Program-made: the position numbers and the translations under genes
Source: Bacteroidales bacterium
GTDB taxonomy: Bacteria; Bacteroidota; Bacteroidia; Bacteroidales; NBLH01
Assembly: GCA_016937695.1 (NCBI GenBank)
Contig: JAFGWC010000133.1
Coordinates: 1 to 64,000 of the forward strand
Length of the DNA: 64,000 nucleotides
Reading direction: 5' to 3'
In this document: positions 1 to 64,000 of the stretch, piece by piece
Layout of the letters: each line of letters begins with the position of its first letter
Position numbering within the stretch: position 1 is the stretch's first letter
Notes under the pieces: generated by a model
Databases searched by the model: none
What the model saw: only the letters and a program-made list of their open reading frames with translations
Told to the model about the DNA's origin: nothing

Positions 1-3000
1 CGTCATTATCGTTTTCAAACTTTTTAACCCATTTTTCTATTCCAATTCCTGCTGTTAATGCAAATGCCGCAATATAATCGGTAAAACCTGTTTCTTTTGG
101 TGCAATAAAATCTGATAAAGAAAGAAAATAATTGTATTTATTATCCTCATCCTTAGTAGTTTGCTGCCTTAATTGGTGAAGATTAGCAATTTGTTCTTTT
201 GTATATTCATCTTTATAAATTTCAATAGAATCGCCAACAGAATTTGCGGGAAAAATTCCAATAAGTGCTTCTGCCGAAAGCATTTTTTCTGATATAATCC
301 TGTTTAAAAGCAAGTTAGCATCATCAAATAATTTTTTTGCCTCCTCGCCTTTTTCAGGATGTTCAAAAATAGCCGGATATTTACCTTTTATTTCCCAAGT
401 ATGAAAAAAGAATGTCCAATCGATATATTTTCTTATTTCTGATAAATCAAAATCTTTTAAAATTTTTAAACCGATAAAGCTTGGCCTGTAAATGTTTGAT
501 TTAGACCAATTTATATTAATTTTATTTTTCCTTGCTTCTGATAAACTTACATATTGTCTTTTATCTTTATTTTTATATTTTTCACGAATAGCTTCATATT
601 CTTCTTTTGTATTTTTAACAAAAACTTCCTGAGCAGTTTTTGACAATAAATTACTTGTAATGCCAACGCTTTGCGAAGCATCTGTAACATAAACAGTTGC
701 ACCTGAATAATTTGGCTCAATTTTAACTGCAGTATGTAGTTTCGAAGTTGTAGCACCTCCAATTATTAAAGGAATATTTAATCCGCGCCTTTGCATTTCT
801 TGCGCCACATTAACCATTTCTTCCAGTGATGGAGTAATTAAACCGCTTAATCCGATTATGTCAACATTCTCATCTTTAGCAACTTGCAGTATTTTTTCAG
901 TTGAAACCATAACTCCTAAATCAATAACTTCAAAATTATTACAGGCCATAACAACACCAACAATATTTTTACCAATATCGTGTACATCACCTTTAACTGT
1001 AGCCAAAAGAACTTTACCTGAAGAAGAATTTGAAACTAAACCTGCTGATTTTTCTGCTTCGATATATGGCAAAAGTACTGAAACAGCTTTTTTCATAACT
1101 CTGGCACTTTTAACCACTTGTGGTAAAAACATTTTTCCTGAGCCAAAAAGCTCTCCTACTACATTCATTCCGTCCATTAATGGGCCTTCAATAACATTTA
1201 ATGCGAATGAGTAGTTTTTTCTTGCTTCTTCAATATCTTCAAAAATATTATCTGTAATTCCTTTAATCAAAGCGTGTTTCAATCGTTCTTCAACTTTTTG
1301 TTCTCGCCAATCATCTTTTTTTATAATATTTTCTTTCTTTTCTGAAATTGTAGAAGCAAATTCAATCAATCTGTCGGTAGAATCATTGTTTTTGTTAAGT
1401 ATCACATCTTCAACTAGTTTAAGCAAGTTTTCAGGAATTTCATCATAAATTTGTAGCATTCCGGCATTTACAATTCCCATATCAAGTCCGGCTTTAATTG
1501 CATGATATAAAAAAGCCGAATGCATTGCTTCTCTTACAGTATCGTTTCCTCTAAACGAAAAAGATAAATTACTGATTCCACCGCTAACTTTAGCGTATGG
1601 TAAATTATTTTTTATCCACTTTGTGGCATTAATAAAATCAACAGCATAATTGTTATGTTCTTCAATTCCTGTAGCTATTGTAAGAATGTTAGGATCAAAA
1701 ATAATATCTTGAACAGGAAAGTTAACTTGCTGATTTAAAATATCATAGGCTCTTTTGCATATTTCAATTTTTCTTTCGTAACTTGAAGCCTGACCTTTCT
1801 CATCAAAAGCCATAACAACAACTGCAGCTCCATATTTTTTTACTTTTTTTGCATGATTAATAAAAGCTTCTTCACCTTCTTTTAAGCTAATTGAATTAAC
1901 AATTGCTTTGCCTTGTAAACATTTTAATCCTGCTTCAATCACATTCCATTTCGAAGAGTCAATCATTACCGGAACTCTTGCAATATCCGGCTCCGACATT
2001 AATAAGTGTAAAAATTTAGGCATTTCTGTTTCGGCATCAATCATTGCATCGTCAAGATTAACATCGATTATTTGAGCTCCGGCTTCAACTTGCTCTTTAG
2101 CAATACTTAAAGCCTCTTCATATTTTTTTTCTTTAATCAGATTTGCAAATTTTCTTGAACCAGCAACATTAGTTCTTTCGCCAATATTAATAAAATTGCT
2201 TTGTTTATTTACTGTAAGTGGCTCTAAACCACTTAGTTTAGTTTCTGGTTTAATATCCGCAATTTTATGTTTTTCAGATTTTTCTGCAAGTTTAGCAATT
2301 TCTCTGATATGTTCGGGAGTAGTTCCACAACAACCGCCAATTATATTAACAAGCTTATTATCAAGAAATTCTGTTACTTGCAAACCCATTTTATGAGGAG
2401 TTTCGTCATATTGACCAAGCTCATTAGGTAAACCCGCATTTGGATATGCACTAATATTAAAAGGTGCTTTTTCAGAAAGCTCTTTAACATAAGGATATAA
2501 ACCTTCAGCCCCAAAAGCACAATTAAATCCAACAGACAATAATTTAACACGAGAAATTGAATTAAGAAAAGCCTCAAGCGTTTGTCCGGATAAAGTTCGT
2601 CCGCTTTTATCTGTAATTGTTCCGGAAATCATAACCGGAATTTCGATATTTCTTTGTTCAAGAACATTTTCAATAGCAAAAAGAGCAGCTTTTGCATTTA
2701 AAGTATCGAAAATTGTTTCGATAAGCAAAATATCAACTCCTCCATCTAACAGTCCGTCAACTTGCTCTGAATAAGCAATTTGCAGATCGTCAAAACTAAC
2801 TGCTCTGAAACCCGGATCGTTAACATCGGGCGACATAGAAGCTGTTTTATTTGTTGGCCCGATTGCTCCGGCAACATATCTTGGTTTTTGCGGATTTAAT
2901 TTTGTGAATTTATCGGCTGCATTTTTTGCAATTTTAGCCGATTCAAAATTAATTTCATAAGCAAGATTTTCCATATGATAATCGGCCAAAGAAATTGTTG

Positions 3001-3256
3001 TTGCATTAAAAGTATTTGTTTCAATAATATCGGCGCCGGCTTCTAAATATTGTTCGTGAATTGATTGAATTACAGATGCTTGTGTAATTGAAAGTAAATC
3101 ATTATTTCCTTTTAAATCAAAACTATAATCTTTAAATCTTTCGCCTCTAAAATCTTTTTCAGAAAGATTATGCTTTTGAATCATTGTTCCCATTGCGCCA
3201 TCAAGAACTAAAATTCTTTCTTTAATTATTTCAAATATATTTGGTTTGTTTTCCAT
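1..3256 (-). CDS. metH: Methionine synthase, cobalamin-dependent (partial, C-terminal end runs off window)
   Basis: Minus-strand reading from ATG at 3256: [41 protein letters not shown]... typical MetH N-terminus; open to window edge. Confidence 0.93.
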
Positions 3257-3312
3257 AATTTTATTTTGCTGATATTATTGTAAATAGCTGAAAATAAGAC
3301 TTTAATAATTTT

Positions 3313-3864
3313 TCAATTATTTAAAAGAATTTCTATTTTTTTAATCATTTCCTTAAATTCATTTTCTTCAAATAATCTGGTTAAAAAAACAATTTTCCCG
3401 TTTTTATCTATTAAAACATTTCTTGTAACGCCGGCATTTGGATGTGCATAAAGCGAAAAAATTTCACCTTCTTCGTCTAAAGCCAAAGGATATGTAATTT
3501 TCATGATTTTTGAAAAGTTTTGAGCTTTATCTATTGTTTCCTTCAAATCTATTCCTATGATTATCAATCCTTTATCTTTATATTTCTTCCAAATATCATT
3601 TTCAATATGTGGCATTTCTTTTCGACAAACTCCGCACCAACTTGCAGTAAATTGAAGCATTACAACTTTACCTTTTAAATCAGAAAGTTTTTCTGATTTT
3701 CTTCCATCTGCATAATTTATATAAAAATCTTCAGCATTATCGCCAATTCTAATAACAAAGCCTTTTTGGTCGACATTACTTTCAGAAGTTTGTGCTTTTA
3801 AAATACTATTTAAAAGTATAAATGTAATTGTAAGTATTGATAATTTCTTTAATATTAGTTTCAT
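3313..3864 (-). CDS. TlpA-family thioredoxin-like protein
   Basis: Signal peptide plus MLQFTASWCGVCRKEMPHIE (WCxxC) thioredoxin motif. Confidence 0.85.
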   Translation of the reverse strand: MKLILKKLSILTITFILLNSILKAQTSESNVDQKGFVIRIGDNAEDFYINYADGRKSEKLSDLKGKVVMLQFTASWCGVCRKEMPHIENDIWKKYKDKGLIIIGIDLKETIDKAQNFSKIMKITYPLALDEEGEIFSLYAHPNAGVTRNVLIDKNGKIVFLTRLFEENEFKEMIKKIEILLNN

Positions 3865-3883
3865 TTATTTATTTTTAATCCAA

Positions 3884-3918
3884 AATAATACACAAACTAT
3901 GTTTGTGTATTATTTTTT
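3884..3918. repeat. Perfect 16-bp inverted repeat with 3-nt loop
   Basis: AAAATAATACACAAAC-TAT-GTTTGTGTATTATTTT between divergent genes. Confidence 0.9.
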
Positions 3919-3972
3919 CTTAATATTGTCCAAAATTATAAATTCTTTCATAAACTTTAGGCTCAGATTTTA

Positions 3973-4002
3973 AACAGTTTTAAAATTATTTTAAAAACTG
4001 TT
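3973..4002. repeat. Second near-perfect inverted repeat in the same divergent intergenic region
   Basis: AACAGTTTTAAAA-TTA-TTTTAAAAACTGTT (one bulge). Confidence 0.8.
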
Positions 4003-4034
4003 ACTAAAAAGCCTTAAAAAATAATTTCCAAATT

Positions 4035-4874
4035 ATGAATTATCTAGAATTAACTTTTACGATAAATCCTTTTAATCAAGATATTAGAGAGATTTTAACT
4101 GCAGAATTAGGTGAAATTGGTTTTGAAAGTTTTGTTGAAACTGATATCGAATTACAAGCATTCATTCAAGAAGCTAATTTTGATGAAACTTTTTTAAAGA
4201 CTTTACAAATTTTACAAGATGAAAATTTTAAAATATCATATAAAATAGAAAAAATAGAAAATCAGAATTGGAATGAAACGTGGGAAAAGAATTACTTTAA
4301 AGCATTACATATTGCAAATAAATGTGTTATAAGAAGTTCGTTTCATACAGATTATCCAAAATCGAAATATGAAATAATAATTGACCCAAAAATGGCTTTT
4401 GGAACCGGACATCATGAAACCACAAGTTTAATGATTGAAGAAATTCTTAATTTAGATGTGAAAAATAAAAGAATTTTAGATATGGGGTGTGGAACCGGCA
4501 TTTTAGCTATTTTAAGCTCAATGCTTGGTTCAGAAAAAATTTGGGCAATAGATAACGACGAATGGTCGTATAAAAATACAATTGAAAATTTAAAGCTAAA
4601 TAATATCAGTAATATTGAAGTTTTTCATGGAGATAAAAACAATCTTAAAGGTGAAAAATTTGAAATAATTTTTGCAAACATAAATAAAAATATTCTTTTG
4701 GCGGATATAAATCAGTATTCAAAAAGCCTTGAAACAGGAGGTTTATTGCTTTTAAGTGGCTTTTACACAGAAGATTATGATGATTTAAATAAAATATTAA
4801 AGCAAAACGAATTAACTTTTATCAGTAAAAGAATAAACAATAATTGGTTGATGATGACTTATAAAAAAAGCTAA
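4035..4874 (+). CDS. prmA: Ribosomal protein L11 methyltransferase
   Basis: PKMAFGTGHHETTSLM and ILDMGCGTGILAI motifs; full-length 279 aa. Confidence 0.93.
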   Translation: MNYLELTFTINPFNQDIREILTAELGEIGFESFVETDIELQAFIQEANFDETFLKTLQILQDENFKISYKIEKIENQNWNETWEKNYFKALHIANKCVIRSSFHTDYPKSKYEIIIDPKMAFGTGHHETTSLMIEEILNLDVKNKRILDMGCGTGILAILSSMLGSEKIWAIDNDEWSYKNTIENLKLNNISNIEVFHGDKNNLKGEKFEIIFANINKNILLADINQYSKSLETGGLLLLSGFYTEDYDDLNKILKQNELTFISKRINNNWLMMTYKKS

Positions 4875-4875
4875 T

Positions 4876-5337
4876 GTGAGTAAAATATTCATAGTTCTTT
4901 TAATTTTTTATATTGTATTTATAAATATTGGATGTAATATTTCAAATACAAAAAAACAAAAAGAATTACATATTGAAAAAGGAATTGCAAGCTGGTACGG
5001 AAAAGAATTTAACGGAAAACCAACTGCTAGCGGAGAAGTTTTTAATATGAATAAATTAACAGCAGCACATAAAAATTTAGAATTTGGAACATTAGTTAAA
5101 GTAAAAAATTTAAAAACAAATGAAACTGTAATTGTGAAAATTAATGATAGAGGACCTTATTCTAAAAATAGAATAATCGATTTATCAAAAAAAGCAGCAA
5201 AAAAAATAAAAATATTAAATTCAGGCATTGGAAATGTATCAATAAGCATTTATGGATATGAAAACAACAATTTATCGGCCATTATAAAGCATTATAGAAA
5301 TTTACAGATTATAAAATACGGTAAAATAATATTTTAA
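4876..5337 (+). CDS. RlpA-like septal ring/lytic transglycosylase family protein
   Basis: GIASWYGKEFNGKPTASGEVFNMNKLTAAHKNLEFGTLVKVKN...VKINDRGPY; GTG start abutting prmA stop. Confidence 0.88.
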   Translation: MSKIFIVLLIFYIVFINIGCNISNTKKQKELHIEKGIASWYGKEFNGKPTASGEVFNMNKLTAAHKNLEFGTLVKVKNLKTNETVIVKINDRGPYSKNRIIDLSKKAAKKIKILNSGIGNVSISIYGYENNNLSAIIKHYRNLQIIKYGKIIF

Positions 5338-5339
5338 AA

Positions 5340-5906
5340 ATGAGCAAATTAAGATTTGAAAAACATAATAAAAAGCGAAAAACATGGATTTTTCCTCTAA
5401 TTGTAATTTTGTTGTTGTACATTACTATTCCAGTAGTTTTAATGAGCAAAGGCAGTTCAGCAATTGAAAATACTTTCAAGAATTTGGAATCAGATACAGT
5501 GTATACTCCTTCAAATGAATATTTTGCCGGAATAACTTTTTTTGAAACAGCATCTGTTTTTCCGGGTTTTAACAAATGGGCAAATAATCGAATTTCACTT
5601 TCAAAAAACAAAATGCTTAATATTTATAAAGATAAATGTAATGCAATTAACATGAAGATATATAGAGAGTTATCTAATAAAGAGTTAATTTCTACCGATT
5701 TAGTTTTTGTGAAATTTGCAGAAAATAATAAAACACAAATAAATTTAATTTGTTTAAATAAAGACCAAAATATTGAACAGGAATTTATAATACCAAATAG
5801 CATTTTAACAAATTATCAAAGTAATTTTTGCTTAAACTGGAAGGTTTTTTTTGAAAAATCAAAAATAAATCAATCGGAGTTAATTAGTATTTGCAATAAA
5901 AAATAA
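5340..5906 (+). CDS. Hypothetical membrane-anchored protein
   Basis: 188-aa ORF co-directional with rlpA, one N-terminal TM segment. Confidence 0.6.
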   Translation: MSKLRFEKHNKKRKTWIFPLIVILLLYITIPVVLMSKGSSAIENTFKNLESDTVYTPSNEYFAGITFFETASVFPGFNKWANNRISLSKNKMLNIYKDKCNAINMKIYRELSNKELISTDLVFVKFAENNKTQINLICLNKDQNIEQEFIIPNSILTNYQSNFCLNWKVFFEKSKINQSELISICNKK

Positions 5907-5911
5907 TATAT

Positions 5912-6544
5912 ATGGAAAAATTTCAAAAAATTATTTCTCAAACGATATCGGTTTTATTTCATCCATTATTAATCCCAACTTACACTTTATTTATAATTTT
6001 TAATTCAGGCACTTTTTATTCATTTATCCCTTTTCAAACCCAAAAAATATTATATGTTTTAGTAATTCTAACTACATTTATTATTCCAGTAAGCATAATG
6101 CCATTTCTTTTAAATCTAAAATTAATTTCAAATTTTATGCTTGAAGAAAGAAAAGACAGAATAATTCCGCTAATTGTTACAAGTATTTCTTATTTCTTCA
6201 CTTTGTATTTATTAAAACAATTGCCTTTTCATGTTCCTCAATTTATATTTAATTTTATTTTAGCATCAGCAATATTAATCGTATTGTTATTATTAATTTC
6301 ATTAAAGTGGAAAATTAGTGCTCATACAATTGGTATTGGAGGTTTATTAGGCAGTATAATAATTTATTCAATTGCATATTATGCAAACATCATAGGCGTA
6401 ATTATTATTATAAGTATAATTGCCGGTATTGTTGGATATTCAAGGCTTTACTTGCAATCTCATAAGCCATCTCAAATATATTTGGGATTTATTTTAGGAT
6501 TTATAGGTATGTCTACAATTATTTACATTTCTTTCGTTGTGTGA
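5912..6544 (+). CDS. Integral membrane protein, Bacteroidota-conserved type (PAP2-like C-terminal region possible)
   Basis: Multiple hydrophobic segments, MEKFQKIISQTISVLFHPLLIPTYTLFIIFNSG. Confidence 0.6.
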   Translation: MEKFQKIISQTISVLFHPLLIPTYTLFIIFNSGTFYSFIPFQTQKILYVLVILTTFIIPVSIMPFLLNLKLISNFMLEERKDRIIPLIVTSISYFFTLYLLKQLPFHVPQFIFNFILASAILIVLLLLISLKWKISAHTIGIGGLLGSIIIYSIAYYANIIGVIIIISIIAGIVGYSRLYLQSHKPSQIYLGFILGFIGMSTIIYISFVV

Positions 6545-6547
6545 TTA

Positions 6548-6593
6548 AAAAAATGGAAACCTTGCTTTGTAATATACAAGTTTTCCATTTTTT
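6548..6593. terminator. Bidirectional intrinsic terminator between convergent genes
   Basis: AAAAAATGGAAACCTTG...CAAGTTTTCCATTTTTT, 17-bp stem with one mismatch. Confidence 0.8.
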
Positions 6594-6635
6594 AAATTAT
6601 CGATTTCAACAAAAAAAGTTTAAAAACCGTTTTAT

Positions 6636-7217
6636 TTATAGAAATGTAAGTCTAAATCCAACATTTACCCAAAGTCCTTTAGTTTTAGTATTATTTGGAT
6701 CATCTTTAAAAAGATCATTTAAACCCCATTCATATCCAACATCAACATACATTTTCCATAAAGAAAGTCCGGCGCCTAAATTAGCACCCCATAAAAATTT
6801 GTTAAAATCATCAGTTGTTAAGCCTGTATCGCCTGTATTTACATCTGTAACAAATGAAATTGCAGGTCCTGCAAAAATATGGAAATTCCTTTCTTCAGCT
6901 GCATCTCCAACAACGTTTATACCTACAAATAAAGGTATTCGTATCGAACTAATGTCGTTTTTAAAATCAACATTTAAATCAACATCTTTTAATTCATAAT
7001 TATTTCTAACCCAATAAATTCCGGGTTCAAAATAAATTGTTTCGCCAAAAGCAACACTACCACCAAGTTGAAAGCCTAAACGACCTGTTTTTTCATATGA
7101 TAACGGGTCGTTGTTGAAACTAGTGTAATTAAATCCGATTCCTGGCTTAATTATTTGAGATATTCCTGAAATTGCAAAGAATATCATAAATGTGAACGTA
7201 ATAACAATTTTCTTCAT
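6636..7217 (-). CDS. Porin-family/PorT-like outer membrane beta-barrel protein
   Basis: Signal peptide, GIGFNYTSFNNDP..., alternating beta pattern ending GLWVNVGFRLTFL. Confidence 0.7.
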   Translation of the reverse strand: MKKIVITFTFMIFFAISGISQIIKPGIGFNYTSFNNDPLSYEKTGRLGFQLGGSVAFGETIYFEPGIYWVRNNYELKDVDLNVDFKNDISSIRIPLFVGINVVGDAAEERNFHIFAGPAISFVTDVNTGDTGLTTDDFNKFLWGANLGAGLSLWKMYVDVGYEWGLNDLFKDDPNNTKTKGLWVNVGFRLTFL

Positions 7218-7309
7218 AACTTTTTGTTTTTGTTTAATAGCAAAATTAATAAAATTTGTAAAATACTAATTACTTTTTATTTGTATTTAATTAATTAAAA
7301 TTTCTGATA

Positions 7310-7849
7310 TTAGTTTAAAGCATTTTGTAAATCTTTAATCAAATTGTCTTCTCGTGGGCATTTCGCTTTAGAATCAAAAATGTTTGAGTTCTTATCTAAA
7401 ATCAAATAATATGGAATGCCTTTAATTTTAAACCGTTTTTTGAAAAAATCCTTTGTAGTTTGTTCTAACCTATAGTGATGACCATTAATATTTATTATTT
7501 TTAAACCTGATTTCCAACTAAAACTATCAATATCTGTTGATAAATATAAAAATTCAACATCTGTATTAGCAAATAATTTTTGCACTTTTTTTGATTCCGG
7601 CATTTCCTTAATGCAAGGTCCACACCAACTAGCCCAAAAATCAACATAAACAACTTTCCCTTTCAAACTTTCAAGAACATCATAAAATTTTAAAGTGTCT
7701 CCTAAAATTGAATAAACATTACTATTTAAAATTTCATCTGAAAAAGTATATTCTTTTATACTTTGTGCTGAGCTACTATAAAATAATAAAGTGAAAGATA
7801 AAAAAAAGATAAATTTCATGTGTCTGCTTTTTAATTGTTTTTTTGCCAT
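7310..7849 (-). CDS. TlpA-family redoxin
   Basis: VVYVDFWASWCGPCIKEMPESKKV. Confidence 0.87.
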   Translation of the reverse strand: MAKKQLKSRHMKFIFFLSFTLLFYSSSAQSIKEYTFSDEILNSNVYSILGDTLKFYDVLESLKGKVVYVDFWASWCGPCIKEMPESKKVQKLFANTDVEFLYLSTDIDSFSWKSGLKIININGHHYRLEQTTKDFFKKRFKIKGIPYYLILDKNSNIFDSKAKCPREDNLIKDLQNALN

Positions 7850-8123
7850 AATATAACATCCATGTATTATTCAATATGCGTGTTTGAAAATAAAATATTA
7901 TTATCACAGAATATTTAACCCATAACTAAATTTTTAAAAATCATTCTAATTAATTTACAAAATTTAAAGCATTTATAGAATATCTAATTACATGATTTTA
8001 AAAACGAATTTTAATTCATTTGATTATATTTTTATTAAAAAAATTATAATTGGTTTATTAATAATGATAATATTGCTGTTTTTCAGCAGTTTATAGTACG
8101 AAATTATCAACAATACTACATAT

Positions 8124-8139
8124 TGTGCTATATATCACT
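8124..8139. promoter_or_regulatory. Putative CRP/FNR-family palindrome upstream of octaheme cytochrome
   Basis: TGTGC-TATATA-TCACT resembles TGTGA-N6-TCACA. Confidence 0.35.
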
Positions 8140-8259
8140 TAACATAATGCTATGCAGCAGCTGTCAAAAAAATATATATTTATTTCTTTACATATAAATT
8201 ACAACACATCTCCATATGTATTCAAAGTTATATAATTATATTTTATTAAAAAATAAAGC

Positions 8260-9873
8260 ATGGATTTAAAAGAATTAACTAAAAATAAATTTTTAAGAGC
8301 TCTGCTCTTATTTATGGTGGTTTTACTGCCTTGGTTTATTGCTATAATTATAGTAAATAATTCAAGTGAAAAAGAAGAAGCTGTTACTGTAAAAATAATA
8401 AATTACAAAGCAGATTCACTCTCATCTCCAGTAGATCATTCAAAATTTGAAATTTTACAGCAAAAATTTGAAACACCTCAACAAGTAACCGAAGCATGTT
8501 TAACTTGTCATAATAAAACAGGAAATGATATAATGCACACATCACACTGGAAGTGGGCTAGGCCTTATGTTAATGAAAAAGGCGACACAATTGAACTAGG
8601 TAAGAAAAACATTATAAATAACTTCTGTATTGGAATCGAATCAAATGAGCCAAGATGTACAAGTTGCCATATTGGTTATGGTTGGAAAAATAAAGATTTT
8701 GACTTTACTGCAGAAAAAAATATTGACTGTATTATTTGTCATGATCAAACAGGATCGTATAAAAAATTTCCAACAGCAGCCGGAAATCCGGTAACAGAAG
8801 AAACAATGTTTGACGGAAAAAAGTTTTTACCACCTAATTTTAATAGCATTGCTCAAAATGTAGGTTTACCTAAAAGAGAAAATTGTGGTTCATGCCATTA
8901 TTTTGGTGGTGGCGGAAACAATGTTAAACATGGTGATATTGAAAAAGTTTTAACAAAAACCACCAGAGATATTGATATCCACATGGGCATAGATGGTGAA
9001 AACATGACCTGTACTGCTTGTCATGCATCAGATAAACATGATATCCAAGGTCAATTATATTCAGTATCTTCTTATAATCAAAACAGAACTACTTGCGAAC
9101 AATGTCATACAGAAACACCACACGAAAATAAAATTCTTAATCAGCACACAGATCGAGTTGCTTGTCAAACTTGCCATATTCCAACTTACGCAAAAGACGC
9201 TCCTACAAAAATGAATTGGGATTGGTCTACAGCAGGAAGACATAATGAAGATGGAAGTATTACAGTAGAAAAAGATAGCAATGGTACTATGGCATACCAT
9301 GGAATGAAAGGCGATTTTAAATGGGAAAAAAATGTTAAACCTGAATATTATTGGTTTAATGGAAATGCTAAACATTATTTAGTTGGCGATAAAGTTGAAG
9401 ACACAACATTGCCAGTTCAAATAAATACTTTATTGGGTAATTATGCAGATGCAAATGCTAAAATAATACCTGTTAAAGTTCATAGAGCAAAACAAATTTT
9501 TGATCCAATTAATAAAATTTTAATCGTTCCTCATTTATTTGGCAAAGACAGCACTTCATATTGGAAAAACTTTGATTGGAACAAAGCTTCAATTACCGGA
9601 ATGAAAGTCGTTAATTTACCTTATAGTGGCAAATACAGCTTTATTAATACAGAAATGTATTGGCCTTTAAGTCATATGGTATCAGCACGAGAAGACGCTT
9701 TGTCATGTGTCGATTGTCATTCGAGAGACGGAAGACTTGCTAATTTAGCCGGATTTTATATGCCTGGTAGAGATTATAGTCAAATTCTTGATACAATAGG
9801 CTTTTTATTAATTATCCTTTCATTTGTAGCCGTAGTAATACACGGATTGTTAAGATATTTTAGTAAAAAATAA
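8260..9873 (+). CDS. Octaheme c-type cytochrome, tetrathionate reductase (OTR) family
   Basis: Eight CxxCH motifs counted (CLTCH, CTSCH, CIICH, CGSCH, CTACH, CEQCH, CQTCH, CVDCH); N- and C-terminal TM anchors. Confidence 0.88.
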   Translation: MDLKELTKNKFLRALLLFMVVLLPWFIAIIIVNNSSEKEEAVTVKIINYKADSLSSPVDHSKFEILQQKFETPQQVTEACLTCHNKTGNDIMHTSHWKWARPYVNEKGDTIELGKKNIINNFCIGIESNEPRCTSCHIGYGWKNKDFDFTAEKNIDCIICHDQTGSYKKFPTAAGNPVTEETMFDGKKFLPPNFNSIAQNVGLPKRENCGSCHYFGGGGNNVKHGDIEKVLTKTTRDIDIHMGIDGENMTCTACHASDKHDIQGQLYSVSSYNQNRTTCEQCHTETPHENKILNQHTDRVACQTCHIPTYAKDAPTKMNWDWSTAGRHNEDGSITVEKDSNGTMAYHGMKGDFKWEKNVKPEYYWFNGNAKHYLVGDKVEDTTLPVQINTLLGNYADANAKIIPVKVHRAKQIFDPINKILIVPHLFGKDSTSYWKNFDWNKASITGMKVVNLPYSGKYSFINTEMYWPLSHMVSAREDALSCVDCHSRDGRLANLAGFYMPGRDYSQILDTIGFLLIILSFVAVVIHGLLRYFSKK

Positions 9874-9926
9874 TACACATCATAAACAATTAATGTATTG
9901 ATACACAAATAATAAAAACAAAAAAA

Positions 9927-11255
9927 ATGAAGAAAAGTACATATATATATAGAAGATTTGAAAGATTTTGGCACTGGTCTCAGGTTTTATTAATATTCTT
10001 TCTTGTATTAACAGGTTTTGAAATCCATAGCTCTTATGAGTTTTTCGGCTTTGAAAATGCTGTTAAATGGCACAATATTGCAGCTTGGGCATTTTTAGTG
10101 TTAATAGTATTTGCAATTTTTTGGCATTTTGTTACAGGTGAGTGGAAACAATATATGCCTACCACAAAATATATGATGGCTCAGATAAATTATTATATTT
10201 TTGGAATATTTAAAGGAGCACCTCACCCAACTCACAAAACTGTTTATAACAAATTTAATCCTTTACAAAGATTTACTTATTTAGGATTAAAACTTTTAGT
10301 TATTCCTGTACAGGTTATAACAGGTTTTATTTATATGTTTTATATGTATCCTGAGAACCCAATTCATATTGGAGGCTTAAGTGTTTTTGCCTTAATACAT
10401 ACATTAGGTGCTTTTTCTTTAATTGCTTTTGTTATTTTACATGTATATTTAACAACAACCGGCGAAACACCATTAACAAGCATAAAAGCTATGCTAACAG
10501 GATGGGAAGTTGTTGATGTTGACGAACAAGAAGAACATGCGGAGCACCTAAAAAATGCTGTGAAATATAGTATTGCAGGATATTACAGATTAGATGAAAA
10601 TGGTAATTTTCTTGATGTTAACGAAGCTTGGCTGAAAATGTATAAATGCACTGATAAAGAACAAATAATAGGCAAACATTATTCAATTACGAGAAAAGAA
10701 GATGATGTTAAAGAACTTGACGAAGTAGTTAAACAGGTTTTTGAAGGAAAAATAATTAAAGCAGTTCCTGCAACTAGAATTTGCAAAGATGGTTCTTTGG
10801 GAAAACATATTTTATCGGCTAATCCTACTTATGCAGGTGGCGATATTACAGGAATGGAAGGTTTTATTATTGATATTACCGATTTAGATGTTAATTCTGA
10901 GCACTTACATTATGCTGTTAAAAATAGTCAAGCTGGATATTATAGAGTTAATTGTAAAGGCTACTATGAAGATGTTAATGATGCATGGTTAAACCTTTAT
11001 GGTTATGAAAGAGAAGAAGTTCTAGGAAATCATTATTCTTTAAGTAGAACAAAAGAAGATTTACATATCCTCGACGATATGATTGCAAAAATAATGAAAG
11101 GCAAATCTATTTCAAATATGATTGCAACAAGAAAACGAAAAGATGGCTCTGTAGCAAAACATATAGTTTCGGCAAATCCTGTTTATAAAAATGAGGAAGT
11201 TGTTGGTATGGAAGGTTTTATTCTTGATATCAGCAATATTGAAACTAAACTATAG
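9927..11255 (+). CDS. Cytochrome b561/b-type membrane protein fused to two tandem PAS domains
   Basis: N-terminal four-helix cytochrome b region (RFERFWHWSQVLLIFFLVLTGFEIH...) then two homologous ~110-aa PAS repeats (AGYYRLDENGNFLDVNEAWLKMY / AGYYRVNCKGYYEDVNDAWLNLY). Confidence 0.88.
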   Translation: MKKSTYIYRRFERFWHWSQVLLIFFLVLTGFEIHSSYEFFGFENAVKWHNIAAWAFLVLIVFAIFWHFVTGEWKQYMPTTKYMMAQINYYIFGIFKGAPHPTHKTVYNKFNPLQRFTYLGLKLLVIPVQVITGFIYMFYMYPENPIHIGGLSVFALIHTLGAFSLIAFVILHVYLTTTGETPLTSIKAMLTGWEVVDVDEQEEHAEHLKNAVKYSIAGYYRLDENGNFLDVNEAWLKMYKCTDKEQIIGKHYSITRKEDDVKELDEVVKQVFEGKIIKAVPATRICKDGSLGKHILSANPTYAGGDITGMEGFIIDITDLDVNSEHLHYAVKNSQAGYYRVNCKGYYEDVNDAWLNLYGYEREEVLGNHYSLSRTKEDLHILDDMIAKIMKGKSISNMIATRKRKDGSVAKHIVSANPVYKNEEVVGMEGFILDISNIETKL

Positions 11256-11292
11256 AGTTGTTTTTTAAAGTTAAGTTTTTATAATTATTCTG

Positions 11293-11335
11293 CGTCATTG
11301 CATTGGTAATAAGCACTTTGCAATGACGTTTTTTT
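11293..11335 (+). terminator. Intrinsic terminator after cytochrome b-PAS gene
   Basis: CGTCATTGC-18 nt-GCAATGACG followed by TTTTTTT. Confidence 0.75.
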
Positions 11336-11345
11336 ATTATAAAAA

Positions 11346-12125
11346 CTAAAAATGGACAATATCTCCTGAATGAATTTGTTCAATTTTAAAGGCATTATAA
11401 AATTGAGATAAAGCAGGTAAAGCAGTACAATGAGAGGGAAATATTTTTTGAATATTGTTTTGTTTAAAATACAGTATAGTTTTTTTTGTTTGATTATCAT
11501 TATGTTTTAAATGAAATCCACCAATTACACCATAAACATTTTCAATTCCTGAAAGTTTTTTAGCATATTCAATAATATTGCATATTCCTGAATGTGAGCA
11601 TCCTGCAACTACTACCAATCCTTTTTCTGTTAAAACAGAAATTGCAGAATCGTCCATAACAAAATCATCCTCGCCATTATCAAGTATAAAATCTGTTGAT
11701 TTTGCTTCAAAATTATTCAAACGTGGTATTTCTCCAAGAAAAGTAATTTCTTTAGAAATTTGAAATGGGCCTTTACTTAATATTAATTCAAATTTTTTTT
11801 CGGCTATTTTTTTTGAAAAAGGTAATCCTAAATACGAATTGTCTTTTTTCCTATGTTTTTTCTGAAAAGAATCTGGGTGAGTTATTAACTTTTTGTTTTT
11901 CAAATACTTTAAACCATTTCCATGATCCCAATGTCCATGACTTAAAACTAAAGTGTCAATATCATCAAAATTAATATTTAGCAGTTTGGCATTTTTGATA
12001 AAAATATTTGAAGGGCCAAAATCGAATAATATTTTTTTATCTGCTTCTACAATATAAGATAATCCATGCTCTGAAGCAAATTTATTTTTTGGAGCATTAT
12101 CGTTTAAAACTGTTATTTTTAGCAT
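11346..12125 (-). CDS. MBL-fold metallo-hydrolase
   Basis: LVLSHGHWDHGNGL (HxHxDH) and downstream GCSHSG, GGFHL. Confidence 0.88.
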   Translation of the reverse strand: MLKITVLNDNAPKNKFASEHGLSYIVEADKKILFDFGPSNIFIKNAKLLNINFDDIDTLVLSHGHWDHGNGLKYLKNKKLITHPDSFQKKHRKKDNSYLGLPFSKKIAEKKFELILSKGPFQISKEITFLGEIPRLNNFEAKSTDFILDNGEDDFVMDDSAISVLTEKGLVVVAGCSHSGICNIIEYAKKLSGIENVYGVIGGFHLKHNDNQTKKTILYFKQNNIQKIFPSHCTALPALSQFYNAFKIEQIHSGDIVHF

Positions 12126-12155
12126 AACAAAAGCGAAATGGAAAATTATAGTAAT

Positions 12156-12950
12156 CTACTTTTTAGTAAAAGTACCCATTGCATTATCGTAATTAATAAA
12201 ATATTCGCCTTTCTTTAATTTCGATACATCTACTTTGTCGCCAGAACCTTTTGTAATAAGCTTTCCGTAGTAGTTATAAATTTCGTAATCAGTTTTAGCA
12301 GAAAAAATTATCTCATTTTTTGGCTTATCAGGAGAAAAAGTTACTTCAGGATCTAAAGACCGATATGTAGCTTCTGGCGAATATCTTGGCTTTTTAGAAA
12401 AATCAATTTGCTTTACTCTGAATTTATTCAAGCCAGAATGAGGTTCAATATCAGCAGAATATTTGTTAAGTCCACTACTTCCTTTGCCTTCAACAGAAGC
12501 TATTTTCACCCATTTTTTCCATTTAAACTGCTCAATTGTAAATTCTAACGAGCCATTTTCGTTTGTGGTAGTCCATCTTAATTTATTATTTTTCCTATCA
12601 ACATCTATTTCAACTACTTTATAAGTACTTTTCGATTTTAAGACATCAAGATTTAAAACTTTAGGAGTACAATTATCTTTATGTTTTATTATAATTGATA
12701 CATGGTCGCCAATTTTAAGTTGAAATAGGCTTAAATCAATTTCGAATGCACTGGAGTTTATTTCATCTGTAGTTATTTCATTATTAACAGTAACTTCATA
12801 AACACAAAAACCAACTCCTGTTGAGGCAAATGGGTTCATTACAAATAAATTTTCACCCTGATATACACCTTCAATTAGTTGTTCTTTTTGTGCAAAACTA
12901 TTAATTGCTATTAAAAAGAATAAAAATATTATATTGAGTACTTTTTTCAT
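12156..12950 (-). CDS. Secreted hypothetical protein with C-terminal T9SS type-A-like sorting region
   Basis: Signal peptide; C-terminal EIYNYYGKLITKGSGDKVDVSKLKKGEYFINYDNAMGTFTKK. Confidence 0.6.
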   Translation of the reverse strand: MKKVLNIIFLFFLIAINSFAQKEQLIEGVYQGENLFVMNPFASTGVGFCVYEVTVNNEITTDEINSSAFEIDLSLFQLKIGDHVSIIIKHKDNCTPKVLNLDVLKSKSTYKVVEIDVDRKNNKLRWTTTNENGSLEFTIEQFKWKKWVKIASVEGKGSSGLNKYSADIEPHSGLNKFRVKQIDFSKKPRYSPEATYRSLDPEVTFSPDKPKNEIIFSAKTDYEIYNYYGKLITKGSGDKVDVSKLKKGEYFINYDNAMGTFTKK

Positions 12951-13222
12951 CTGTTTAAATTATTACACTCATCTAATTTATAATTAAAAACTATTGACTT
13001 TTTGTACGTTAATTAATAAATTAGCTATTGACTGTTTCATTTTAACAAGTTACTTGTAAAATAAATATCACGTAAATTTAAAACGTAATTTTTAATTTAC
13101 AAAAATTAAACAATTTTTCTGCATAAATATCTGAAAACAACAAATTTAAATTTCTATTAAAATATTAAAAACAAATTTTGATAAATATGCTTATTGAAAT
13201 TATCATATAAAGTAAAATTACT

Positions 13223-15142
13223 CTAGGATTCAATCCAATCACCATTTTCTTTAATTAATTTAATTAATTCATCAACAGCATTTTTTGACGGAATCGACTT
13301 TTTTACAATTTGTTGTCCTTTGTATAAAGAAACTTTGTCAATTCCTGTGCCAACATAACCATAATCCGCATCAGACATTTCGCCAGGTCCATTAACAATA
13401 CAACCCATTATTCCTATTTTCAACCCTTTTAAATGATTTGTAAGTTTTTTTATTTTTGTTGTAACTTCCTGGATATCAAACAATGTGCGTCCACAAGAAG
13501 GACACGAAATATATTCTGTTTTAAAAACTCTTGATCTACTTGCTTGAAAAATTCCAAAAACAATATCAACAAGTTTTCCATTTAAAATTTTATTATTACT
13601 GATTATTGCTCCATCAATCAATCCATCAATTAATAATGGTCCAAAATCAATTGAACTTTTTATTAATGTTTCATTAAAATTATCAAAATATACTTTTTTT
13701 GATATTACAGGAGCATTAATTTGTTTATTATCAATAAATTGGATGAACTTTCTTTGCTTTGCAACAAAATTAATATTATCGTTTTTTAAAATAAATACTA
13801 TGTTTTTTTCTTTTTTAAAATTAACTATTTTTTCACAATAATTACCAGAATTATCAATTTCAATAAAATTAATTTTTTCTCCTTTGATTTTAGATTCCAT
13901 ATAAATATCAATAGAATCAAACAAAACAAATTCGCTTTTTAAATTATGGTTTAAATAATTTTTAATAATTTTTAAACCTTTATTGTAAGATAAATTTATA
14001 TCCGAATTTCCAATATATATATAATCTGGCGAGTTGTCTTTTCTAATCCACTGATTTTCAATTGGTTTTAATTCAAAAGAAAGTTCGATAATGTCTTTAT
14101 CATTAATTATTTCTTTATCAGATAAATCTGCAATAACAACAGGAAAATTATTTCCTCCAATATTGTCAACAATAATTGAATTTCGTTTAGAATATTCAAA
14201 AGGATTATTTGTCAATTTAAAATCAAATTCACTTACTTGTTCTTCTTTTTTGGTAGCAATATATTCCACAATTTGCTTTGCAACAGGTATTTCGGCTTCA
14301 GGTTCTTCGGTTAAAGAAACTCTTATTGTATCTCCAATTCCATCAATTAATAAAGTTCCAATTCCTACAGCCGATTTAATTCTGCCATCATCAGAATCTC
14401 CTGCTTCAGTAACACCCAGATGAATAGGAAAATTCATTTTCTCAAGAAGCATTCTATTCTTTAATAATCTATAAGCAAAAACCATAACTCTTGTATTGCT
14501 TGATTTTAAGGATATTACAATGTCATCAAAATTATTTTTTTTTGCTATTCTTAAAAATTCAAAAACAGATTCAACCATTCCTTCAGGCGTATCGCCATAT
14601 TTACTGATTATTCTATTTGATAAAGAACCATGATTTGAACCTATTCTTAAAACAGTTTTATTTTTTTTACAGATTTCAATCAGTTTAGAAAATTTTTCTT
14701 CAATCTTAACTATTTCTGATTCAAATTGTTGTTCATTATATGTCTCATTTTCAGAGGTTTTCTTATCAGAATAATTTCCTGGATTTATTCTTACTTTTTC
14801 AACAATTTTAGCTGAAGTTTCAGCAATATTTGCATTAAAATGAACATCGGCAATTAATGGTTTATCATATCCTTTTTTTATGAGTTCATCTTTTATATTT
14901 TTTAGATTTTCGGCATGCTTATTTGTTTGTACAGTTAAGCGAACATAATCTGCGCCAGCATCAAAAATTTTAATGCACTGTTCTACACTTCCATTTGTAT
15001 CTAAAGTGTCTGTATTTGTCATTGATTGCAAGCGAATTGGATTATTTTTACCCAAAGGAATTTCGCCAACAAAAACTTCATTTGTAATAAATCTACTATA
15101 ACTATACAGATTATTGCAATATTTAAATTTAAAATTTTTCAC
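13223..15142 (-). CDS. ispG: 4-hydroxy-3-methylbut-2-enyl-diphosphate synthase, long Bacteroidota/plant-type
   Basis: NPIRLQSMTNTDTLDT, C-terminal ISCPSCGRTLFD...GIMGCIVNGPGE; large central insert. Confidence 0.95.
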   Translation of the reverse strand: MKNFKFKYCNNLYSYSRFITNEVFVGEIPLGKNNPIRLQSMTNTDTLDTNGSVEQCIKIFDAGADYVRLTVQTNKHAENLKNIKDELIKKGYDKPLIADVHFNANIAETSAKIVEKVRINPGNYSDKKTSENETYNEQQFESEIVKIEEKFSKLIEICKKNKTVLRIGSNHGSLSNRIISKYGDTPEGMVESVFEFLRIAKKNNFDDIVISLKSSNTRVMVFAYRLLKNRMLLEKMNFPIHLGVTEAGDSDDGRIKSAVGIGTLLIDGIGDTIRVSLTEEPEAEIPVAKQIVEYIATKKEEQVSEFDFKLTNNPFEYSKRNSIIVDNIGGNNFPVVIADLSDKEIINDKDIIELSFELKPIENQWIRKDNSPDYIYIGNSDINLSYNKGLKIIKNYLNHNLKSEFVLFDSIDIYMESKIKGEKINFIEIDNSGNYCEKIVNFKKEKNIVFILKNDNINFVAKQRKFIQFIDNKQINAPVISKKVYFDNFNETLIKSSIDFGPLLIDGLIDGAIISNNKILNGKLVDIVFGIFQASRSRVFKTEYISCPSCGRTLFDIQEVTTKIKKLTNHLKGLKIGIMGCIVNGPGEMSDADYGYVGTGIDKVSLYKGQQIVKKSIPSKNAVDELIKLIKENGDWIES

Positions 15143-15319
15143 TTATTTATTTGTTTGATTAAGCTAAAAAATCAGATTATTTAACAAAAATTTATTTTAA
15201 TAAATTAAATAGCAAAATAAATCAAGAATATTAAAAAAAATATAATAAACCAGTTTTAACTTGCACTTTTTGACAGCCTTAATATTTTAATTAATTTTGT
15301 CACAACTAAATTAAAAAAG

Positions 15320-16237
15320 ATGTCTATAAAAGTTAATAATATTACAAAATTATACGGAAAACAAAAAGCTTTAGACAATGTTTCTTTCGAAATAAAAACT
15401 GGAGAGATAACAGGTTTTTTAGGTCCTAATGGTGCAGGCAAATCCACAATGATGAAAATTATTACAGGGTTTTTACCTGCTAATAGTGGAAATGTATTTG
15501 TAAATGATATAAATGTAAACGAAAATCCACTTGAAGTGAAAAAAATAATTGGATATTTACCTGAAAATAATCCATTATATCTTGATATGTATGTTAAAGA
15601 ATATTTGCAATTTGTAGCATCAATACATCTAAATAAAAAAGAAATAAAACAAAAAGTTAAAAACATAATTGATTTAACAGGTTTAGGAATTGAACAAAAC
15701 AAGAAAATATCCTCATTATCAAAAGGTTACAGACAAAGAACGGGTTTAGCCCAAGCATTAATTCATAATCCTGATATTTTAATTTTAGATGAGCCAACAA
15801 CTGGTTTAGACCCAAATCAAATTGTTGATATCAGAAATTTAATAATAGAAATAGGAAAAGAAAAAACCATTATGCTTTCAACACATATAATGCAAGAAGT
15901 TGAAGCAATTTGCAATAAAGTAATAATTATAGATAAAGGAAAAATAGTTGCAGATGACTCCTCAAAAAAAATACAAGATAAAATTATTGATAATAAAACA
16001 GTTGTAATAATTGAATTTGATAAACGTATTGAAAAAGCGCTCCTAGAAAAAATAGAAGGTGTTGAAAACCTAATAAACCATAAAGAAAATACGTGGCTTA
16101 TTGAAAGTAAAAATAACATAGATATAAGAGCAAGTCTTTTTAATTTTGCCGTAAAAAACAATTTAACAGTTTTGTCTTTACAAAAGCAAGAAAAAAGCCT
16201 TGAAGATGTTTTTAAAATATTAACAGGTAACAATTAA
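15320..16237 (+). CDS. gldA: ABC transporter ATP-binding protein, gliding-motility GldA-like
   Basis: GPNGAGKSTMMK, LSKGYRQRTGLAQALIHNPDILILDEPTTGLDP. Confidence 0.8.
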   Translation: MSIKVNNITKLYGKQKALDNVSFEIKTGEITGFLGPNGAGKSTMMKIITGFLPANSGNVFVNDINVNENPLEVKKIIGYLPENNPLYLDMYVKEYLQFVASIHLNKKEIKQKVKNIIDLTGLGIEQNKKISSLSKGYRQRTGLAQALIHNPDILILDEPTTGLDPNQIVDIRNLIIEIGKEKTIMLSTHIMQEVEAICNKVIIIDKGKIVADDSSKKIQDKIIDNKTVVIIEFDKRIEKALLEKIEGVENLINHKENTWLIESKNNIDIRASLFNFAVKNNLTVLSLQKQEKSLEDVFKILTGNN

Positions 16238-16324
16238 ATTTACACCAAATATATATTTTCTTTGACCTATAATTATTAAAATACTTTGTTTGCATCTATT
16301 TTATAATTATTTTTGTGGCCAATA

Positions 16325-16380
16325 AACGTGGAAAGATTTGATTGATTGCAACCACAGAAAAAAATGCTAAAACAAGCATT
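16325..16380 (+). ncRNA. Probable SAM-II riboswitch upstream of metK
   Basis: GTGG...GATTTGATTGATTGCAACCAC...GCTAAAAC matches the remembered SAM-II (Rfam RF00521) layout, located directly before metK. Confidence 0.7.
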
Positions 16381-16437
16381 TCCTGCCAATCAAAATCTGC
16401 ACATAACATATAGTTATTAATTAAAATTACAAATAAA

Positions 16438-17724
16438 ATGTCATATTTATTCACATCAGAATCAGTTTCTGAAGGACATCCAGATAAAGTAGCAGATCAA
16501 ATATCAGATGCTTTGTTAGATGAATTTTTAAAACAAGATCCAAACTCAAAAGTAGCTTGTGAAACATTAGTAACAACCGGCTTAGCAATGCTAAGCGGCG
16601 AAGTGAAAACTAATGCCTATGTTGAAGTTCAAAAAATAGCCAGAGATGTAATTAATCAAATAGGATATACAAAATCCAGCTATCAATTCGATGGAAATTC
16701 TTGCGCAGTAATATCTTCAATTCACGAACAATCTGCAGATATAAATCAGGGAGTTGAAAGAGAAGATAAAGATAATCAAGGTGCTGGAGATCAAGGAATG
16801 ATGTTTGGTTATGCAACTAATCAAACAGAAAACTATATGCCAATTGCATTAGATTTATCACACAAGCTTTTAGTAGAACTTGCCGCAATAAGAAAAGCAG
16901 GAAAAGAAATGCTTTATCTACGACCAGACTCAAAATCTCAAGTTACAGTTGAATATTCGGATGACAATTTGCCAATAAGAATTGACACTATTGTAATTTC
17001 AACTCAACATGATGATTTCATTAAACCAAAAGATGATTCTGTAAAAGCTCAAAAAGAAACAGATGAAATAATGCTTCAACAAATTTTTAACGATGTTAAA
17101 AATATTTTAATCCCAAATGTTAAAAATAAATTAACCAACAAATTAAAAAGTCTTTTTAACGAAGATTTAAAGTTATTGGTTAATCCTACAGGTAAATTCG
17201 TAATTGGCGGACCTCATGGCGATACAGGATTAACAGGAAGAAAAATAATTGTTGATACATACGGAGGAAAAGGCGCACATGGTGGCGGAGCTTTTTCGGG
17301 AAAAGATTCTTCAAAAGTTGACCGTTCCGCAGCTTATGCAAGCAGGCATATTGCTAAAAACTTAGTTGCAGCTGGAGTTGCTGATGAAGTTTTAGTTCAG
17401 GTTGCTTATGCTATTGGAGTTGCAAATCCGGTTGGACTTTATGTTAATACTTACGGAACTTCAAAAGTAAACAAACATGATTCTGAAATAGCTAAAATAG
17501 TAAATGAGATATTTGATATGAGACCAGCTAAAATTGTTGAAAGATTTGGATTAACAAATCCAATATTCTTACCTACAGCATCATACGGGCATATGGGAAG
17601 AGAACCTTATACAAAAGAAGTATATATTGGATCTAATGGAAATCAAGTTAAAAAAGAAGTTGAATTTTTTGGCTGGGAAAGATTAGACTATATTGATATT
17701 ATAAAAAAGAAATTTAATCTATAG
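16438..17724 (+). CDS. metK: S-adenosylmethionine synthetase
   Basis: [52 protein letters not shown]. Confidence 0.97.
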
Positions 17725-17734
17725 AATTTCAATG

Positions 17735-17761
17735 AAAGTCCGATAAATTATCGGACTTTTT
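17735..17761. terminator. Intrinsic terminator between convergent genes
   Basis: AAAGTCCGATAA-A-TTATCGGACTTT then T run. Confidence 0.88.
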
Positions 17762-18090
17762 TATTTTAAAAGCTTTTCTGCCTCATTTCTGATTAAAGAT
17801 TCAATATTTCTCTTAAAAGGCAAAGCCGCTATTGGTAGCTTTCCGTCTAAAACAATCGTCTCAGTCTCTACAGTTAAATTACCTTTTACAGGTAAACCCA
17901 TAATACGAAAAGAAAACTCGGAATTATATTCATTCCAAATTTCATTAACATTACTTACTTTATCTTTGAATTCATTTTTAAGATTTGCTAATAAATTCAT
18001 AATCCTTTCTTTAGCTTCATCCTTATTCAAATTATGCTCAACAGATATCTTTAAATTAGGCATACTTAAATTTTTATAATTTAAAAGCAA
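17761..18090 (-). CDS. Polyhydroxyalkanoic acid system family protein
   Basis: NLKISVEHNLNKDEAKERI...FRIMGLPVKGNLTV...LPIAALPFKRNIESLIRNEAEKLL. Confidence 0.7.
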   Translation of the reverse strand: MLLNYKNLSMPNLKISVEHNLNKDEAKERIMNLLANLKNEFKDKVSNVNEIWNEYNSEFSFRIMGLPVKGNLTVETETIVLDGKLPIAALPFKRNIESLIRNEAEKLLK

Positions 18091-18151
18091 AAATACTATC
18101 TTTTATCTTTAAAAAAAATAAATAAATATCAGAAAATAATTAATGAAAAAC

Positions 18152-18182
18152 TTGCTTTATGAACATATGTTCATTATATTTG
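18152..18182 (+). promoter_or_regulatory. Bacteroidota sigma-ABfr-type promoter with embedded 16-bp palindrome
   Basis: TTG (18152-18154)-N20-TATATTTG (18175-18182); ATGAACATATGTTCAT palindrome at 18159-18174. Confidence 0.65.
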
Positions 18183-18224
18183 TACAATATTTATCTACAA
18201 ACATATAAAAAAAAGGAGGTTATT

Positions 18225-18494
18225 ATGCCACGAGGAGACAAAACAGGACCAAGAGGAAGTGGTCCAATGACAGGCCGAAAATTAGGTAATTGTTCGGGAA
18301 ATAATGATAATCAAAATTTTAACCTAGGATTTGGCTTTAGACGAGGACAAGGATTTAGACACGGCTACAGAAGCTTTTCAGAAAACAGAATTTCTGATAT
18401 CAATAAAACAGAGTTTCTGGAAAAAGAAATTGCAACTTTAAAAGAACAAATTGCTTCGATTGAAAAAAAATTATTTAAGAAAAATGAAGATTAG
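18225..18494 (+). CDS. DUF5320 domain protein
   Basis: MPRGDKTGPRGSGPMTGRKLGNCSG signature; C-terminal coiled-coil; SD AAAAGGAGGT at 18211; start refined from ORF-track 18159. Confidence 0.85.
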   Translation: MPRGDKTGPRGSGPMTGRKLGNCSGNNDNQNFNLGFGFRRGQGFRHGYRSFSENRISDINKTEFLEKEIATLKEQIASIEKKLFKKNED

Positions 18495-18606
18495 TAATTA
18501 TCTTCATAAATTTAATTAAGTCTTAGTCCAAAATTAGTTTTTAGTTAGCAATAAACTAATAACAATAAATTATAATGTTAAATTACTAAAGCAGTATATT
18601 GTTAAA

Positions 18607-18634
18607 GTGTTGTTTATTAGTGATTTAACAACAC
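18607..18634. repeat. Hairpin-forming inverted repeat in intergenic spacer
   Basis: GTGTTGTT...AACAACAC, 8-bp perfect arms. Confidence 0.55.
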
Positions 18635-18673
18635 AATAATGTTTTTATTAAATATCATAATAAAATAAAAAAA

Positions 18674-18877
18674 ATGGATAATTTAGGAAATGGAAGAGGC
18701 CTTGGAAAAGGTGGTGGAAAAGGTAAAAATAAAGGCGGTTCATTTGGTGTTGGCGGAAACTGTGTTTGTGCAAAATGCGGTGAAAAAATTGCTCACCAGC
18801 AAGGAGTTAAATGCACAACTATAAAATGCCCAAGTTGTGGACACACAATGATTCGTGAAGAATTGTTGAATAAGTAA
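18674..18877 (+). CDS. Small Gly-rich N-terminus plus Cys-rich (Zn-ribbon or Fe-S) protein
   Basis: 67 aa, CVCAKCGEKIAHQQGVKCTTIKCPSCGHTMIREE; aligns without gaps to the C-terminus of the DUF134 protein at 46848-47357. Confidence 0.8.
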   Translation: MDNLGNGRGLGKGGGKGKNKGGSFGVGGNCVCAKCGEKIAHQQGVKCTTIKCPSCGHTMIREELLNK

Positions 18878-19090
18878 TAATATCTATAATTCTAAATAAC
18901 ATTGATATTTTTAATATCTGTAATACATATTTTTGTCAAATAATTAGTATATTGCTAATTAGTAATTATAAATATTTGATGTCCTTTTTTAATTACTAAT
19001 TTCAAATTTCTAATTGCCTGTCTATTAATGTAAAACAAAGATTATTAAGTATCATAGTTTTTTAAACTACAGTAGTAATAATTTCAATTT

Positions 19091-19957
19091 ATGAAAATAG
19101 CCATTGCCAGTGGAAAGGGCGGAACAGGAAAAACAACTCTTTCCACTAATTTATCTTTTTATTTATCTGAAAAACATGATGTTGTGCTTGCAGATTTAGA
19201 TGTTGAGGAACCAAATTCTAAGCTTTTTATCGAAGCTGAAGTTTTTCATAAGGAAGATAAATATAAAATGATTCCAAGCTGGATTGAAGATAAATGCACA
19301 CTTTGCGGTATTTGCCATGATGTTTGCAATTATAATGCAATTATCCAACTAGGAACAATGATTTTAGTTTTTCCGGAATTATGTCATAGCTGCTATGCTT
19401 GTTCAGAACTTTGTCCTACAGCAGCATTGCCTATGATTAAACAAAAAATGGGCGAACTAATTCATTTCAAAAATGGCAACTTAAGCTTAATAGAAAGCAG
19501 ATTAGATATTGGACAAGAACAAGCAGTTCCTTTAATTGCCCAAACTATTGATTACGTAGATAAAAATTTCAAAGAAGAAACAATTAAAATCTTTGATTCT
19601 CCGCCAGGAACATCGTGTCCTGTAATTGAAGCAACTAAAGGTGCCGATTTCATTATTTTGGTAACAGAACCAACACCTTTCGGCCTTAACGATTTAAAAC
19701 TAGCTGTTGACACTGTAAAAGAGTTGAAAAAGAATTTTGGAGTTGTAATTAATAGGTATGGTGTTGGTAATGATGATGTTATAACATATTGTAATAATGA
19801 AAAAATACCAATTCTAGCAAAAATTCCTAATAGTAGAAAAATAGCAGAATTATACTCAATTGGGAATATAATTTATGATAAGGTTCCTGAAATGAAGGAC
19901 GAACTTGAGAAAATTGAAATTTTCATCAGCAATTTAAAAACGGGAGGTGAAAAATGA
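19091..19957 (+). CDS. Mrp/MinD-like ATPase with inserted 2x[4Fe-4S] ferredoxin domain (copy 1)
   Basis: SGKGGTGKTTLSTN deviant Walker A; CTLCGICHDVCNYN, CHSCYACSELCPTAAL. Confidence 0.9.
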   Translation: MKIAIASGKGGTGKTTLSTNLSFYLSEKHDVVLADLDVEEPNSKLFIEAEVFHKEDKYKMIPSWIEDKCTLCGICHDVCNYNAIIQLGTMILVFPELCHSCYACSELCPTAALPMIKQKMGELIHFKNGNLSLIESRLDIGQEQAVPLIAQTIDYVDKNFKEETIKIFDSPPGTSCPVIEATKGADFIILVTEPTPFGLNDLKLAVDTVKELKKNFGVVINRYGVGNDDVITYCNNEKIPILAKIPNSRKIAELYSIGNIIYDKVPEMKDELEKIEIFISNLKTGGEK

Positions 19958-20823
19958 AAGAAATAGTTGTAATTTCAGGAAAAGGCGGAACAGGAAAAAC
20001 ATCAGTAACTGCTTCATTTGCAGTGCTTGCTGCCAAAAACGTTGTTGTTGCCGATTGTGATGTAGACGCTGCGGATATGCATATTCTTTTAAAGCCAGAT
20101 TACGCTTTTTCTGAAGATTTTTATAGTGGAGAAATTGCAATAATTGACCAGAATGCATGTATTAGCTGCAACAAATGCAAAGAAGTTTGCAGGTTTAATG
20201 CAATTCCGATAATTGACAATAAATACACTATCGACGAAATAAGCTGCGAAGGTTGTGGATATTGTGCGCGAGTTTGCCCTACAAATGCCATAAAAATGGA
20301 AGAAGATAATGTTGGAAAATGGCATATCTCAGAAACAAGATTAGGAAACACATTAGTTCATGCAAAATTAGGAATTGGAGCCGAAAATTCAGGAAAACTC
20401 GTTGCTAAAGTAAAAAACGAAGCAAAAAGACTAGCAAAAGAAACCGAAAAAGATTTTATTTTAATTGATGGTTCGCCTGGAATAGGTTGTCCTGTTGTTT
20501 CTTCGCTTTCGGGAGCAAATTTTGTTGTACTTGTAACAGAACCAACAGTTTCTGGCAAACACGATTTAGAAAGAGTTTACAAACTAGTTAAAAAATTTAA
20601 TATAAAAGCAGGTTGCATAATAAATAAATACGATTTAAATACTGATGTAACAGATTCAATAGAGAAATTTTTGCAAGATGAAAATATTATTCACCTTGCA
20701 AATTTACCTTATAACGAAAACTTTACAAAAGCAATGATAGAAGGAAAAACAATTGTAGAATTTGAAAACAGTGAGATTAAACAAATTTTAGAAAATAGCT
20801 GGAATTTAATTAAAAATATTTAA
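19954..20823 (+). CDS. Mrp/MinD-like ATPase with inserted 2x[4Fe-4S] ferredoxin domain (copy 2)
   Basis: SGKGGTGKTSVTASF; CISCNKCKEVCRFN, CEGCGYCARVCPTNAI; ATGA overlap with copy 1. Confidence 0.9.
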   Translation: MKEIVVISGKGGTGKTSVTASFAVLAAKNVVVADCDVDAADMHILLKPDYAFSEDFYSGEIAIIDQNACISCNKCKEVCRFNAIPIIDNKYTIDEISCEGCGYCARVCPTNAIKMEEDNVGKWHISETRLGNTLVHAKLGIGAENSGKLVAKVKNEAKRLAKETEKDFILIDGSPGIGCPVVSSLSGANFVVLVTEPTVSGKHDLERVYKLVKKFNIKAGCIINKYDLNTDVTDSIEKFLQDENIIHLANLPYNENFTKAMIEGKTIVEFENSEIKQILENSWNLIKNI

Positions 20824-20866
20824 TAAAAATTAATATCTTAACATACATTTAATAAATAAAAACCAA

Positions 20867-21205
20867 ATGAAAATAGCTTTTACAACAAAAGGAACAGAAT
20901 GGGAATCGTTAATGGATGCCAGATTTGGCAGAACAGAATTTTTCCTTTTATATGATGAAGAAAATGACAGTTTTATACATTTTGATAATAGAGATGTTGA
21001 AAATGATGCACATGGCGCAGGACCAAAAACTGCTCAAAAACTTTTTGAATTACAAGCACAAGTTTTAATTACCGGAAATGGACCAGGCGGAAATGCGGCT
21101 ACAGTTTTAGAAAAAGCAGGAATAAAAATTTATACAGGCGCAGGTGAGATGACTGTAAAAGATGCTTATAATGCTTTAAAAAACAATGAGTTAAAAGAAT
21201 TTTAA
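20867..21205 (+). CDS. NifX/NifB-type dinitrogenase Fe-Mo cofactor-binding family protein
   Basis: DARFGRTEFFLLYDEEN...AQVLITGNGPGGNAATVLEKAGIKIYTGAGEMTVKDA. Confidence 0.85.
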   Translation: MKIAFTTKGTEWESLMDARFGRTEFFLLYDEENDSFIHFDNRDVENDAHGAGPKTAQKLFELQAQVLITGNGPGGNAATVLEKAGIKIYTGAGEMTVKDAYNALKNNELKEF

Positions 21206-21291
21206 CCTCTAGTATTTAACGCTTTTCATAATTAGTAATAAATTAACAATAAAATAAATTTTTACTCTATACTTACTAAAATATTATAATC

Positions 21292-21612
21292 ATGAAAAAT
21301 TTAATGAATTTGTACGAAAATGCTGATTGGGAAAAAGCAGAGGGATATCCTAAAGGAACTTTTAAAAAAGATTTAAGAGACGACAAGTTTGGCAAAACTA
21401 TATTGTTAAAACTTCCTGAAAATTTTCAAATGAAACCACACTCGCATATAACAACAGAACAACATTTAGTGCTTGAAGGTGAATATGTGAGTAGCGGAAA
21501 AACTTATAAATCAGGATGTTATCAAATATTTAATCCTGGAGATGAACATGGCCCTTTTGAATCTAAAAAAGGTGCACTTATTCTTGTAATTTGGGATGTA
21601 TTAACAAAATAA
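21292..21612 (+). CDS. Cupin-domain protein
   Basis: MKPHSHITTEQHLVLEGEYVSSGKTYKSGCYQIFNPGDEHGPF. Confidence 0.8.
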   Translation: MKNLMNLYENADWEKAEGYPKGTFKKDLRDDKFGKTILLKLPENFQMKPHSHITTEQHLVLEGEYVSSGKTYKSGCYQIFNPGDEHGPFESKKGALILVIWDVLTK

Positions 21613-21631
21613 ATTATTAAAAGATTAATGA

Positions 21632-21925
21632 ATGAAAACAATAGAAGAAGTAGTTGCAGAATTAAGAAAAGTTGGACATCCGGCAATAGATTATTCACTA
21701 ATTGAGCTTGGCATTTTAACAGATATTGATTTGGAAAACAATAAAGTAGATGTCGTTTTTGCTTTTCCATTTCCAAATATTCCCATTGCTGATCAGCTAA
21801 TTAATTCTGTAGCTATTCCGGTTAAAAACATGGGATTAGAATTTAATTACAGCATAAGAGGAATGAATGATGAAGAAAAAACAATGTTTATGACTCTTGA
21901 GTCTCAAGGCTGGAAAGACAAGTAA
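21632..21925 (+). CDS. MIP18/DUF59-family iron-sulfur assembly-like protein
   Basis: EVVAELRKVGHPAIDYSLIELGILTDIDLENNKVDVVFAFPFPNIPI. Confidence 0.75.
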   Translation: MKTIEEVVAELRKVGHPAIDYSLIELGILTDIDLENNKVDVVFAFPFPNIPIADQLINSVAIPVKNMGLEFNYSIRGMNDEEKTMFMTLESQGWKDK

Positions 21926-22160
21926 TACTTTTTCAATTGCTCTGGTTTAAAATAGCTGTGATGCTTAATTTTATTTATTTTGTGTTAATTTACAGGAAAT
22001 TAGTAATTAAATAGTCTTCTAATGTTCTTAATTGCTAATTGCCAGGATACTAATTACTTGCAAAGATAAGCAATACAGATATTTAAAATATCATAGAATA
22101 TTTAAGCTTTAGCGCTTTAAATTATTAAATGGTGCAACATCTAACTAATTATCTTAATAT

Positions 22161-23192
22161 ATGTTAATCGAAGCGTTTAAAATTTTTAAGCATGCAATAA
22201 TGATAACCAGCTTTGTTTTTGTAATGATGCTGGTTATTGAATATATTAATGTACAAACAAGTGGAATGTGGCAAAATTTGATTTCTAAAAATAAATGGAA
22301 ACAATACGTTTTTGCCGCTTTACTTGGAGCAATTCCGGGATGTTTAGGCGCATTTACTGCTGTAGCTCTTTTTTCGCACCGATTAATCTCTTTTGGCGCA
22401 ATTGTAGCAACAATGATTGCAACAAGCGGCGACGAAGCTTTTGTTATGTTTGCGATGATTCCAAAAGAAGCGTTTATAATTACAATAGCAATTTTTATTA
22501 TAGCAATTTTTGCAGGCTATTTTACTGATAAACTTTATAAACCCAAGAAAATACTCGATGATTTTGCCGAAAAAAATTTCCCGCTTCACAAAGAAGAAGA
22601 ATGTAAATGTTTTCAAAAAGAGAATTTCTTTAAACAATTATTAAAACCATCTTTTCCTCGAATTGCCTTAATTATTTCATTATTGTTTTTTTTAATTACT
22701 GTTTCAACTGGATTTTTAGCCGGAAAATCAGAATTTTGGATAAAAATAACTATTTTATTAACAATTATTTTCTCGCTTTTTATAGTTATTAGTGTACCGG
22801 AGCATTTTTTAAAAAAACATTTGTGGGAACATATTGTAAAAATGCATATTCCAAGAATATTCATGTGGACTTTTGCAACATTACTCGTTTTCGGAATTTT
22901 AATGAATTATTTAGAATTAAATAGCTGGATATCAGAAAATATGTTTTTCGTTTTAATTTTTGCAATAATTGTTGGAATTATTCCGGAATCAGGTCCACAT
23001 TTAATTTTTATAACACTTTTCGCTGAAGGAACTATTCCATTAAGCATATTGCTTGCCAGCTCTATTTCGCAAGACGGACACGGAATGTTACCACTTTTAG
23101 CCGAATCAAAAAGAGGATTTTTAGCAGTTAAATTTGTAAATGTTGTTGTTGCATTTATTATTGGCCTTTTAGGTTATATTTCAGGATTTTAA
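22161..23192 (+). CDS. Putative 10TM heavy-metal/manganese transporter (ArsP_2-type)
   Basis: Polytopic; GAIPGCLGAFTAVALFSHRLISFGAIVATMIATSGDEAFVM and GIIPESGPHLIFITLFAEGTIP inverted halves. Confidence 0.8.
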   Translation: MLIEAFKIFKHAIMITSFVFVMMLVIEYINVQTSGMWQNLISKNKWKQYVFAALLGAIPGCLGAFTAVALFSHRLISFGAIVATMIATSGDEAFVMFAMIPKEAFIITIAIFIIAIFAGYFTDKLYKPKKILDDFAEKNFPLHKEEECKCFQKENFFKQLLKPSFPRIALIISLLFFLITVSTGFLAGKSEFWIKITILLTIIFSLFIVISVPEHFLKKHLWEHIVKMHIPRIFMWTFATLLVFGILMNYLELNSWISENMFFVLIFAIIVGIIPESGPHLIFITLFAEGTIPLSILLASSISQDGHGMLPLLAESKRGFLAVKFVNVVVAFIIGLLGYISGF

Positions 23193-23256
23193 AATTAAAA
23201 AAACACATAAAGCACTAATAATGTGCGTTTTAAAATTTAAATAAAACTAATTAATC

Positions 23257-25113
23257 ATGTTAAATTTAAGAAACGAATTTATTTTAGCACCTGTAAAATT
23301 AGGATATAGCGATAAAACAGGTGTTGTAAATCAAAAACACATAGATTTTTATAATCAAAGAAGCAAACACATTGGAGCTGTAACTCCAGAACCATTTTTT
23401 ATGGATGCCGGATTAAGAGAACTTCCCACACAAATGGGAATAGATAGCAACGAAAAAATTGAAGGTCTTAAAAAATTAACCGATACAATTCATAAAAACG
23501 GCGCAAAAGCCATTGCTCATTTAAATCATCCGGGAAGAATGGCAAATCCCAAAATACCTGGAAATTATTTTCTTTCATCAACAGATAAAGCATGCGAAAA
23601 TGGCGGCGCAATTCCCGAAAAAATGAACAGAAAAAAAATGGATGACGTTATAAATCTTTTTGTCGAAAGTGCTAAAAGAAGCGTAAATTCCGGTTTTGAC
23701 ATTATAGAACTTCAATTCGGACACGGATATTTAATGGCTCAATTTATTTCGCCTGCTGTTAATGATAGAACCGATGAATATGGCGGAAGCTTTGAAAACA
23801 GAATTAAATTTCCTGTTGAATTAGCAAAAGCTGTAAGAAAAGCTATTGATATTCCTATTATTGCAAGAGTTAGCGGCGATGAAATGATTCCAAACGGATT
23901 TCATATTGACGAGATGATTAAATTTTCGAAAGAGCTTGAAAATATTGGTATTAATGCAATTCATGTTACAGCCGGTTCTGCTTGCACTACTCCACCGTGG
24001 TTTTTCCAACATATGTTTATCCCAAAAGGAAAAACATGGGAGTTGGCTTCAAAAATAAAAGAAAATGTAAAAATACCTGTGATATTTGTTGGTAGAATAA
24101 ATTCTGAAAAAGACATTAAAGAAATCAAAACTAAATATTCTGCAGATTATTTGGCTTTAGGAAGAGCATTAGTTGCCGATCCGGATTTTATTGGAAAACA
24201 CACAAAACAGATAAAAGGAAATATAAGACCTTGTTTGGCTTGTGCCGAAGGTTGCTTAGGCGGCGTAAAACAAGGAAAAGGTTTAGGCTGTGTTGTTAAT
24301 CCACTGGTTAACACAGGATTAGCTGAAATTAAAAAATCATCAGAAAAAAAATATTATGCTGTAATTGGTGGCGGATTAGCCGGAATGCAAGCTTCATTAA
24401 CGCTTAAAGAAAAAGGCTATGATGTTGATTTATATGAAAAAAATGAACTTGGCGGACAATTTAATTTAGCTTGGCTGCCACCAAAAAAAGAAAGTTTAAA
24501 AGAAATTATTGATTATTTTATAAACGAATTAAAAAGCCTGAATGTTAATATAATTAAAAAAGAAGCAACGGAATCTGTTTTAAATGATAAAAAATACGAT
24601 GGAATAATAATGGCAACAGGCGCAATACCTGCAATTCCACCAATTGAAGGTTTAACCGAATATTATTGGACAGAATTTCTAGATGACGAGCAACTGCCTA
24701 AAAATCAGAAAGTTTTGGTGATTGGCGGCGGTTTAATCGGACTAGAAGTAGCATCAAAACTAGTAGATGGAAACAATGAAGTGATTGTTGTTGAAATGCT
24801 TGACGAAATAGCTCGCGGAATGGAAATGATTGAAAAAGCAATGACTATGAAAAAATTAAAAGATAATCAAACAGAAATTCTTTTAAATCATAAAGTAATT
24901 AAAATAGATAAAGATAAAGTATTTATTGAAAGTGGTGACAATCAGAAAATTATAGACAACATAAATAAAATTGTTATTGCTGCTGGAATGAAAAGTTTTG
25001 TGCCTTTTAAAATATCTGAAACATCAAAAATATATTTTGTTGGCGATGCAAAAAAAGTAGGAAAAGCCCAAGAAGCTATTCACGATGCATACGAACTTGC
25101 AATAAATTTGTAG
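23257..25113 (+). CDS. NADH:flavin oxidoreductase (OYE/2,4-dienoyl-CoA reductase type) with Fe-S and FAD/NAD domains
   Basis: OYE barrel; CLACAEGCLGGVKQGKGLGC cluster motif; GGGLAGMQAS and VIGGGLIGLEVA Rossmann motifs. Confidence 0.9.
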   Translation: MLNLRNEFILAPVKLGYSDKTGVVNQKHIDFYNQRSKHIGAVTPEPFFMDAGLRELPTQMGIDSNEKIEGLKKLTDTIHKNGAKAIAHLNHPGRMANPKIPGNYFLSSTDKACENGGAIPEKMNRKKMDDVINLFVESAKRSVNSGFDIIELQFGHGYLMAQFISPAVNDRTDEYGGSFENRIKFPVELAKAVRKAIDIPIIARVSGDEMIPNGFHIDEMIKFSKELENIGINAIHVTAGSACTTPPWFFQHMFIPKGKTWELASKIKENVKIPVIFVGRINSEKDIKEIKTKYSADYLALGRALVADPDFIGKHTKQIKGNIRPCLACAEGCLGGVKQGKGLGCVVNPLVNTGLAEIKKSSEKKYYAVIGGGLAGMQASLTLKEKGYDVDLYEKNELGGQFNLAWLPPKKESLKEIIDYFINELKSLNVNIIKKEATESVLNDKKYDGIIMATGAIPAIPPIEGLTEYYWTEFLDDEQLPKNQKVLVIGGGLIGLEVASKLVDGNNEVIVVEMLDEIARGMEMIEKAMTMKKLKDNQTEILLNHKVIKIDKDKVFIESGDNQKIIDNINKIVIAAGMKSFVPFKISETSKIYFVGDAKKVGKAQEAIHDAYELAINL

Positions 25114-25155
25114 CCAAATTTAATTTTAAAATGATTTTTAAATAAAACTAAAACT

Positions 25156-25587
25156 ATGGAATTAATTTTTGCTTTTGCTTTAAACAACGAAAATATTTTC
25201 GGTAAAAAACACTTTGGTGATGCAGAAAAGTTTTTGATTTATAAAGTTAATAATGACGAAATTATACTTTATGAAGAAGCTGAAAATCCTTTTATAAATT
25301 TTAATGAAGAACAAGAACACGGATCAAAATTAAAAGCAAAAGCAATAATTAAGTTTTTGAAAGAAAAAAATGTTAATGTTCTGGTATCAAGACAATTTGG
25401 AAGAAATATTAAAAGAATAAATAGTTATTTTATTCCTATTATTATTTATTCTGATGAAACAAATGACGCAATTCAGGCTATTAATAAACATTTACATTGG
25501 ATAAAAGACGAGCTTAAAAACAGTTCCGGCGAATACAATTTATTTACAATCAAATCTGGGATTTTAAAATCTAAAATTAAAAAATAA
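25156..25587 (+). CDS. Divergent NifX-like Fe-Mo cofactor-binding family protein
   Basis: FGDAEKFLIYKVNNDEI...KAKAIIKFLKEKNVNVLVSRQFG. Confidence 0.65.
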   Translation: MELIFAFALNNENIFGKKHFGDAEKFLIYKVNNDEIILYEEAENPFINFNEEQEHGSKLKAKAIIKFLKEKNVNVLVSRQFGRNIKRINSYFIPIIIYSDETNDAIQAINKHLHWIKDELKNSSGEYNLFTIKSGILKSKIKK

Positions 25588-25653
25588 CCAACTTCGTTGG
25601 ATTTTATATTTAAACATAATTTTCTCTGTAATCTAATTATCTTAAATTTATAT

Positions 25654-26499
25654 ATGAAAACATATCTTGATTGTTTGCCATGTTACATGAATCAAGCAAT
25701 ACGAGCCGGAAGAATGGCAACCAATGACGATAAAAAAATAAAACAATTACTAGACCAAGTTGGCGATATGATAAAACATATTCCAATGGAAAACACACCT
25801 GCAGAATCAGGCGCGATGATTTATCAAAAAATAAAAGAAATTACCGGAGTTGAAGATCCGTATAAGACAATAAAGCAGAACAGCATTAACGAAGCAAAAG
25901 CTCTTTATCCCGAATTAAAAGAAATTATTAATAAATCGAAAGACAAATTATTAACAGCAATAAGAATAGCAATTGCAGGAAATATTATTGATTTTGGAAT
26001 TAATAAAAAATTTAATTTAGTTGATGATGTAAAAAAAATATTAATTCAGGATTTTGCAATATTTGATTACGAAAAGTTTAAATCGGAATTAGAAAAATCT
26101 GAAAATATACTATATTTAGCAGATAATGCAGGCGAATCTGTATTTGATAAATTATTAATAGAAGAATTAAATAAAAAAGTAATTTATGCAGTTAGAGAAA
26201 TTCCTGTAATTAACGATGTTACAATTCAGGATGCTATTGATTCTGGAATTGCAGATGTTGCTGAAATTATATCTTCCGGCGTAAAAGCTCCGGGAACAAT
26301 TTTAAATCAATGCAATAATAATTTTTTAGATTTATTTGATACTGCAGATATGATAATAAGCAAAGGACAAGGCAATTACGAAGGCTTATCAGATATAAAC
26401 CGCTCTGTTTTTTTCTTGTTAAAAGCAAAATGTTCGGTAATTGCAAAAGATATTGGAGTAAAAGAAGATGATATTGTTATAAAATCTATAAATTTATAA
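25654..26499 (+). CDS. DUF89/ARMT1-family (damage-control phosphatase-like) protein
   Basis: MKTYLDCLPCYMNQAIRAGRMA...ILYLADNAGESVFDKLLIEEL; start refined to ATG 25654. Confidence 0.85.
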   Translation: MKTYLDCLPCYMNQAIRAGRMATNDDKKIKQLLDQVGDMIKHIPMENTPAESGAMIYQKIKEITGVEDPYKTIKQNSINEAKALYPELKEIINKSKDKLLTAIRIAIAGNIIDFGINKKFNLVDDVKKILIQDFAIFDYEKFKSELEKSENILYLADNAGESVFDKLLIEELNKKVIYAVREIPVINDVTIQDAIDSGIADVAEIISSGVKAPGTILNQCNNNFLDLFDTADMIISKGQGNYEGLSDINRSVFFLLKAKCSVIAKDIGVKEDDIVIKSINL

Positions 26500-26513
26500 A
26501 AACAGTAAAAATT

Positions 26514-26963
26514 ATGACAAAAAAAACAAAAATAGGCATAATAATTTGCGACAGATATAAAACTTGTGCCGGCGGAAAATGCTTTAAAGCAATGCATAAC
26601 AGAGAAGGAGCTTTCGATATTTATGCAAAAAATGAAGATGTTGAATTAGTTGGATATACAAGCTGCGGTGGTTGTCCCGGTGGAAACATTGAATATGCAC
26701 CAGAAGAAATGAAAAAAAACGGCGCAGAAATAGTTCATCTGGCCACAGGATTTGTTGTTGGATATCCACCTTGTCCGTACATAAACGAGTTTAAAGAGCT
26801 AATTGAAAAAAAACACGAAATGAAAGTAGTAATTGGAACACATCCTATTCCTGAAAAATATTTGACAGCACATACAAAACTTAAAACTTGGGAATCAGCA
26901 AAATGGGATGAAATAACAAAACCAACAATGGCTGACGAAAAAACAAGATTAGATTACAATTAA
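26514..26963 (+). CDS. CGGC domain-containing protein
   Basis: GIIICDRYKTCAGGKCFKAM...YTSCGGCPGGN...VGYPPCPYI. Confidence 0.88.
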   Translation: MTKKTKIGIIICDRYKTCAGGKCFKAMHNREGAFDIYAKNEDVELVGYTSCGGCPGGNIEYAPEEMKKNGAEIVHLATGFVVGYPPCPYINEFKELIEKKHEMKVVIGTHPIPEKYLTAHTKLKTWESAKWDEITKPTMADEKTRLDYN

Positions 26964-26971
26964 TAATAATT

Positions 26972-27541
26972 ATGATTAAAATCAAAGTATTTATTTTTGT
27001 AATAGTTTTATTTACAATAACTTGCAAAAACAAAACTCAACTCACTTATAATCCAATCGGATATTTTTCGTCGCAATACAATTTAGAAACAGGCGCTCCG
27101 CGTCAAGGGGCTTTAGTTCCTGATTCTAAAGGAATTATAATATTAGATGAAAAATATATGAAAGCCTTAAACAGTTTAAACCAATTCGAATATATTTGGG
27201 TTTTATTCCATTTTCATGAAGCAAAAGGATATGAAAATATTGTAAAACCTCCAGAAAGCAATCACGAATTCGGCCTTTTTGCAACAAGAAGCCCAAGGCG
27301 TCCAAATCCTATCGGATTATCATTAATTAAGCTCGATTCTATTGTTAAAAATAAACTTTATGTTAGTGGAATAGATATTTTTGATAAAACACCTGTTCTT
27401 GATATAAAGCCATTCTTACCTTCGGTAGATTGCATGATTACAGAAAAAAACATGATTGCCGAATATTATCTTGGACATCATACCGAAAATTATATAAATG
27501 ATTCTTTAGTGAAAATATTTATTGAAGGAGAAAAAAAATAA
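26972..27541 (+). CDS. TrmO/TsaA-family protein with N-terminal signal-like hydrophobic segment
   Basis: NPIGYFSSQYNLETGAPRQG...FGLFATRSPRRPNPIGLSLIKLD; N-term MIKIKVFIFVIVLFTITCKNK. Confidence 0.85.
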   Translation: MIKIKVFIFVIVLFTITCKNKTQLTYNPIGYFSSQYNLETGAPRQGALVPDSKGIIILDEKYMKALNSLNQFEYIWVLFHFHEAKGYENIVKPPESNHEFGLFATRSPRRPNPIGLSLIKLDSIVKNKLYVSGIDIFDKTPVLDIKPFLPSVDCMITEKNMIAEYYLGHHTENYINDSLVKIFIEGEKK

Positions 27542-27543
27542 AA

Positions 27544-28479
27544 ATGTATAAATATATATTTGGCCCGGTACCTTCGCGAAGGCTTGGAATGTCATTAGGT
27601 GTAGACCTTGTTCCTCAAAAAGTTTGCTCTTTAAATTGTGTTTATTGCGAATGCGGAAAAACAACAAATTTAACAACAACAAGAAACGAGTATGTGCCTT
27701 ATAATGAGATTATTAATGAATTAACTCATTATTTTAACAATAGTCCAAATCCGGATTATATTACTTTTTCCGGCGCAGGTGAACCAACATTAAATTCAAG
27801 AATTGGTGATATTATTAATTTTATAAAAATTGAAAAACCTGATGTTCCAATAGCCGTATTAACAAACGGCACTTTATTAAACGATATAAATATAAGAAAA
27901 GAACTATTAAAAGCAGATGTTGTTTTGCCCTCACTAGATGCTGCATCTCAATCAACTTTTATTAAAATAGACAGACCAAATCATAAATTAAATATAGATT
28001 CTTATATTCAAGGTATTATTGATTTTAGAAAAGAATTTAAAGGTAAAATATGGCTTGAAGTAATGATACTTCCGGATTATAACAATAATGAAGAAGAACT
28101 TAGTTTATTAAAAAAAGCATTTTTAAAAATCAAAGCAGATTCTATACAAATAAATACACTAGATAGACCGGGAACTGTTGATAATTTACGCTCAGCAAGC
28201 ATTTCTGAACTAAAAAATATAGTTGATTTTTGGAATCTTAAAAATGTAGAAATTATAGCATCTGTTCCTGAAAGAAAAAACATTAAATCTTATCGAGAAG
28301 ATACAGAATCGGCAATTTTAGAAACAATTGCAAGAAGGCCTTGTGTTATTAAAGATCTCGCTAAAATATTAGGAACTCATATTAACGAAATAAATAAATA
28401 TTTAAGCGTTTTAGAAAACGAAAATAAAATTGAAACAATAAGGCAGGAAAGAGGTGTTTTTTATCGAATAAAAAAATAA
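27544..28479 (+). CDS. Radical SAM protein with C-terminal winged-helix-like region
   Basis: GPVPSRRLGMSLGVDLVPQKVCSLNCVYCECG (CxxxCxxC); C-term IARRPCVIKDLAKILGTHINEINKYLSVLENENKIE. Confidence 0.88.
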   Translation: MYKYIFGPVPSRRLGMSLGVDLVPQKVCSLNCVYCECGKTTNLTTTRNEYVPYNEIINELTHYFNNSPNPDYITFSGAGEPTLNSRIGDIINFIKIEKPDVPIAVLTNGTLLNDINIRKELLKADVVLPSLDAASQSTFIKIDRPNHKLNIDSYIQGIIDFRKEFKGKIWLEVMILPDYNNNEEELSLLKKAFLKIKADSIQINTLDRPGTVDNLRSASISELKNIVDFWNLKNVEIIASVPERKNIKSYREDTESAILETIARRPCVIKDLAKILGTHINEINKYLSVLENENKIETIRQERGVFYRIKK

Positions 28480-28488
28480 TAGATAGAT

Positions 28489-28962
28489 ATGCAAGAAATA
28501 ATAATTAAGCCAATTGGTATAATTTATTCACCTTATAAAAATGCTGATGGAATACCAATTCAAGGACGATTTAAAGAAGAAATTGAAGCTTTTGCAGAAA
28601 TAGATAAAAAATATGAAGCCGGATTAAAAGATTTAGATGGTTTTAGTCATGCAATATTAATTTATCAATTTCATAACGAAACTCAAGAAAAAATAACTGC
28701 ACATCCTTATTTAGAAGAAGAAACACACGGAATTTTTGCAGTTCGCAGTCCTTACAGACCAAATAGAATTGGCCTTTCTATCGTAAAAATCAAAAAAATA
28801 ATTAAAAATAGACTTTATTTTACCGAAGTTGATGTTTTTGACCAAACTCCTTTAATAGATATAAAACCATATGTCGAATTTTTTGATAAACGAGAAAATG
28901 TAAAATCAGGTTGGGTTGAAAAACATTTTGAAAAAGGCATTCCAAAACAAACTATTTTGTAA
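28489..28962 (+). CDS. TrmO/TsaA-family tRNA N6-threonylcarbamoyladenosine methyltransferase-like
   Basis: PIGIIYSPYKNADGIPIQG...GIFAVRSPYRPNRIGLSIVKI. Confidence 0.88.
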   Translation: MQEIIIKPIGIIYSPYKNADGIPIQGRFKEEIEAFAEIDKKYEAGLKDLDGFSHAILIYQFHNETQEKITAHPYLEEETHGIFAVRSPYRPNRIGLSIVKIKKIIKNRLYFTEVDVFDQTPLIDIKPYVEFFDKRENVKSGWVEKHFEKGIPKQTIL

Positions 28963-28971
28963 TTTACAAAA

Positions 28972-29173
28972 ACATATAATCAGGTCAGATATTTAAAGTT
29001 AAAATACAATTTGAAAACTTAAACTCTTCTTCAAGATTTAGCGCCAACTTCTATAGGAATTATAAAATTAGATAAAAACATCTATTCCTATAGTCAACTA
29101 ATAATTGTTTTAATGAGAAAAATATATTAACTTTTAACCAGTTTATATACATTTTATTTTATAATTTCACATT
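28972..29173 (+). pseudogene. Degenerate TrmO-family fragment (third copy)
   Basis: Conceptual TYNQVRYLKLKYNLKT*TLLQ-DLAPTSIGIIKLDKN aligns with TYNPIGYFSSQYNLETGAPRQGALVPDSKGIIILDEK of the 26972 gene; further FNQFIYILFYNF vs LNQFEYIWVLFHF. Confidence 0.7.
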
Positions 29174-30981
29174 ATGAAAGTGCGTAAAAACAAGTCATTA
29201 GAAGAAATAGAAATATTAAAGAATAAAATAATCGATTTGTCTTTATTTTTTTCTATTGGTATTGGTTTTATTGCATACTTACTAAGTATTTCAAGATATA
29301 AAGAAACAGGATTTGAGATTTCATTTATAACAGACTTTCTTGCATTATTTTTTCTTTTATTAATAACATTATTCAGAAACCGCTTAAGCTTAAAATCAAA
29401 ATCATATTTTATTATTAGCATAATATTTCTTGTTTATTTAGTTGATACTTTAAAATTAGGCGTATATTCTGCCAATAAAGTATTAATAGTTTTATTGCCA
29501 TTTTTCTCTATACTTGCCATTTCTAAAAAAAAAACATTTGCAATTTTTGTTTTAGCAGTAATCAGTTTTATTGCTATCGGATATTTACATTTAAATGGAT
29601 ATTTAACAATTCCTTCACAGGCTAATCTAAGCATTAGCGCATGGATTATTAATATTTTACTAATAATTATAGTTACAATAATTATTCTTATTATTCAAGA
29701 TAAATTTAACTCAACTTATATTAAGTTAATATCAAATCTTGAAGAAACAAATGAGTTAATTTCCATAAAAGAAAGAAATTACAGAGAAATTTTCAATTCT
29801 GCTTCAGACGCTATTTTTATTCATGATTTAGACGGTAAAATAATAGATGTTAATAATAGTATGCTTAAAATATATGGCTATTCAAGAGAAGAAATTGATA
29901 GTATTGACATATCAAAATTAAGTTCAGAAAGAAAAAATTATACTTTTCTTCAAGCTCAAAATTATTTTCAAAAAGCAATAGAATCTGGTCCTTTAGTATT
30001 TGATTGGCAGGCAAAAAAGAAAGACGGCGAAATATTTTGGGTTGAAATTTCATTAAAGAAATTAAATATTGCCGGAAAAGATAGAATTCTTGGAATTGTT
30101 AGAGATATTAATGAAAGAAAAGAAAATACATTGCAATTAGAACTTTATCGAAATCACTTAAAACAACTTGTTTTTGAAAGAACAAAAGAATTGGAGCAAG
30201 CAAATGAAAAGCTTATTGTATCAAACGAAAATTTAGCCTTTCAAAAAGAAGAATTAATAACAACCCTAAATAAATTAAAAGAAACTCAGGATCAATTAGT
30301 TATATCAGAAAAAATGGCTTCAATTGGTATTTTAGCATCATGTGTTGCTCATGAAATAAACAACCCTTTAAATTTTATTCAAGGAGGATTAATCGGTATT
30401 GAAAATTATTTTGAAGAGGAAATTCCTGAACATATGGAAAATGTAAAACCTTTACTTGAAGGAATTAGTATTGGTGTAAAACGTGCAGCAAATATTGTAA
30501 CTAGTTTAAATCACATAGCAGAACAGACAAATCAAAAACAGAAGAATGTAATTTACATAAAATAATAGATAATTGCCTTATTATACTAAATAATCAGATG
30601 CAAAACAAGATACAAGTTAATAAAGAATACTGTCGAGAAAATTTAAGCATTATTGGTAATCAAGGACAATTACATCAAGTATTTATCAATTTATTAGTCA
30701 ATTCTGTTCAAGCAATTAAAGATAAAGGAAATATAAAAATAAAAACAGAAATAGAGAATAATAATATTAAAGTATCGATAAAAGATAATGGTGTGGGAAT
30801 AAGTGAAGAGAATCTTTCTAAAATATTTGACCCTTTTTTTACAACCAAAGAAGTAGGTAAAGGTACAGGCTTAGGATTATCAATATCAAATATAATAATT
30901 GAAGAGCATAAAAGTAAAATTTATTTCAACTCAGAAATAAACAAAGGAACAGAAGTAATAATTATTTTCCCTCTTAAATAA
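29174..30981 (+). pseudogene. PAS sensor histidine kinase split by an apparent 1-nt deletion near 30551
   Basis: First ORF 29174-30565 holds PAS and H-box SCVAHEINNPLNF; second ORF 30598-30981 holds N/G boxes ([23 protein letters not shown]); shifted reading across the gap is NLHKIIDNCLIILNNQMQNK. Confidence 0.85.
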
Positions 30982-30990
30982 TTTTATAAC

Positions 30991-31371
30991 ATGGAAGAAA
31001 AAATAACTATATTATACGTTGATGACGAATTTATTAACTTACAAGTTTTTATTGCCGTTTTAAAAAAAAAATTTAATATTATTACTGCTTCTTCAGGAAT
31101 GGAAGCTCTTGAAATATTAGAAAATAACAATAAAATAAAAATTGTAATCAGTGATATGCAAATGCCAGAAATGAATGGAATGGAATTCATTAATCATGCA
31201 CGCAAAAAAAACTATGAAGTAATTTATTTTATATTTACAGGTTTTGAAATTTCAGATGAAATAACAGAAGCATTAAAAAATAAAATAATAAAAAACTATT
31301 TTAGAAAACCAATTGATAAAGATGTAATTGAAAAATCTTTATTAAAAGAAATTGATAAACTAGTAAATTAA
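30991..31371 (+). CDS. Response regulator receiver protein (stand-alone)
   Basis: ILYVDDEFINLQVF...IVISDMQMPEMNGMEF...YFRKPID. Confidence 0.9.
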   Translation: MEEKITILYVDDEFINLQVFIAVLKKKFNIITASSGMEALEILENNNKIKIVISDMQMPEMNGMEFINHARKKNYEVIYFIFTGFEISDEITEALKNKIIKNYFRKPIDKDVIEKSLLKEIDKLVN

Positions 31372-32294
31372 AATGGCGAATTTGGTTCTTTCGACATTTC
31401 ATAATAAATTAATTTATCGGTAACTGCAGGAAAATTTTTGTGCATCCAAACAGCAATTTTACCCTGAATTCCAACAATAATATTCCTTTTCCTATTAACA
31501 GTAGCTTTTGATATTATTTTAGCCAGTTTTTCAGCAGTCATCATTTTAGCTTCATTTCTTGGAGTTTCTTTTTGCGATTCGCCTTTTTCATTTAAAGCAA
31601 CATTTCTAATATTTGAAGCAGTAAATCCGGGATGTACAAGCATTACATGCAATCCTCTTTTAAAATTTTCAATTCTGATGGTTTCTAAAAATCCATCCAT
31701 TGCAAATTTAGATGCAACATAAGCTGTTCTGCCTGGAAGTGGTGTTAATCCGGAAATTGATGAAATTCCGATTATACTCCCTTTTTGTTTTAAAATATGA
31801 GGAAGTGCATATTTTGTACAAAAAACAGTACCGTAAAAATTTGTATCCATAACATTCTGAATAACAAATAATTCCAAATCTGCAAAATTTGCTCGCATCG
31901 ATATTCCTGCATTGTTTATTAAAATATCAATTTTCCCAAATATGTCTAAAGTGCTATTAATTAGCTTTTTACAATCATCTTTTTTTGTAACATCAGTAAT
32001 AAAAAAAATTGATTTTCCACCATTTTCTCTTATCTGATTTTTAAGTTTAACAAGTTCTGCATAATTTCTAGCAGCAAGAACAACTTTTGCGCCTTTTTCT
32101 GCAAATTCAATTGCTAAAGCTCTACCAATTCCTGAAGATGCGCCTGTAATAATAACTACTTTATCCTTTAGTTTTCCATTATTTCCATTTATATCTTTTT
32201 CTACAATTCTATGATATAAAATATCAACAGGCTTTTTTAGAATTGTTTTTTCAAACAACTCTATACTCTTGAATAACTTAATATTAGCATTCAT
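31368..32294 (-). CDS. Short-chain dehydrogenase/reductase
   Basis: VIITGASSGIGRALAIEFAEKGAKVVLAAR, NNAG, YVASK. Confidence 0.92.
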   Translation of the reverse strand: MNANIKLFKSIELFEKTILKKPVDILYHRIVEKDINGNNGKLKDKVVIITGASSGIGRALAIEFAEKGAKVVLAARNYAELVKLKNQIRENGGKSIFFITDVTKKDDCKKLINSTLDIFGKIDILINNAGISMRANFADLELFVIQNVMDTNFYGTVFCTKYALPHILKQKGSIIGISSISGLTPLPGRTAYVASKFAMDGFLETIRIENFKRGLHVMLVHPGFTASNIRNVALNEKGESQKETPRNEAKMMTAEKLAKIISKATVNRKRNIIVGIQGKIAVWMHKNFPAVTDKLIYYEMSKEPNSPF

Positions 32295-32306
32295 CTCTTC
32301 TTTTTT

Positions 32307-33431
32307 TTATAGTTTTTTAATATAACATCGACTTTTTTTATGCTGTCTAAGCTCATAATCTGTCCACAATAATTTTACTTTATTATTTTCTTCCAATTCA
32401 CGGGTAGTCTCGATATATTTTATTCTATTTTTAACAAAAGTATTTCCTATTTTATTAAATATTAATGCATGAACTCCTTTATTCTGATATTCTTTTTTTA
32501 CTCCGATTAATAATAAATCTACAGTATCGTTATTTTTTAAAGCTTTTAATATTCTTAAAAAGCCAAAAGGAAATAATTTTCCATTTGACTTTTTTAAAGC
32601 TTTTGATAATGAAGGTATTGTAATTCCAAAAGCAACTAATTCGTTTTTTTCGTTTATAATAATCGAAATATAATCTGTACTTATAAAGCCTAAAAAATCA
32701 TTTTTTAAATTTTTAATTTGCTTTTTTGTAAGTTCGCTAAACCCATAAACCCCTGAATAAGAGTCGTTTAATAAATTAAAAAGCTCTTCAGAATATTTTA
32801 AAATATCTTTTTTATTTTTTAAATCAGCATTATGTAAATTATACCTTTCTTCAATAATTTTAGATGATTTTACAATTCTTTCAGGCACTTTATCAGGTAC
32901 TTTTATATTAAACTCAATCCAATCAACATCTTTCTCAAAACCGCAAGCTTTTATTTTTTCATCGTAATATTGATAATTATAATGCGCAAATGAAGTCGGA
33001 ATTTCATCAAATCCTTCAACTAAAACACCAGAAGCATCAAATGAAATAAAACCTAAAGGACCATGTAAATATTCCATTTTATTTTCTTCAGCCCAATTCT
33101 CAACTGTTTTTAATAACGCATCTGTAATCTCCTCATTATCAATAAAATCTATCCATCCAAATCTTGCATATTTTATATTGTGTTTTTCATTATATTTATT
33201 GTTTATAATTCCTGCAATACGACCAACTATTTCATTGTTTTTATAAGCTAGCCAATACTTTGCGCTGCAATATTCAAATGCCGGATTATTTTCTGATGTT
33301 AATGTTTTTAATTCAGATTTAAATAAAGCCGGAATATAAAATTCATTATTTTTATAAAGCTTATTTGGAAATTTAATAAAGCTTTTTAATTCATTTTTAC
33401 TATTAACTTCTATAATTTTAATCTCGCTCAT
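32307..33431 (-). CDS. GNAT-like acetyltransferase family protein
   Basis: FIKFPNKLYKNNEFYIPALFKSEL...ENKMEYLHGPLGFISFDASGVLVEGFDE. Confidence 0.65.
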   Translation of the reverse strand: MSEIKIIEVNSKNELKSFIKFPNKLYKNNEFYIPALFKSELKTLTSENNPAFEYCSAKYWLAYKNNEIVGRIAGIINNKYNEKHNIKYARFGWIDFIDNEEITDALLKTVENWAEENKMEYLHGPLGFISFDASGVLVEGFDEIPTSFAHYNYQYYDEKIKACGFEKDVDWIEFNIKVPDKVPERIVKSSKIIEERYNLHNADLKNKKDILKYSEELFNLLNDSYSGVYGFSELTKKQIKNLKNDFLGFISTDYISIIINEKNELVAFGITIPSLSKALKKSNGKLFPFGFLRILKALKNNDTVDLLLIGVKKEYQNKGVHALIFNKIGNTFVKNRIKYIETTRELEENNKVKLLWTDYELRQHKKSRCYIKKL

Positions 33432-33443
33432 TAAATCAAAAAT

Positions 33444-34043
33444 TTATCTTTTTTCAATTCCTCTGTTTATTATATTTATTAATTCTTCATGCCTTTTTAT
33501 TAATTCATCGGTTTTATTGTTAATTAAAAAAGGCAATTCAAAACCTTTTAATGCAGATAAAATAACATTTGATGTTAAAAAAATATCATTCAATTCAAAC
33601 TCGCTATTTTCAACTCCATTCTTTAAAATTTTATTAATTAACAAAATTTCTTCATTATTATATTTCTGTCTTATTTTAACAATAAAATCAATATAGCTTA
33701 AATGTTCATTCTTTAAAGCATCATAGTAATTGCTTAATTTACTGACAGTTACCATTCTAACTTTGGCGTAATTCATCAGTTTTTCTTTAGCAGTTTTACT
33801 AGTTTCTATTGCTTTTAACAATTCACTTTTCAATGTTTGAAACTCTTTTTCAACAACTAATTCAAATAAATCTTCTTTACTTTTAAAATGATAATAAATA
33901 GAACCTTTAGCTTTATGTGCCATTCTAGCAATTTCATCAACAGTAGTTTTATGAAATCCAAAACGACTGAAAATATTAGTCGCTACATTTAAAATTCTAT
34001 CTCTTGTTTCTTCTATTTTTGTCATTCCTGTGTTTTTGACCAA
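33444..34043 (-). CDS. TetR/AcrR-family regulator
   Basis: RDRILNVATNIFSRFGFHKTTVDEIARMAHKAKGSIYYHFKSKEDLF. Confidence 0.92.
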   Translation of the reverse strand: MVKNTGMTKIEETRDRILNVATNIFSRFGFHKTTVDEIARMAHKAKGSIYYHFKSKEDLFELVVEKEFQTLKSELLKAIETSKTAKEKLMNYAKVRMVTVSKLSNYYDALKNEHLSYIDFIVKIRQKYNNEEILLINKILKNGVENSEFELNDIFLTSNVILSALKGFELPFLINNKTDELIKRHEELINIINRGIEKR

Positions 34044-34206
34044 ATTCGTTTATTAGTACAAAAATACAAAATTTCAATGTTTTTTCAAAAAAGTCATTTA
34101 AACTTTTACTTATATTACAACTAAAAAGTACTCCTTCTAATAAATAAAAAATTAATATATTCGTAAATTAAAATTCGGTAACATTTTATTAATTAAATCT
34201 AAAATT

Positions 34207-37200
34207 ATGACAATAAAAAAATCATTATTTTTATTAGCCGTAATAGTTATTGGTATAAATTTAACTGTTTCGGCTCAGGAAGAAGCAAGACTTCTACGTT
34301 TTCCGGCAATTTACGATAATCAAATCGTTTTCACTTATGCTGGAGATTTATACACCGTACAATCTACAGGCGGAACTGCTCGTAAACTAACCAATCATAT
34401 TGGATATGAGATGTTTGCACGCTTTTCGCCTGATGGAAAAACAGTCGCTTTTACAGCACAATACGATGGAAATACAGAAGTTTATACAATGAATTCGCAA
34501 GGCGGTATTCCAAAAAGAGTAACGTACACTGCAACACTTGGCAGAGATGACGTTGCAGACAGAATGGGACCAAATAATATTGTATTTGGTTGGATGAACG
34601 ATAATCAAAATATTATTTTTAGAAGCCGAAAAAAATCATACAACAGTTTTAACGGCTCATTATTTAAAGTAAACATTGACGGCAGCTTGCCCGAAGAACT
34701 CCCATTTCCAAGAGCTGGATTTTGCTCTTTCTCACCTGATAATCAGCAATTAGCCTTTAACCGGATTTTCAGAGAATTTAGAACATGGAAAAGATATCGT
34801 GGCGGAATGGCTGATGATGTGTGGATTTTTGATTTTAACACTAAAAAAACAATAAACATCACTGATAATCCGGCTCAGGATATTATTCCTATGTGGTTTG
34901 GAAATAAAATCTATTTCTTATCAGACAGAGGCGAATTTAAAAGAATGAACCTTTATTCTTATGATTTGCAAACAAAAGAAACAAAAAAGATAACTGAATA
35001 TAAAGATTTTGATATAAAATTCCCGTCATTAGGAAATAAAGCAATCGTTTATGAAAATGGCGGCTTCATCTATAAAATGGATTTAAATACAGAAACATCA
35101 GAAAAAGTAAAAATAACAATTCAGGAAGATTTTGTTTCCGGCAGAAGCGAATACAAAGATGTTAGCTCTGATATAAGCAATTTTGAAATTTCGCCAGATG
35201 GAAATCGCGCATTATTTGGCGCTCATGGCGATATTTTTACTGTTCCTGCCAAATATGGAGAAATACGTAACATAACTAAAACTTCAGCAGTTCACGAACG
35301 GAACTCAAAATGGTCGCCAAATGGAAAATGGATTTCTTTTATTGCAGATAACTCTGGCGAAGAAGAAATTTATATTCAAGCTCAAGATGGAAGTTCAGCA
35401 CCAATAAAACTCAGCTCAAACGGAAAAGGATATAAATATCAGCCATTTTGGTCGCCTGATAGTAAAAAAATATTATGGGCTGACAGCGAACATAAATTAA
35501 AATATATTGATATAGATACAAAAAATACCGTTGAAATTGATTATGACCCAAATTTTGCAATTCGCTCATATAGTTGGTCGCCTGATAATAAGTGGGTTAC
35601 GTATACAAAATCAAGCGAAAACAGATTTGGACAAATATTTATTTATTCTTTAGATCAAAAAAAATCGTTCCCTATTACTGATAATTGGTATAATTCAGGT
35701 GAATCAATATTTAGCGACAATGGAAAATATCTCTTTTTCACTTCAGACAGAGAATATAATGTTGACTTCAGTCAGGTTGAGTTTGATATTGCTTATAATG
35801 ACATGAGTAACATATACTTTGTTACTTTATCTAAAGAAACAAAATCTCTTTTTGAACCATTAAGTGATGAGGTTGAAATAAATAAAAAAGAAGAAAAAGC
35901 TGATGATAAAAATCAAAAAAAAGATAAAAAATCAGTTGTTTCAACAACAGATATTAAAATAGACACAGATGGAATTCAAAACAGAATTGGCAAATTACCT
36001 CTTCCCGGTTCACGCTATTTCAATTTATCTTCAGTTGAATCAAAACTTTTTTACGCTCAATTTGGAAACAAAGACGATAAACCGATATACTCATTTTACG
36101 ATTTTGAAAGCAGAAAATCAACAAAACTTGGAAAAATAAATGGTTATGAAATTTCTGCTGACAAGAAAAAAATGTTAGTTTCTCAAAACGGATCTTATGC
36201 TATTATTAATTTACCAGCTTCAGAAATAGAAATAAAAGAAAAATTAAATTTAGATGGAATGCAAATTTATGTTAACAAAAAGGAAGAGTGGAAACAAATT
36301 TATAATGAGGCTTGGCGTCAAATGCGTGAGTTTTTCTTTGATCCAAATATGCATGGAGTTGATTGGTTAGCATTAAAAAATAATTATGAACCATTAGTTA
36401 AATATGTAAATCATAGAAATGACCTTACATATATTATTGGCGAATTAATTTCTGAATTAAATGTTGGTCATGCATATGTTAGCGGAGGCGACAGATTAAT
36501 GCCCAAACAAGTAAATATGGGATTACTTGGTGCTGAAATAGAAAAAGATAAGGTTTCCGGATATTTTAAAATTACTAAAATATTAAAAGGACAAAACTGG
36601 GATAAAAGTTTAAAATCACCACTAACAGAAATTGGAGTTAATGCAAATGTGGGCGATTTTATTCTTGAAATCAACGGAAAATCAACAAAAGAAATGCCTA
36701 ATTTATATTCATCTCTAATAAATACAGCAGGTAAACAAATAAAACTAAGCCTTAATTCAAAACCTATTGAGCAAAATAAAAGAGAAGTTACAGTAATTCC
36801 TATTTCTGATGAATCACAACTATATTATTTACAGTGGGTTACTGATAATATTGAAAAAGTTAATAAAGCAACCAATGGTAAAGTTGGATATATCCATATC
36901 CCAGATATGGGAATTGAAGGTTTAAATGAATTTGTAAAATACTATTATCCTCAATTATCAAAGAAAGCTTTAATTATAGATGTTAGAGGAAATGGCGGCG
37001 GTTTTGTTTCTCCTTTAATTATTGAGCGCCTAAGACGTATTGCAGTTCAAATTAATATCTCAAGAAATGGCACTCCCGAATTTAACAGAGACGGCTCAAT
37101 GAATGGACCATTAGTTATGCTTGCTGATGAATTTTCTGCCTCTGATGGCGATATTGTTACTTATAGGTTCAAAAAACAAAAACTCGGAAAAGTAGTTGGC

Positions 37201-37482
37201 AAACGCACTTGGGGTGGTGTTGTTGGTTATGGCGGATTTCTACCTTTAGTTGATGGTGGAGTTCTTATAAAACCTGAACACTCTCGCTACGATCTTGAAG
37301 GCAAAGAATGGATTATGGAAGGCAAAGGCGTTGAACCTGATATTTTTGTTGATAATGACCCTTATTTAGAATATACTGGAATTGATCAACAACTTAATAA
37401 GTCTATTGAAGTAATTTTGGATGAATTAAAAACAAAAGAGAAATCAATTCCAAATCCGCCTCAATATCCAGATAAAAAATAA
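34207..37482 (+). CDS. Tricorn-type S41 peptidase with beta-propeller repeats and PDZ
   Basis: WD40-like SPDGKTVAFTAQYDGNTEVY; ALIIDVRGNGGGFVSPLIIERL; signal peptide. Confidence 0.92.
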   Translation: MTIKKSLFLLAVIVIGINLTVSAQEEARLLRFPAIYDNQIVFTYAGDLYTVQSTGGTARKLTNHIGYEMFARFSPDGKTVAFTAQYDGNTEVYTMNSQGGIPKRVTYTATLGRDDVADRMGPNNIVFGWMNDNQNIIFRSRKKSYNSFNGSLFKVNIDGSLPEELPFPRAGFCSFSPDNQQLAFNRIFREFRTWKRYRGGMADDVWIFDFNTKKTINITDNPAQDIIPMWFGNKIYFLSDRGEFKRMNLYSYDLQTKETKKITEYKDFDIKFPSLGNKAIVYENGGFIYKMDLNTETSEKVKITIQEDFVSGRSEYKDVSSDISNFEISPDGNRALFGAHGDIFTVPAKYGEIRNITKTSAVHERNSKWSPNGKWISFIADNSGEEEIYIQAQDGSSAPIKLSSNGKGYKYQPFWSPDSKKILWADSEHKLKYIDIDTKNTVEIDYDPNFAIRSYSWSPDNKWVTYTKSSENRFGQIFIYSLDQKKSFPITDNWYNSGESIFSDNGKYLFFTSDREYNVDFSQVEFDIAYNDMSNIYFVTLSKETKSLFEPLSDEVEINKKEEKADDKNQKKDKKSVVSTTDIKIDTDGIQNRIGKLPLPGSRYFNLSSVESKLFYAQFGNKDDKPIYSFYDFESRKSTKLGKINGYEISADKKKMLVSQNGSYAIINLPASEIEIKEKLNLDGMQIYVNKKEEWKQIYNEAWRQMREFFFDPNMHGVDWLALKNNYEPLVKYVNHRNDLTYIIGELISELNVGHAYVSGGDRLMPKQVNMGLLGAEIEKDKVSGYFKITKILKGQNWDKSLKSPLTEIGVNANVGDFILEINGKSTKEMPNLYSSLINTAGKQIKLSLNSKPIEQNKREVTVIPISDESQLYYLQWVTDNIEKVNKATNGKVGYIHIPDMGIEGLNEFVKYYYPQLSKKALIIDVRGNGGGFVSPLIIERLRRIAVQINISRNGTPEFNRDGSMNGPLVMLADEFSASDGDIVTYRFKKQKLGKVVGKRTWGGVVGYGGFLPLVDGGVLIKPEHSRYDLEGKEWIMEGKGVEPDIFVDNDPYLEYTGIDQQLNKSIEVILDELKTKEKSIPNPPQYPDKK

Positions 37483-37513
37483 ATTGTTAAATAAATATTT
37501 TGATATTTATAAA

Positions 37514-37550
37514 ATACGAGTTGCTGTCTGATTATTTCAGCAACTCGTAT
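37514..37550 (+). terminator. Strong hairpin downstream of tricorn protease gene
   Basis: ATACGAGTTGCTG...CAGCAACTCGTAT 13-bp perfect stem; weak T tract. Confidence 0.6.
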
Positions 37551-37807
37551 CTTCTAATCATACATTTACACCATTTTCCTTCAATAAAATTATCTAAACT
37601 AATATAAAAATCTATTTATTTTAATATGTAAATTTATGTTTTTAAAAACATTTGCAACTTTATAATTATTCTAAATAAAACTATATATTACTGATATACT
37701 GATATTTGTAAATTTAATTCTAAACAATATTTCATAACTAATTTTCTGGATATAATTAACTATTTTATTACAAAAAAAGATTATCTAAATTTGACTTTAT
37801 CAAAAAA

Positions 37808-37823
37808 AGTGACATTTATCAAA
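37808..37823. promoter_or_regulatory. Putative CRP/FNR-family site upstream of psr operon
   Basis: AGTGA-CATTTA-TCAAA resembles TGTGA-N6-TCACA. Confidence 0.35.
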
Positions 37824-37903
37824 TTTGACGGTGTTATAAATCAGGATTTCGATTTTTCTAAGACATCATATTTATTAAAAAAAGCTTGCAAAAATTATAG
37901 TTT

Positions 37904-40135
37904 ATGAAAACTACAAGAAGAGATTTCATTAAAATTTCATCTATCGGCGCAGGAACAATTGCAGTTGGAACACCGGTTCTGAATTTTATCACAAGCAATT
38001 CAGATAGCCAAAATTCAACTGATGATTCTACATCTAAAAGATATCCTACTTATTGTGAAATATGTTTTTGGCAATGTGCAGGATGGACTTATACAAATAA
38101 AGCAGGGGCGATTTGGAAAATTACTGGAAACAAAGACGACCTTCACTCAAACGGAAGATTTTGTCCTAGAGGTACTGGTGGCGTTGGGATGTATAACGAT
38201 CCTGACAGACTAAAAACTCCTTTAATTCGTGTTACTGAAAACGGAAAACAAGTTTTTAAAGAAGCAAGTTGGGAAGAAGCTTTAGATTTAATTTCAGATA
38301 AATTAAAAACAATAGGCGAAAAATTTGGTCATGAATGTGTTGCTTTATTTTCCCACGGATCTGGCGGAAAATATTTTGGTAATGTTGTTAAAGCATTTGG
38401 GTCCAATAGTATTTCTGCACCATCATATGCTCAATGTAGAGGCCCAAGAGAAGTTGCTTTTATTGCTACTTACGGTCAAGGAATTGGTTCGCCTGAACCT
38501 ACTGATATAGAGAACACTAAATGCCTTGTTCTTATTGGTTCTCATATTGGTGAAAACATGCATAATGGCCAAGTTCAAGAATTATCTAAACTTGTAGATA
38601 AGAAAGGAACAATTATAACTGTTGATCCTAGATTTTCAACTGTAGCAAGTAAATCAAAATTTTGGCTTCCTATAAAACCTGCTACAGACATTGCACTAAT
38701 TCTTGCTTGGATTAATGTTATTATTAATGAAGAGCTATATGATAAAAAATATGTTGAAAAATATACTTATGGATTTGAACAATTAAAAGCTCACGTTCAA
38801 AAGCACACTCCTGAATGGGCATACGGAATAACAACAATTGAACCACATATAATTAGAGAAACTGCTAGAGAAATGGCTGCTGCATCTCCATCTGTTATAA
38901 TTCATCCAGGAAGGCATGTTACATGGTATGGCGATGATACACAGAGACTTAGAACCGTTGCCATTCTTAATGCAATTTTGGGTTCATGGGGTCGCAGAGG
39001 AGGTTTTTATTTTCCTGAAGGCATACATTTGCCTGATATGAGTATACCTAATTTCCCAAAACCTAAAAAAACATGGAAAGATGCTCATCCTGGTAAATTT
39101 GTACTTGCTGATTTAGCATTAGCTTCTGGTATTTGTGATGCTACAGTTCCCGGACATGACAAAAGCTGCAACTATAAAGCTTGGATTGTTAACGGAACAA
39201 ACTTAATTTCTACTTTACCGAATCAAAAAAACACATTAGCTGCTATAGAGGCACTTGAGCTTATGGTTGTTATTGATACAATGCCTGCCGAAATAACCGG
39301 ATATGCTGATGTTGTTCTTCCGGAATGCACATATTTAGAAAGATATGATTTATTAAGAACCTCTAAACATAAAGCTCCATCAATAGCATTAAGAATGCCT
39401 GCAGCAGAACCAAAATTTAATTCAAAACCTGCTTGGTGGATTGCAAAAGAATTAGCAAACAGATTAGGTTTAGGAGAATATTTCCCATATAACGATATAA
39501 CCGAGCTTTTAGACTGGCAACTTAAAAAAGTTGGAAGCTCTTTAGAGGAAATGAAAAAAATTGGCGTTAAAAAATTAGATAGAGAATTTGACGACATGTA
39601 TCTGATTGAAGGAGAGGAGTTTGAATTTAATACTAATACAGGAAAAATTGAACTTTATTCTACTTCACTTGAAGCCGAAGGTTTTGATCCTTTGCCTAAT
39701 TATACATCTCATCCTCAACCTGAACAAGGATTTTATCGACTAAATTATGGAAGAGCACCAATGCATACTTTTACAAGAACTTCTAATAATCCAAATTTAA
39801 CAGATTTAATGAGTGAAAACAGCCTTTGGGTAAACCCGAAAGTAGCTAAAGAATGGGATCTTAAAAACGGGCAGAAAGTGTGGTTGAAAAATCAGGATGA
39901 AGTAATCTCTTCTTTCCCTATAAAAGTTAGAGTTACAGAAAGAATTAGATGGGATTCTGTATTTATGGCTCACGGATTTGGACAAAAAGATAAAAGATTA
40001 AGCAAAGCATATGGAAGAGGCGTAAGCGATTCAGAACTTATAACTCATGTAGATTACGATCCAATAATGGGCGGTACTGGAATGAGATCAAACTTTGTAA
40101 CTTTTTTAACAGAAAATCCACATGATAATGTTTAA
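37904..40135 (+). CDS. Molybdopterin oxidoreductase, polysulfide/thiosulfate reductase catalytic subunit type (Tat substrate)
   Basis: TTRRDFIK Tat motif; YCEICFWQCAGWTYTNKAGAIWKITGNKDDLHSNGRFCPRGTGG Fe-S motif; SYAQCRGP. Confidence 0.88.
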   Translation: MKTTRRDFIKISSIGAGTIAVGTPVLNFITSNSDSQNSTDDSTSKRYPTYCEICFWQCAGWTYTNKAGAIWKITGNKDDLHSNGRFCPRGTGGVGMYNDPDRLKTPLIRVTENGKQVFKEASWEEALDLISDKLKTIGEKFGHECVALFSHGSGGKYFGNVVKAFGSNSISAPSYAQCRGPREVAFIATYGQGIGSPEPTDIENTKCLVLIGSHIGENMHNGQVQELSKLVDKKGTIITVDPRFSTVASKSKFWLPIKPATDIALILAWINVIINEELYDKKYVEKYTYGFEQLKAHVQKHTPEWAYGITTIEPHIIRETAREMAAASPSVIIHPGRHVTWYGDDTQRLRTVAILNAILGSWGRRGGFYFPEGIHLPDMSIPNFPKPKKTWKDAHPGKFVLADLALASGICDATVPGHDKSCNYKAWIVNGTNLISTLPNQKNTLAAIEALELMVVIDTMPAEITGYADVVLPECTYLERYDLLRTSKHKAPSIALRMPAAEPKFNSKPAWWIAKELANRLGLGEYFPYNDITELLDWQLKKVGSSLEEMKKIGVKKLDREFDDMYLIEGEEFEFNTNTGKIELYSTSLEAEGFDPLPNYTSHPQPEQGFYRLNYGRAPMHTFTRTSNNPNLTDLMSENSLWVNPKVAKEWDLKNGQKVWLKNQDEVISSFPIKVRVTERIRWDSVFMAHGFGQKDKRLSKAYGRGVSDSELITHVDYDPIMGGTGMRSNFVTFLTENPHDNV

Positions 40136-40204
40136 TAAACTGATATTTAATAAGTTAAAATACATAAAATCCTGTTTAAATCAGGTTAAAAAGGAGGTTT
40201 TAGC

Positions 40205-40738
40205 ATGAGATATGGAATGGCTATAGATACAAAAAAGTGTGTTGGCTGTAGTGATTGTGTTGTTGCATGTCAAACAGAAAATAATATCGAACATGGTTAT
40301 GCAAGAGATTGGATTACTGAAACTATAGAAGGAATATATCCTTCCATGGAACTAGAATTCAGATCAGAAAGGTGTAACCATTGCGAAAATACACCTTGTG
40401 TAAGAACTTGTCCTACTGGAGCAAGTCATATTATCGAAGGAGGAATAGTAAAAGTAACCCATAGCGAGTGTATTGGCTGTGGCGCATGTATAGAATCATG
40501 TCCTTATGATGCTAGATATTTTCATACCGAAGGCTGGGTTGACAAATGTACTTTTTGTGATCATAGAGTTGCAAATGGCCAGGATCCAGCATGTGTGTCG
40601 GTTTGTCCTACTTACTGCATGTATTTTGGCGACTTAGACGATAAAAACAGTCAAGTATCAAAAATAATAGCAACAAGAAAATGGAAAGTTTTGGCTCCTG
40701 AAGCAGGCACAAAACCTCAAATATTTTATTTAACATAA
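40205..40738 (+). CDS. 4Fe-4S electron-transfer subunit (PsrB-like)
   Basis: IDTKKCVGCSDCVVACQTEN...CNHCENTPCVRTCPTGA...CIGCGACIESCPYDAR. Confidence 0.92.
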   Translation: MRYGMAIDTKKCVGCSDCVVACQTENNIEHGYARDWITETIEGIYPSMELEFRSERCNHCENTPCVRTCPTGASHIIEGGIVKVTHSECIGCGACIESCPYDARYFHTEGWVDKCTFCDHRVANGQDPACVSVCPTYCMYFGDLDDKNSQVSKIIATRKWKVLAPEAGTKPQIFYLT

Positions 40739-40809
40739 TTTGAGATAATACTGTTAATAGCTTAAATATTAGTCTATTGTGAAAAATTGTCTATAAAAAA
40801 ATTAAACAA

Positions 40810-41826
40810 ATGAAAGAAGAATTAATTGTAAGTGGTAGAATGAACCTCAATATAGATCCTGTGCTTCATGTATGGCACTGGCAAATACCATTATATCTTT
40901 TTCTTGGCGGATTAGCAGCTGGTGTATTATTTTTTGCAGCTTTATATTTTATTAGAAACGAAAGTGAAAAATATCAAACAGCAGTAAAAATTGCTCCTAT
41001 TATTGCTCCTATTGCAATAGTTTTAGGTTTAATTGCCTTATTGTTAGATCTTAAGCATAAATTATACTTTTGGCAACTTTATACAACTATAAGATTAGAT
41101 TCACCAATGTCTTGGGGTGCTTGGGTTTTAATGTTAATTACACCGCTTTCAATAATTTGGGTTGCAACCTATTTAAAAGAAATTTTTCCTAAAATAGAAC
41201 TTAAAAAAGGATTTTTTGGCAAACTATTCAGCTTCGTTTTTAAACACGATGATAATGAGAAGGTTAATTGGGATTGGAAATACAAATGGATTAGCGATTT
41301 TGAAAAATTAATGATTAATAACCGAAAAACATTAGCTTGGTTACTTTTAATATCGTCAGTAATTCTAGGTGTATATACAGGTATTTTATTATCAGCATTT
41401 AATGCCAGACCATTATGGAATAATGCAATTTTAGGCCCGCTATTTTTAGTTTCAGGCCTTTCTACTGGTGCTGCAAGTATAATGTGGTTATCTAAAAATC
41501 ATGAAGAACAAAAACTATTTAGTAAAATAGATATATTACTAATTGTTATAGAATTATTCTTCATTACTCATTTATTTATGGGATTTCTTGCAGGACCTGA
41601 AGTTCAGATTGAAGCTGCAAAATTATTTTTTGGAGGAGAATTTACAATCTACTTTGGTTTATTTGTAGTAATATTAGGCTTAATTATGCCTGCTATATTT
41701 GAAGTTTTAGAGCTTAATGGATATAGAGTTCATGTTGCTATACCAGCTTTGCTAATTCTTTTTGGCGGACTTTTATTCCGCTTTGTAATGGTAGAAGCAG
41801 GACAAATTACAAGATATTTATATTAA
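40810..41826 (+). CDS. NrfD/PsrC-like membrane anchor
   Basis: Polytopic; VWHWQIPLYLFLGGLAAGVLFF. Confidence 0.88.
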   Translation: MKEELIVSGRMNLNIDPVLHVWHWQIPLYLFLGGLAAGVLFFAALYFIRNESEKYQTAVKIAPIIAPIAIVLGLIALLLDLKHKLYFWQLYTTIRLDSPMSWGAWVLMLITPLSIIWVATYLKEIFPKIELKKGFFGKLFSFVFKHDDNEKVNWDWKYKWISDFEKLMINNRKTLAWLLLISSVILGVYTGILLSAFNARPLWNNAILGPLFLVSGLSTGAASIMWLSKNHEEQKLFSKIDILLIVIELFFITHLFMGFLAGPEVQIEAAKLFFGGEFTIYFGLFVVILGLIMPAIFEVLELNGYRVHVAIPALLILFGGLLFRFVMVEAGQITRYLY

Positions 41827-41909
41827 GCTTATTACAGTAATATAAATTTAACGTTTTATCAATATATTGCTGAAAATCAGGATATTACAAAATTATTAAT
41901 AATAAAAAA

Positions 41910-42434
41910 ATGAACAATACTCGAGAAGTTAAAAAATATATGAACCCATATTTAGCGGGTTTTATTTTGGGATTGTCTTTATTGGCTGCACTTTATTTTA
42001 CTGGAAGAGGTTTAGGTGCTAGTGGTGCAGTTAAAAGTACAGTTACTACTGTAGTAAATTCAATTGCTCCAGAGCATGCACAAAATTCTCACTTTTATAG
42101 CAAATATATTGAGGGAGGAAAAAATCCGATGAGTGCATGGTTAGTTTTTGAAATACTTGGTGTAATATTCGGTGGTTTAATTTCAGGAGCTATTTCCGGC
42201 AGATTGAAATTTAAAATTGAACATTCTCCAAAAATAAGCGCAAAAACAAGAATTATTGTTGCTGTAATCGGAGGTTTCTTTGTCGGAATTGGCGCATCTT
42301 TAGGAAGAGGTTGTGCAAGTGGAGCTGCAATGAGCGGAATGGCTGTTCTTTCTACAGCCGGATTTATCTCATTTATAGCAATTTTTGGGACTGCATTTTT
42401 ATTTGCATACTTCTTTAGAAAACTTTGGATTTAA
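41910..42434 (+). CDS. YeeE/YedE-family transporter half (N-type)
   Basis: ASLGRGCASGAAMSGMAVLS. Confidence 0.85.
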   Translation: MNNTREVKKYMNPYLAGFILGLSLLAALYFTGRGLGASGAVKSTVTTVVNSIAPEHAQNSHFYSKYIEGGKNPMSAWLVFEILGVIFGGLISGAISGRLKFKIEHSPKISAKTRIIVAVIGGFFVGIGASLGRGCASGAAMSGMAVLSTAGFISFIAIFGTAFLFAYFFRKLWI

Positions 42435-42452
42435 AATTTTATAAAAAAAAAT

Positions 42453-43052
42453 ATGGGACCTTTAATAACACAAGGAATAATTAGTCCGGAATGGAATCCT
42501 ATGATAGCTTTTATTGTAGGCTTAGGCTTTGGATTTGCCTTAGAACAAGCTGGCTTTTCATCTTCAAGAAAACTAATCGGTATTTTTTACGGATACGATA
42601 TGATTGTTGTGAGAGTATTTTTAACAGCAGTTCTCACTGCTTCAGTTGGATTATTGTTTTTCAACTATCTTGGCTGGATTGATTATGACTTAGTATTTGT
42701 TAATCCAACTTTCCTTTGGTCTGCAATTATTGGAGGCGCATTTGTTGGACTTGGAATTATAATGAGTGGATTTTGCCCTGGAACAAGCTTTTCAGCCTTA
42801 TCAATTGGTAAAATTGATGCTTTGGCTTTTATTATAGGAATTGGAATAGGCGTTTTCTTTTACGCTGAAACATTTGAATTGCTTTTTGAAAAACTATACT
42901 ATGCGCAAAACCTAGGCGGAATTAGAATATATGAGACTTTTGGAATATCTCCAGGATTATTCATGTTTTTATTTATCTTATTTGGTCTTGGTATTTTTTG
43001 GTTTACAATATTCATTAAGAAAAAATATTCAAATAGAAATTTAAAATACTAA
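42453..43052 (+). CDS. YeeE/YedE-family transporter half (C-type)
   Basis: FALEQAGFSSSRKLIGIFYG...GIIMSGFCPGTSFSALSIGKIDA. Confidence 0.87.
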   Translation: MGPLITQGIISPEWNPMIAFIVGLGFGFALEQAGFSSSRKLIGIFYGYDMIVVRVFLTAVLTASVGLLFFNYLGWIDYDLVFVNPTFLWSAIIGGAFVGLGIIMSGFCPGTSFSALSIGKIDALAFIIGIGIGVFFYAETFELLFEKLYYAQNLGGIRIYETFGISPGLFMFLFILFGLGIFWFTIFIKKKYSNRNLKY

Positions 43053-43101
43053 ATATATTTTTAAATTAATATCATTAATATATAATTTTAAAAAAAAAGT
43101 A

Positions 43102-43761
43102 ATGAATACAGCACCAATAAAAAAAAGATACTATTTCATTTCAGCCTTAGTAATAATATTGGGCATTATACTACTATTCCTGCCATTTAATAAAAATAGG
43201 AATCAACTTTCTGCAGAAAAATTACTGCTGTCAATAACAAATAACGATAGATTTTTTTCAACGGATGAAGTTGCTAAATTTATTATTTCAGGCGACCCTT
43301 CATATCAGCTAATTGATGTTAGATCTGAAGAAGAGTATGCAAAATTTAGTTTGCCAGGCGCAATAAATATTCCATTATCAAAAATACTTAATAAAGATAA
43401 ATCGGGCTATTACGAATGGGAAGGCTATTTGAATCAAAAAGTAAAAACAAATATTTTTTACTCAAATGGAAGTATATATGCAAACCAAGCTTGGATGTTA
43501 ACAAAAAGATTAAATTATCCTAATAATTATGTGATGAAAGGTGGTTTAAATGAATGGGTAGAAACCATATTAAAGCCAAAACAGCCTGAAGCAAGTGCAA
43601 GTCAATCTGCACTAAATCAATATGATTTTAGAATAGCTGCAAGTACTTATTTTGGTGGTGGCTCAAATATATCAGCAGATAGCAGTGATAAAAGTAACAC
43701 TAAAAATAATACTACGTCTGCTAAGAAAAAGAAAAAAAAATCTGCTGATGGCGGTTGTTAA
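43102..43761 (+). CDS. Membrane-anchored pseudo-rhodanese with Lys-rich C-terminus ending GGC
   Basis: QLIDVRSEEEYAKFSLPGAINIPLSKI rhodanese fold; FYSNGS at active loop (Ser for Cys); C-term KKKKKKSADGGC; only Cys in the protein. Confidence 0.82.
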   Translation: MNTAPIKKRYYFISALVIILGIILLFLPFNKNRNQLSAEKLLLSITNNDRFFSTDEVAKFIISGDPSYQLIDVRSEEEYAKFSLPGAINIPLSKILNKDKSGYYEWEGYLNQKVKTNIFYSNGSIYANQAWMLTKRLNYPNNYVMKGGLNEWVETILKPKQPEASASQSALNQYDFRIAASTYFGGGSNISADSSDKSNTKNNTTSAKKKKKKSADGGC

Positions 43762-43823
43762 TATAATCAACAGATAAAAGGATAAAGACAAAAGTTAAAG
43801 GAAAAAGTTAAAAAATATTCATC

Positions 43824-44471
43824 ATGAACCAAAATTTAGAACAAGATTATAATTTAATTTCCAACAAATTACCTATTGGGATTTTAATTTTTGCTGTTAT
43901 TATTATTTTTGGAGTAATATTTACTAAAAAACCTGAAATTGACTACAATATTTCAACAGAAAAAATGCTTGAAAATTTACAAACTCAAAAACAAATTATA
44001 GGATTAGAAGAATTCATAAATATTATTTATGAAAACGATTCTTTGTATCAATTTATTGACTTAAGAAGCACACATGATTATTTAATTGGGCATATAAAAA
44101 ATGCTATTAACATTCCAATACACAAAATACTTGATAAAGAATACAAAAATATATTAAATCAAGATAAAAAAATAAATGTACTGTATTATTCAGATCATTG
44201 TGGCGCATGTGGTCCATGGATAATTCTAACTCAAATTGGTTATAAAAACAATAAAATATTACTTGGCGGATATGATTATGTTAAACCAAATATAATCAAT
44301 AATTTTTCACCTTTAACCGGAAATTTCAGAAACGAAACAGCAAGGTATGATTTTGCCAAAATTGTTAAAGAAACTTCAGGCGCAGGTTCTACAACATCAG
44401 AAAATAATGCAACCAAACCTACATTGGTTAAAAAGAAAAAGAAAAAAGGAGGAGCTGAAGGAGGATGCTAA
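43824..44471 (+). CDS. Membrane-anchored rhodanese-like protein with Lys-rich C-terminus ending GGC
   Basis: FIDLRSTHDYLIGHIKNAINIPIHKI; active loop YYSDHCGACGPW; C-term KKKKKKGGAEGGC. Confidence 0.82.
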   Translation: MNQNLEQDYNLISNKLPIGILIFAVIIIFGVIFTKKPEIDYNISTEKMLENLQTQKQIIGLEEFINIIYENDSLYQFIDLRSTHDYLIGHIKNAINIPIHKILDKEYKNILNQDKKINVLYYSDHCGACGPWIILTQIGYKNNKILLGGYDYVKPNIINNFSPLTGNFRNETARYDFAKIVKETSGAGSTTSENNATKPTLVKKKKKKGGAEGGC

Positions 44472-44511
44472 ACAAAAAGTTATTCAAGATAAAAGTTAAA
44501 AAATAAAAGAA

Positions 44512-45519
44512 ATGAAAGATATAAAACTATACATATCAGTTTTAATTATAATATTATCTGTATTTGTATCATGTAATAATGATTCTATTTATAATAAAAA
44601 AGAAATAGTCGTTGAGCAGTCAAAAAATGTTAACGAAACTGAACTTCTTTTTAATTTCATCGAAAAATCAGGGAATTTAATAGATTCAAAAAATACTCCA
44701 GCACTAGTTTTAGCTGATGAAGTATATGAAAACATAGACAATTATCTAATAATTGATATTAGAGATAATGGAAGTTATGAAGAAGCACATATTGAAAATT
44801 CGATTAATATAGAGCCAAATGAGATAGCAAAATATTTAAGCGTTCAAAATGATTTGTCTACACATAAAAAAATTGTTCTTGTATGTTATGCAGGACAAAC
44901 TGCCTCTTATTACGCAACATTATTGAGATTTATCGGCTACGGAAATGTTTACGCTTTAAAATGGGGAATTTCTGGTTGGGCAAATTCATCAACAAATGAA
45001 TGGAAAAACAATATTTCAAGCAAATATATTTCTCTTATGGAATTTGCAGAAAATAAAATGCCTGAAAAAAGCGATTATCCAAAAATTTCAACAGGAAAAA
45101 CTAATGGTTACTTAATTATAAACGATCGTGTTCAAAAACTAGCAACTGAAGGTTTTAAAAAAGCCAAAATAGATGCTAGCACTGTTATCGAAAATTCTGA
45201 CAATTATTATATTATAAGCTATTTACCAAAAGAGGTATATTCTGAAGGACACATAAAAGGCTCTGTTCAATATGAACCAAGAAAATCACTAGACAGAAAT
45301 ACTTTTTTATCAACTTTACCAACCAATAAACCTATCGCTGTTTATTGCTATTCAGGTCATCAAAGTTCTTCTGTTGCTGCATACTTAAGGATTTTAGGAT
45401 ATGATGCTATGACTGTTGTATTTGGTGCAAATAGTTTTATGTATCAAAAAATGATAAATGATTCAGGACACGCATTTAATCCCCAAAAAGATATTGCAAA
45501 TTTTCCAACAATAAATTAA
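44512..45519 (+). CDS. Lipoprotein with two rhodanese domains
   Basis: Lipobox-like VFVSCNND; active loops VCYAGQTAS and YCYSGHQSS. Confidence 0.85.
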   Translation: MKDIKLYISVLIIILSVFVSCNNDSIYNKKEIVVEQSKNVNETELLFNFIEKSGNLIDSKNTPALVLADEVYENIDNYLIIDIRDNGSYEEAHIENSINIEPNEIAKYLSVQNDLSTHKKIVLVCYAGQTASYYATLLRFIGYGNVYALKWGISGWANSSTNEWKNNISSKYISLMEFAENKMPEKSDYPKISTGKTNGYLIINDRVQKLATEGFKKAKIDASTVIENSDNYYIISYLPKEVYSEGHIKGSVQYEPRKSLDRNTFLSTLPTNKPIAVYCYSGHQSSSVAAYLRILGYDAMTVVFGANSFMYQKMINDSGHAFNPQKDIANFPTIN

Positions 45520-45524
45520 AAAAC

Positions 45525-45563
45525 AAAAAAAGCTTTCAAAATCAAATTTGAGAGCTTTTTTTT
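45525..45563. terminator. Bidirectional intrinsic terminator between convergent genes
   Basis: AAAAAAGCTTTCAAA-ATCAAA-TTTGAGAGCTTTTTTT. Confidence 0.85.
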
Positions 45564-45586
45564 GATATTTATTCTTTTAAAATAAA

Positions 45587-46768
45587 TTAAACTTTTGCCA
45601 ATGCTTGATCTAAATCAGCAATAATATCTTCAACATTTTCAATTCCAACAGAAAACCGAACTAAATCTTCAGTAATTCCTGCTTTATCTTTATCTTCTTT
45701 AGATACTGCAGCATGAGTCATTAATGCAGGGTGCTGGATAAGAGTTTCAACACCACCTAAAGAAACAGCTAATATAGCAAGATGAACATTATCCATCAAA
45801 GTTTTACCTGCTTCTAGACCACCTTTTAAGCCAAAACTAATCATAGAACCAAAACCACTCATTTGCTCTTTTGCTAATTCGTGCTGAGGATGAGATTTTA
45901 ATCCTGGATATTTTATCCAAGCAACTTTAGGGTGATTTTCAAGATATACTGCAACTTTCATAGCACTTTCCATAGCTCTTTCAACTCTAATAGCAAGAGT
46001 TTTAACACCTCTTATTACCATAAATGCTTGATGTGGATCCATATTGCTTCCAATATAAACCATTGCATGCCTAATTTTTTTATAAAGATCTTCTGTTTTT
46101 GCAACAATAACACCGCCTACAATATCAGCATGTCCATTAATAAATTTAGTTACTGAATGAAATACAACATCAACGCCTAAATCGAGAGGTTTTTGCAAAT
46201 ATGGACTTGAAAATGTATTATCAACAACAACAATAAGATTATGTTCTTTTGCTACTTTAACAGCAGCTTTTAAATCTGTTAATTGCATTGTTGGATTTGA
46301 AGGTGTTTCAATATATAATACTTTTGTATTTGGCTTAATAGCAGCTTTAATATTCTCAATATCTGAAGTATCAACATAAGAAGATTCAACACCAAAACGA
46401 CTAAAATCTTGTTCCATTAAACCTCTTGAAGGCCCATAAACAGAAGCTGTACTAATCATATGAGAACCTTGACTTAATAAAGCAAAATAAATTGCACTAA
46501 CAGCACCCATTCCTGAACTAGTTGCAATACCGCCGAATCCGTTTTCTAGAGCAGCAATATTATCTTCTAAAGCTTTAATTGTTGGATTACCTATTCGGGT
46601 ATAGATATAATCGTTGCTTTTACCTGAAAAGCAATCAGCACCATGTTGTGCACTTTTAAATTTAAATGTAGATGTTTGATAAATAGGTACAGTTGCACTA
46701 CCCATTTCGTCTTCGTATGCTCCTGCATGTATTAATTTGGTATCAAATCCTAAGTTTTTTGTATCCAT
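45587..46768 (-). CDS. Trans-sulfuration PLP enzyme (methionine gamma-lyase / cystathionine gamma-synthase type)
   Basis: TRIGNPTIKALE, YIETPSNPTMQLTDL, VDNTFSSPYLQKPLDLGVDVVFHSVTKFINGHADIVGG. Confidence 0.92.
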   Translation of the reverse strand: MDTKNLGFDTKLIHAGAYEDEMGSATVPIYQTSTFKFKSAQHGADCFSGKSNDYIYTRIGNPTIKALEDNIAALENGFGGIATSSGMGAVSAIYFALLSQGSHMISTASVYGPSRGLMEQDFSRFGVESSYVDTSDIENIKAAIKPNTKVLYIETPSNPTMQLTDLKAAVKVAKEHNLIVVVDNTFSSPYLQKPLDLGVDVVFHSVTKFINGHADIVGGVIVAKTEDLYKKIRHAMVYIGSNMDPHQAFMVIRGVKTLAIRVERAMESAMKVAVYLENHPKVAWIKYPGLKSHPQHELAKEQMSGFGSMISFGLKGGLEAGKTLMDNVHLAILAVSLGGVETLIQHPALMTHAAVSKEDKDKAGITEDLVRFSVGIENVEDIIADLDQALAKV

Positions 46769-46847
46769 TGCTTATAAGTTTTGTTTTTTTTATGCAAAAT
46801 TATTATAATTTATCAATATAAGAAAATTCTAAACAAATTTTATGAAA

Positions 46848-47357
46848 TCAGCTTTCCTCTTTATTTTTTTGTTGCTGGTACAAATACGAATTTTCCCTAA
46901 GCATAGGTTCTCCACAATTAGGGCATTTATTTTCCATACATGGCTTTCCTGCAATATGAGTAATTCTGATATCACATTTTAAACAAATACAATATCCACC
47001 TATTCCAAATTCATATTTTACATTTTTAATTGCTGAATTATCATCATCAGAATAAATTAAATTTTCATCAAGAGAATAATCTCCACCTTTGATGATAATT
47101 ATTTTACCTTCAACAAATGCTTTGGCAATAGTTTTTCTGGCTTTGTCATAAATCCTACTAAAAGTCGGTCGTGAAACGTTCATTTTTTTTGCAGCATCTT
47201 CTTGCGTAAAATTATTATAATCAGCTAGTTTCAGAGCTTCGTATTCTTCGTTTAATAAAATAAGCGCCTCTGCATTCTTAACTCTTACTCCTATTGGCTT
47301 AAATCCTTCTGTTAAAGGTAAAGAAAACATTTTCCTGCTACGTTTGGGTCTTGGCAT
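46848..47357 (-). CDS. DUF134-family DNA-binding protein with C-terminal Cys-rich ribbon
   Basis: MPRPKRSRKM...LADYNNFTQEDAAKKMNVSRPTFSRIYDKARKTIAKAFVEGK; C-term CICLKCDIRITHIAGKPCMENKCPNCGEPM. Confidence 0.9.
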   Translation of the reverse strand: MPRPKRSRKMFSLPLTEGFKPIGVRVKNAEALILLNEEYEALKLADYNNFTQEDAAKKMNVSRPTFSRIYDKARKTIAKAFVEGKIIIIKGGDYSLDENLIYSDDDNSAIKNVKYEFGIGGYCICLKCDIRITHIAGKPCMENKCPNCGEPMLRENSYLYQQQKNKEES

Positions 47358-47370
47358 AATATTTTTTGTG

Positions 47371-47399
47371 TAAAGTTAGCGAACATTTGTTCGATACAA
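47371..47399 (-). promoter_or_regulatory. DUF134 promoter with embedded palindrome (putative autoregulatory site)
   Basis: Minus strand TTG (47399-47397)-N18-TAACTTTA (47378-47371); palindrome CGAACATTTGTTCG at 47380-47393. Confidence 0.6.
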
Positions 47400-47547
47400 A
47401 AATAAGTTTTATTAATCGTTAAAAAAAGTTAAAATATATTTGTTAAAATTTAATTTCTTGATTAAGTTTGTAATAATTTAAATAAGATAAAGAGGTTCTT
47501 ATATATTTTTTTCGTTTTCTAAAATCATCTTTAAAACTAAATTTATT

Positions 47548-47760
47548 ATGCTTAAAAAAATATATCTGTTTTATTACGAGGGTTTTACAAATATGTCGAA
47601 ATCAGGTAAAAAACTATGGTTGATAATTATATTAAAATTGATAATCATGTTTGCTATATTAAAATTATTTTTTTTCGAGAACTTTTTGAATTCGCAATTT
47701 AACACAGATGAAGAAAAAATTGAATATGTATCTAAACAATTAACCAAAATCAAAGAATAA
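47548..47760 (+). CDS. DUF4492 small membrane protein (cyd-associated)
   Basis: 70 aa, single TM, FYYEGFTNMSKSGKKLWLIIILKLIIMFAILKLFFF, immediately before cydA. Confidence 0.8.
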   Translation: MLKKIYLFYYEGFTNMSKSGKKLWLIIILKLIIMFAILKLFFFENFLNSQFNTDEEKIEYVSKQLTKIKE

Positions 47761-47761
47761 T

Positions 47762-49336
47762 ATGGAGAATATCGATTGGGGATTAGTTGATTGGTCGAGA
47801 GCGCAGTTTGCCCTAACTGCAATGTATCATTGGATTTTTGTGCCATTAACTCTCGGTTTATCATTTATTATTGCCATGATGGAGACAATTTATGTCAAAA
47901 CAGGTAATTTAGAGTGGAAAAAAGTAACAAAGTTCTGGATGACCATATTTGGGATAAACTTTGCAATAGGAGTTGCAACCGGAATCATTTTAGAGTTTGA
48001 ATTTGGAACAAACTGGTCGAACTATTCGTGGTTTGTTGGTGATATATTTGGAGCACCTTTAGCAATTGAAGGAATTATGGCATTTTTTATGGAATCCACT
48101 TTTATTGCAATCATGTTTTTTGGTTGGAATAAGGTTAGCAAAAACATACATTTGTTATCTACATGGCTTGTTGCTATTGGCTCTAACTTATCTGCTTTAT
48201 GGATTTTAGTTGCAAACGGATGGATGCAAAACCCTTCAGGAATGACATTTAACCCAGAAACAGTAAGAAATGAAATGAATAATTTCTGGGATGTTCTTTT
48301 TAACCCTGCCGCAATAAATAAATTCATACATACAATTTCTTCAGCATATGTATTAGCATCAATTTTTGTTATTGGTGTTAGCGCATGGTACATACTGAAA
48401 AACAGAGAACTATTTCTTGCAAAAAGAAGTATAATTTTAGCTTCTGTTTTTGGATTTTTTGCAATAATATTTACTATAGGAACAGGAGATGGTTCTGCAA
48501 AAGTAATTGCAAGATATCAACCAATGAAACTAGCTGCAATGGAAGGTTTATATGAAGGACAAACAAATGCACCATTAGTAGCTTTTGGATTTTTTGGAAG
48601 CAAAGATGAAAACCAACCAAATATGGAAAAATTTGCTTTTAGCGTTAAAATTCCAAGCGCATTATCATTTTTAGCATTTTTTAATTCAGATGCCTTTGTT
48701 CCAGGAATTAAAGATTTAGTTCATGGAAATAAAGAACAGAATATATTATCTTACGAAGAAAGAATTGAAAAAGGAAAAATAGCAATAGATGCTTTATTAG
48801 CATATAAAAATGCAAAAAAAACAAATGAAATAGAATTAGCTGAAAGCTCATTAAAATTGTTTAATGATAATTTTGAGCATTTTGGATATGGCTACTATTT
48901 TGGAAAAGACCCTCATTTATTGGTTCCTAATGTTAAAATAAGCTTTTATTCATTTCATATAATGGTTATTTTGGGTGTATTCTTTTTACTTCTATTTATT
49001 TTAACTTTCTACTTTGGATTTAAAAACAAACTAGAAAACAAAAAATGGCTTTTATGGTTAAGTTTATGGACAATCCCTTTAGCTTATATTGCTTCAGAAG
49101 CCGGTTGGGTTGTTGCAGAAGTTGGCCGCCAACCTTGGGTTATACAAGATTTAATGCCAAATATTGCAGCTGTGTCTCAATTAGACCAAAGCAGCGTTCA
49201 AATTACATTTTTCTTATTTTTAGCAATATTTACAGCACTTCTTATAGCAGAAATAAAAATTTTATTAACACAAATTAGAAAAGGTTCTCATAATGAAGAA
49301 ATTGTTGAATCAATAAATGAAGGAGGAAACAAATAA
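47762..49336 (+). CDS. cydA: Cytochrome bd ubiquinol oxidase subunit I
   Basis: SRAQFALTAMYHWIFVPLTLGLS; EAGWVVAEVGRQPWVI. Confidence 0.96.
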   Translation: MENIDWGLVDWSRAQFALTAMYHWIFVPLTLGLSFIIAMMETIYVKTGNLEWKKVTKFWMTIFGINFAIGVATGIILEFEFGTNWSNYSWFVGDIFGAPLAIEGIMAFFMESTFIAIMFFGWNKVSKNIHLLSTWLVAIGSNLSALWILVANGWMQNPSGMTFNPETVRNEMNNFWDVLFNPAAINKFIHTISSAYVLASIFVIGVSAWYILKNRELFLAKRSIILASVFGFFAIIFTIGTGDGSAKVIARYQPMKLAAMEGLYEGQTNAPLVAFGFFGSKDENQPNMEKFAFSVKIPSALSFLAFFNSDAFVPGIKDLVHGNKEQNILSYEERIEKGKIAIDALLAYKNAKKTNEIELAESSLKLFNDNFEHFGYGYYFGKDPHLLVPNVKISFYSFHIMVILGVFFLLLFILTFYFGFKNKLENKKWLLWLSLWTIPLAYIASEAGWVVAEVGRQPWVIQDLMPNIAAVSQLDQSSVQITFFLFLAIFTALLIAEIKILLTQIRKGSHNEEIVESINEGGNK

Positions 49337-50517
49337 TGTTCGAAAATTTATCACATCTAAGTTTACAGCAATATTGGTGGCTAATAGATTCATTATTAGG
49401 CGCGCTACTAGTTTTTTTGCTTTTTGTACAAGGTGGACAAACCTTAATTTACACATTAGGAAAAACTAATGGAGAAAGAGATATTGTTGTTAATTCTCTT
49501 GGGAGAAAATGGGAATTTACATTTACAACTTTAGTTACATTTGGTGGAGCGTTATTTGCTTCATTTCCTTTATTTTATTCAACAAGTTTTGGTGGTGCTT
49601 ATTGGGTTTGGATGGCAATATTATTTGCATTTATTATTCAAGCTGTTTCTTACGAATATAGAAAAAAAGAAAGTAACTTTCTTGGGAAAAAAACGTATGA
49701 GTTTTTCTTATTTATAAATGGATTATTAGGAACAATTCTTTTAGGAACAGCAGTTTCTACATTTTTTACAGGTTCAATGTTTTCTGTAAATAAATTAAAT
49801 CTTTTGAATTTAAGCTCAGATAGAATGCCTGTTATTTCTTCATGGGAAACACCATTTCATGGTTTAGAAGCGGTTTGGACAGTCGATAATCTTGCTTTTC
49901 TTCAAAACTTAGCTTTAGGTTTAGCTGTTTTCTTTTTAGCTAGAACCTTAGCTTTACTTTATTTCCAAAATAATATAGATAATGAAGAAATAAATGCTCG
50001 CACAAAAAAATGTTTGAAAATAAATTCTGTTTTATTCTTAATGTTTTTTCTTTTCTGGTTAATCAGATTAATGTTTATTGAAGGTTTTGCTGTAAACCCA
50101 GAAACAAAAGAAATATTTATGGAACCATACAAATATTTCAATAATTTAATTGAAATGCCAATAGTACTTATTATTATGCTAATTGGTGTTGTTTTGGTAT
50201 TATTGGGTTTATTTATGTCAATATTTAAAGGAAAAGATAATGGGATCTGGTTTACAGGACCAGGAACTGTATTAACTGTATTTGCATTATTTTTAATAGC
50301 CGGATATAATAATACTTCCTTTTATCCATCAACATTTGATTTACAAAGTTCGTTAACAATAGAAAATAGCTCCTCCAGCCACTTTACATTAACAGCAATG
50401 AGCTACGTTTCATTAATTGTGCCATTTGTATTAGCATATATCTGGTTTGCATGGAGAGCAATGGATAAAAAGAAAATAACTTTGGAAGAAATAGAATCTG
50501 AAAGTCATTCATATTAA
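49336..50517 (+). CDS. cydB: Cytochrome bd ubiquinol oxidase subunit II
   Basis: Polytopic, LQQYWWLIDSLLGALLVFLLFVQGGQTL, overlaps cydA stop. Confidence 0.93.
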   Translation: MFENLSHLSLQQYWWLIDSLLGALLVFLLFVQGGQTLIYTLGKTNGERDIVVNSLGRKWEFTFTTLVTFGGALFASFPLFYSTSFGGAYWVWMAILFAFIIQAVSYEYRKKESNFLGKKTYEFFLFINGLLGTILLGTAVSTFFTGSMFSVNKLNLLNLSSDRMPVISSWETPFHGLEAVWTVDNLAFLQNLALGLAVFFLARTLALLYFQNNIDNEEINARTKKCLKINSVLFLMFFLFWLIRLMFIEGFAVNPETKEIFMEPYKYFNNLIEMPIVLIIMLIGVVLVLLGLFMSIFKGKDNGIWFTGPGTVLTVFALFLIAGYNNTSFYPSTFDLQSSLTIENSSSSHFTLTAMSYVSLIVPFVLAYIWFAWRAMDKKKITLEEIESESHSY

Positions 50518-50530
50518 AAAATTATAAATT

Positions 50531-50638
50531 ATGTATACTGTTGAAATAATTACCTTAATTTCGTGGCCTATATTAATTGCAATTAGCTATTATACAGCAG
50601 CTTGGGCAATAAAAAAATTTGATTCTAATTACAAATAA
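50531..50638 (+). CDS. Candidate CydX-like single-TM microprotein (35 aa)
   Basis: ATG at 50531, 13 nt after cydB: MYTVEIITLISWPILIAISYYTAAWAIKKFDSNYK; absent from the supplied ORF track (too short). Confidence 0.65.
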   Translation: MYTVEIITLISWPILIAISYYTAAWAIKKFDSNYK

Positions 50639-50660
50639 ATATATACTTATTTGTAAAAGG

Positions 50661-50742
50661 AAACAGTTCTTTAAGGATATTTAGTCTATTAAATAAATTA
50701 ATCTTATATTTGAAAAAGCTAAATATCCATGAAGAACTGTTT
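50661..50742 (+). terminator. Long inverted repeat ending in T tract after cyd operon
   Basis: 24-nt arms AAACAGTTCTTTAAGGATATTTAG / CTAAATATCCATGAAGAACTGTTT (2 mismatches), 34-nt loop, then T run. Confidence 0.75.
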
Positions 50743-50863
50743 TTTTATGTTTGAAAAATAATACTTTTGGTACGTTTTTAGCAATAATAGAATTTGACTG
50801 AAATATAACTATTTCTTATTTTTACATAATAATATTGACATTACTAACTCAAAATACAAAACG

Positions 50864-51760
50864 ATGAATTCATTTTTAAGATTTTTAAACCTAATAGTTC
50901 CTTTTGTCTTTTTATTTAGCATTTCTTCATGTAATGGAGATGGACATAATCAAACTGACGACGAAATATCAACTGATATGGATCAGGGATTTATTAAAGA
51001 AACAGAAAGTCAAACTTATTATCTAATTCCGTCACCTGAAGGCTTATTTAGCTTTATAAAAGAAGGCAACTTAAAATATTCAAAAGACATATTAAATTCT
51101 ACAGGGAATATTGATCAATACATTGATACTAGATCAAAAGAATTAAATTTTGGAGTGTATTCTGCAGATTTGGCTTATGTTGCATCATTTAATAAATATC
51201 AAGAATCTGTTGATTATTTGAATACTGTAAGAACACTAAGTGATGAAATTGGAATTTCTGCAGTTTTTGATGAAAATCTTATTGGCAGAATCGATAATAT
51301 TATTGATGATCAAGATTCATTATTAAAAATTACAAGTGATTCATATTTTAGTATTGTTAGATATCTTGAAAGCTCAAATCGTAAAAAATCGTTGGCGCTT
51401 ATCGTTACAGGTGGTTGGGTAGAAAGTATTTTCGTAGTTTCTAATATGATAGACAATTATGAACAAGATCCTGCCGTTATTCAATTATTAGCAGATCAAA
51501 AACTTGTAATTGATAATTTAATGTCGTATTTGGATCAAAATAAATATGATGATAATATACAAAGAACAATAAATGATTTAAAACCATTAAGTACTATTTA
51601 CGAAAGTCTTGAGACAATAGCTGTTGAAAATTTAAATAAAAAAGAAGACTCAGATAAAATTATAGTCGGCGGGTCAAGTAAAATTATCATGACAAAAGAA
51701 CAATTTATATCTTTAAAGCAAGAAATTAAAAATATAAGAAATAAAATAACCAAAAATTAA
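50864..51760 (+). CDS. Hypothetical lipoprotein
   Basis: FLFSISSCNGDG lipobox; helical body. Confidence 0.7.
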   Translation: MNSFLRFLNLIVPFVFLFSISSCNGDGHNQTDDEISTDMDQGFIKETESQTYYLIPSPEGLFSFIKEGNLKYSKDILNSTGNIDQYIDTRSKELNFGVYSADLAYVASFNKYQESVDYLNTVRTLSDEIGISAVFDENLIGRIDNIIDDQDSLLKITSDSYFSIVRYLESSNRKKSLALIVTGGWVESIFVVSNMIDNYEQDPAVIQLLADQKLVIDNLMSYLDQNKYDDNIQRTINDLKPLSTIYESLETIAVENLNKKEDSDKIIVGGSSKIIMTKEQFISLKQEIKNIRNKITKN

Positions 51761-51813
51761 GATTATATAGCAATTAATAATTGAAAATTCTGAATCATAT
51801 AAAAAATAATAAG

Positions 51814-52365
51814 ATGAAAATATTTAAAATAAAACTGATAATAATAATTTTATTTATCCCTTTCTGGGTATTCTCTCAATCGCTTAATTGTCCTAGTACT
51901 TTGACTATGAGAGTAGCATCTGCACCATATAAATTTAATAATTTATCGAAAAGCGCACAATGCCTAACCGGGAATAAATATGAATTTGTACTGACTTTAA
52001 ATAAGGGGAAAGATTATAAAATATCTTTTTATGCCAGTCCTGTATTCAATAATAATATTAAGTTTAAAATTATTGACTTAAGTACAAATCAAATTGTCTT
52101 AGATTTACCTGGAGAAACAGAAAACAGCATGAAAGGCGAATGTGTTTTAAAAGCATATTTTGATGATAAACAAGGAAAAGAAGTTCATCCTTCTTTTAAT
52201 TTTTATCCGGATAACACTACAAGTTTAAAAATAATAATTGATGTTGCATCTATTGAAGGCAATAAAGAAAATAGCGAGTCTGGATTTAATGCTCCTGAGG
52301 AAAAACAAAAAGGATGTGTTACAGTTTTTATTCAAGACAGATTAGCTGAGAATCAAGGTTTTTGA
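51814..52365 (+). CDS. Secreted hypothetical protein
   Basis: Signal peptide MKIFKIKLIIIILFIPFWVFSQS; start refined from TTG 51781 to ATG 51814. Confidence 0.65.
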   Translation: MKIFKIKLIIIILFIPFWVFSQSLNCPSTLTMRVASAPYKFNNLSKSAQCLTGNKYEFVLTLNKGKDYKISFYASPVFNNNIKFKIIDLSTNQIVLDLPGETENSMKGECVLKAYFDDKQGKEVHPSFNFYPDNTTSLKIIIDVASIEGNKENSESGFNAPEEKQKGCVTVFIQDRLAENQGF

Positions 52366-52408
52366 TAAGAACAGTTTTTTATTTACGCTTTATTTATTTC
52401 CATCTTTT

Positions 52409-52445
52409 TAATATTCTATTCAATAAAGTGTTGAATAGAATATTA
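52409..52445 (+). terminator. Perfect hairpin downstream of secreted protein gene
   Basis: TAATATTCTATTCAA-TAAAGTG-TTGAATAGAATATTA. Confidence 0.55.
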
Positions 52446-52522
52446 TTGTTTGTTATAATTAATTTATTTACATTCTATTTAGAATAAAATTATTCTACAA
52501 ACTCACCTTCCAAATTAAAAAG

Positions 52523-52584
52523 CTGCCAAAATTTCATAAAAACATGCCAATTTGTACTATTATTTTTTTGGCATAGAAAATGAT
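52523..52584 (+). promoter_or_regulatory. Putative sigma-54-like promoter with upstream TGCCAA direct repeats
   Basis: TTGGCAT-AGAAA-ATGAT (GG-N10-GA vs GG-N10-GC) preceded by TGCCAAAATTTCA and TGCCAATTTGTA. Confidence 0.4.
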
Positions 52585-52615
52585 AAATCCACCAGGAAAA
52601 TATATTTAAAGAAAA

Positions 52616-53203
52616 ATGAGTATTAAATTAGTTGACTCGCATAGTGATCTTATAAAAAAGATTAAAGATATAGAAAGCAGTTATATTTTATTATATAAAT
52701 CTGGTTCTGAAAAAAGCGATTGTGCATACGAGAATTTAAATAAAGTTGTTGAAATAGTTGATGATATAAATGTTTTTGCTGCTGATGTTTCAAAAGTAAG
52801 AGATATTCATACAGAATTTAATATTACATCTGCACCTTCGCTACTTGAATTTCAGAATGGCAATTTTATAAATGTAATAAAAGGATGCCAAGATGAAAGT
52901 TATTACAAAGCACTATTTGAAAATATTATTTACATCGCAAAAGCAAAAAAAGAAGGCAAAGTATTAAAAAATGTAATAGTATATTCAACACCTACCTGTT
53001 CGTGGTGTAATACTTTAAAAGCTTATTTGAGAAAAAATGATATCAGATTTAGAGAAGTTGATGTTTCAAAAGATCAGAAAGCCGCAGAAGCAATGGTGAA
53101 AAAAAGTGGACAACAAGGTGTTCCACAAACAGAAATAAATGGACAAATTATTGTTGGTTTTGATAAATCAAAAATTAATTCGATGTTAGATATTCAAGGA
53201 TAA
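52616..53203 (+). CDS. Thioredoxin-like domain fused to glutaredoxin
   Basis: N-terminal degenerate Trx (LLYKSGSEKSDCAYENL, SAPSLLEF) and C-terminal Grx (VIVYSTPTCSWCNTLKAYL, GVPQTEING). Confidence 0.85.
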   Translation: MSIKLVDSHSDLIKKIKDIESSYILLYKSGSEKSDCAYENLNKVVEIVDDINVFAADVSKVRDIHTEFNITSAPSLLEFQNGNFINVIKGCQDESYYKALFENIIYIAKAKKEGKVLKNVIVYSTPTCSWCNTLKAYLRKNDIRFREVDVSKDQKAAEAMVKKSGQQGVPQTEINGQIIVGFDKSKINSMLDIQG

Positions 53204-53234
53204 AATTTAAATAAAAACTTTAAAAAATAAAAAA

Positions 53235-53522
53235 ATGAAAGAATTACAACCAGTTAATCAAAACATATTATTAGATATTACTGAAGATAAAAAAGAACAA
53301 ACAACTGCAAGTGGCCTTATTATTCCTAATTCTGCAAAAGAAAAAAACAAATTTGCAAAAGTAGTTGCAATGAGTAAAATTGAAAATGTAGAGATTTCAG
53401 TTGGCGAAACAGTTCTTTATAAAGAATATTCAGGTACAGAAATAAAATTTGAAAATAAATTGTATTTGTTAATTCCTTATGAAGGAATTCTAGCTAAAAT
53501 TGCAGAAACAGAAGACATTTAA
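53235..53522 (+). CDS. GroES-family co-chaperonin (orphan, no groEL adjacent)
   Basis: LQPVNQNILLDITEDKKEQTTASGLIIPNSAKEKNKFAKVVAM...GETVLYKEYSGTEIKFENKLYLLIPYEGILA. Confidence 0.85.
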   Translation: MKELQPVNQNILLDITEDKKEQTTASGLIIPNSAKEKNKFAKVVAMSKIENVEISVGETVLYKEYSGTEIKFENKLYLLIPYEGILAKIAETEDI

Positions 53523-53568
53523 AAAAAATTCTGTATCTCATAGTTTATTATGAGATACAGAATTTTTT
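53523..53568. terminator. Bidirectional intrinsic terminator
   Basis: 20-bp perfect stem AAAAAATTCTGTATCTCATA-GTTTAT-TATGAGATACAGAATTTTTT. Confidence 0.93.
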
Positions 53569-53573
53569 AATTT

Positions 53574-54797
53574 TTATATTTTAATTCCAAAGATAAGAAT
53601 ATCGTCAATTTGTTGATTTACAGGGCCTTTCCAGTCATCTAAAGCATTATCTAAGATTTCTTTTTCTTTTTCCATTGTAAAATTCTGACTAGAAATAAGT
53701 AAAAGTAAGTTTTTAAAATTTTTACTTAAAAATTTTCTTCCACCATCTCCACCAAATTGGTCGATAAAACCATCAGAAAACATAAAAAGCCTGTCGTTTT
53801 TTTGTAATTTATAATCATAATCGGTAAACGGCTTTTCAAAAGGATGAATTCCAACAGGGTTTCTATTCGCTTTAAACACTTTTAGTCCGTTATTTCTGAT
53901 AAGAAACAAAGGGTTATTAGCTCCTGCAAAATTAACATCAAGTGTTTGATTATTAATAATACACACCGCCATATCTATTCCATCGCTTGTTCTTATTTTC
54001 TTAAAATTGCTTTCGTTTTGATGAAGTGCATTTTTAATAAGCTTGCGCATTTTTTCAAGAATTTCGCTAGCTCTAATCATTTTTCCTGATGCAAATATTT
54101 CATTTAAAAAAGAAATTCCAAGCACACTCATTAAAGCACCAGGAACTCCATGTCCGGTGCAATCGGCAACAACAATAATCGAAAAATTACCAATTTGTTT
54201 TGTCCAATAAAAATCACCGGAAACTATATCTCTAGGCCGCCACAAAACAAAATGCTCATAAATACATGCATCTAATTGCTCACTTGAGGGTAATAAGGCT
54301 TTTTGGATTCTTTGTGCATAAGTAATGCTTTTTGTAACTTCGTTATGTCGGTATTCAACTTGTTTTCTTAATTTATCAATTTTATTTTTTTCTTTATGAA
54401 TTGCTGTGCTTAACTCCCACAATTTTTTATTCTTTTCAGTAAACTGATTTTGCTCATTATCAGATATTTTGCTTCTTATTTGATTATTATTTTCAATATT
54501 CAGCTCATTATTAATTTGTTTATTATTCTCTTTATCTTTACTGACATATTTACCATTTCTTTTTCTAAAATCTTCAATTATAAAATTTTGTCTTTGTATT
54601 TCTTTTTGAAGATATTCTTCTTCTTTTAAAAATTTAATTTTAGCCTTTTCTATTATTTTTTTAGTTTGTTTTTTTTTATTTTTTAAAGAAAAAAACAATA
54701 AAGTGCTGATAATAATAAATATTATCAACGCGACTGAAATAATTATATGTATTAAATCAAAATTCATATTAATTGGTGATATTTCCTTGAGAATCAA
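53574..54797 (-). CDS. TM/coiled-coil SpoIIE-type PP2C phosphatase
   Basis: VLWRPRDIVSGDFYWTKQIGNFSIIVVADCTGHGVPGALMSVLG; DRLFMFSDGFIDQFGG. Confidence 0.92.
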   Translation of the reverse strand: MILKEISPINMNFDLIHIIISVALIIFIIISTLLFFSLKNKKKQTKKIIEKAKIKFLKEEEYLQKEIQRQNFIIEDFRKRNGKYVSKDKENNKQINNELNIENNNQIRSKISDNEQNQFTEKNKKLWELSTAIHKEKNKIDKLRKQVEYRHNEVTKSITYAQRIQKALLPSSEQLDACIYEHFVLWRPRDIVSGDFYWTKQIGNFSIIVVADCTGHGVPGALMSVLGISFLNEIFASGKMIRASEILEKMRKLIKNALHQNESNFKKIRTSDGIDMAVCIINNQTLDVNFAGANNPLFLIRNNGLKVFKANRNPVGIHPFEKPFTDYDYKLQKNDRLFMFSDGFIDQFGGDGGRKFLSKNFKNLLLLISSQNFTMEKEKEILDNALDDWKGPVNQQIDDILIFGIKI

Positions 54798-56019
54798 GAT
54801 TAAAAAACATTGTATTTACAATATTATTAGAAATTTTTTGTCCGAAAAAAGTAATTTTATCTGAGAAAATAGAAACAGCGCCAAAAGTAGATTCTTGCTG
54901 AGTTTGAATCATATTTTCCCAAACCATTTTTCCTTCAAAATCTGTTTTTAAAAGTATTGCTTTAGCATCTTTTTCATTTATAAACGAGTTTCGCCAGTCT
55001 AAATTGGTTTCTAATGAAGTTGAATTAAATCCAGTAAATAAATATCCATCAGAAAGTTCGTAAACAGATAAAAAGATTGAAGCAATATTTTGCTGATAAT
55101 TTTCTTGCCATAAAATATCTCCATCTCTATTGATGCAGAAAATTAAACCTGTTAAAACAGAATTTCCACCAAAAGTTTGACCTGTATAAATAAAATTTCC
55201 ATCAGTATTTTCATAAAAAGAAAAAATATTAAATGCGCTTGGAACTAAAACCGGAATATATAATAAATTACCATTTAAATCCATTAAAGCAAAAGCTTTT
55301 ACATTATTTGGTAAATCAAAAAGCAAAGCTAGTTTATCATCAGAAGTTAAATAAATATGATTGATATCGTACTGATTATCAGCTTCTTCAATAAAAGAAT
55401 ATTTATCTTCAATAAAATTACCGTTTGTATCGTAAAAAGAAAATTGAAAAACTGTGCTGTCGATTAATGGTGATTTTTCATGAGCTAAAACTAAAGTTTT
55501 TCCATCGCTTAAAGAAAGTATTTTTCTTGCATAAAACACTGGAATAGAGTCGTTTGTTAAAGTATCGGCATTTCCTAAATTATCATTAAAAAAAATTGTA
55601 TCGGGATGATGAATATTATCTGTAAACTGATTTATAAAATTTCCTTGTTTATCGAATTTTACAAGTTTAACGGTTTGCATATAATCTCCAGCAATCATAT
55701 TAAGTATAATTTCACTGTTTCTATTTAAAGTCAAATTTAGTTTATAAATGTTTTTATATTCTTGATTATCAATCACATAAGAGTCTATGTTTTTTTCCCA
55801 ATTTTTATTTCCTTCAGCATCATAGCTTATTAAAAAAGTAGAAACATTATCGTTAATAACAGCAACAATCTGATTATCAACAATTATTGGTTGCACATAA
55901 ATTTGTTCGTAATAAAAATTTATTGGTATTTCACTTTTATCAGCTATTAATGGTTCTATTTTTTCACAAGAACTAAAAATAAACAACAAAAAAACAGTAA
56001 GTATTATTAAATTTTTCAT
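54769..56019 (-). CDS. Lipoprotein with beta-propeller-like repeats
   Basis: FLLFIFSSCEKIEPL lipobox; repeated (D)xxGNxxW/(D)LNGNL motifs. Confidence 0.65.
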   Translation of the reverse strand: MKNLIILTVFLLFIFSSCEKIEPLIADKSEIPINFYYEQIYVQPIIVDNQIVAVINDNVSTFLISYDAEGNKNWEKNIDSYVIDNQEYKNIYKLNLTLNRNSEIILNMIAGDYMQTVKLVKFDKQGNFINQFTDNIHHPDTIFFNDNLGNADTLTNDSIPVFYARKILSLSDGKTLVLAHEKSPLIDSTVFQFSFYDTNGNFIEDKYSFIEEADNQYDINHIYLTSDDKLALLFDLPNNVKAFALMDLNGNLLYIPVLVPSAFNIFSFYENTDGNFIYTGQTFGGNSVLTGLIFCINRDGDILWQENYQQNIASIFLSVYELSDGYLFTGFNSTSLETNLDWRNSFINEKDAKAILLKTDFEGKMVWENMIQTQQESTFGAVSIFSDKITFFGQKISNNIVNTMFFNLDSQGNITN

Positions 56020-56031
56020 GTTTTTATTTTT

Positions 56032-57093
56032 TTAATATTTTGGTTTTACCTTATATGAAAAATTAAATGTAAATCCTAAAGAAAAATCAATTGTTTCCAA
56101 TTTAATATCACTTAAAGTGTAAGAATTTGTAAAATACAAATCTGGATTTACAAAATGTTTATCCGGATTATTATATAAATCAAAATCTTTAATATACCGA
56201 ACATCAGCAAAAATTGAAAATTTATTGATTTTATAAATAAACTTTCCTCCAAAAATTAAAGCTTTTCGTATAAGATTTCTTTCATTTATATCAATATTTA
56301 TGTTAATGCGCTTTTTATTTAGAAAACTTGCAAATTCATCAGAAATTCCATCAGAAGTATAAATATAGCTGTAAGATGCTCTGCTTAAAGCATTTACTTC
56401 GGCTCCAACATATATTGCACCCGTAAAAGAGCTTTTTGTTGGTAAAGTAAATTGCACATACAAAGGTGTATTTCCAATAAGACTGGATTCTTCATAATTA
56501 AAAACAATTTCGTTATTATACATTGGAACTTCGTGTATAATTTTTTGAGTTCTTAAACCAAAGCCTATATTTACTGATAAATATTTGTTGATATTCCAAG
56601 CAAATTCAAGCATTCCAAGTAGCGCATTTGATGTATAATAATTGTTTAAATAATTTGCCGTATCTAAAATTGGATAAATTTTTTGAGTATAAACTTTAAT
56701 TAAAGGCATTCCTGCTCTAATTCCAACCGAAAATCTTGGCCATGATTTAAATTTATCTAAAGTTTCGATAAAAGTATATGGATCACTTTTTTTGCTGGCA
56801 ATATAAAATGGATTTTTCCTTAAAAATTTTTCTACATATTTATTTCCAATTTCAATTTCATCCATCTCATAATTTGCGCTAGCCAGTAATTTTAATACTT
56901 CGTTTTCCTGAGTACGATTTAAATCACATTCATCTAGCAATTTTTCCATTATTATTATAGAATTTCTAAAATCACCATCTTCAAAAAGCTTTTGAGAATT
57001 AGCTAGATTATCTGCACAATCATTCTGAGCTTTAATTTGAAATGGTATAATCAGAAATAATAATATTATTAAAATGTTAATTTTAGTTGCCAT
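56032..57093 (-). CDS. Outer membrane beta-barrel protein with N-terminal TPR-like region
   Basis: Signal peptide; FSVGIRAGMPLIKVYTQK..., terminal TIDFSLGFTFNFSYKVKP. Confidence 0.65.
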   Translation of the reverse strand: MATKINILIILLFLIIPFQIKAQNDCADNLANSQKLFEDGDFRNSIIIMEKLLDECDLNRTQENEVLKLLASANYEMDEIEIGNKYVEKFLRKNPFYIASKKSDPYTFIETLDKFKSWPRFSVGIRAGMPLIKVYTQKIYPILDTANYLNNYYTSNALLGMLEFAWNINKYLSVNIGFGLRTQKIIHEVPMYNNEIVFNYEESSLIGNTPLYVQFTLPTKSSFTGAIYVGAEVNALSRASYSYIYTSDGISDEFASFLNKKRININIDINERNLIRKALIFGGKFIYKINKFSIFADVRYIKDFDLYNNPDKHFVNPDLYFTNSYTLSDIKLETIDFSLGFTFNFSYKVKPKY

Positions 57094-57104
57094 TTTTATA
57101 GTTT

Positions 57105-60100
57105 TTATTTACTATTCCAACCTTTTAAAGTAGTTTCATATTTTACATTGTTACCAACATGAATTTCCCATTCTTCTTTGGTAAAATTCCTTTTCAATAT
57201 AGATTTAACAATATCAGCATATGTTTTATTGTCTTTTTCCCAAAAACGAATTGTATTATCTTCGCATAATCCGTAAAGTCTGTCGTTTTTAGCAAACATA
57301 AGATTTCTAACTTTTACTTCATGATCGAAAATTTTTATCGTGTTTAAAGACATATTTTCTATATTGTTCATGTCAATATTTCTATTATTTTTAGAAACTG
57401 ACATAACAGAACTGCTTGAATTAAAGTCGATTGCATTAATTCCTGTATTGCTTAGCAAGTAATTTTTATAGTTATAATTTTTATTCGGATAAACTAATAT
57501 AACATTACCGTTATCGTAACCAACTGCAAGCACATCTCTTTTATCATTTTCGCCAATAGAAATAGCTCTAGTTCCTTCTTTTTTATCTAAAAGTTTATCT
57601 TCACCTGTTTCAACATTCCACAAAATTATGCTTCCGTCGTTACAAGCTGCTAAAATATTTTTACCATCAGCAGTGTATTTTATTGCATTTACTCTTGAAT
57701 TTGCAGTATATACTTTTTTTGATTTTTGATTTTCTTCTTTAATATCCCAAATCCTGATAGTTTTATCACGTCCTGCAGTAGCAAACTCGTTATTAGTTGG
57801 GTTTTTATCTGCAGATCTAATAAGTCCGCCGTGTCCGTCAAGATTAAATTCTGTTTTATCTTCAATAAAATACAATTTTTGTTTTCTGTCTTCAAAACCA
57901 ATAACTAAGTATTTATCAGACAAAAAGAAAGATGAGTTAATTGGTATTTTAATTTTAAATAATCTTTCTCTACTAAGAATATCGTTCAATTTTAAATCGT
58001 ACTGTACAAGTTCATTTTTTTCGGTATGTACAGTAAGAAATCTTTCATCTACAAAAAAGGATACAATGTTTTCTTTAACAAAGTTAAGAATATTATTTTT
58101 ACCATTTGCAGTTAAAGAGTATCTTAAAGCGTTATAAATATCCGGATTTCGTTCAAAACCTCCATATTTAATGTTGAAGTAATATGCCTGCATTGCAAGC
58201 AGAAGATTTATTTGAGGATCTTCGTATGGGTTTTGAGCTTTTAAAGCAAGCGAACGTGCCAGAGATAAATAACTTAATACTTTAGTGCTATCGCTTGCCA
58301 CAATAGCAGTATTTTTAGCTTTTTCGGCAATTATTCTTTGTTTATCAGCTTCAACTTTTTCGTTTAAAGCATTTAATTTTTCATTTTTTGCAATAATTGT
58401 TTGTTCTTCGGCTAAAACTCTTAAAAAAACGGCATTTTCTTTAGCTTCGTCAGATTGAGCTTTAGCCCACAATGCTTCTTTTGCACTATTTTCGGCTTTT
58501 AATCTTTCTTTTTCTGCAATTTCATTAGCTGTTAAAATTTCATTTTTTTGAGCTTCAACAATTCTGGTCTGTTCTTCTGCTAATCTGGTTTTTTCTTCGG
58601 CAATTTTTTGTTGATCAAGAGCATTCGCTTTTTCAAGCATTGCCCAATATGTAAATGCTCCTAAAACAATCATTGCAACAATTGACGCAATCAAATAAAT
58701 TGCTCTTCTTCTTTTTTTTGCTTTTTCAATATTAGTTATTGTTTTTCTACTTATCTGAAGATATTTTTTAATGTTATCTGCCAATATATCAGCCTCGTCC
58801 ATTAAATTTTCATTTGAATCTATAGATTTTTCATATTTAGCAATCCAATATTTATTTGGCATAAATTTTTCGTACCAGTTTTCAAAATGCACAAGAGTTC
58901 CTAAAGGCAAAACAAACTCTTTCGATTTTCCACTATCTATCCATCTTTGAAGTTGAATTTTAAAATCTTGAAAATTATTATAATTTTCTTTTTCTTCGTT
59001 TTCCCAATAAACTAACAATTCCCAATTTCTTATTAATGCCTCATGTGTGATATCAAGAACTGTATCGGCATGTAAAAACTGAGTTTCAATATCGCTTGCA
59101 TCAATAAATGGGCGCAAAAAGTTATTGTTTTTTAGTCTGAAAATATTTAAAACTCCACAAACAGTTTCGTAAGAAATGTTTTCATTGTTAATTATATCTG
59201 TAATTTCTCTAAGAGTAGCTCTATTTCTAACAGCTCTTCCTTGATCTATTTTAGTTAGAGATTGAAAAGCTGTTTTAATAATAAATTTTGCATCATTTTC
59301 AGTTATGTTTTTTTCTCCCCATTCAATAATTTCAGTAAAATAAAAAAATGCAGTTTCGTATAAAATATTAGCGTGTGTGTTTAAAACATTAGTTAAATCA
59401 GCACTTTTGAAAAACTTTTGTTTAAATTTCTCTTGATTTTTAATCCATTTTTCAAACTCCTGCTTATCCGTTTTTGAAAGATATTTAGTATCAAGACCTG
59501 CTAATTTAACCAAGTGTTCTAAATCCATTTCATCATTTCCACTTTCAGCCATAATCCACAACTGGTTTAAAGTATGCTGAATAATAGGTAATTGGTCAAA
59601 TCCTTCTCTTGACTCGTTAATTAAAGTTTCGGTTAATCTTTTAGATATTTTGCCTCCGGCAAGCATTGCCGGCTCTTCAATAACTTGCTGAAATTCATTT
59701 CTTTGCAGCCTTGGAATAAAAAATTGGCTATAGCCGATATACTCTGGCAATCCTGTAAAAGCCACACTCTGACTAATAAAATCAGACCTCATTGTAAACA
59801 CAATAAAAATAGGTAAATCTTCAACAATAGAAATTCCTGCGGTTTCCAATAATAAATTTACAGTAACATAAGCTTCTTCGGAAGGAACTCCATTAGAATA
59901 ATTCTCGGGATTTGTGAAAAATTCTTCGAATTGATCAGCAAGAATAAACAAATTAGCTCCTTTTGATTTTATAATTCTTTTTTCATCATTTGTTGCATTC
60001 AGCCAATTTTCAGAATTTTTATCTATAAAATATTTTGACTTTTTAAACAATTTTATTATTGATGAAAAGCCTAATTTTAATTCGTTATATATCTCATTTT

Positions 60101-60407
60101 CAGAATAATCAAAGTTGTTAGCTAGAGTTTTAGCTAAATTAGTAAGCGGATTTCTTTCAGGCCTAAAATCGCAAATTAACCAATTATTATATTCTGCATG
60201 AAAAAATCCGGCTCTTGCATTTGGAATAACTCCTGCATAAACCAAAGATGATTTTCCATCTCCGGAAGCACCGGTAATTATTGTAATCTTTTTCTTTTCA
60301 AGTTGCTCAATAATTTGCTTTATATGCAAATCTCTTCCTTTGAAATAAATAGATTCCTCTTCAGTAAATGGTCTTAAACCTGGATATGGGCTTTTTTTAT
60401 TCTGCAA
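57105..60407 (-). CDS. Membrane-spanning nSTAND NTPase with coiled-coil and WD40 repeats
   Basis: PYPGLRPFTEEESIYFKGRD, ITGASGDGKSSLVYAGVIP (Walker A), LFILADQFEEFFT (Walker B), TM AIYLIASIVAMIVLGAFTYWA, WD40 DKTIRIWDIKEE / DGSIILWNVETGE. Confidence 0.9.
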   Translation of the reverse strand: MQNKKSPYPGLRPFTEEESIYFKGRDLHIKQIIEQLEKKKITIITGASGDGKSSLVYAGVIPNARAGFFHAEYNNWLICDFRPERNPLTNLAKTLANNFDYSENEIYNELKLGFSSIIKLFKKSKYFIDKNSENWLNATNDEKRIIKSKGANLFILADQFEEFFTNPENYSNGVPSEEAYVTVNLLLETAGISIVEDLPIFIVFTMRSDFISQSVAFTGLPEYIGYSQFFIPRLQRNEFQQVIEEPAMLAGGKISKRLTETLINESREGFDQLPIIQHTLNQLWIMAESGNDEMDLEHLVKLAGLDTKYLSKTDKQEFEKWIKNQEKFKQKFFKSADLTNVLNTHANILYETAFFYFTEIIEWGEKNITENDAKFIIKTAFQSLTKIDQGRAVRNRATLREITDIINNENISYETVCGVLNIFRLKNNNFLRPFIDASDIETQFLHADTVLDITHEALIRNWELLVYWENEEKENYNNFQDFKIQLQRWIDSGKSKEFVLPLGTLVHFENWYEKFMPNKYWIAKYEKSIDSNENLMDEADILADNIKKYLQISRKTITNIEKAKKRRRAIYLIASIVAMIVLGAFTYWAMLEKANALDQQKIAEEKTRLAEEQTRIVEAQKNEILTANEIAEKERLKAENSAKEALWAKAQSDEAKENAVFLRVLAEEQTIIAKNEKLNALNEKVEADKQRIIAEKAKNTAIVASDSTKVLSYLSLARSLALKAQNPYEDPQINLLLAMQAYYFNIKYGGFERNPDIYNALRYSLTANGKNNILNFVKENIVSFFVDERFLTVHTEKNELVQYDLKLNDILSRERLFKIKIPINSSFFLSDKYLVIGFEDRKQKLYFIEDKTEFNLDGHGGLIRSADKNPTNNEFATAGRDKTIRIWDIKEENQKSKKVYTANSRVNAIKYTADGKNILAACNDGSIILWNVETGEDKLLDKKEGTRAISIGENDKRDVLAVGYDNGNVILVYPNKNYNYKNYLLSNTGINAIDFNSSSSVMSVSKNNRNIDMNNIENMSLNTIKIFDHEVKVRNLMFAKNDRLYGLCEDNTIRFWEKDNKTYADIVKSILKRNFTKEEWEIHVGNNVKYETTLKGWNSK

Positions 60408-60409
60408 TT

Positions 60410-61321
60410 TTAATTATTTTCTGTTAATGAATCAAATTGAACTTTTATTTCTATTGGTATAATATCGTTTGCAACTTTTATTGACGTTACATTTGGCGCT
60501 TCAAAATCAATATGTTCATTTTCTGCAACATTTTCATCTCCAATAAATAAAATTGGAACATTAGATGAAGCGCCTCCCGTTTTTTTCCAAACCTGTTTAA
60601 CAAATGGTTCTGCCCAATCAGATGTGTTTTTATAATAAATAACCATAAATTTTGACTTTTTTACTTGCTGCACAATAAGTTCAGAATAATCTATATCTTC
60701 ACTTAAAATAATTTCAAGTGTTTGTGTATCAATTATATCACTAACTAAATTTGAAATTGCTTTAGCACTTTCTTCATCAAGTTGATTATAAATAAAAAAT
60801 AAATCAGAATTTTTTGTTTTAATTTCTTTTGGTTTAAAAGAATACATAACCGAACGAATATCTTCAACAAAAGAAATTGCAATATCTCTGTTTGAATAAA
60901 TCATATTATGATGAATACTTTGCCTTATTTGACTAATAAAGTCATCTTGTTCATTATCAGATATTTGACTGCTAACTGATGTTGGATGCCAAATAAATAC
61001 TTTAAATTCAGTATTGTTTAAATTTATTTTTTCTTGAGCTTGTTGTAATTGATATTCAGAAATAGATATATTTTGATTATCTAAATTTATTCTGTTAAAA
61101 GAATTTCCAATAATGTGGATTGAACAATCTGCTTGGTTAAGAAGCTTTTGTGTTTCAATAATTATATTATTTTCATCAATATTTTCATTATTATTTATGC
61201 ATAACACTTCCATTCCAGCACTTTCCAATACCTTTTCTAAGTTGCTTTTCAAGTACAAAACATCATCAGAAGCCTCTGAAACAAAAACCTTGATTTTCTT
61301 AGTGAAAAAATCAAATATCAT
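60410..61321 (-). CDS. Protein with two TIR-like (Toll/IL-1R or DUF4062-like) domains
   Basis: KVFVSEASDDVLYLKSNLEKVLESAGMEVL...DCSIHIIGNSF...ISEYQLQQAQE; second DLFFIYNQLDEESAKAISNLVSDII...SKFMVIYYKNTSDWAEPFVKQVW. Confidence 0.6.
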   Translation of the reverse strand: MIFDFFTKKIKVFVSEASDDVLYLKSNLEKVLESAGMEVLCINNNENIDENNIIIETQKLLNQADCSIHIIGNSFNRINLDNQNISISEYQLQQAQEKINLNNTEFKVFIWHPTSVSSQISDNEQDDFISQIRQSIHHNMIYSNRDIAISFVEDIRSVMYSFKPKEIKTKNSDLFFIYNQLDEESAKAISNLVSDIIDTQTLEIILSEDIDYSELIVQQVKKSKFMVIYYKNTSDWAEPFVKQVWKKTGGASSNVPILFIGDENVAENEHIDFEAPNVTSIKVANDIIPIEIKVQFDSLTENN

Positions 61322-61526
61322 AAGTATCCTTTACTTTTTTTTAATTATATGCGAAAAATGTGCCAAATTCTAATAATTTATTAAATCAAAATCATTTAAA
61401 TAATAAATGAAGTTTTGACAGAATTATTATGTATAAGTTTAATTTTGGATTTTATAAAAATATAGAAAAGTTTTTTCTAAATTTGATAAAAAAAATATTT
61501 TTCTCAAACTATTAATTCATACACAA

Positions 61527-61922
61527 ATGGCATCAATATTCACAAAAATAATTAATGGAGAAATTCCGGCTTATAAAATTGCCGAAGACGAAAATTTTTT
61601 CGCTTTTTTAGATGTTTTCCCAATTACAAAAGGACATACGCTTGTTGTTCCTAAAAAAGAAATTGATTATATGTTTGATTTGGAAGATGATTTACTTGGC
61701 GGATTGAATATTTTTTCAAAAAAAGTAGCAAAAGCAATTGAAAAAGCGGTTACTTGTAAAAGAATAGGAACTGCAGTTGTAGGACTTGAAGTTCCTCATG
61801 CACATTTGCATTTAATTCCAATAAATGAAATTACTGATATTAGTTTTGAGAAACCGAAATTAAAATTTACCGAAGAGGAATTTAAAAAAATTGCAGAGGA
61901 TATAAAATCTTTTTTAAAATAG
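61527..61922 (+). CDS. HIT-family protein
   Basis: FTKIINGEIPAYKIAEDENFFAFLDVFPITKGHTLVVPK...VPHAHLHLIP. Confidence 0.95.
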   Translation: MASIFTKIINGEIPAYKIAEDENFFAFLDVFPITKGHTLVVPKKEIDYMFDLEDDLLGGLNIFSKKVAKAIEKAVTCKRIGTAVVGLEVPHAHLHLIPINEITDISFEKPKLKFTEEEFKKIAEDIKSFLK

Positions 61923-61971
61923 AGAATCTGAATATATACTCCTAAACTACAAGCACTTAAGCAGTAAAACG

Positions 61972-62003
61972 CTGCAAGGTCTATCGACGCTTGCAGGTTT
62001 TTT
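61972..62003 (+). terminator. Intrinsic terminator after HIT gene
   Basis: CTGCAAG...CTTGCAG then GGTTTTTT. Confidence 0.8.
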
Positions 62004-62017
62004 ATCACTAATTTATT

Positions 62018-62521
62018 CTAAGTAAAGATTATTTGAGTTTGTTGTCCTCCGACTAATTCATAAAATTCGCCAACTGTTATAATGTCTTTAACATCATCAA
62101 ATAAATCTTCTTTTTTTAGTTTAAACATATCAACAGCCAATTTACAAGCATATAATTCGCCTCCACCGGCAGTTATCATTTCTAAAAACTCATCAACAGG
62201 CGGAATATCAAGAGCTTCCATTTGTTTTTTCATCATTGCAGAAACTCCAGCCTCAACTCCCGGAATTGCGCCTAATAAAGTAGGAAATGGAATTCCACCC
62301 GGCATTGTCATTGCTGGATTTCCAACTGTAGCTGTATGCAATTTCAGCATTTTCTTTTTTGTTATTGCATCAAGCCCAAAAAATGTAAAAAATACTTTTG
62401 TTTCAATGCCTTCCATAACAGCTCCATTAGCCATAACAAGTGTTGCATAAACGTCTTCAATGCTTCCTTTTGCACAAATTATCACCACTTTTTTTAACGG
62501 GTATTTATTTTCTTCGCTCAT
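62018..62521 (-). CDS. DsrE/DsrF/DrsH-like family protein
   Basis: KVVIICAKGSIEDVYATLVMANGAVMEGIETKVFFTFFGLDAI...GGGELYACKLAVDMF. Confidence 0.87.
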   Translation of the reverse strand: MSEENKYPLKKVVIICAKGSIEDVYATLVMANGAVMEGIETKVFFTFFGLDAITKKKMLKLHTATVGNPAMTMPGGIPFPTLLGAIPGVEAGVSAMMKKQMEALDIPPVDEFLEMITAGGGELYACKLAVDMFKLKKEDLFDDVKDIITVGEFYELVGGQQTQIIFT

Positions 62522-62630
62522 TTTTTTTGGTTTTAAATTTATTCTTGAAAATATTTTGTTGAAATGTACTTTCCATATTACTTTCAGAACTATGGAAAGT
62601 GCTTAATTCAACCCTCAAAATAAACAATAA

Positions 62631-62942
62631 CTAAACGCAAGTAGAAGGTTTTGAAACGCCTGCATATTTTGTTGCTTTTTTTAATGGCGCACCCGGAAAT
62701 AACTGATAAAACCCTTTAATATCAGTAAATCCGGATTTGCCAATTGCCCTAATTGTTAATGCAGAACCGCTTAAAACTTTTTCTCTAATAAATTCCAAAA
62801 GTTTAATGTGCTCTTCAGTAAGGTTTAAACCTTCTTCTTTTGCCATTTCTTTAGCAATTTCTTTTGTCCATTGACTGGAATCAGTCATATATCCTTCTTC
62901 ATCAACTGATATATTAACTCCTGAATAATTTTTTTGTGCCAT
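62631..62942 (-). CDS. TusE/DsrC-family sulfur relay protein (single conserved C-terminal Cys)
   Basis: DEEGYMTDSSQWTKEIAKEMAKEEGL...C-term YAGVSKPSTCV. Confidence 0.92.
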   Translation of the reverse strand: MAQKNYSGVNISVDEEGYMTDSSQWTKEIAKEMAKEEGLNLTEEHIKLLEFIREKVLSGSALTIRAIGKSGFTDIKGFYQLFPGAPLKKATKYAGVSKPSTCV

Positions 62943-62964
62943 AACTTTAAATTTTTATTAATTT

Positions 62965-63639
62965 TTAATTACTTTTTGTTTGAATAGATAGTTGTTCTAA
63001 AAATTTCATCATAAAACCCATATTGTGCTTCATTTCTTTAGAATTCATTTTTCTCATAACTTTCCATATTGAATATTGTTCAATATTTTCATTATCTAAA
63101 TTATTAAAAACAGTAAGTGTATTGTTTACAGAATTTAGCATTTTAGCATTGCTAATATTTTTGAAGATGTTGATAATCAGGCCAATATTATCAGCTAAAG
63201 CTTTAATATCTTCTTTGTTGATATTTTTTATCATATTATCAAAAACATTCATCCATTCAGCAATAAATTCAAAATAACCTTTTTGTTCAAATTCAGTCAT
63301 TTTATTAATTGCATCAACACCAACTTGATTAATAATTGGAGATAAATCTTTAAAAAGGTCAGTTACACTTTCAAGTGTTTCAAACATCTGATTAAAGGTT
63401 CCAATATTTCGTACAAATCTGATTATCAGATTGTTTAAGGCATCATAATCTAAATCTACGCCTGCTTTATCAAGCGATTGAACAGTGCTTGTAAAAGCGT
63501 CTTTACCAATTATTGATAAATCATCGGCAAGATCTTCTAATTGCTCTCTTTTAAGTCTTTGTTTATTAACCTCATTAAGAACTAAATCAAGTTTTTGATT
63601 TATTTCATTAATTTGGTTTTGCATATTTATATCTGTCAT
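62965..63639 (-). CDS. DUF1641-family helical protein
   Basis: Amphipathic helices, position between TusE and SQR genes. Confidence 0.7.
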   Translation of the reverse strand: MTDINMQNQINEINQKLDLVLNEVNKQRLKREQLEDLADDLSIIGKDAFTSTVQSLDKAGVDLDYDALNNLIIRFVRNIGTFNQMFETLESVTDLFKDLSPIINQVGVDAINKMTEFEQKGYFEFIAEWMNVFDNMIKNINKEDIKALADNIGLIINIFKNISNAKMLNSVNNTLTVFNNLDNENIEQYSIWKVMRKMNSKEMKHNMGFMMKFLEQLSIQTKSN

Positions 63640-63657
63640 GATTATTTATATTTTAGA

Positions 63658-64000
63658 TTAAAAATCATGCATTTTTTTACCTGCCATTGTCATGTGCGAA
63701 CTAATTGGCATTTCTTTTCCTTTAAGTAAAATATGCCAATATATCCAACGGAAAAGTAATTTACCGTAATGGTTCATTCTAGTTTCTTTTAATAAACCAA
63801 AAGGTCCGATTCCGGGAAACGGAAACGCTCCAGGAAGAGGTTCTGTATCGTAATTAAAATCAATTAAAGCACCTTTACCAAAACCGGTTTCGATATAACA
63901 ATTTGAATGTCCATCGAATTTTCCGGTATATGGTCTTCCTTCAATAGAACACATAAGGTTTTCAAAAACAACTTCGGCAGCAAAATGTACAACAGAGCCG
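63658..64000 (-). CDS. Sulfide:quinone oxidoreductase-like flavoprotein (partial, C-terminal part)
   Basis: GSVVHFAAEVVFENLMCSIEGRPYTGKFDGHSNCYIETGFGKGALIDFNYDTEPLPG; open to window edge. Confidence 0.8.
   Translation of the reverse strand, partial: GSVVHFAAEVVFENLMCSIEGRPYTGKFDGHSNCYIETGFGKGALIDFNYDTEPLPGAFPFPGIGPFGLLKETRMNHYGKLLFRWIYWHILLKGKEMPISSHMTMAGKKMHDF

Follow-up and report, generated by a model that had tools for sequence, protein, structure and literature searches.

The window analysed here, a 64-kb stretch of DNA taken at its full length, carries two copies of one palindrome, the first in front of a gene cluster headed by a DUF5320 gene and the second in front of a DUF134 gene. 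DUF134 (UPF0251, COG1342; PF02001) is annotated as 'predicted DNA-binding protein', and this is the only copy detected in its genome. The relevant features of the window are listed below.

18152..18182, plus strand: promoter core around operator 1, with TTG at −33 (18152-18154), N20, and TATATTTG at −7 (18175-18182)
18159..18174, no strand assigned: predicted operator 1 in the promoter of the DUF5320 cluster; palindrome ATGAACATATGTTCAT with its core at 18161-18172
18225..18494, plus strand: DUF5320 protein (MPRGDKTGPRGSGP..., 89 aa; PF17253, 74.6 bits), which heads the predicted target cluster
18674..18877, plus strand: Gly/Cys-rich protein of 67 aa with a Cys domain like the DUF134 C-terminus; the orthologue in genomes G003 and G004 directly carries the palindrome
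19091..19957, plus strand: MinD/Mrp-type P-loop ATPase with ferredoxin insert (CbiA/ParA + Fer4)
19954..20823, plus strand: second MinD/Mrp-type P-loop ATPase with ferredoxin insert (CbiA/ParA + Fer4)
20867..21205, plus strand: NifX/MTH1175-like (Nitro_FeMo-Co) protein (PF02579, 57.6 bits)
21292..21612, plus strand: ChrR-like cupin, cluster gene (PF12973)
21632..21925, plus strand: FeS_assembly_P (MIP18/SufT-like) protein, cluster gene (PF01883)
22161..23192, plus strand: putative heavy-metal exporter of the ArsP_2 family (PF11449), candidate member of the cluster transcript
23257..25113, plus strand: NADH:flavin oxidoreductase/Old-yellow-enzyme family protein (PF00724 + PF07992), candidate member of the cluster transcript
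25156..25587, plus strand: second NifX-like protein (PF02579, 39.6 bits)
25597..26499, plus strand: ARMT1-like (DUF89) damage-control phosphatase (PF01937); a homologue at locus L156 has its own operator
46848..47357, minus strand: predicted DUF134 regulator, 169 aa (PF02001, 87.6 bits against a cut-off of 27)
47371..47399, minus strand: promoter core around operator 2, with TTG at −33 (47399-47397), N18, and TAACTTTA at −7 (47378-47371)
47380..47393, no strand assigned: predicted operator 2 in the promoter of DUF134; palindrome CGAACATTTGTTCG with its core at 47381-47392; TGAACnnnnGTTCA at orthologues

The palindrome pair at 18159-18174 and 47380-47393, about 29 kb apart, had been pointed out in an earlier note made from the letters alone, and both copies were found where it had placed them. 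Exactly two copies of the pattern GAACAnnTGTTC are present in the window against an expectation of 0.05, and none of 100 shuffles contained two. Exact matches to GAACANNTGTTC over the whole window fall at 18161-18172 and 47381-47392, again with 0.05 expected from dinucleotide shuffles. The note had seen no further copy, and the exact core is indeed limited to these two; the near copies at 27387 and 37968 each carry one mismatch and are as frequent as chance would give. The promoter context was also read correctly at both sites, each copy lying between a TTG −33 and a TAnnTTTR −7 element of the Bacteroidota type. At the second site the outer T/A of the consensus is replaced by C...G, and the DUF134 ATG lies about 23 nt downstream on the minus strand. 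The true start of DUF5320 is the ATG at 18225, preceded by AAGGAGG; the ATG given in the list of open reading frames falls inside the palindrome, upstream of the −7 element.

The DUF134 protein consists of a helix-turn-helix (HTH) whose recognition helix, SRPTFSR (residues 62-68), has the SRxT feature conserved in the family, followed by a C-terminal Cys-rich domain. An AlphaFold2 model built from an 81-sequence alignment (mean pLDDT 85.9) places high-confidence HTH helices at 35-46, 51-57 and 62-82 (model numbering, first Met omitted) and a separate Cys domain beyond a low-confidence linker. The nearest solved folds to the HTH in Foldseek searches were sigma region 4 and the DNA-binding domain of Bacillus subtilis DeoR on its operator; the match to 7bhy spans 39 residues at about 0.7 Å with 33% identity and an E-value of 0.07. 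These matches are short and local, and with no more than about 45 residues aligned their E-values are weak (0.03 at best). DeoR was also the only near sequence match found with phmmer (E 0.012; helix NISRPTVSRLLQ against NVSRPTFSRIYD in DUF134). This SorC/DeoR protein (PDB 7BHY, 8R7Y) has the recognition helix SRPTVSR where DUF134 has SRPTFSR, and it shares TTGAAC half-sites and the right half CATATGTTCAA with the DUF134 operator. Two DeoR residues, R34 and R39, contact bases of its operator, ATTGAACAAAATTTCAATTACCAATTTACATATGTTCAA, and the base contacted by R39 is the G of TTGAAC, G4 (PMC11229326). Once construct tags are taken into account, R39 and R34 would correspond to Arg68 and Arg63 of DUF134. 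Unlike DeoR, whose tetramer binds a 39-bp operator, DUF134 has a compact palindrome of 14-20 bp, and its targets differ. The SorC sugar-phosphate effector domain (NagB/RpiA-like, about 250 residues) is absent from the 169-aa protein; a short Cys-rich C-terminus, or in other DUF134 proteins a NifX-like domain, is found instead. The protein likewise falls outside the sigma-70 region 4/ECF family, since PF04545 scores 21.1 bits against a cut-off of 24.1 and there is no region 2. The Cys-rich domain (46905-47012, minus strand) resembles the 67-aa protein of the cluster (18674-18877), with 50% identity over 36 aa (E 4e-12).

The earlier note had called for a genome-wide scan and had treated random scatter of the motif as fatal to its proposal. 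The outcome depends on the length of the motif: the 12-bp core is near background, while the 16-bp form is enriched at DUF134 and cofactor-cluster genes. Seven exact copies of the core are present in the genome, compared with one for a reversed-pattern control; they comprise the two window sites, one other intergenic site on contig C99, and four sites within coding sequence, which is about the chance number for a core with 10 specified bases. Specificity thus lies in the longer 16-20 bp form together with its position, and the bare core is not specific genome-wide. The copy on contig C99, GAACATATGTTCAT (G000:C99:4974-4985; L007:1501-1512), lies 5' of a gene for a DUF5777 outer-membrane beta-barrel protein that scores below threshold.

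Seven genomes of the genus, the present one and six others, together contain 13 copies of the longer palindrome ATGAACnnnnGTTCAT; the reversed control gives one. Of the 13 copies of ATGAACNNNNGTTCAT in these genomes, 11 are located at the promoter of a DUF134, DUF5320, NifX-like or Cys-rich/Mrp gene. For comparison, 20 genomes of the same order or class in which no DUF134 was found contain eight copies of ATGAACNNNNGTTCAT (control four), none of them of the ATGAACATATGTTCAT form. The note had further proposed that DUF134 orthologues lacking the palindrome upstream would speak against its reading. One DUF134 gene each in G001, G003, G004 and G006 has TGAACAnnTGTTCA or TGAACATAAGTTCA on its 5' side. 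G002 and G005 have second DUF134 paralogues with TGAACTTATGTTCA and TGAACAATAGTTCA, and a G002 paralogue carries two TGAACGCAGGTTCA; the same half-site is kept in all three sequences. Upstream of the G005 copy at L015 the palindrome is absent. Operator 1 is preserved as well: as in the window, TGAACATATGTTCA stands 5' of DUF5320 in G001 and G006. The Mrp cluster of G003 and G004 has no DUF5320 gene at its head, and there the palindrome precedes the NifX-like gene and the orthologue of the 67-aa Cys-rich protein. Two related sites, GAACAAATGTTC at L088:2054 (G006) and GAACAGATGTTC at L098:1949 (G001), lie about 350 bp 5' of what seems to be the same molybdopterin oxidoreductase gene, a possible further target.

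Beyond the genus, DUF134 was present in 74 of 299 sampled genomes of the phylum (about a quarter), as well as in archaea and on plasmids of Klebsiella, Citrobacter and E. coli; none was found in viral contigs and phages. Alkalitalea saponilacus is one host with both the gene and the operator. In nine of ten genomes of its class, TGAGCATATGCTCA occurs as exactly one copy per genome, 5' of DUF134. On the other hand, the Chlorobia-type proteins (L026-L054 except L045; the Chlorobia label is a guess), which begin MKxxRxGRP and have the helix SRQTFGR or SRPTFGR, show no such palindrome within 1.5 kb of their genes. DUF134 genes without a site of their own can sit in operons at whose head the palindrome precedes a DUF5320, MBL-fold, NifX or small membrane protein gene. 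Judged by operator position, the predicted targets comprise DUF134 itself, DUF5320, NifX-like proteins, the Cys-rich protein and Mrp ATPases, MBL-fold hydrolases, an ARMT1-like phosphatase, a peroxiredoxin, a multihaem Cytochrome_cB protein (L199) and an Mrp ATPase of Selenomonas. DUF134-NifX neighbours recur in Bacillota and on enterobacterial plasmids. The gene types are those of the MTH1175/NifX-Mrp (ORP-type) Fe-S/cofactor clusters (DUF5320, Mrp-like ATPases with ferredoxin, NifX-like), to which the present analysis adds a predicted cognate regulator and operator. Multihaem cytochromes of the Cytochrome_cB type were seen both with an operator in front (L199:10165-11766) and adjoining DUF134 (L097:4512-6122).

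The operator was then compared with the recognition helix in 237 distinct DUF134 genes covering several phyla; they came from the genus and its phylum, from another class, from plasmids and from a genome collection. Sites were scored within 160 nt upstream against the template TTATnnnnAT-ATnnnnATAA, with symmetry scored at the four variable positions. A score of at least 17 was reached by 113 of the 237 genes, against 1.3 expected from first-order Markov resamples of the same sequences, an excess that is not fully independent because the template was drawn from the same data, the letters at the variable positions being left free. With the variable bases written x1, x2, x3 and y4, residue 68 is Arg where x1 is G and another residue where it is T (106 of 106), and residue 67 is Thr or Ser where x3 is A and Gly or Ala where it is G (104 of 106; exceptions L307 and L318). 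When the set was thinned to below 65% identity (54 genes), the top-ranking column among 93 was 68 for x1, 64 for x2 and 67 for both x3 and y4. The individual pairings are diverse. SRPTFTR and SRPTLTR go with GAAC, SRATFGR with GAGC, SR[PA]TFAR with GAGA, SRQTFGR with GGGC or GAGC, SRGT[IY]QR with GTGC, SRATVGR with GCGC, S-P-x-TFSR with GAAT, and SRQTFGN with TAGC. SRQTLAN of enterobacterial plasmids goes with TGGC, and ARTTVQ, SRATIQ and SRTTVT of Bacillota and Treponema with TGAC. Two close Bacteroidales DUF134 proteins, L318 and L319, share the helix SRPTLSR and have TGAGCATTTGCTCA and TGAACATTTGTTCA, respectively, an exception to this code.

The ranking of columns serves as an imperfect control for relatedness, since all columns share one phylogeny. 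A first covariation set contained three to four independent changes, and sampling was then widened with another class and plasmids. On the wider tree, one to two pairs per trait fall on supported branches and are concordant whenever the operator differs, which is too few for significance. Because the tree resolves so few independent pairs, the argument rests on the within-protein column ranking and on the DeoR structure, whose R39-G4 contact agrees with the pairing of Arg68 with G at x1. Covariation of the operator with the recognition helix across phyla points to DUF134 itself as the binder.

Very probably, then, the palindrome is the operator of DUF134, and a dimer of the protein would occlude the core promoters, repressing both its own gene and the DUF5320/Mrp cluster 29 kb away. 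The proposal in the earlier note that DUF134 autoregulates and controls the distant cluster gains support from conservation in the genus and from helix covariation, and we infer the following course of the predicted regulation. DUF134 would be a small DNA-binding regulator with an HTH like those of SorC/DeoR and sigma region 4. In TTATGAACATATGTTCATTA the half-sites, both (A)TGAACA, may be read by its dimer with residues 63-68 of the recognition helix, the first variable base (G) by Arg68, the second by residue 64, and the third and fourth by residue 67. The operator is placed within the core promoter, in the −33/−7 interval here and over the TTGACA −35 box in Bacillota, and bound DUF134 would therefore most likely block RNA polymerase at its own promoter and at that of the DUF5320/Cys-rich/Mrp/NifX cluster. 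The overlap with the gene's own core promoter recurs at DUF134 genes beyond the window. Among the DUF134 promoters of Bacteroidota, the TAnnTTTG −7 element begins at one fixed operator position in 28 of 29 occurrences, and the Bacillota palindrome TTATTGACATATGTCAATAA contains a TTGACA −35 box, fully in L323 and less perfectly in L322, L325 and L326. The simplest reading of this arrangement is that DUF134 occludes polymerase and so represses its own gene.

MerR-type activators also sit in the −33/−7 spacer. With the sigma-region-4 resemblance of its HTH, DUF134 might therefore bind the palindrome as an activator, either in a MerR-like manner from the spacer or by recruiting polymerase. We consider this unlikely. 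Promoter spacing is near normal at 18-20 nt, the Bacillota operator covers the −35 hexamer itself, and many of the promoters have perfect −7 elements and so should work unaided. Moreover, the nearest solved HTH belongs to a repressor, DeoR (PMC11229326).

A genomic ArsR that represses both promoters from an ArsR/SmtB-type metal-sensor operator is a considerably less probable explanation. The palindrome TGAACAnnTGTTCA resembles the ArsR/SmtB consensus. The cluster genes include a putative heavy-metal exporter, the genome itself has two clear ArsR genes, and in G002 and L110 an ArsR gene is divergent to DUF134 across the operator. SmtB/ArsR-type 12-2-12 repeats of Anabaena have this core, AATACCTGAACA-GA-TGTTCAAGTATT (PMC8790569), and these sensors share with DUF134 a similar palindromic core and a promoter-overlapping position, while the protein families are unrelated. 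Neither ArsR promoter in the genome has the site, however, and GAACn4GTTC was present in just two of 29 loci from an ArsR search of the genus, one being the DUF134 operator of G002 (L338) and the other lying far from the gene (L348). In addition, the variable bases shift with the DUF134 helix (TGAGC, TGAGA, TGTGC, TTAGC, TTGGC and TTGAC classes), which is not predicted for an ArsR binder. ArsR/SmtB was rejected as the binder on the grounds of this covariation and of the absence of the site at both ArsR promoters of the genome and at nearly all ArsR loci scanned in the genus. That no regulator is involved, and the promoters share the motif by chance or because a promoter segment was inherited from a common ancestor, is highly improbable and was dismissed: the 12-bp core is near background and the genus promoters share common ancestors, but upstream sites number 113 against 1.3 expected and window copies two against 0.05, the genomes with TGAGCATATGCTCA have one copy, at DUF134 only, and the same gene types carry the site on rearranged contigs and in different phyla with the letters changed and the symmetry kept.

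Repression by DUF134 would be released by a signal sensed through the C-terminal Cys-rich domain, or in other lineages through the fused NifX-like domain. A metal, an Fe-S cluster or a sulfur species is a plausible signal, because the Cys domain matches the 67-aa protein of the cluster and because a DUF134-type protein of Pusillibacter is annotated NifB/NifX. With moderate confidence we extend this reading to DUF134 as a widespread class of autoregulatory sensors that join a SorC-like HTH to a Cys-rich or NifX-like metal/Fe-S domain and that would control Mrp/NifX/DUF5320 cofactor clusters and some redox enzymes and read TTATx1x2x3y4AT palindromes by a residue-to-base code (68-x1, 64-x2, 67-x3/y4). 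If this is true, the sequence of a DUF134 protein from Bacteroidota, Bacillota, Spirochaetota or a proteobacterial plasmid could be used to predict its operator and hence its regulon.

The open-access literature searched yielded no operator, regulon or mechanism for DUF134/UPF0251/COG1342 and no functional description of DUF5320; an iron-starvation paper taken for a mention of DUF134 was discarded, the term there being DUF1349. A defined operator with a residue-base code would give this domain of unknown function a role. It would also link to one predicted regulator the DUF5320, Cys-rich, NifX-like and Mrp clusters, which are no better characterised, such that identifying its signal would reveal their purpose. 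Since several bacterial phyla show the same pairing, the DNA letters changing along with those of the protein, the family is directly testable.

A few neighbouring genes deserve mention. Directly 3' of DUF134, both in the window (region 44512-46768) and in G004 (L103:970-2148), is a gene for a trans-sulfuration-type enzyme (MDTKNLGFxTKLIHAGAY...), and beyond it in the window is a gene for a rhodanese-like lipoprotein; the two hint at sulfur metabolism. Plasmids of Klebsiella, Citrobacter, E. coli, Proteus and Morganella, some of them conjugative, also carry DUF134-NifX pairs (L328, L329, L330, L331, L332, L333), in many cases accompanied by genes for PaaI thioesterase, Dps or a SLAC1 channel, and with paired TGGCATATGCCA-like operators upstream. 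On a Micrarchaeota contig with DUF134, a DUF5320-like gene (L172:4532-4768) has TTTTGAATATAAATTCATTA upstream.
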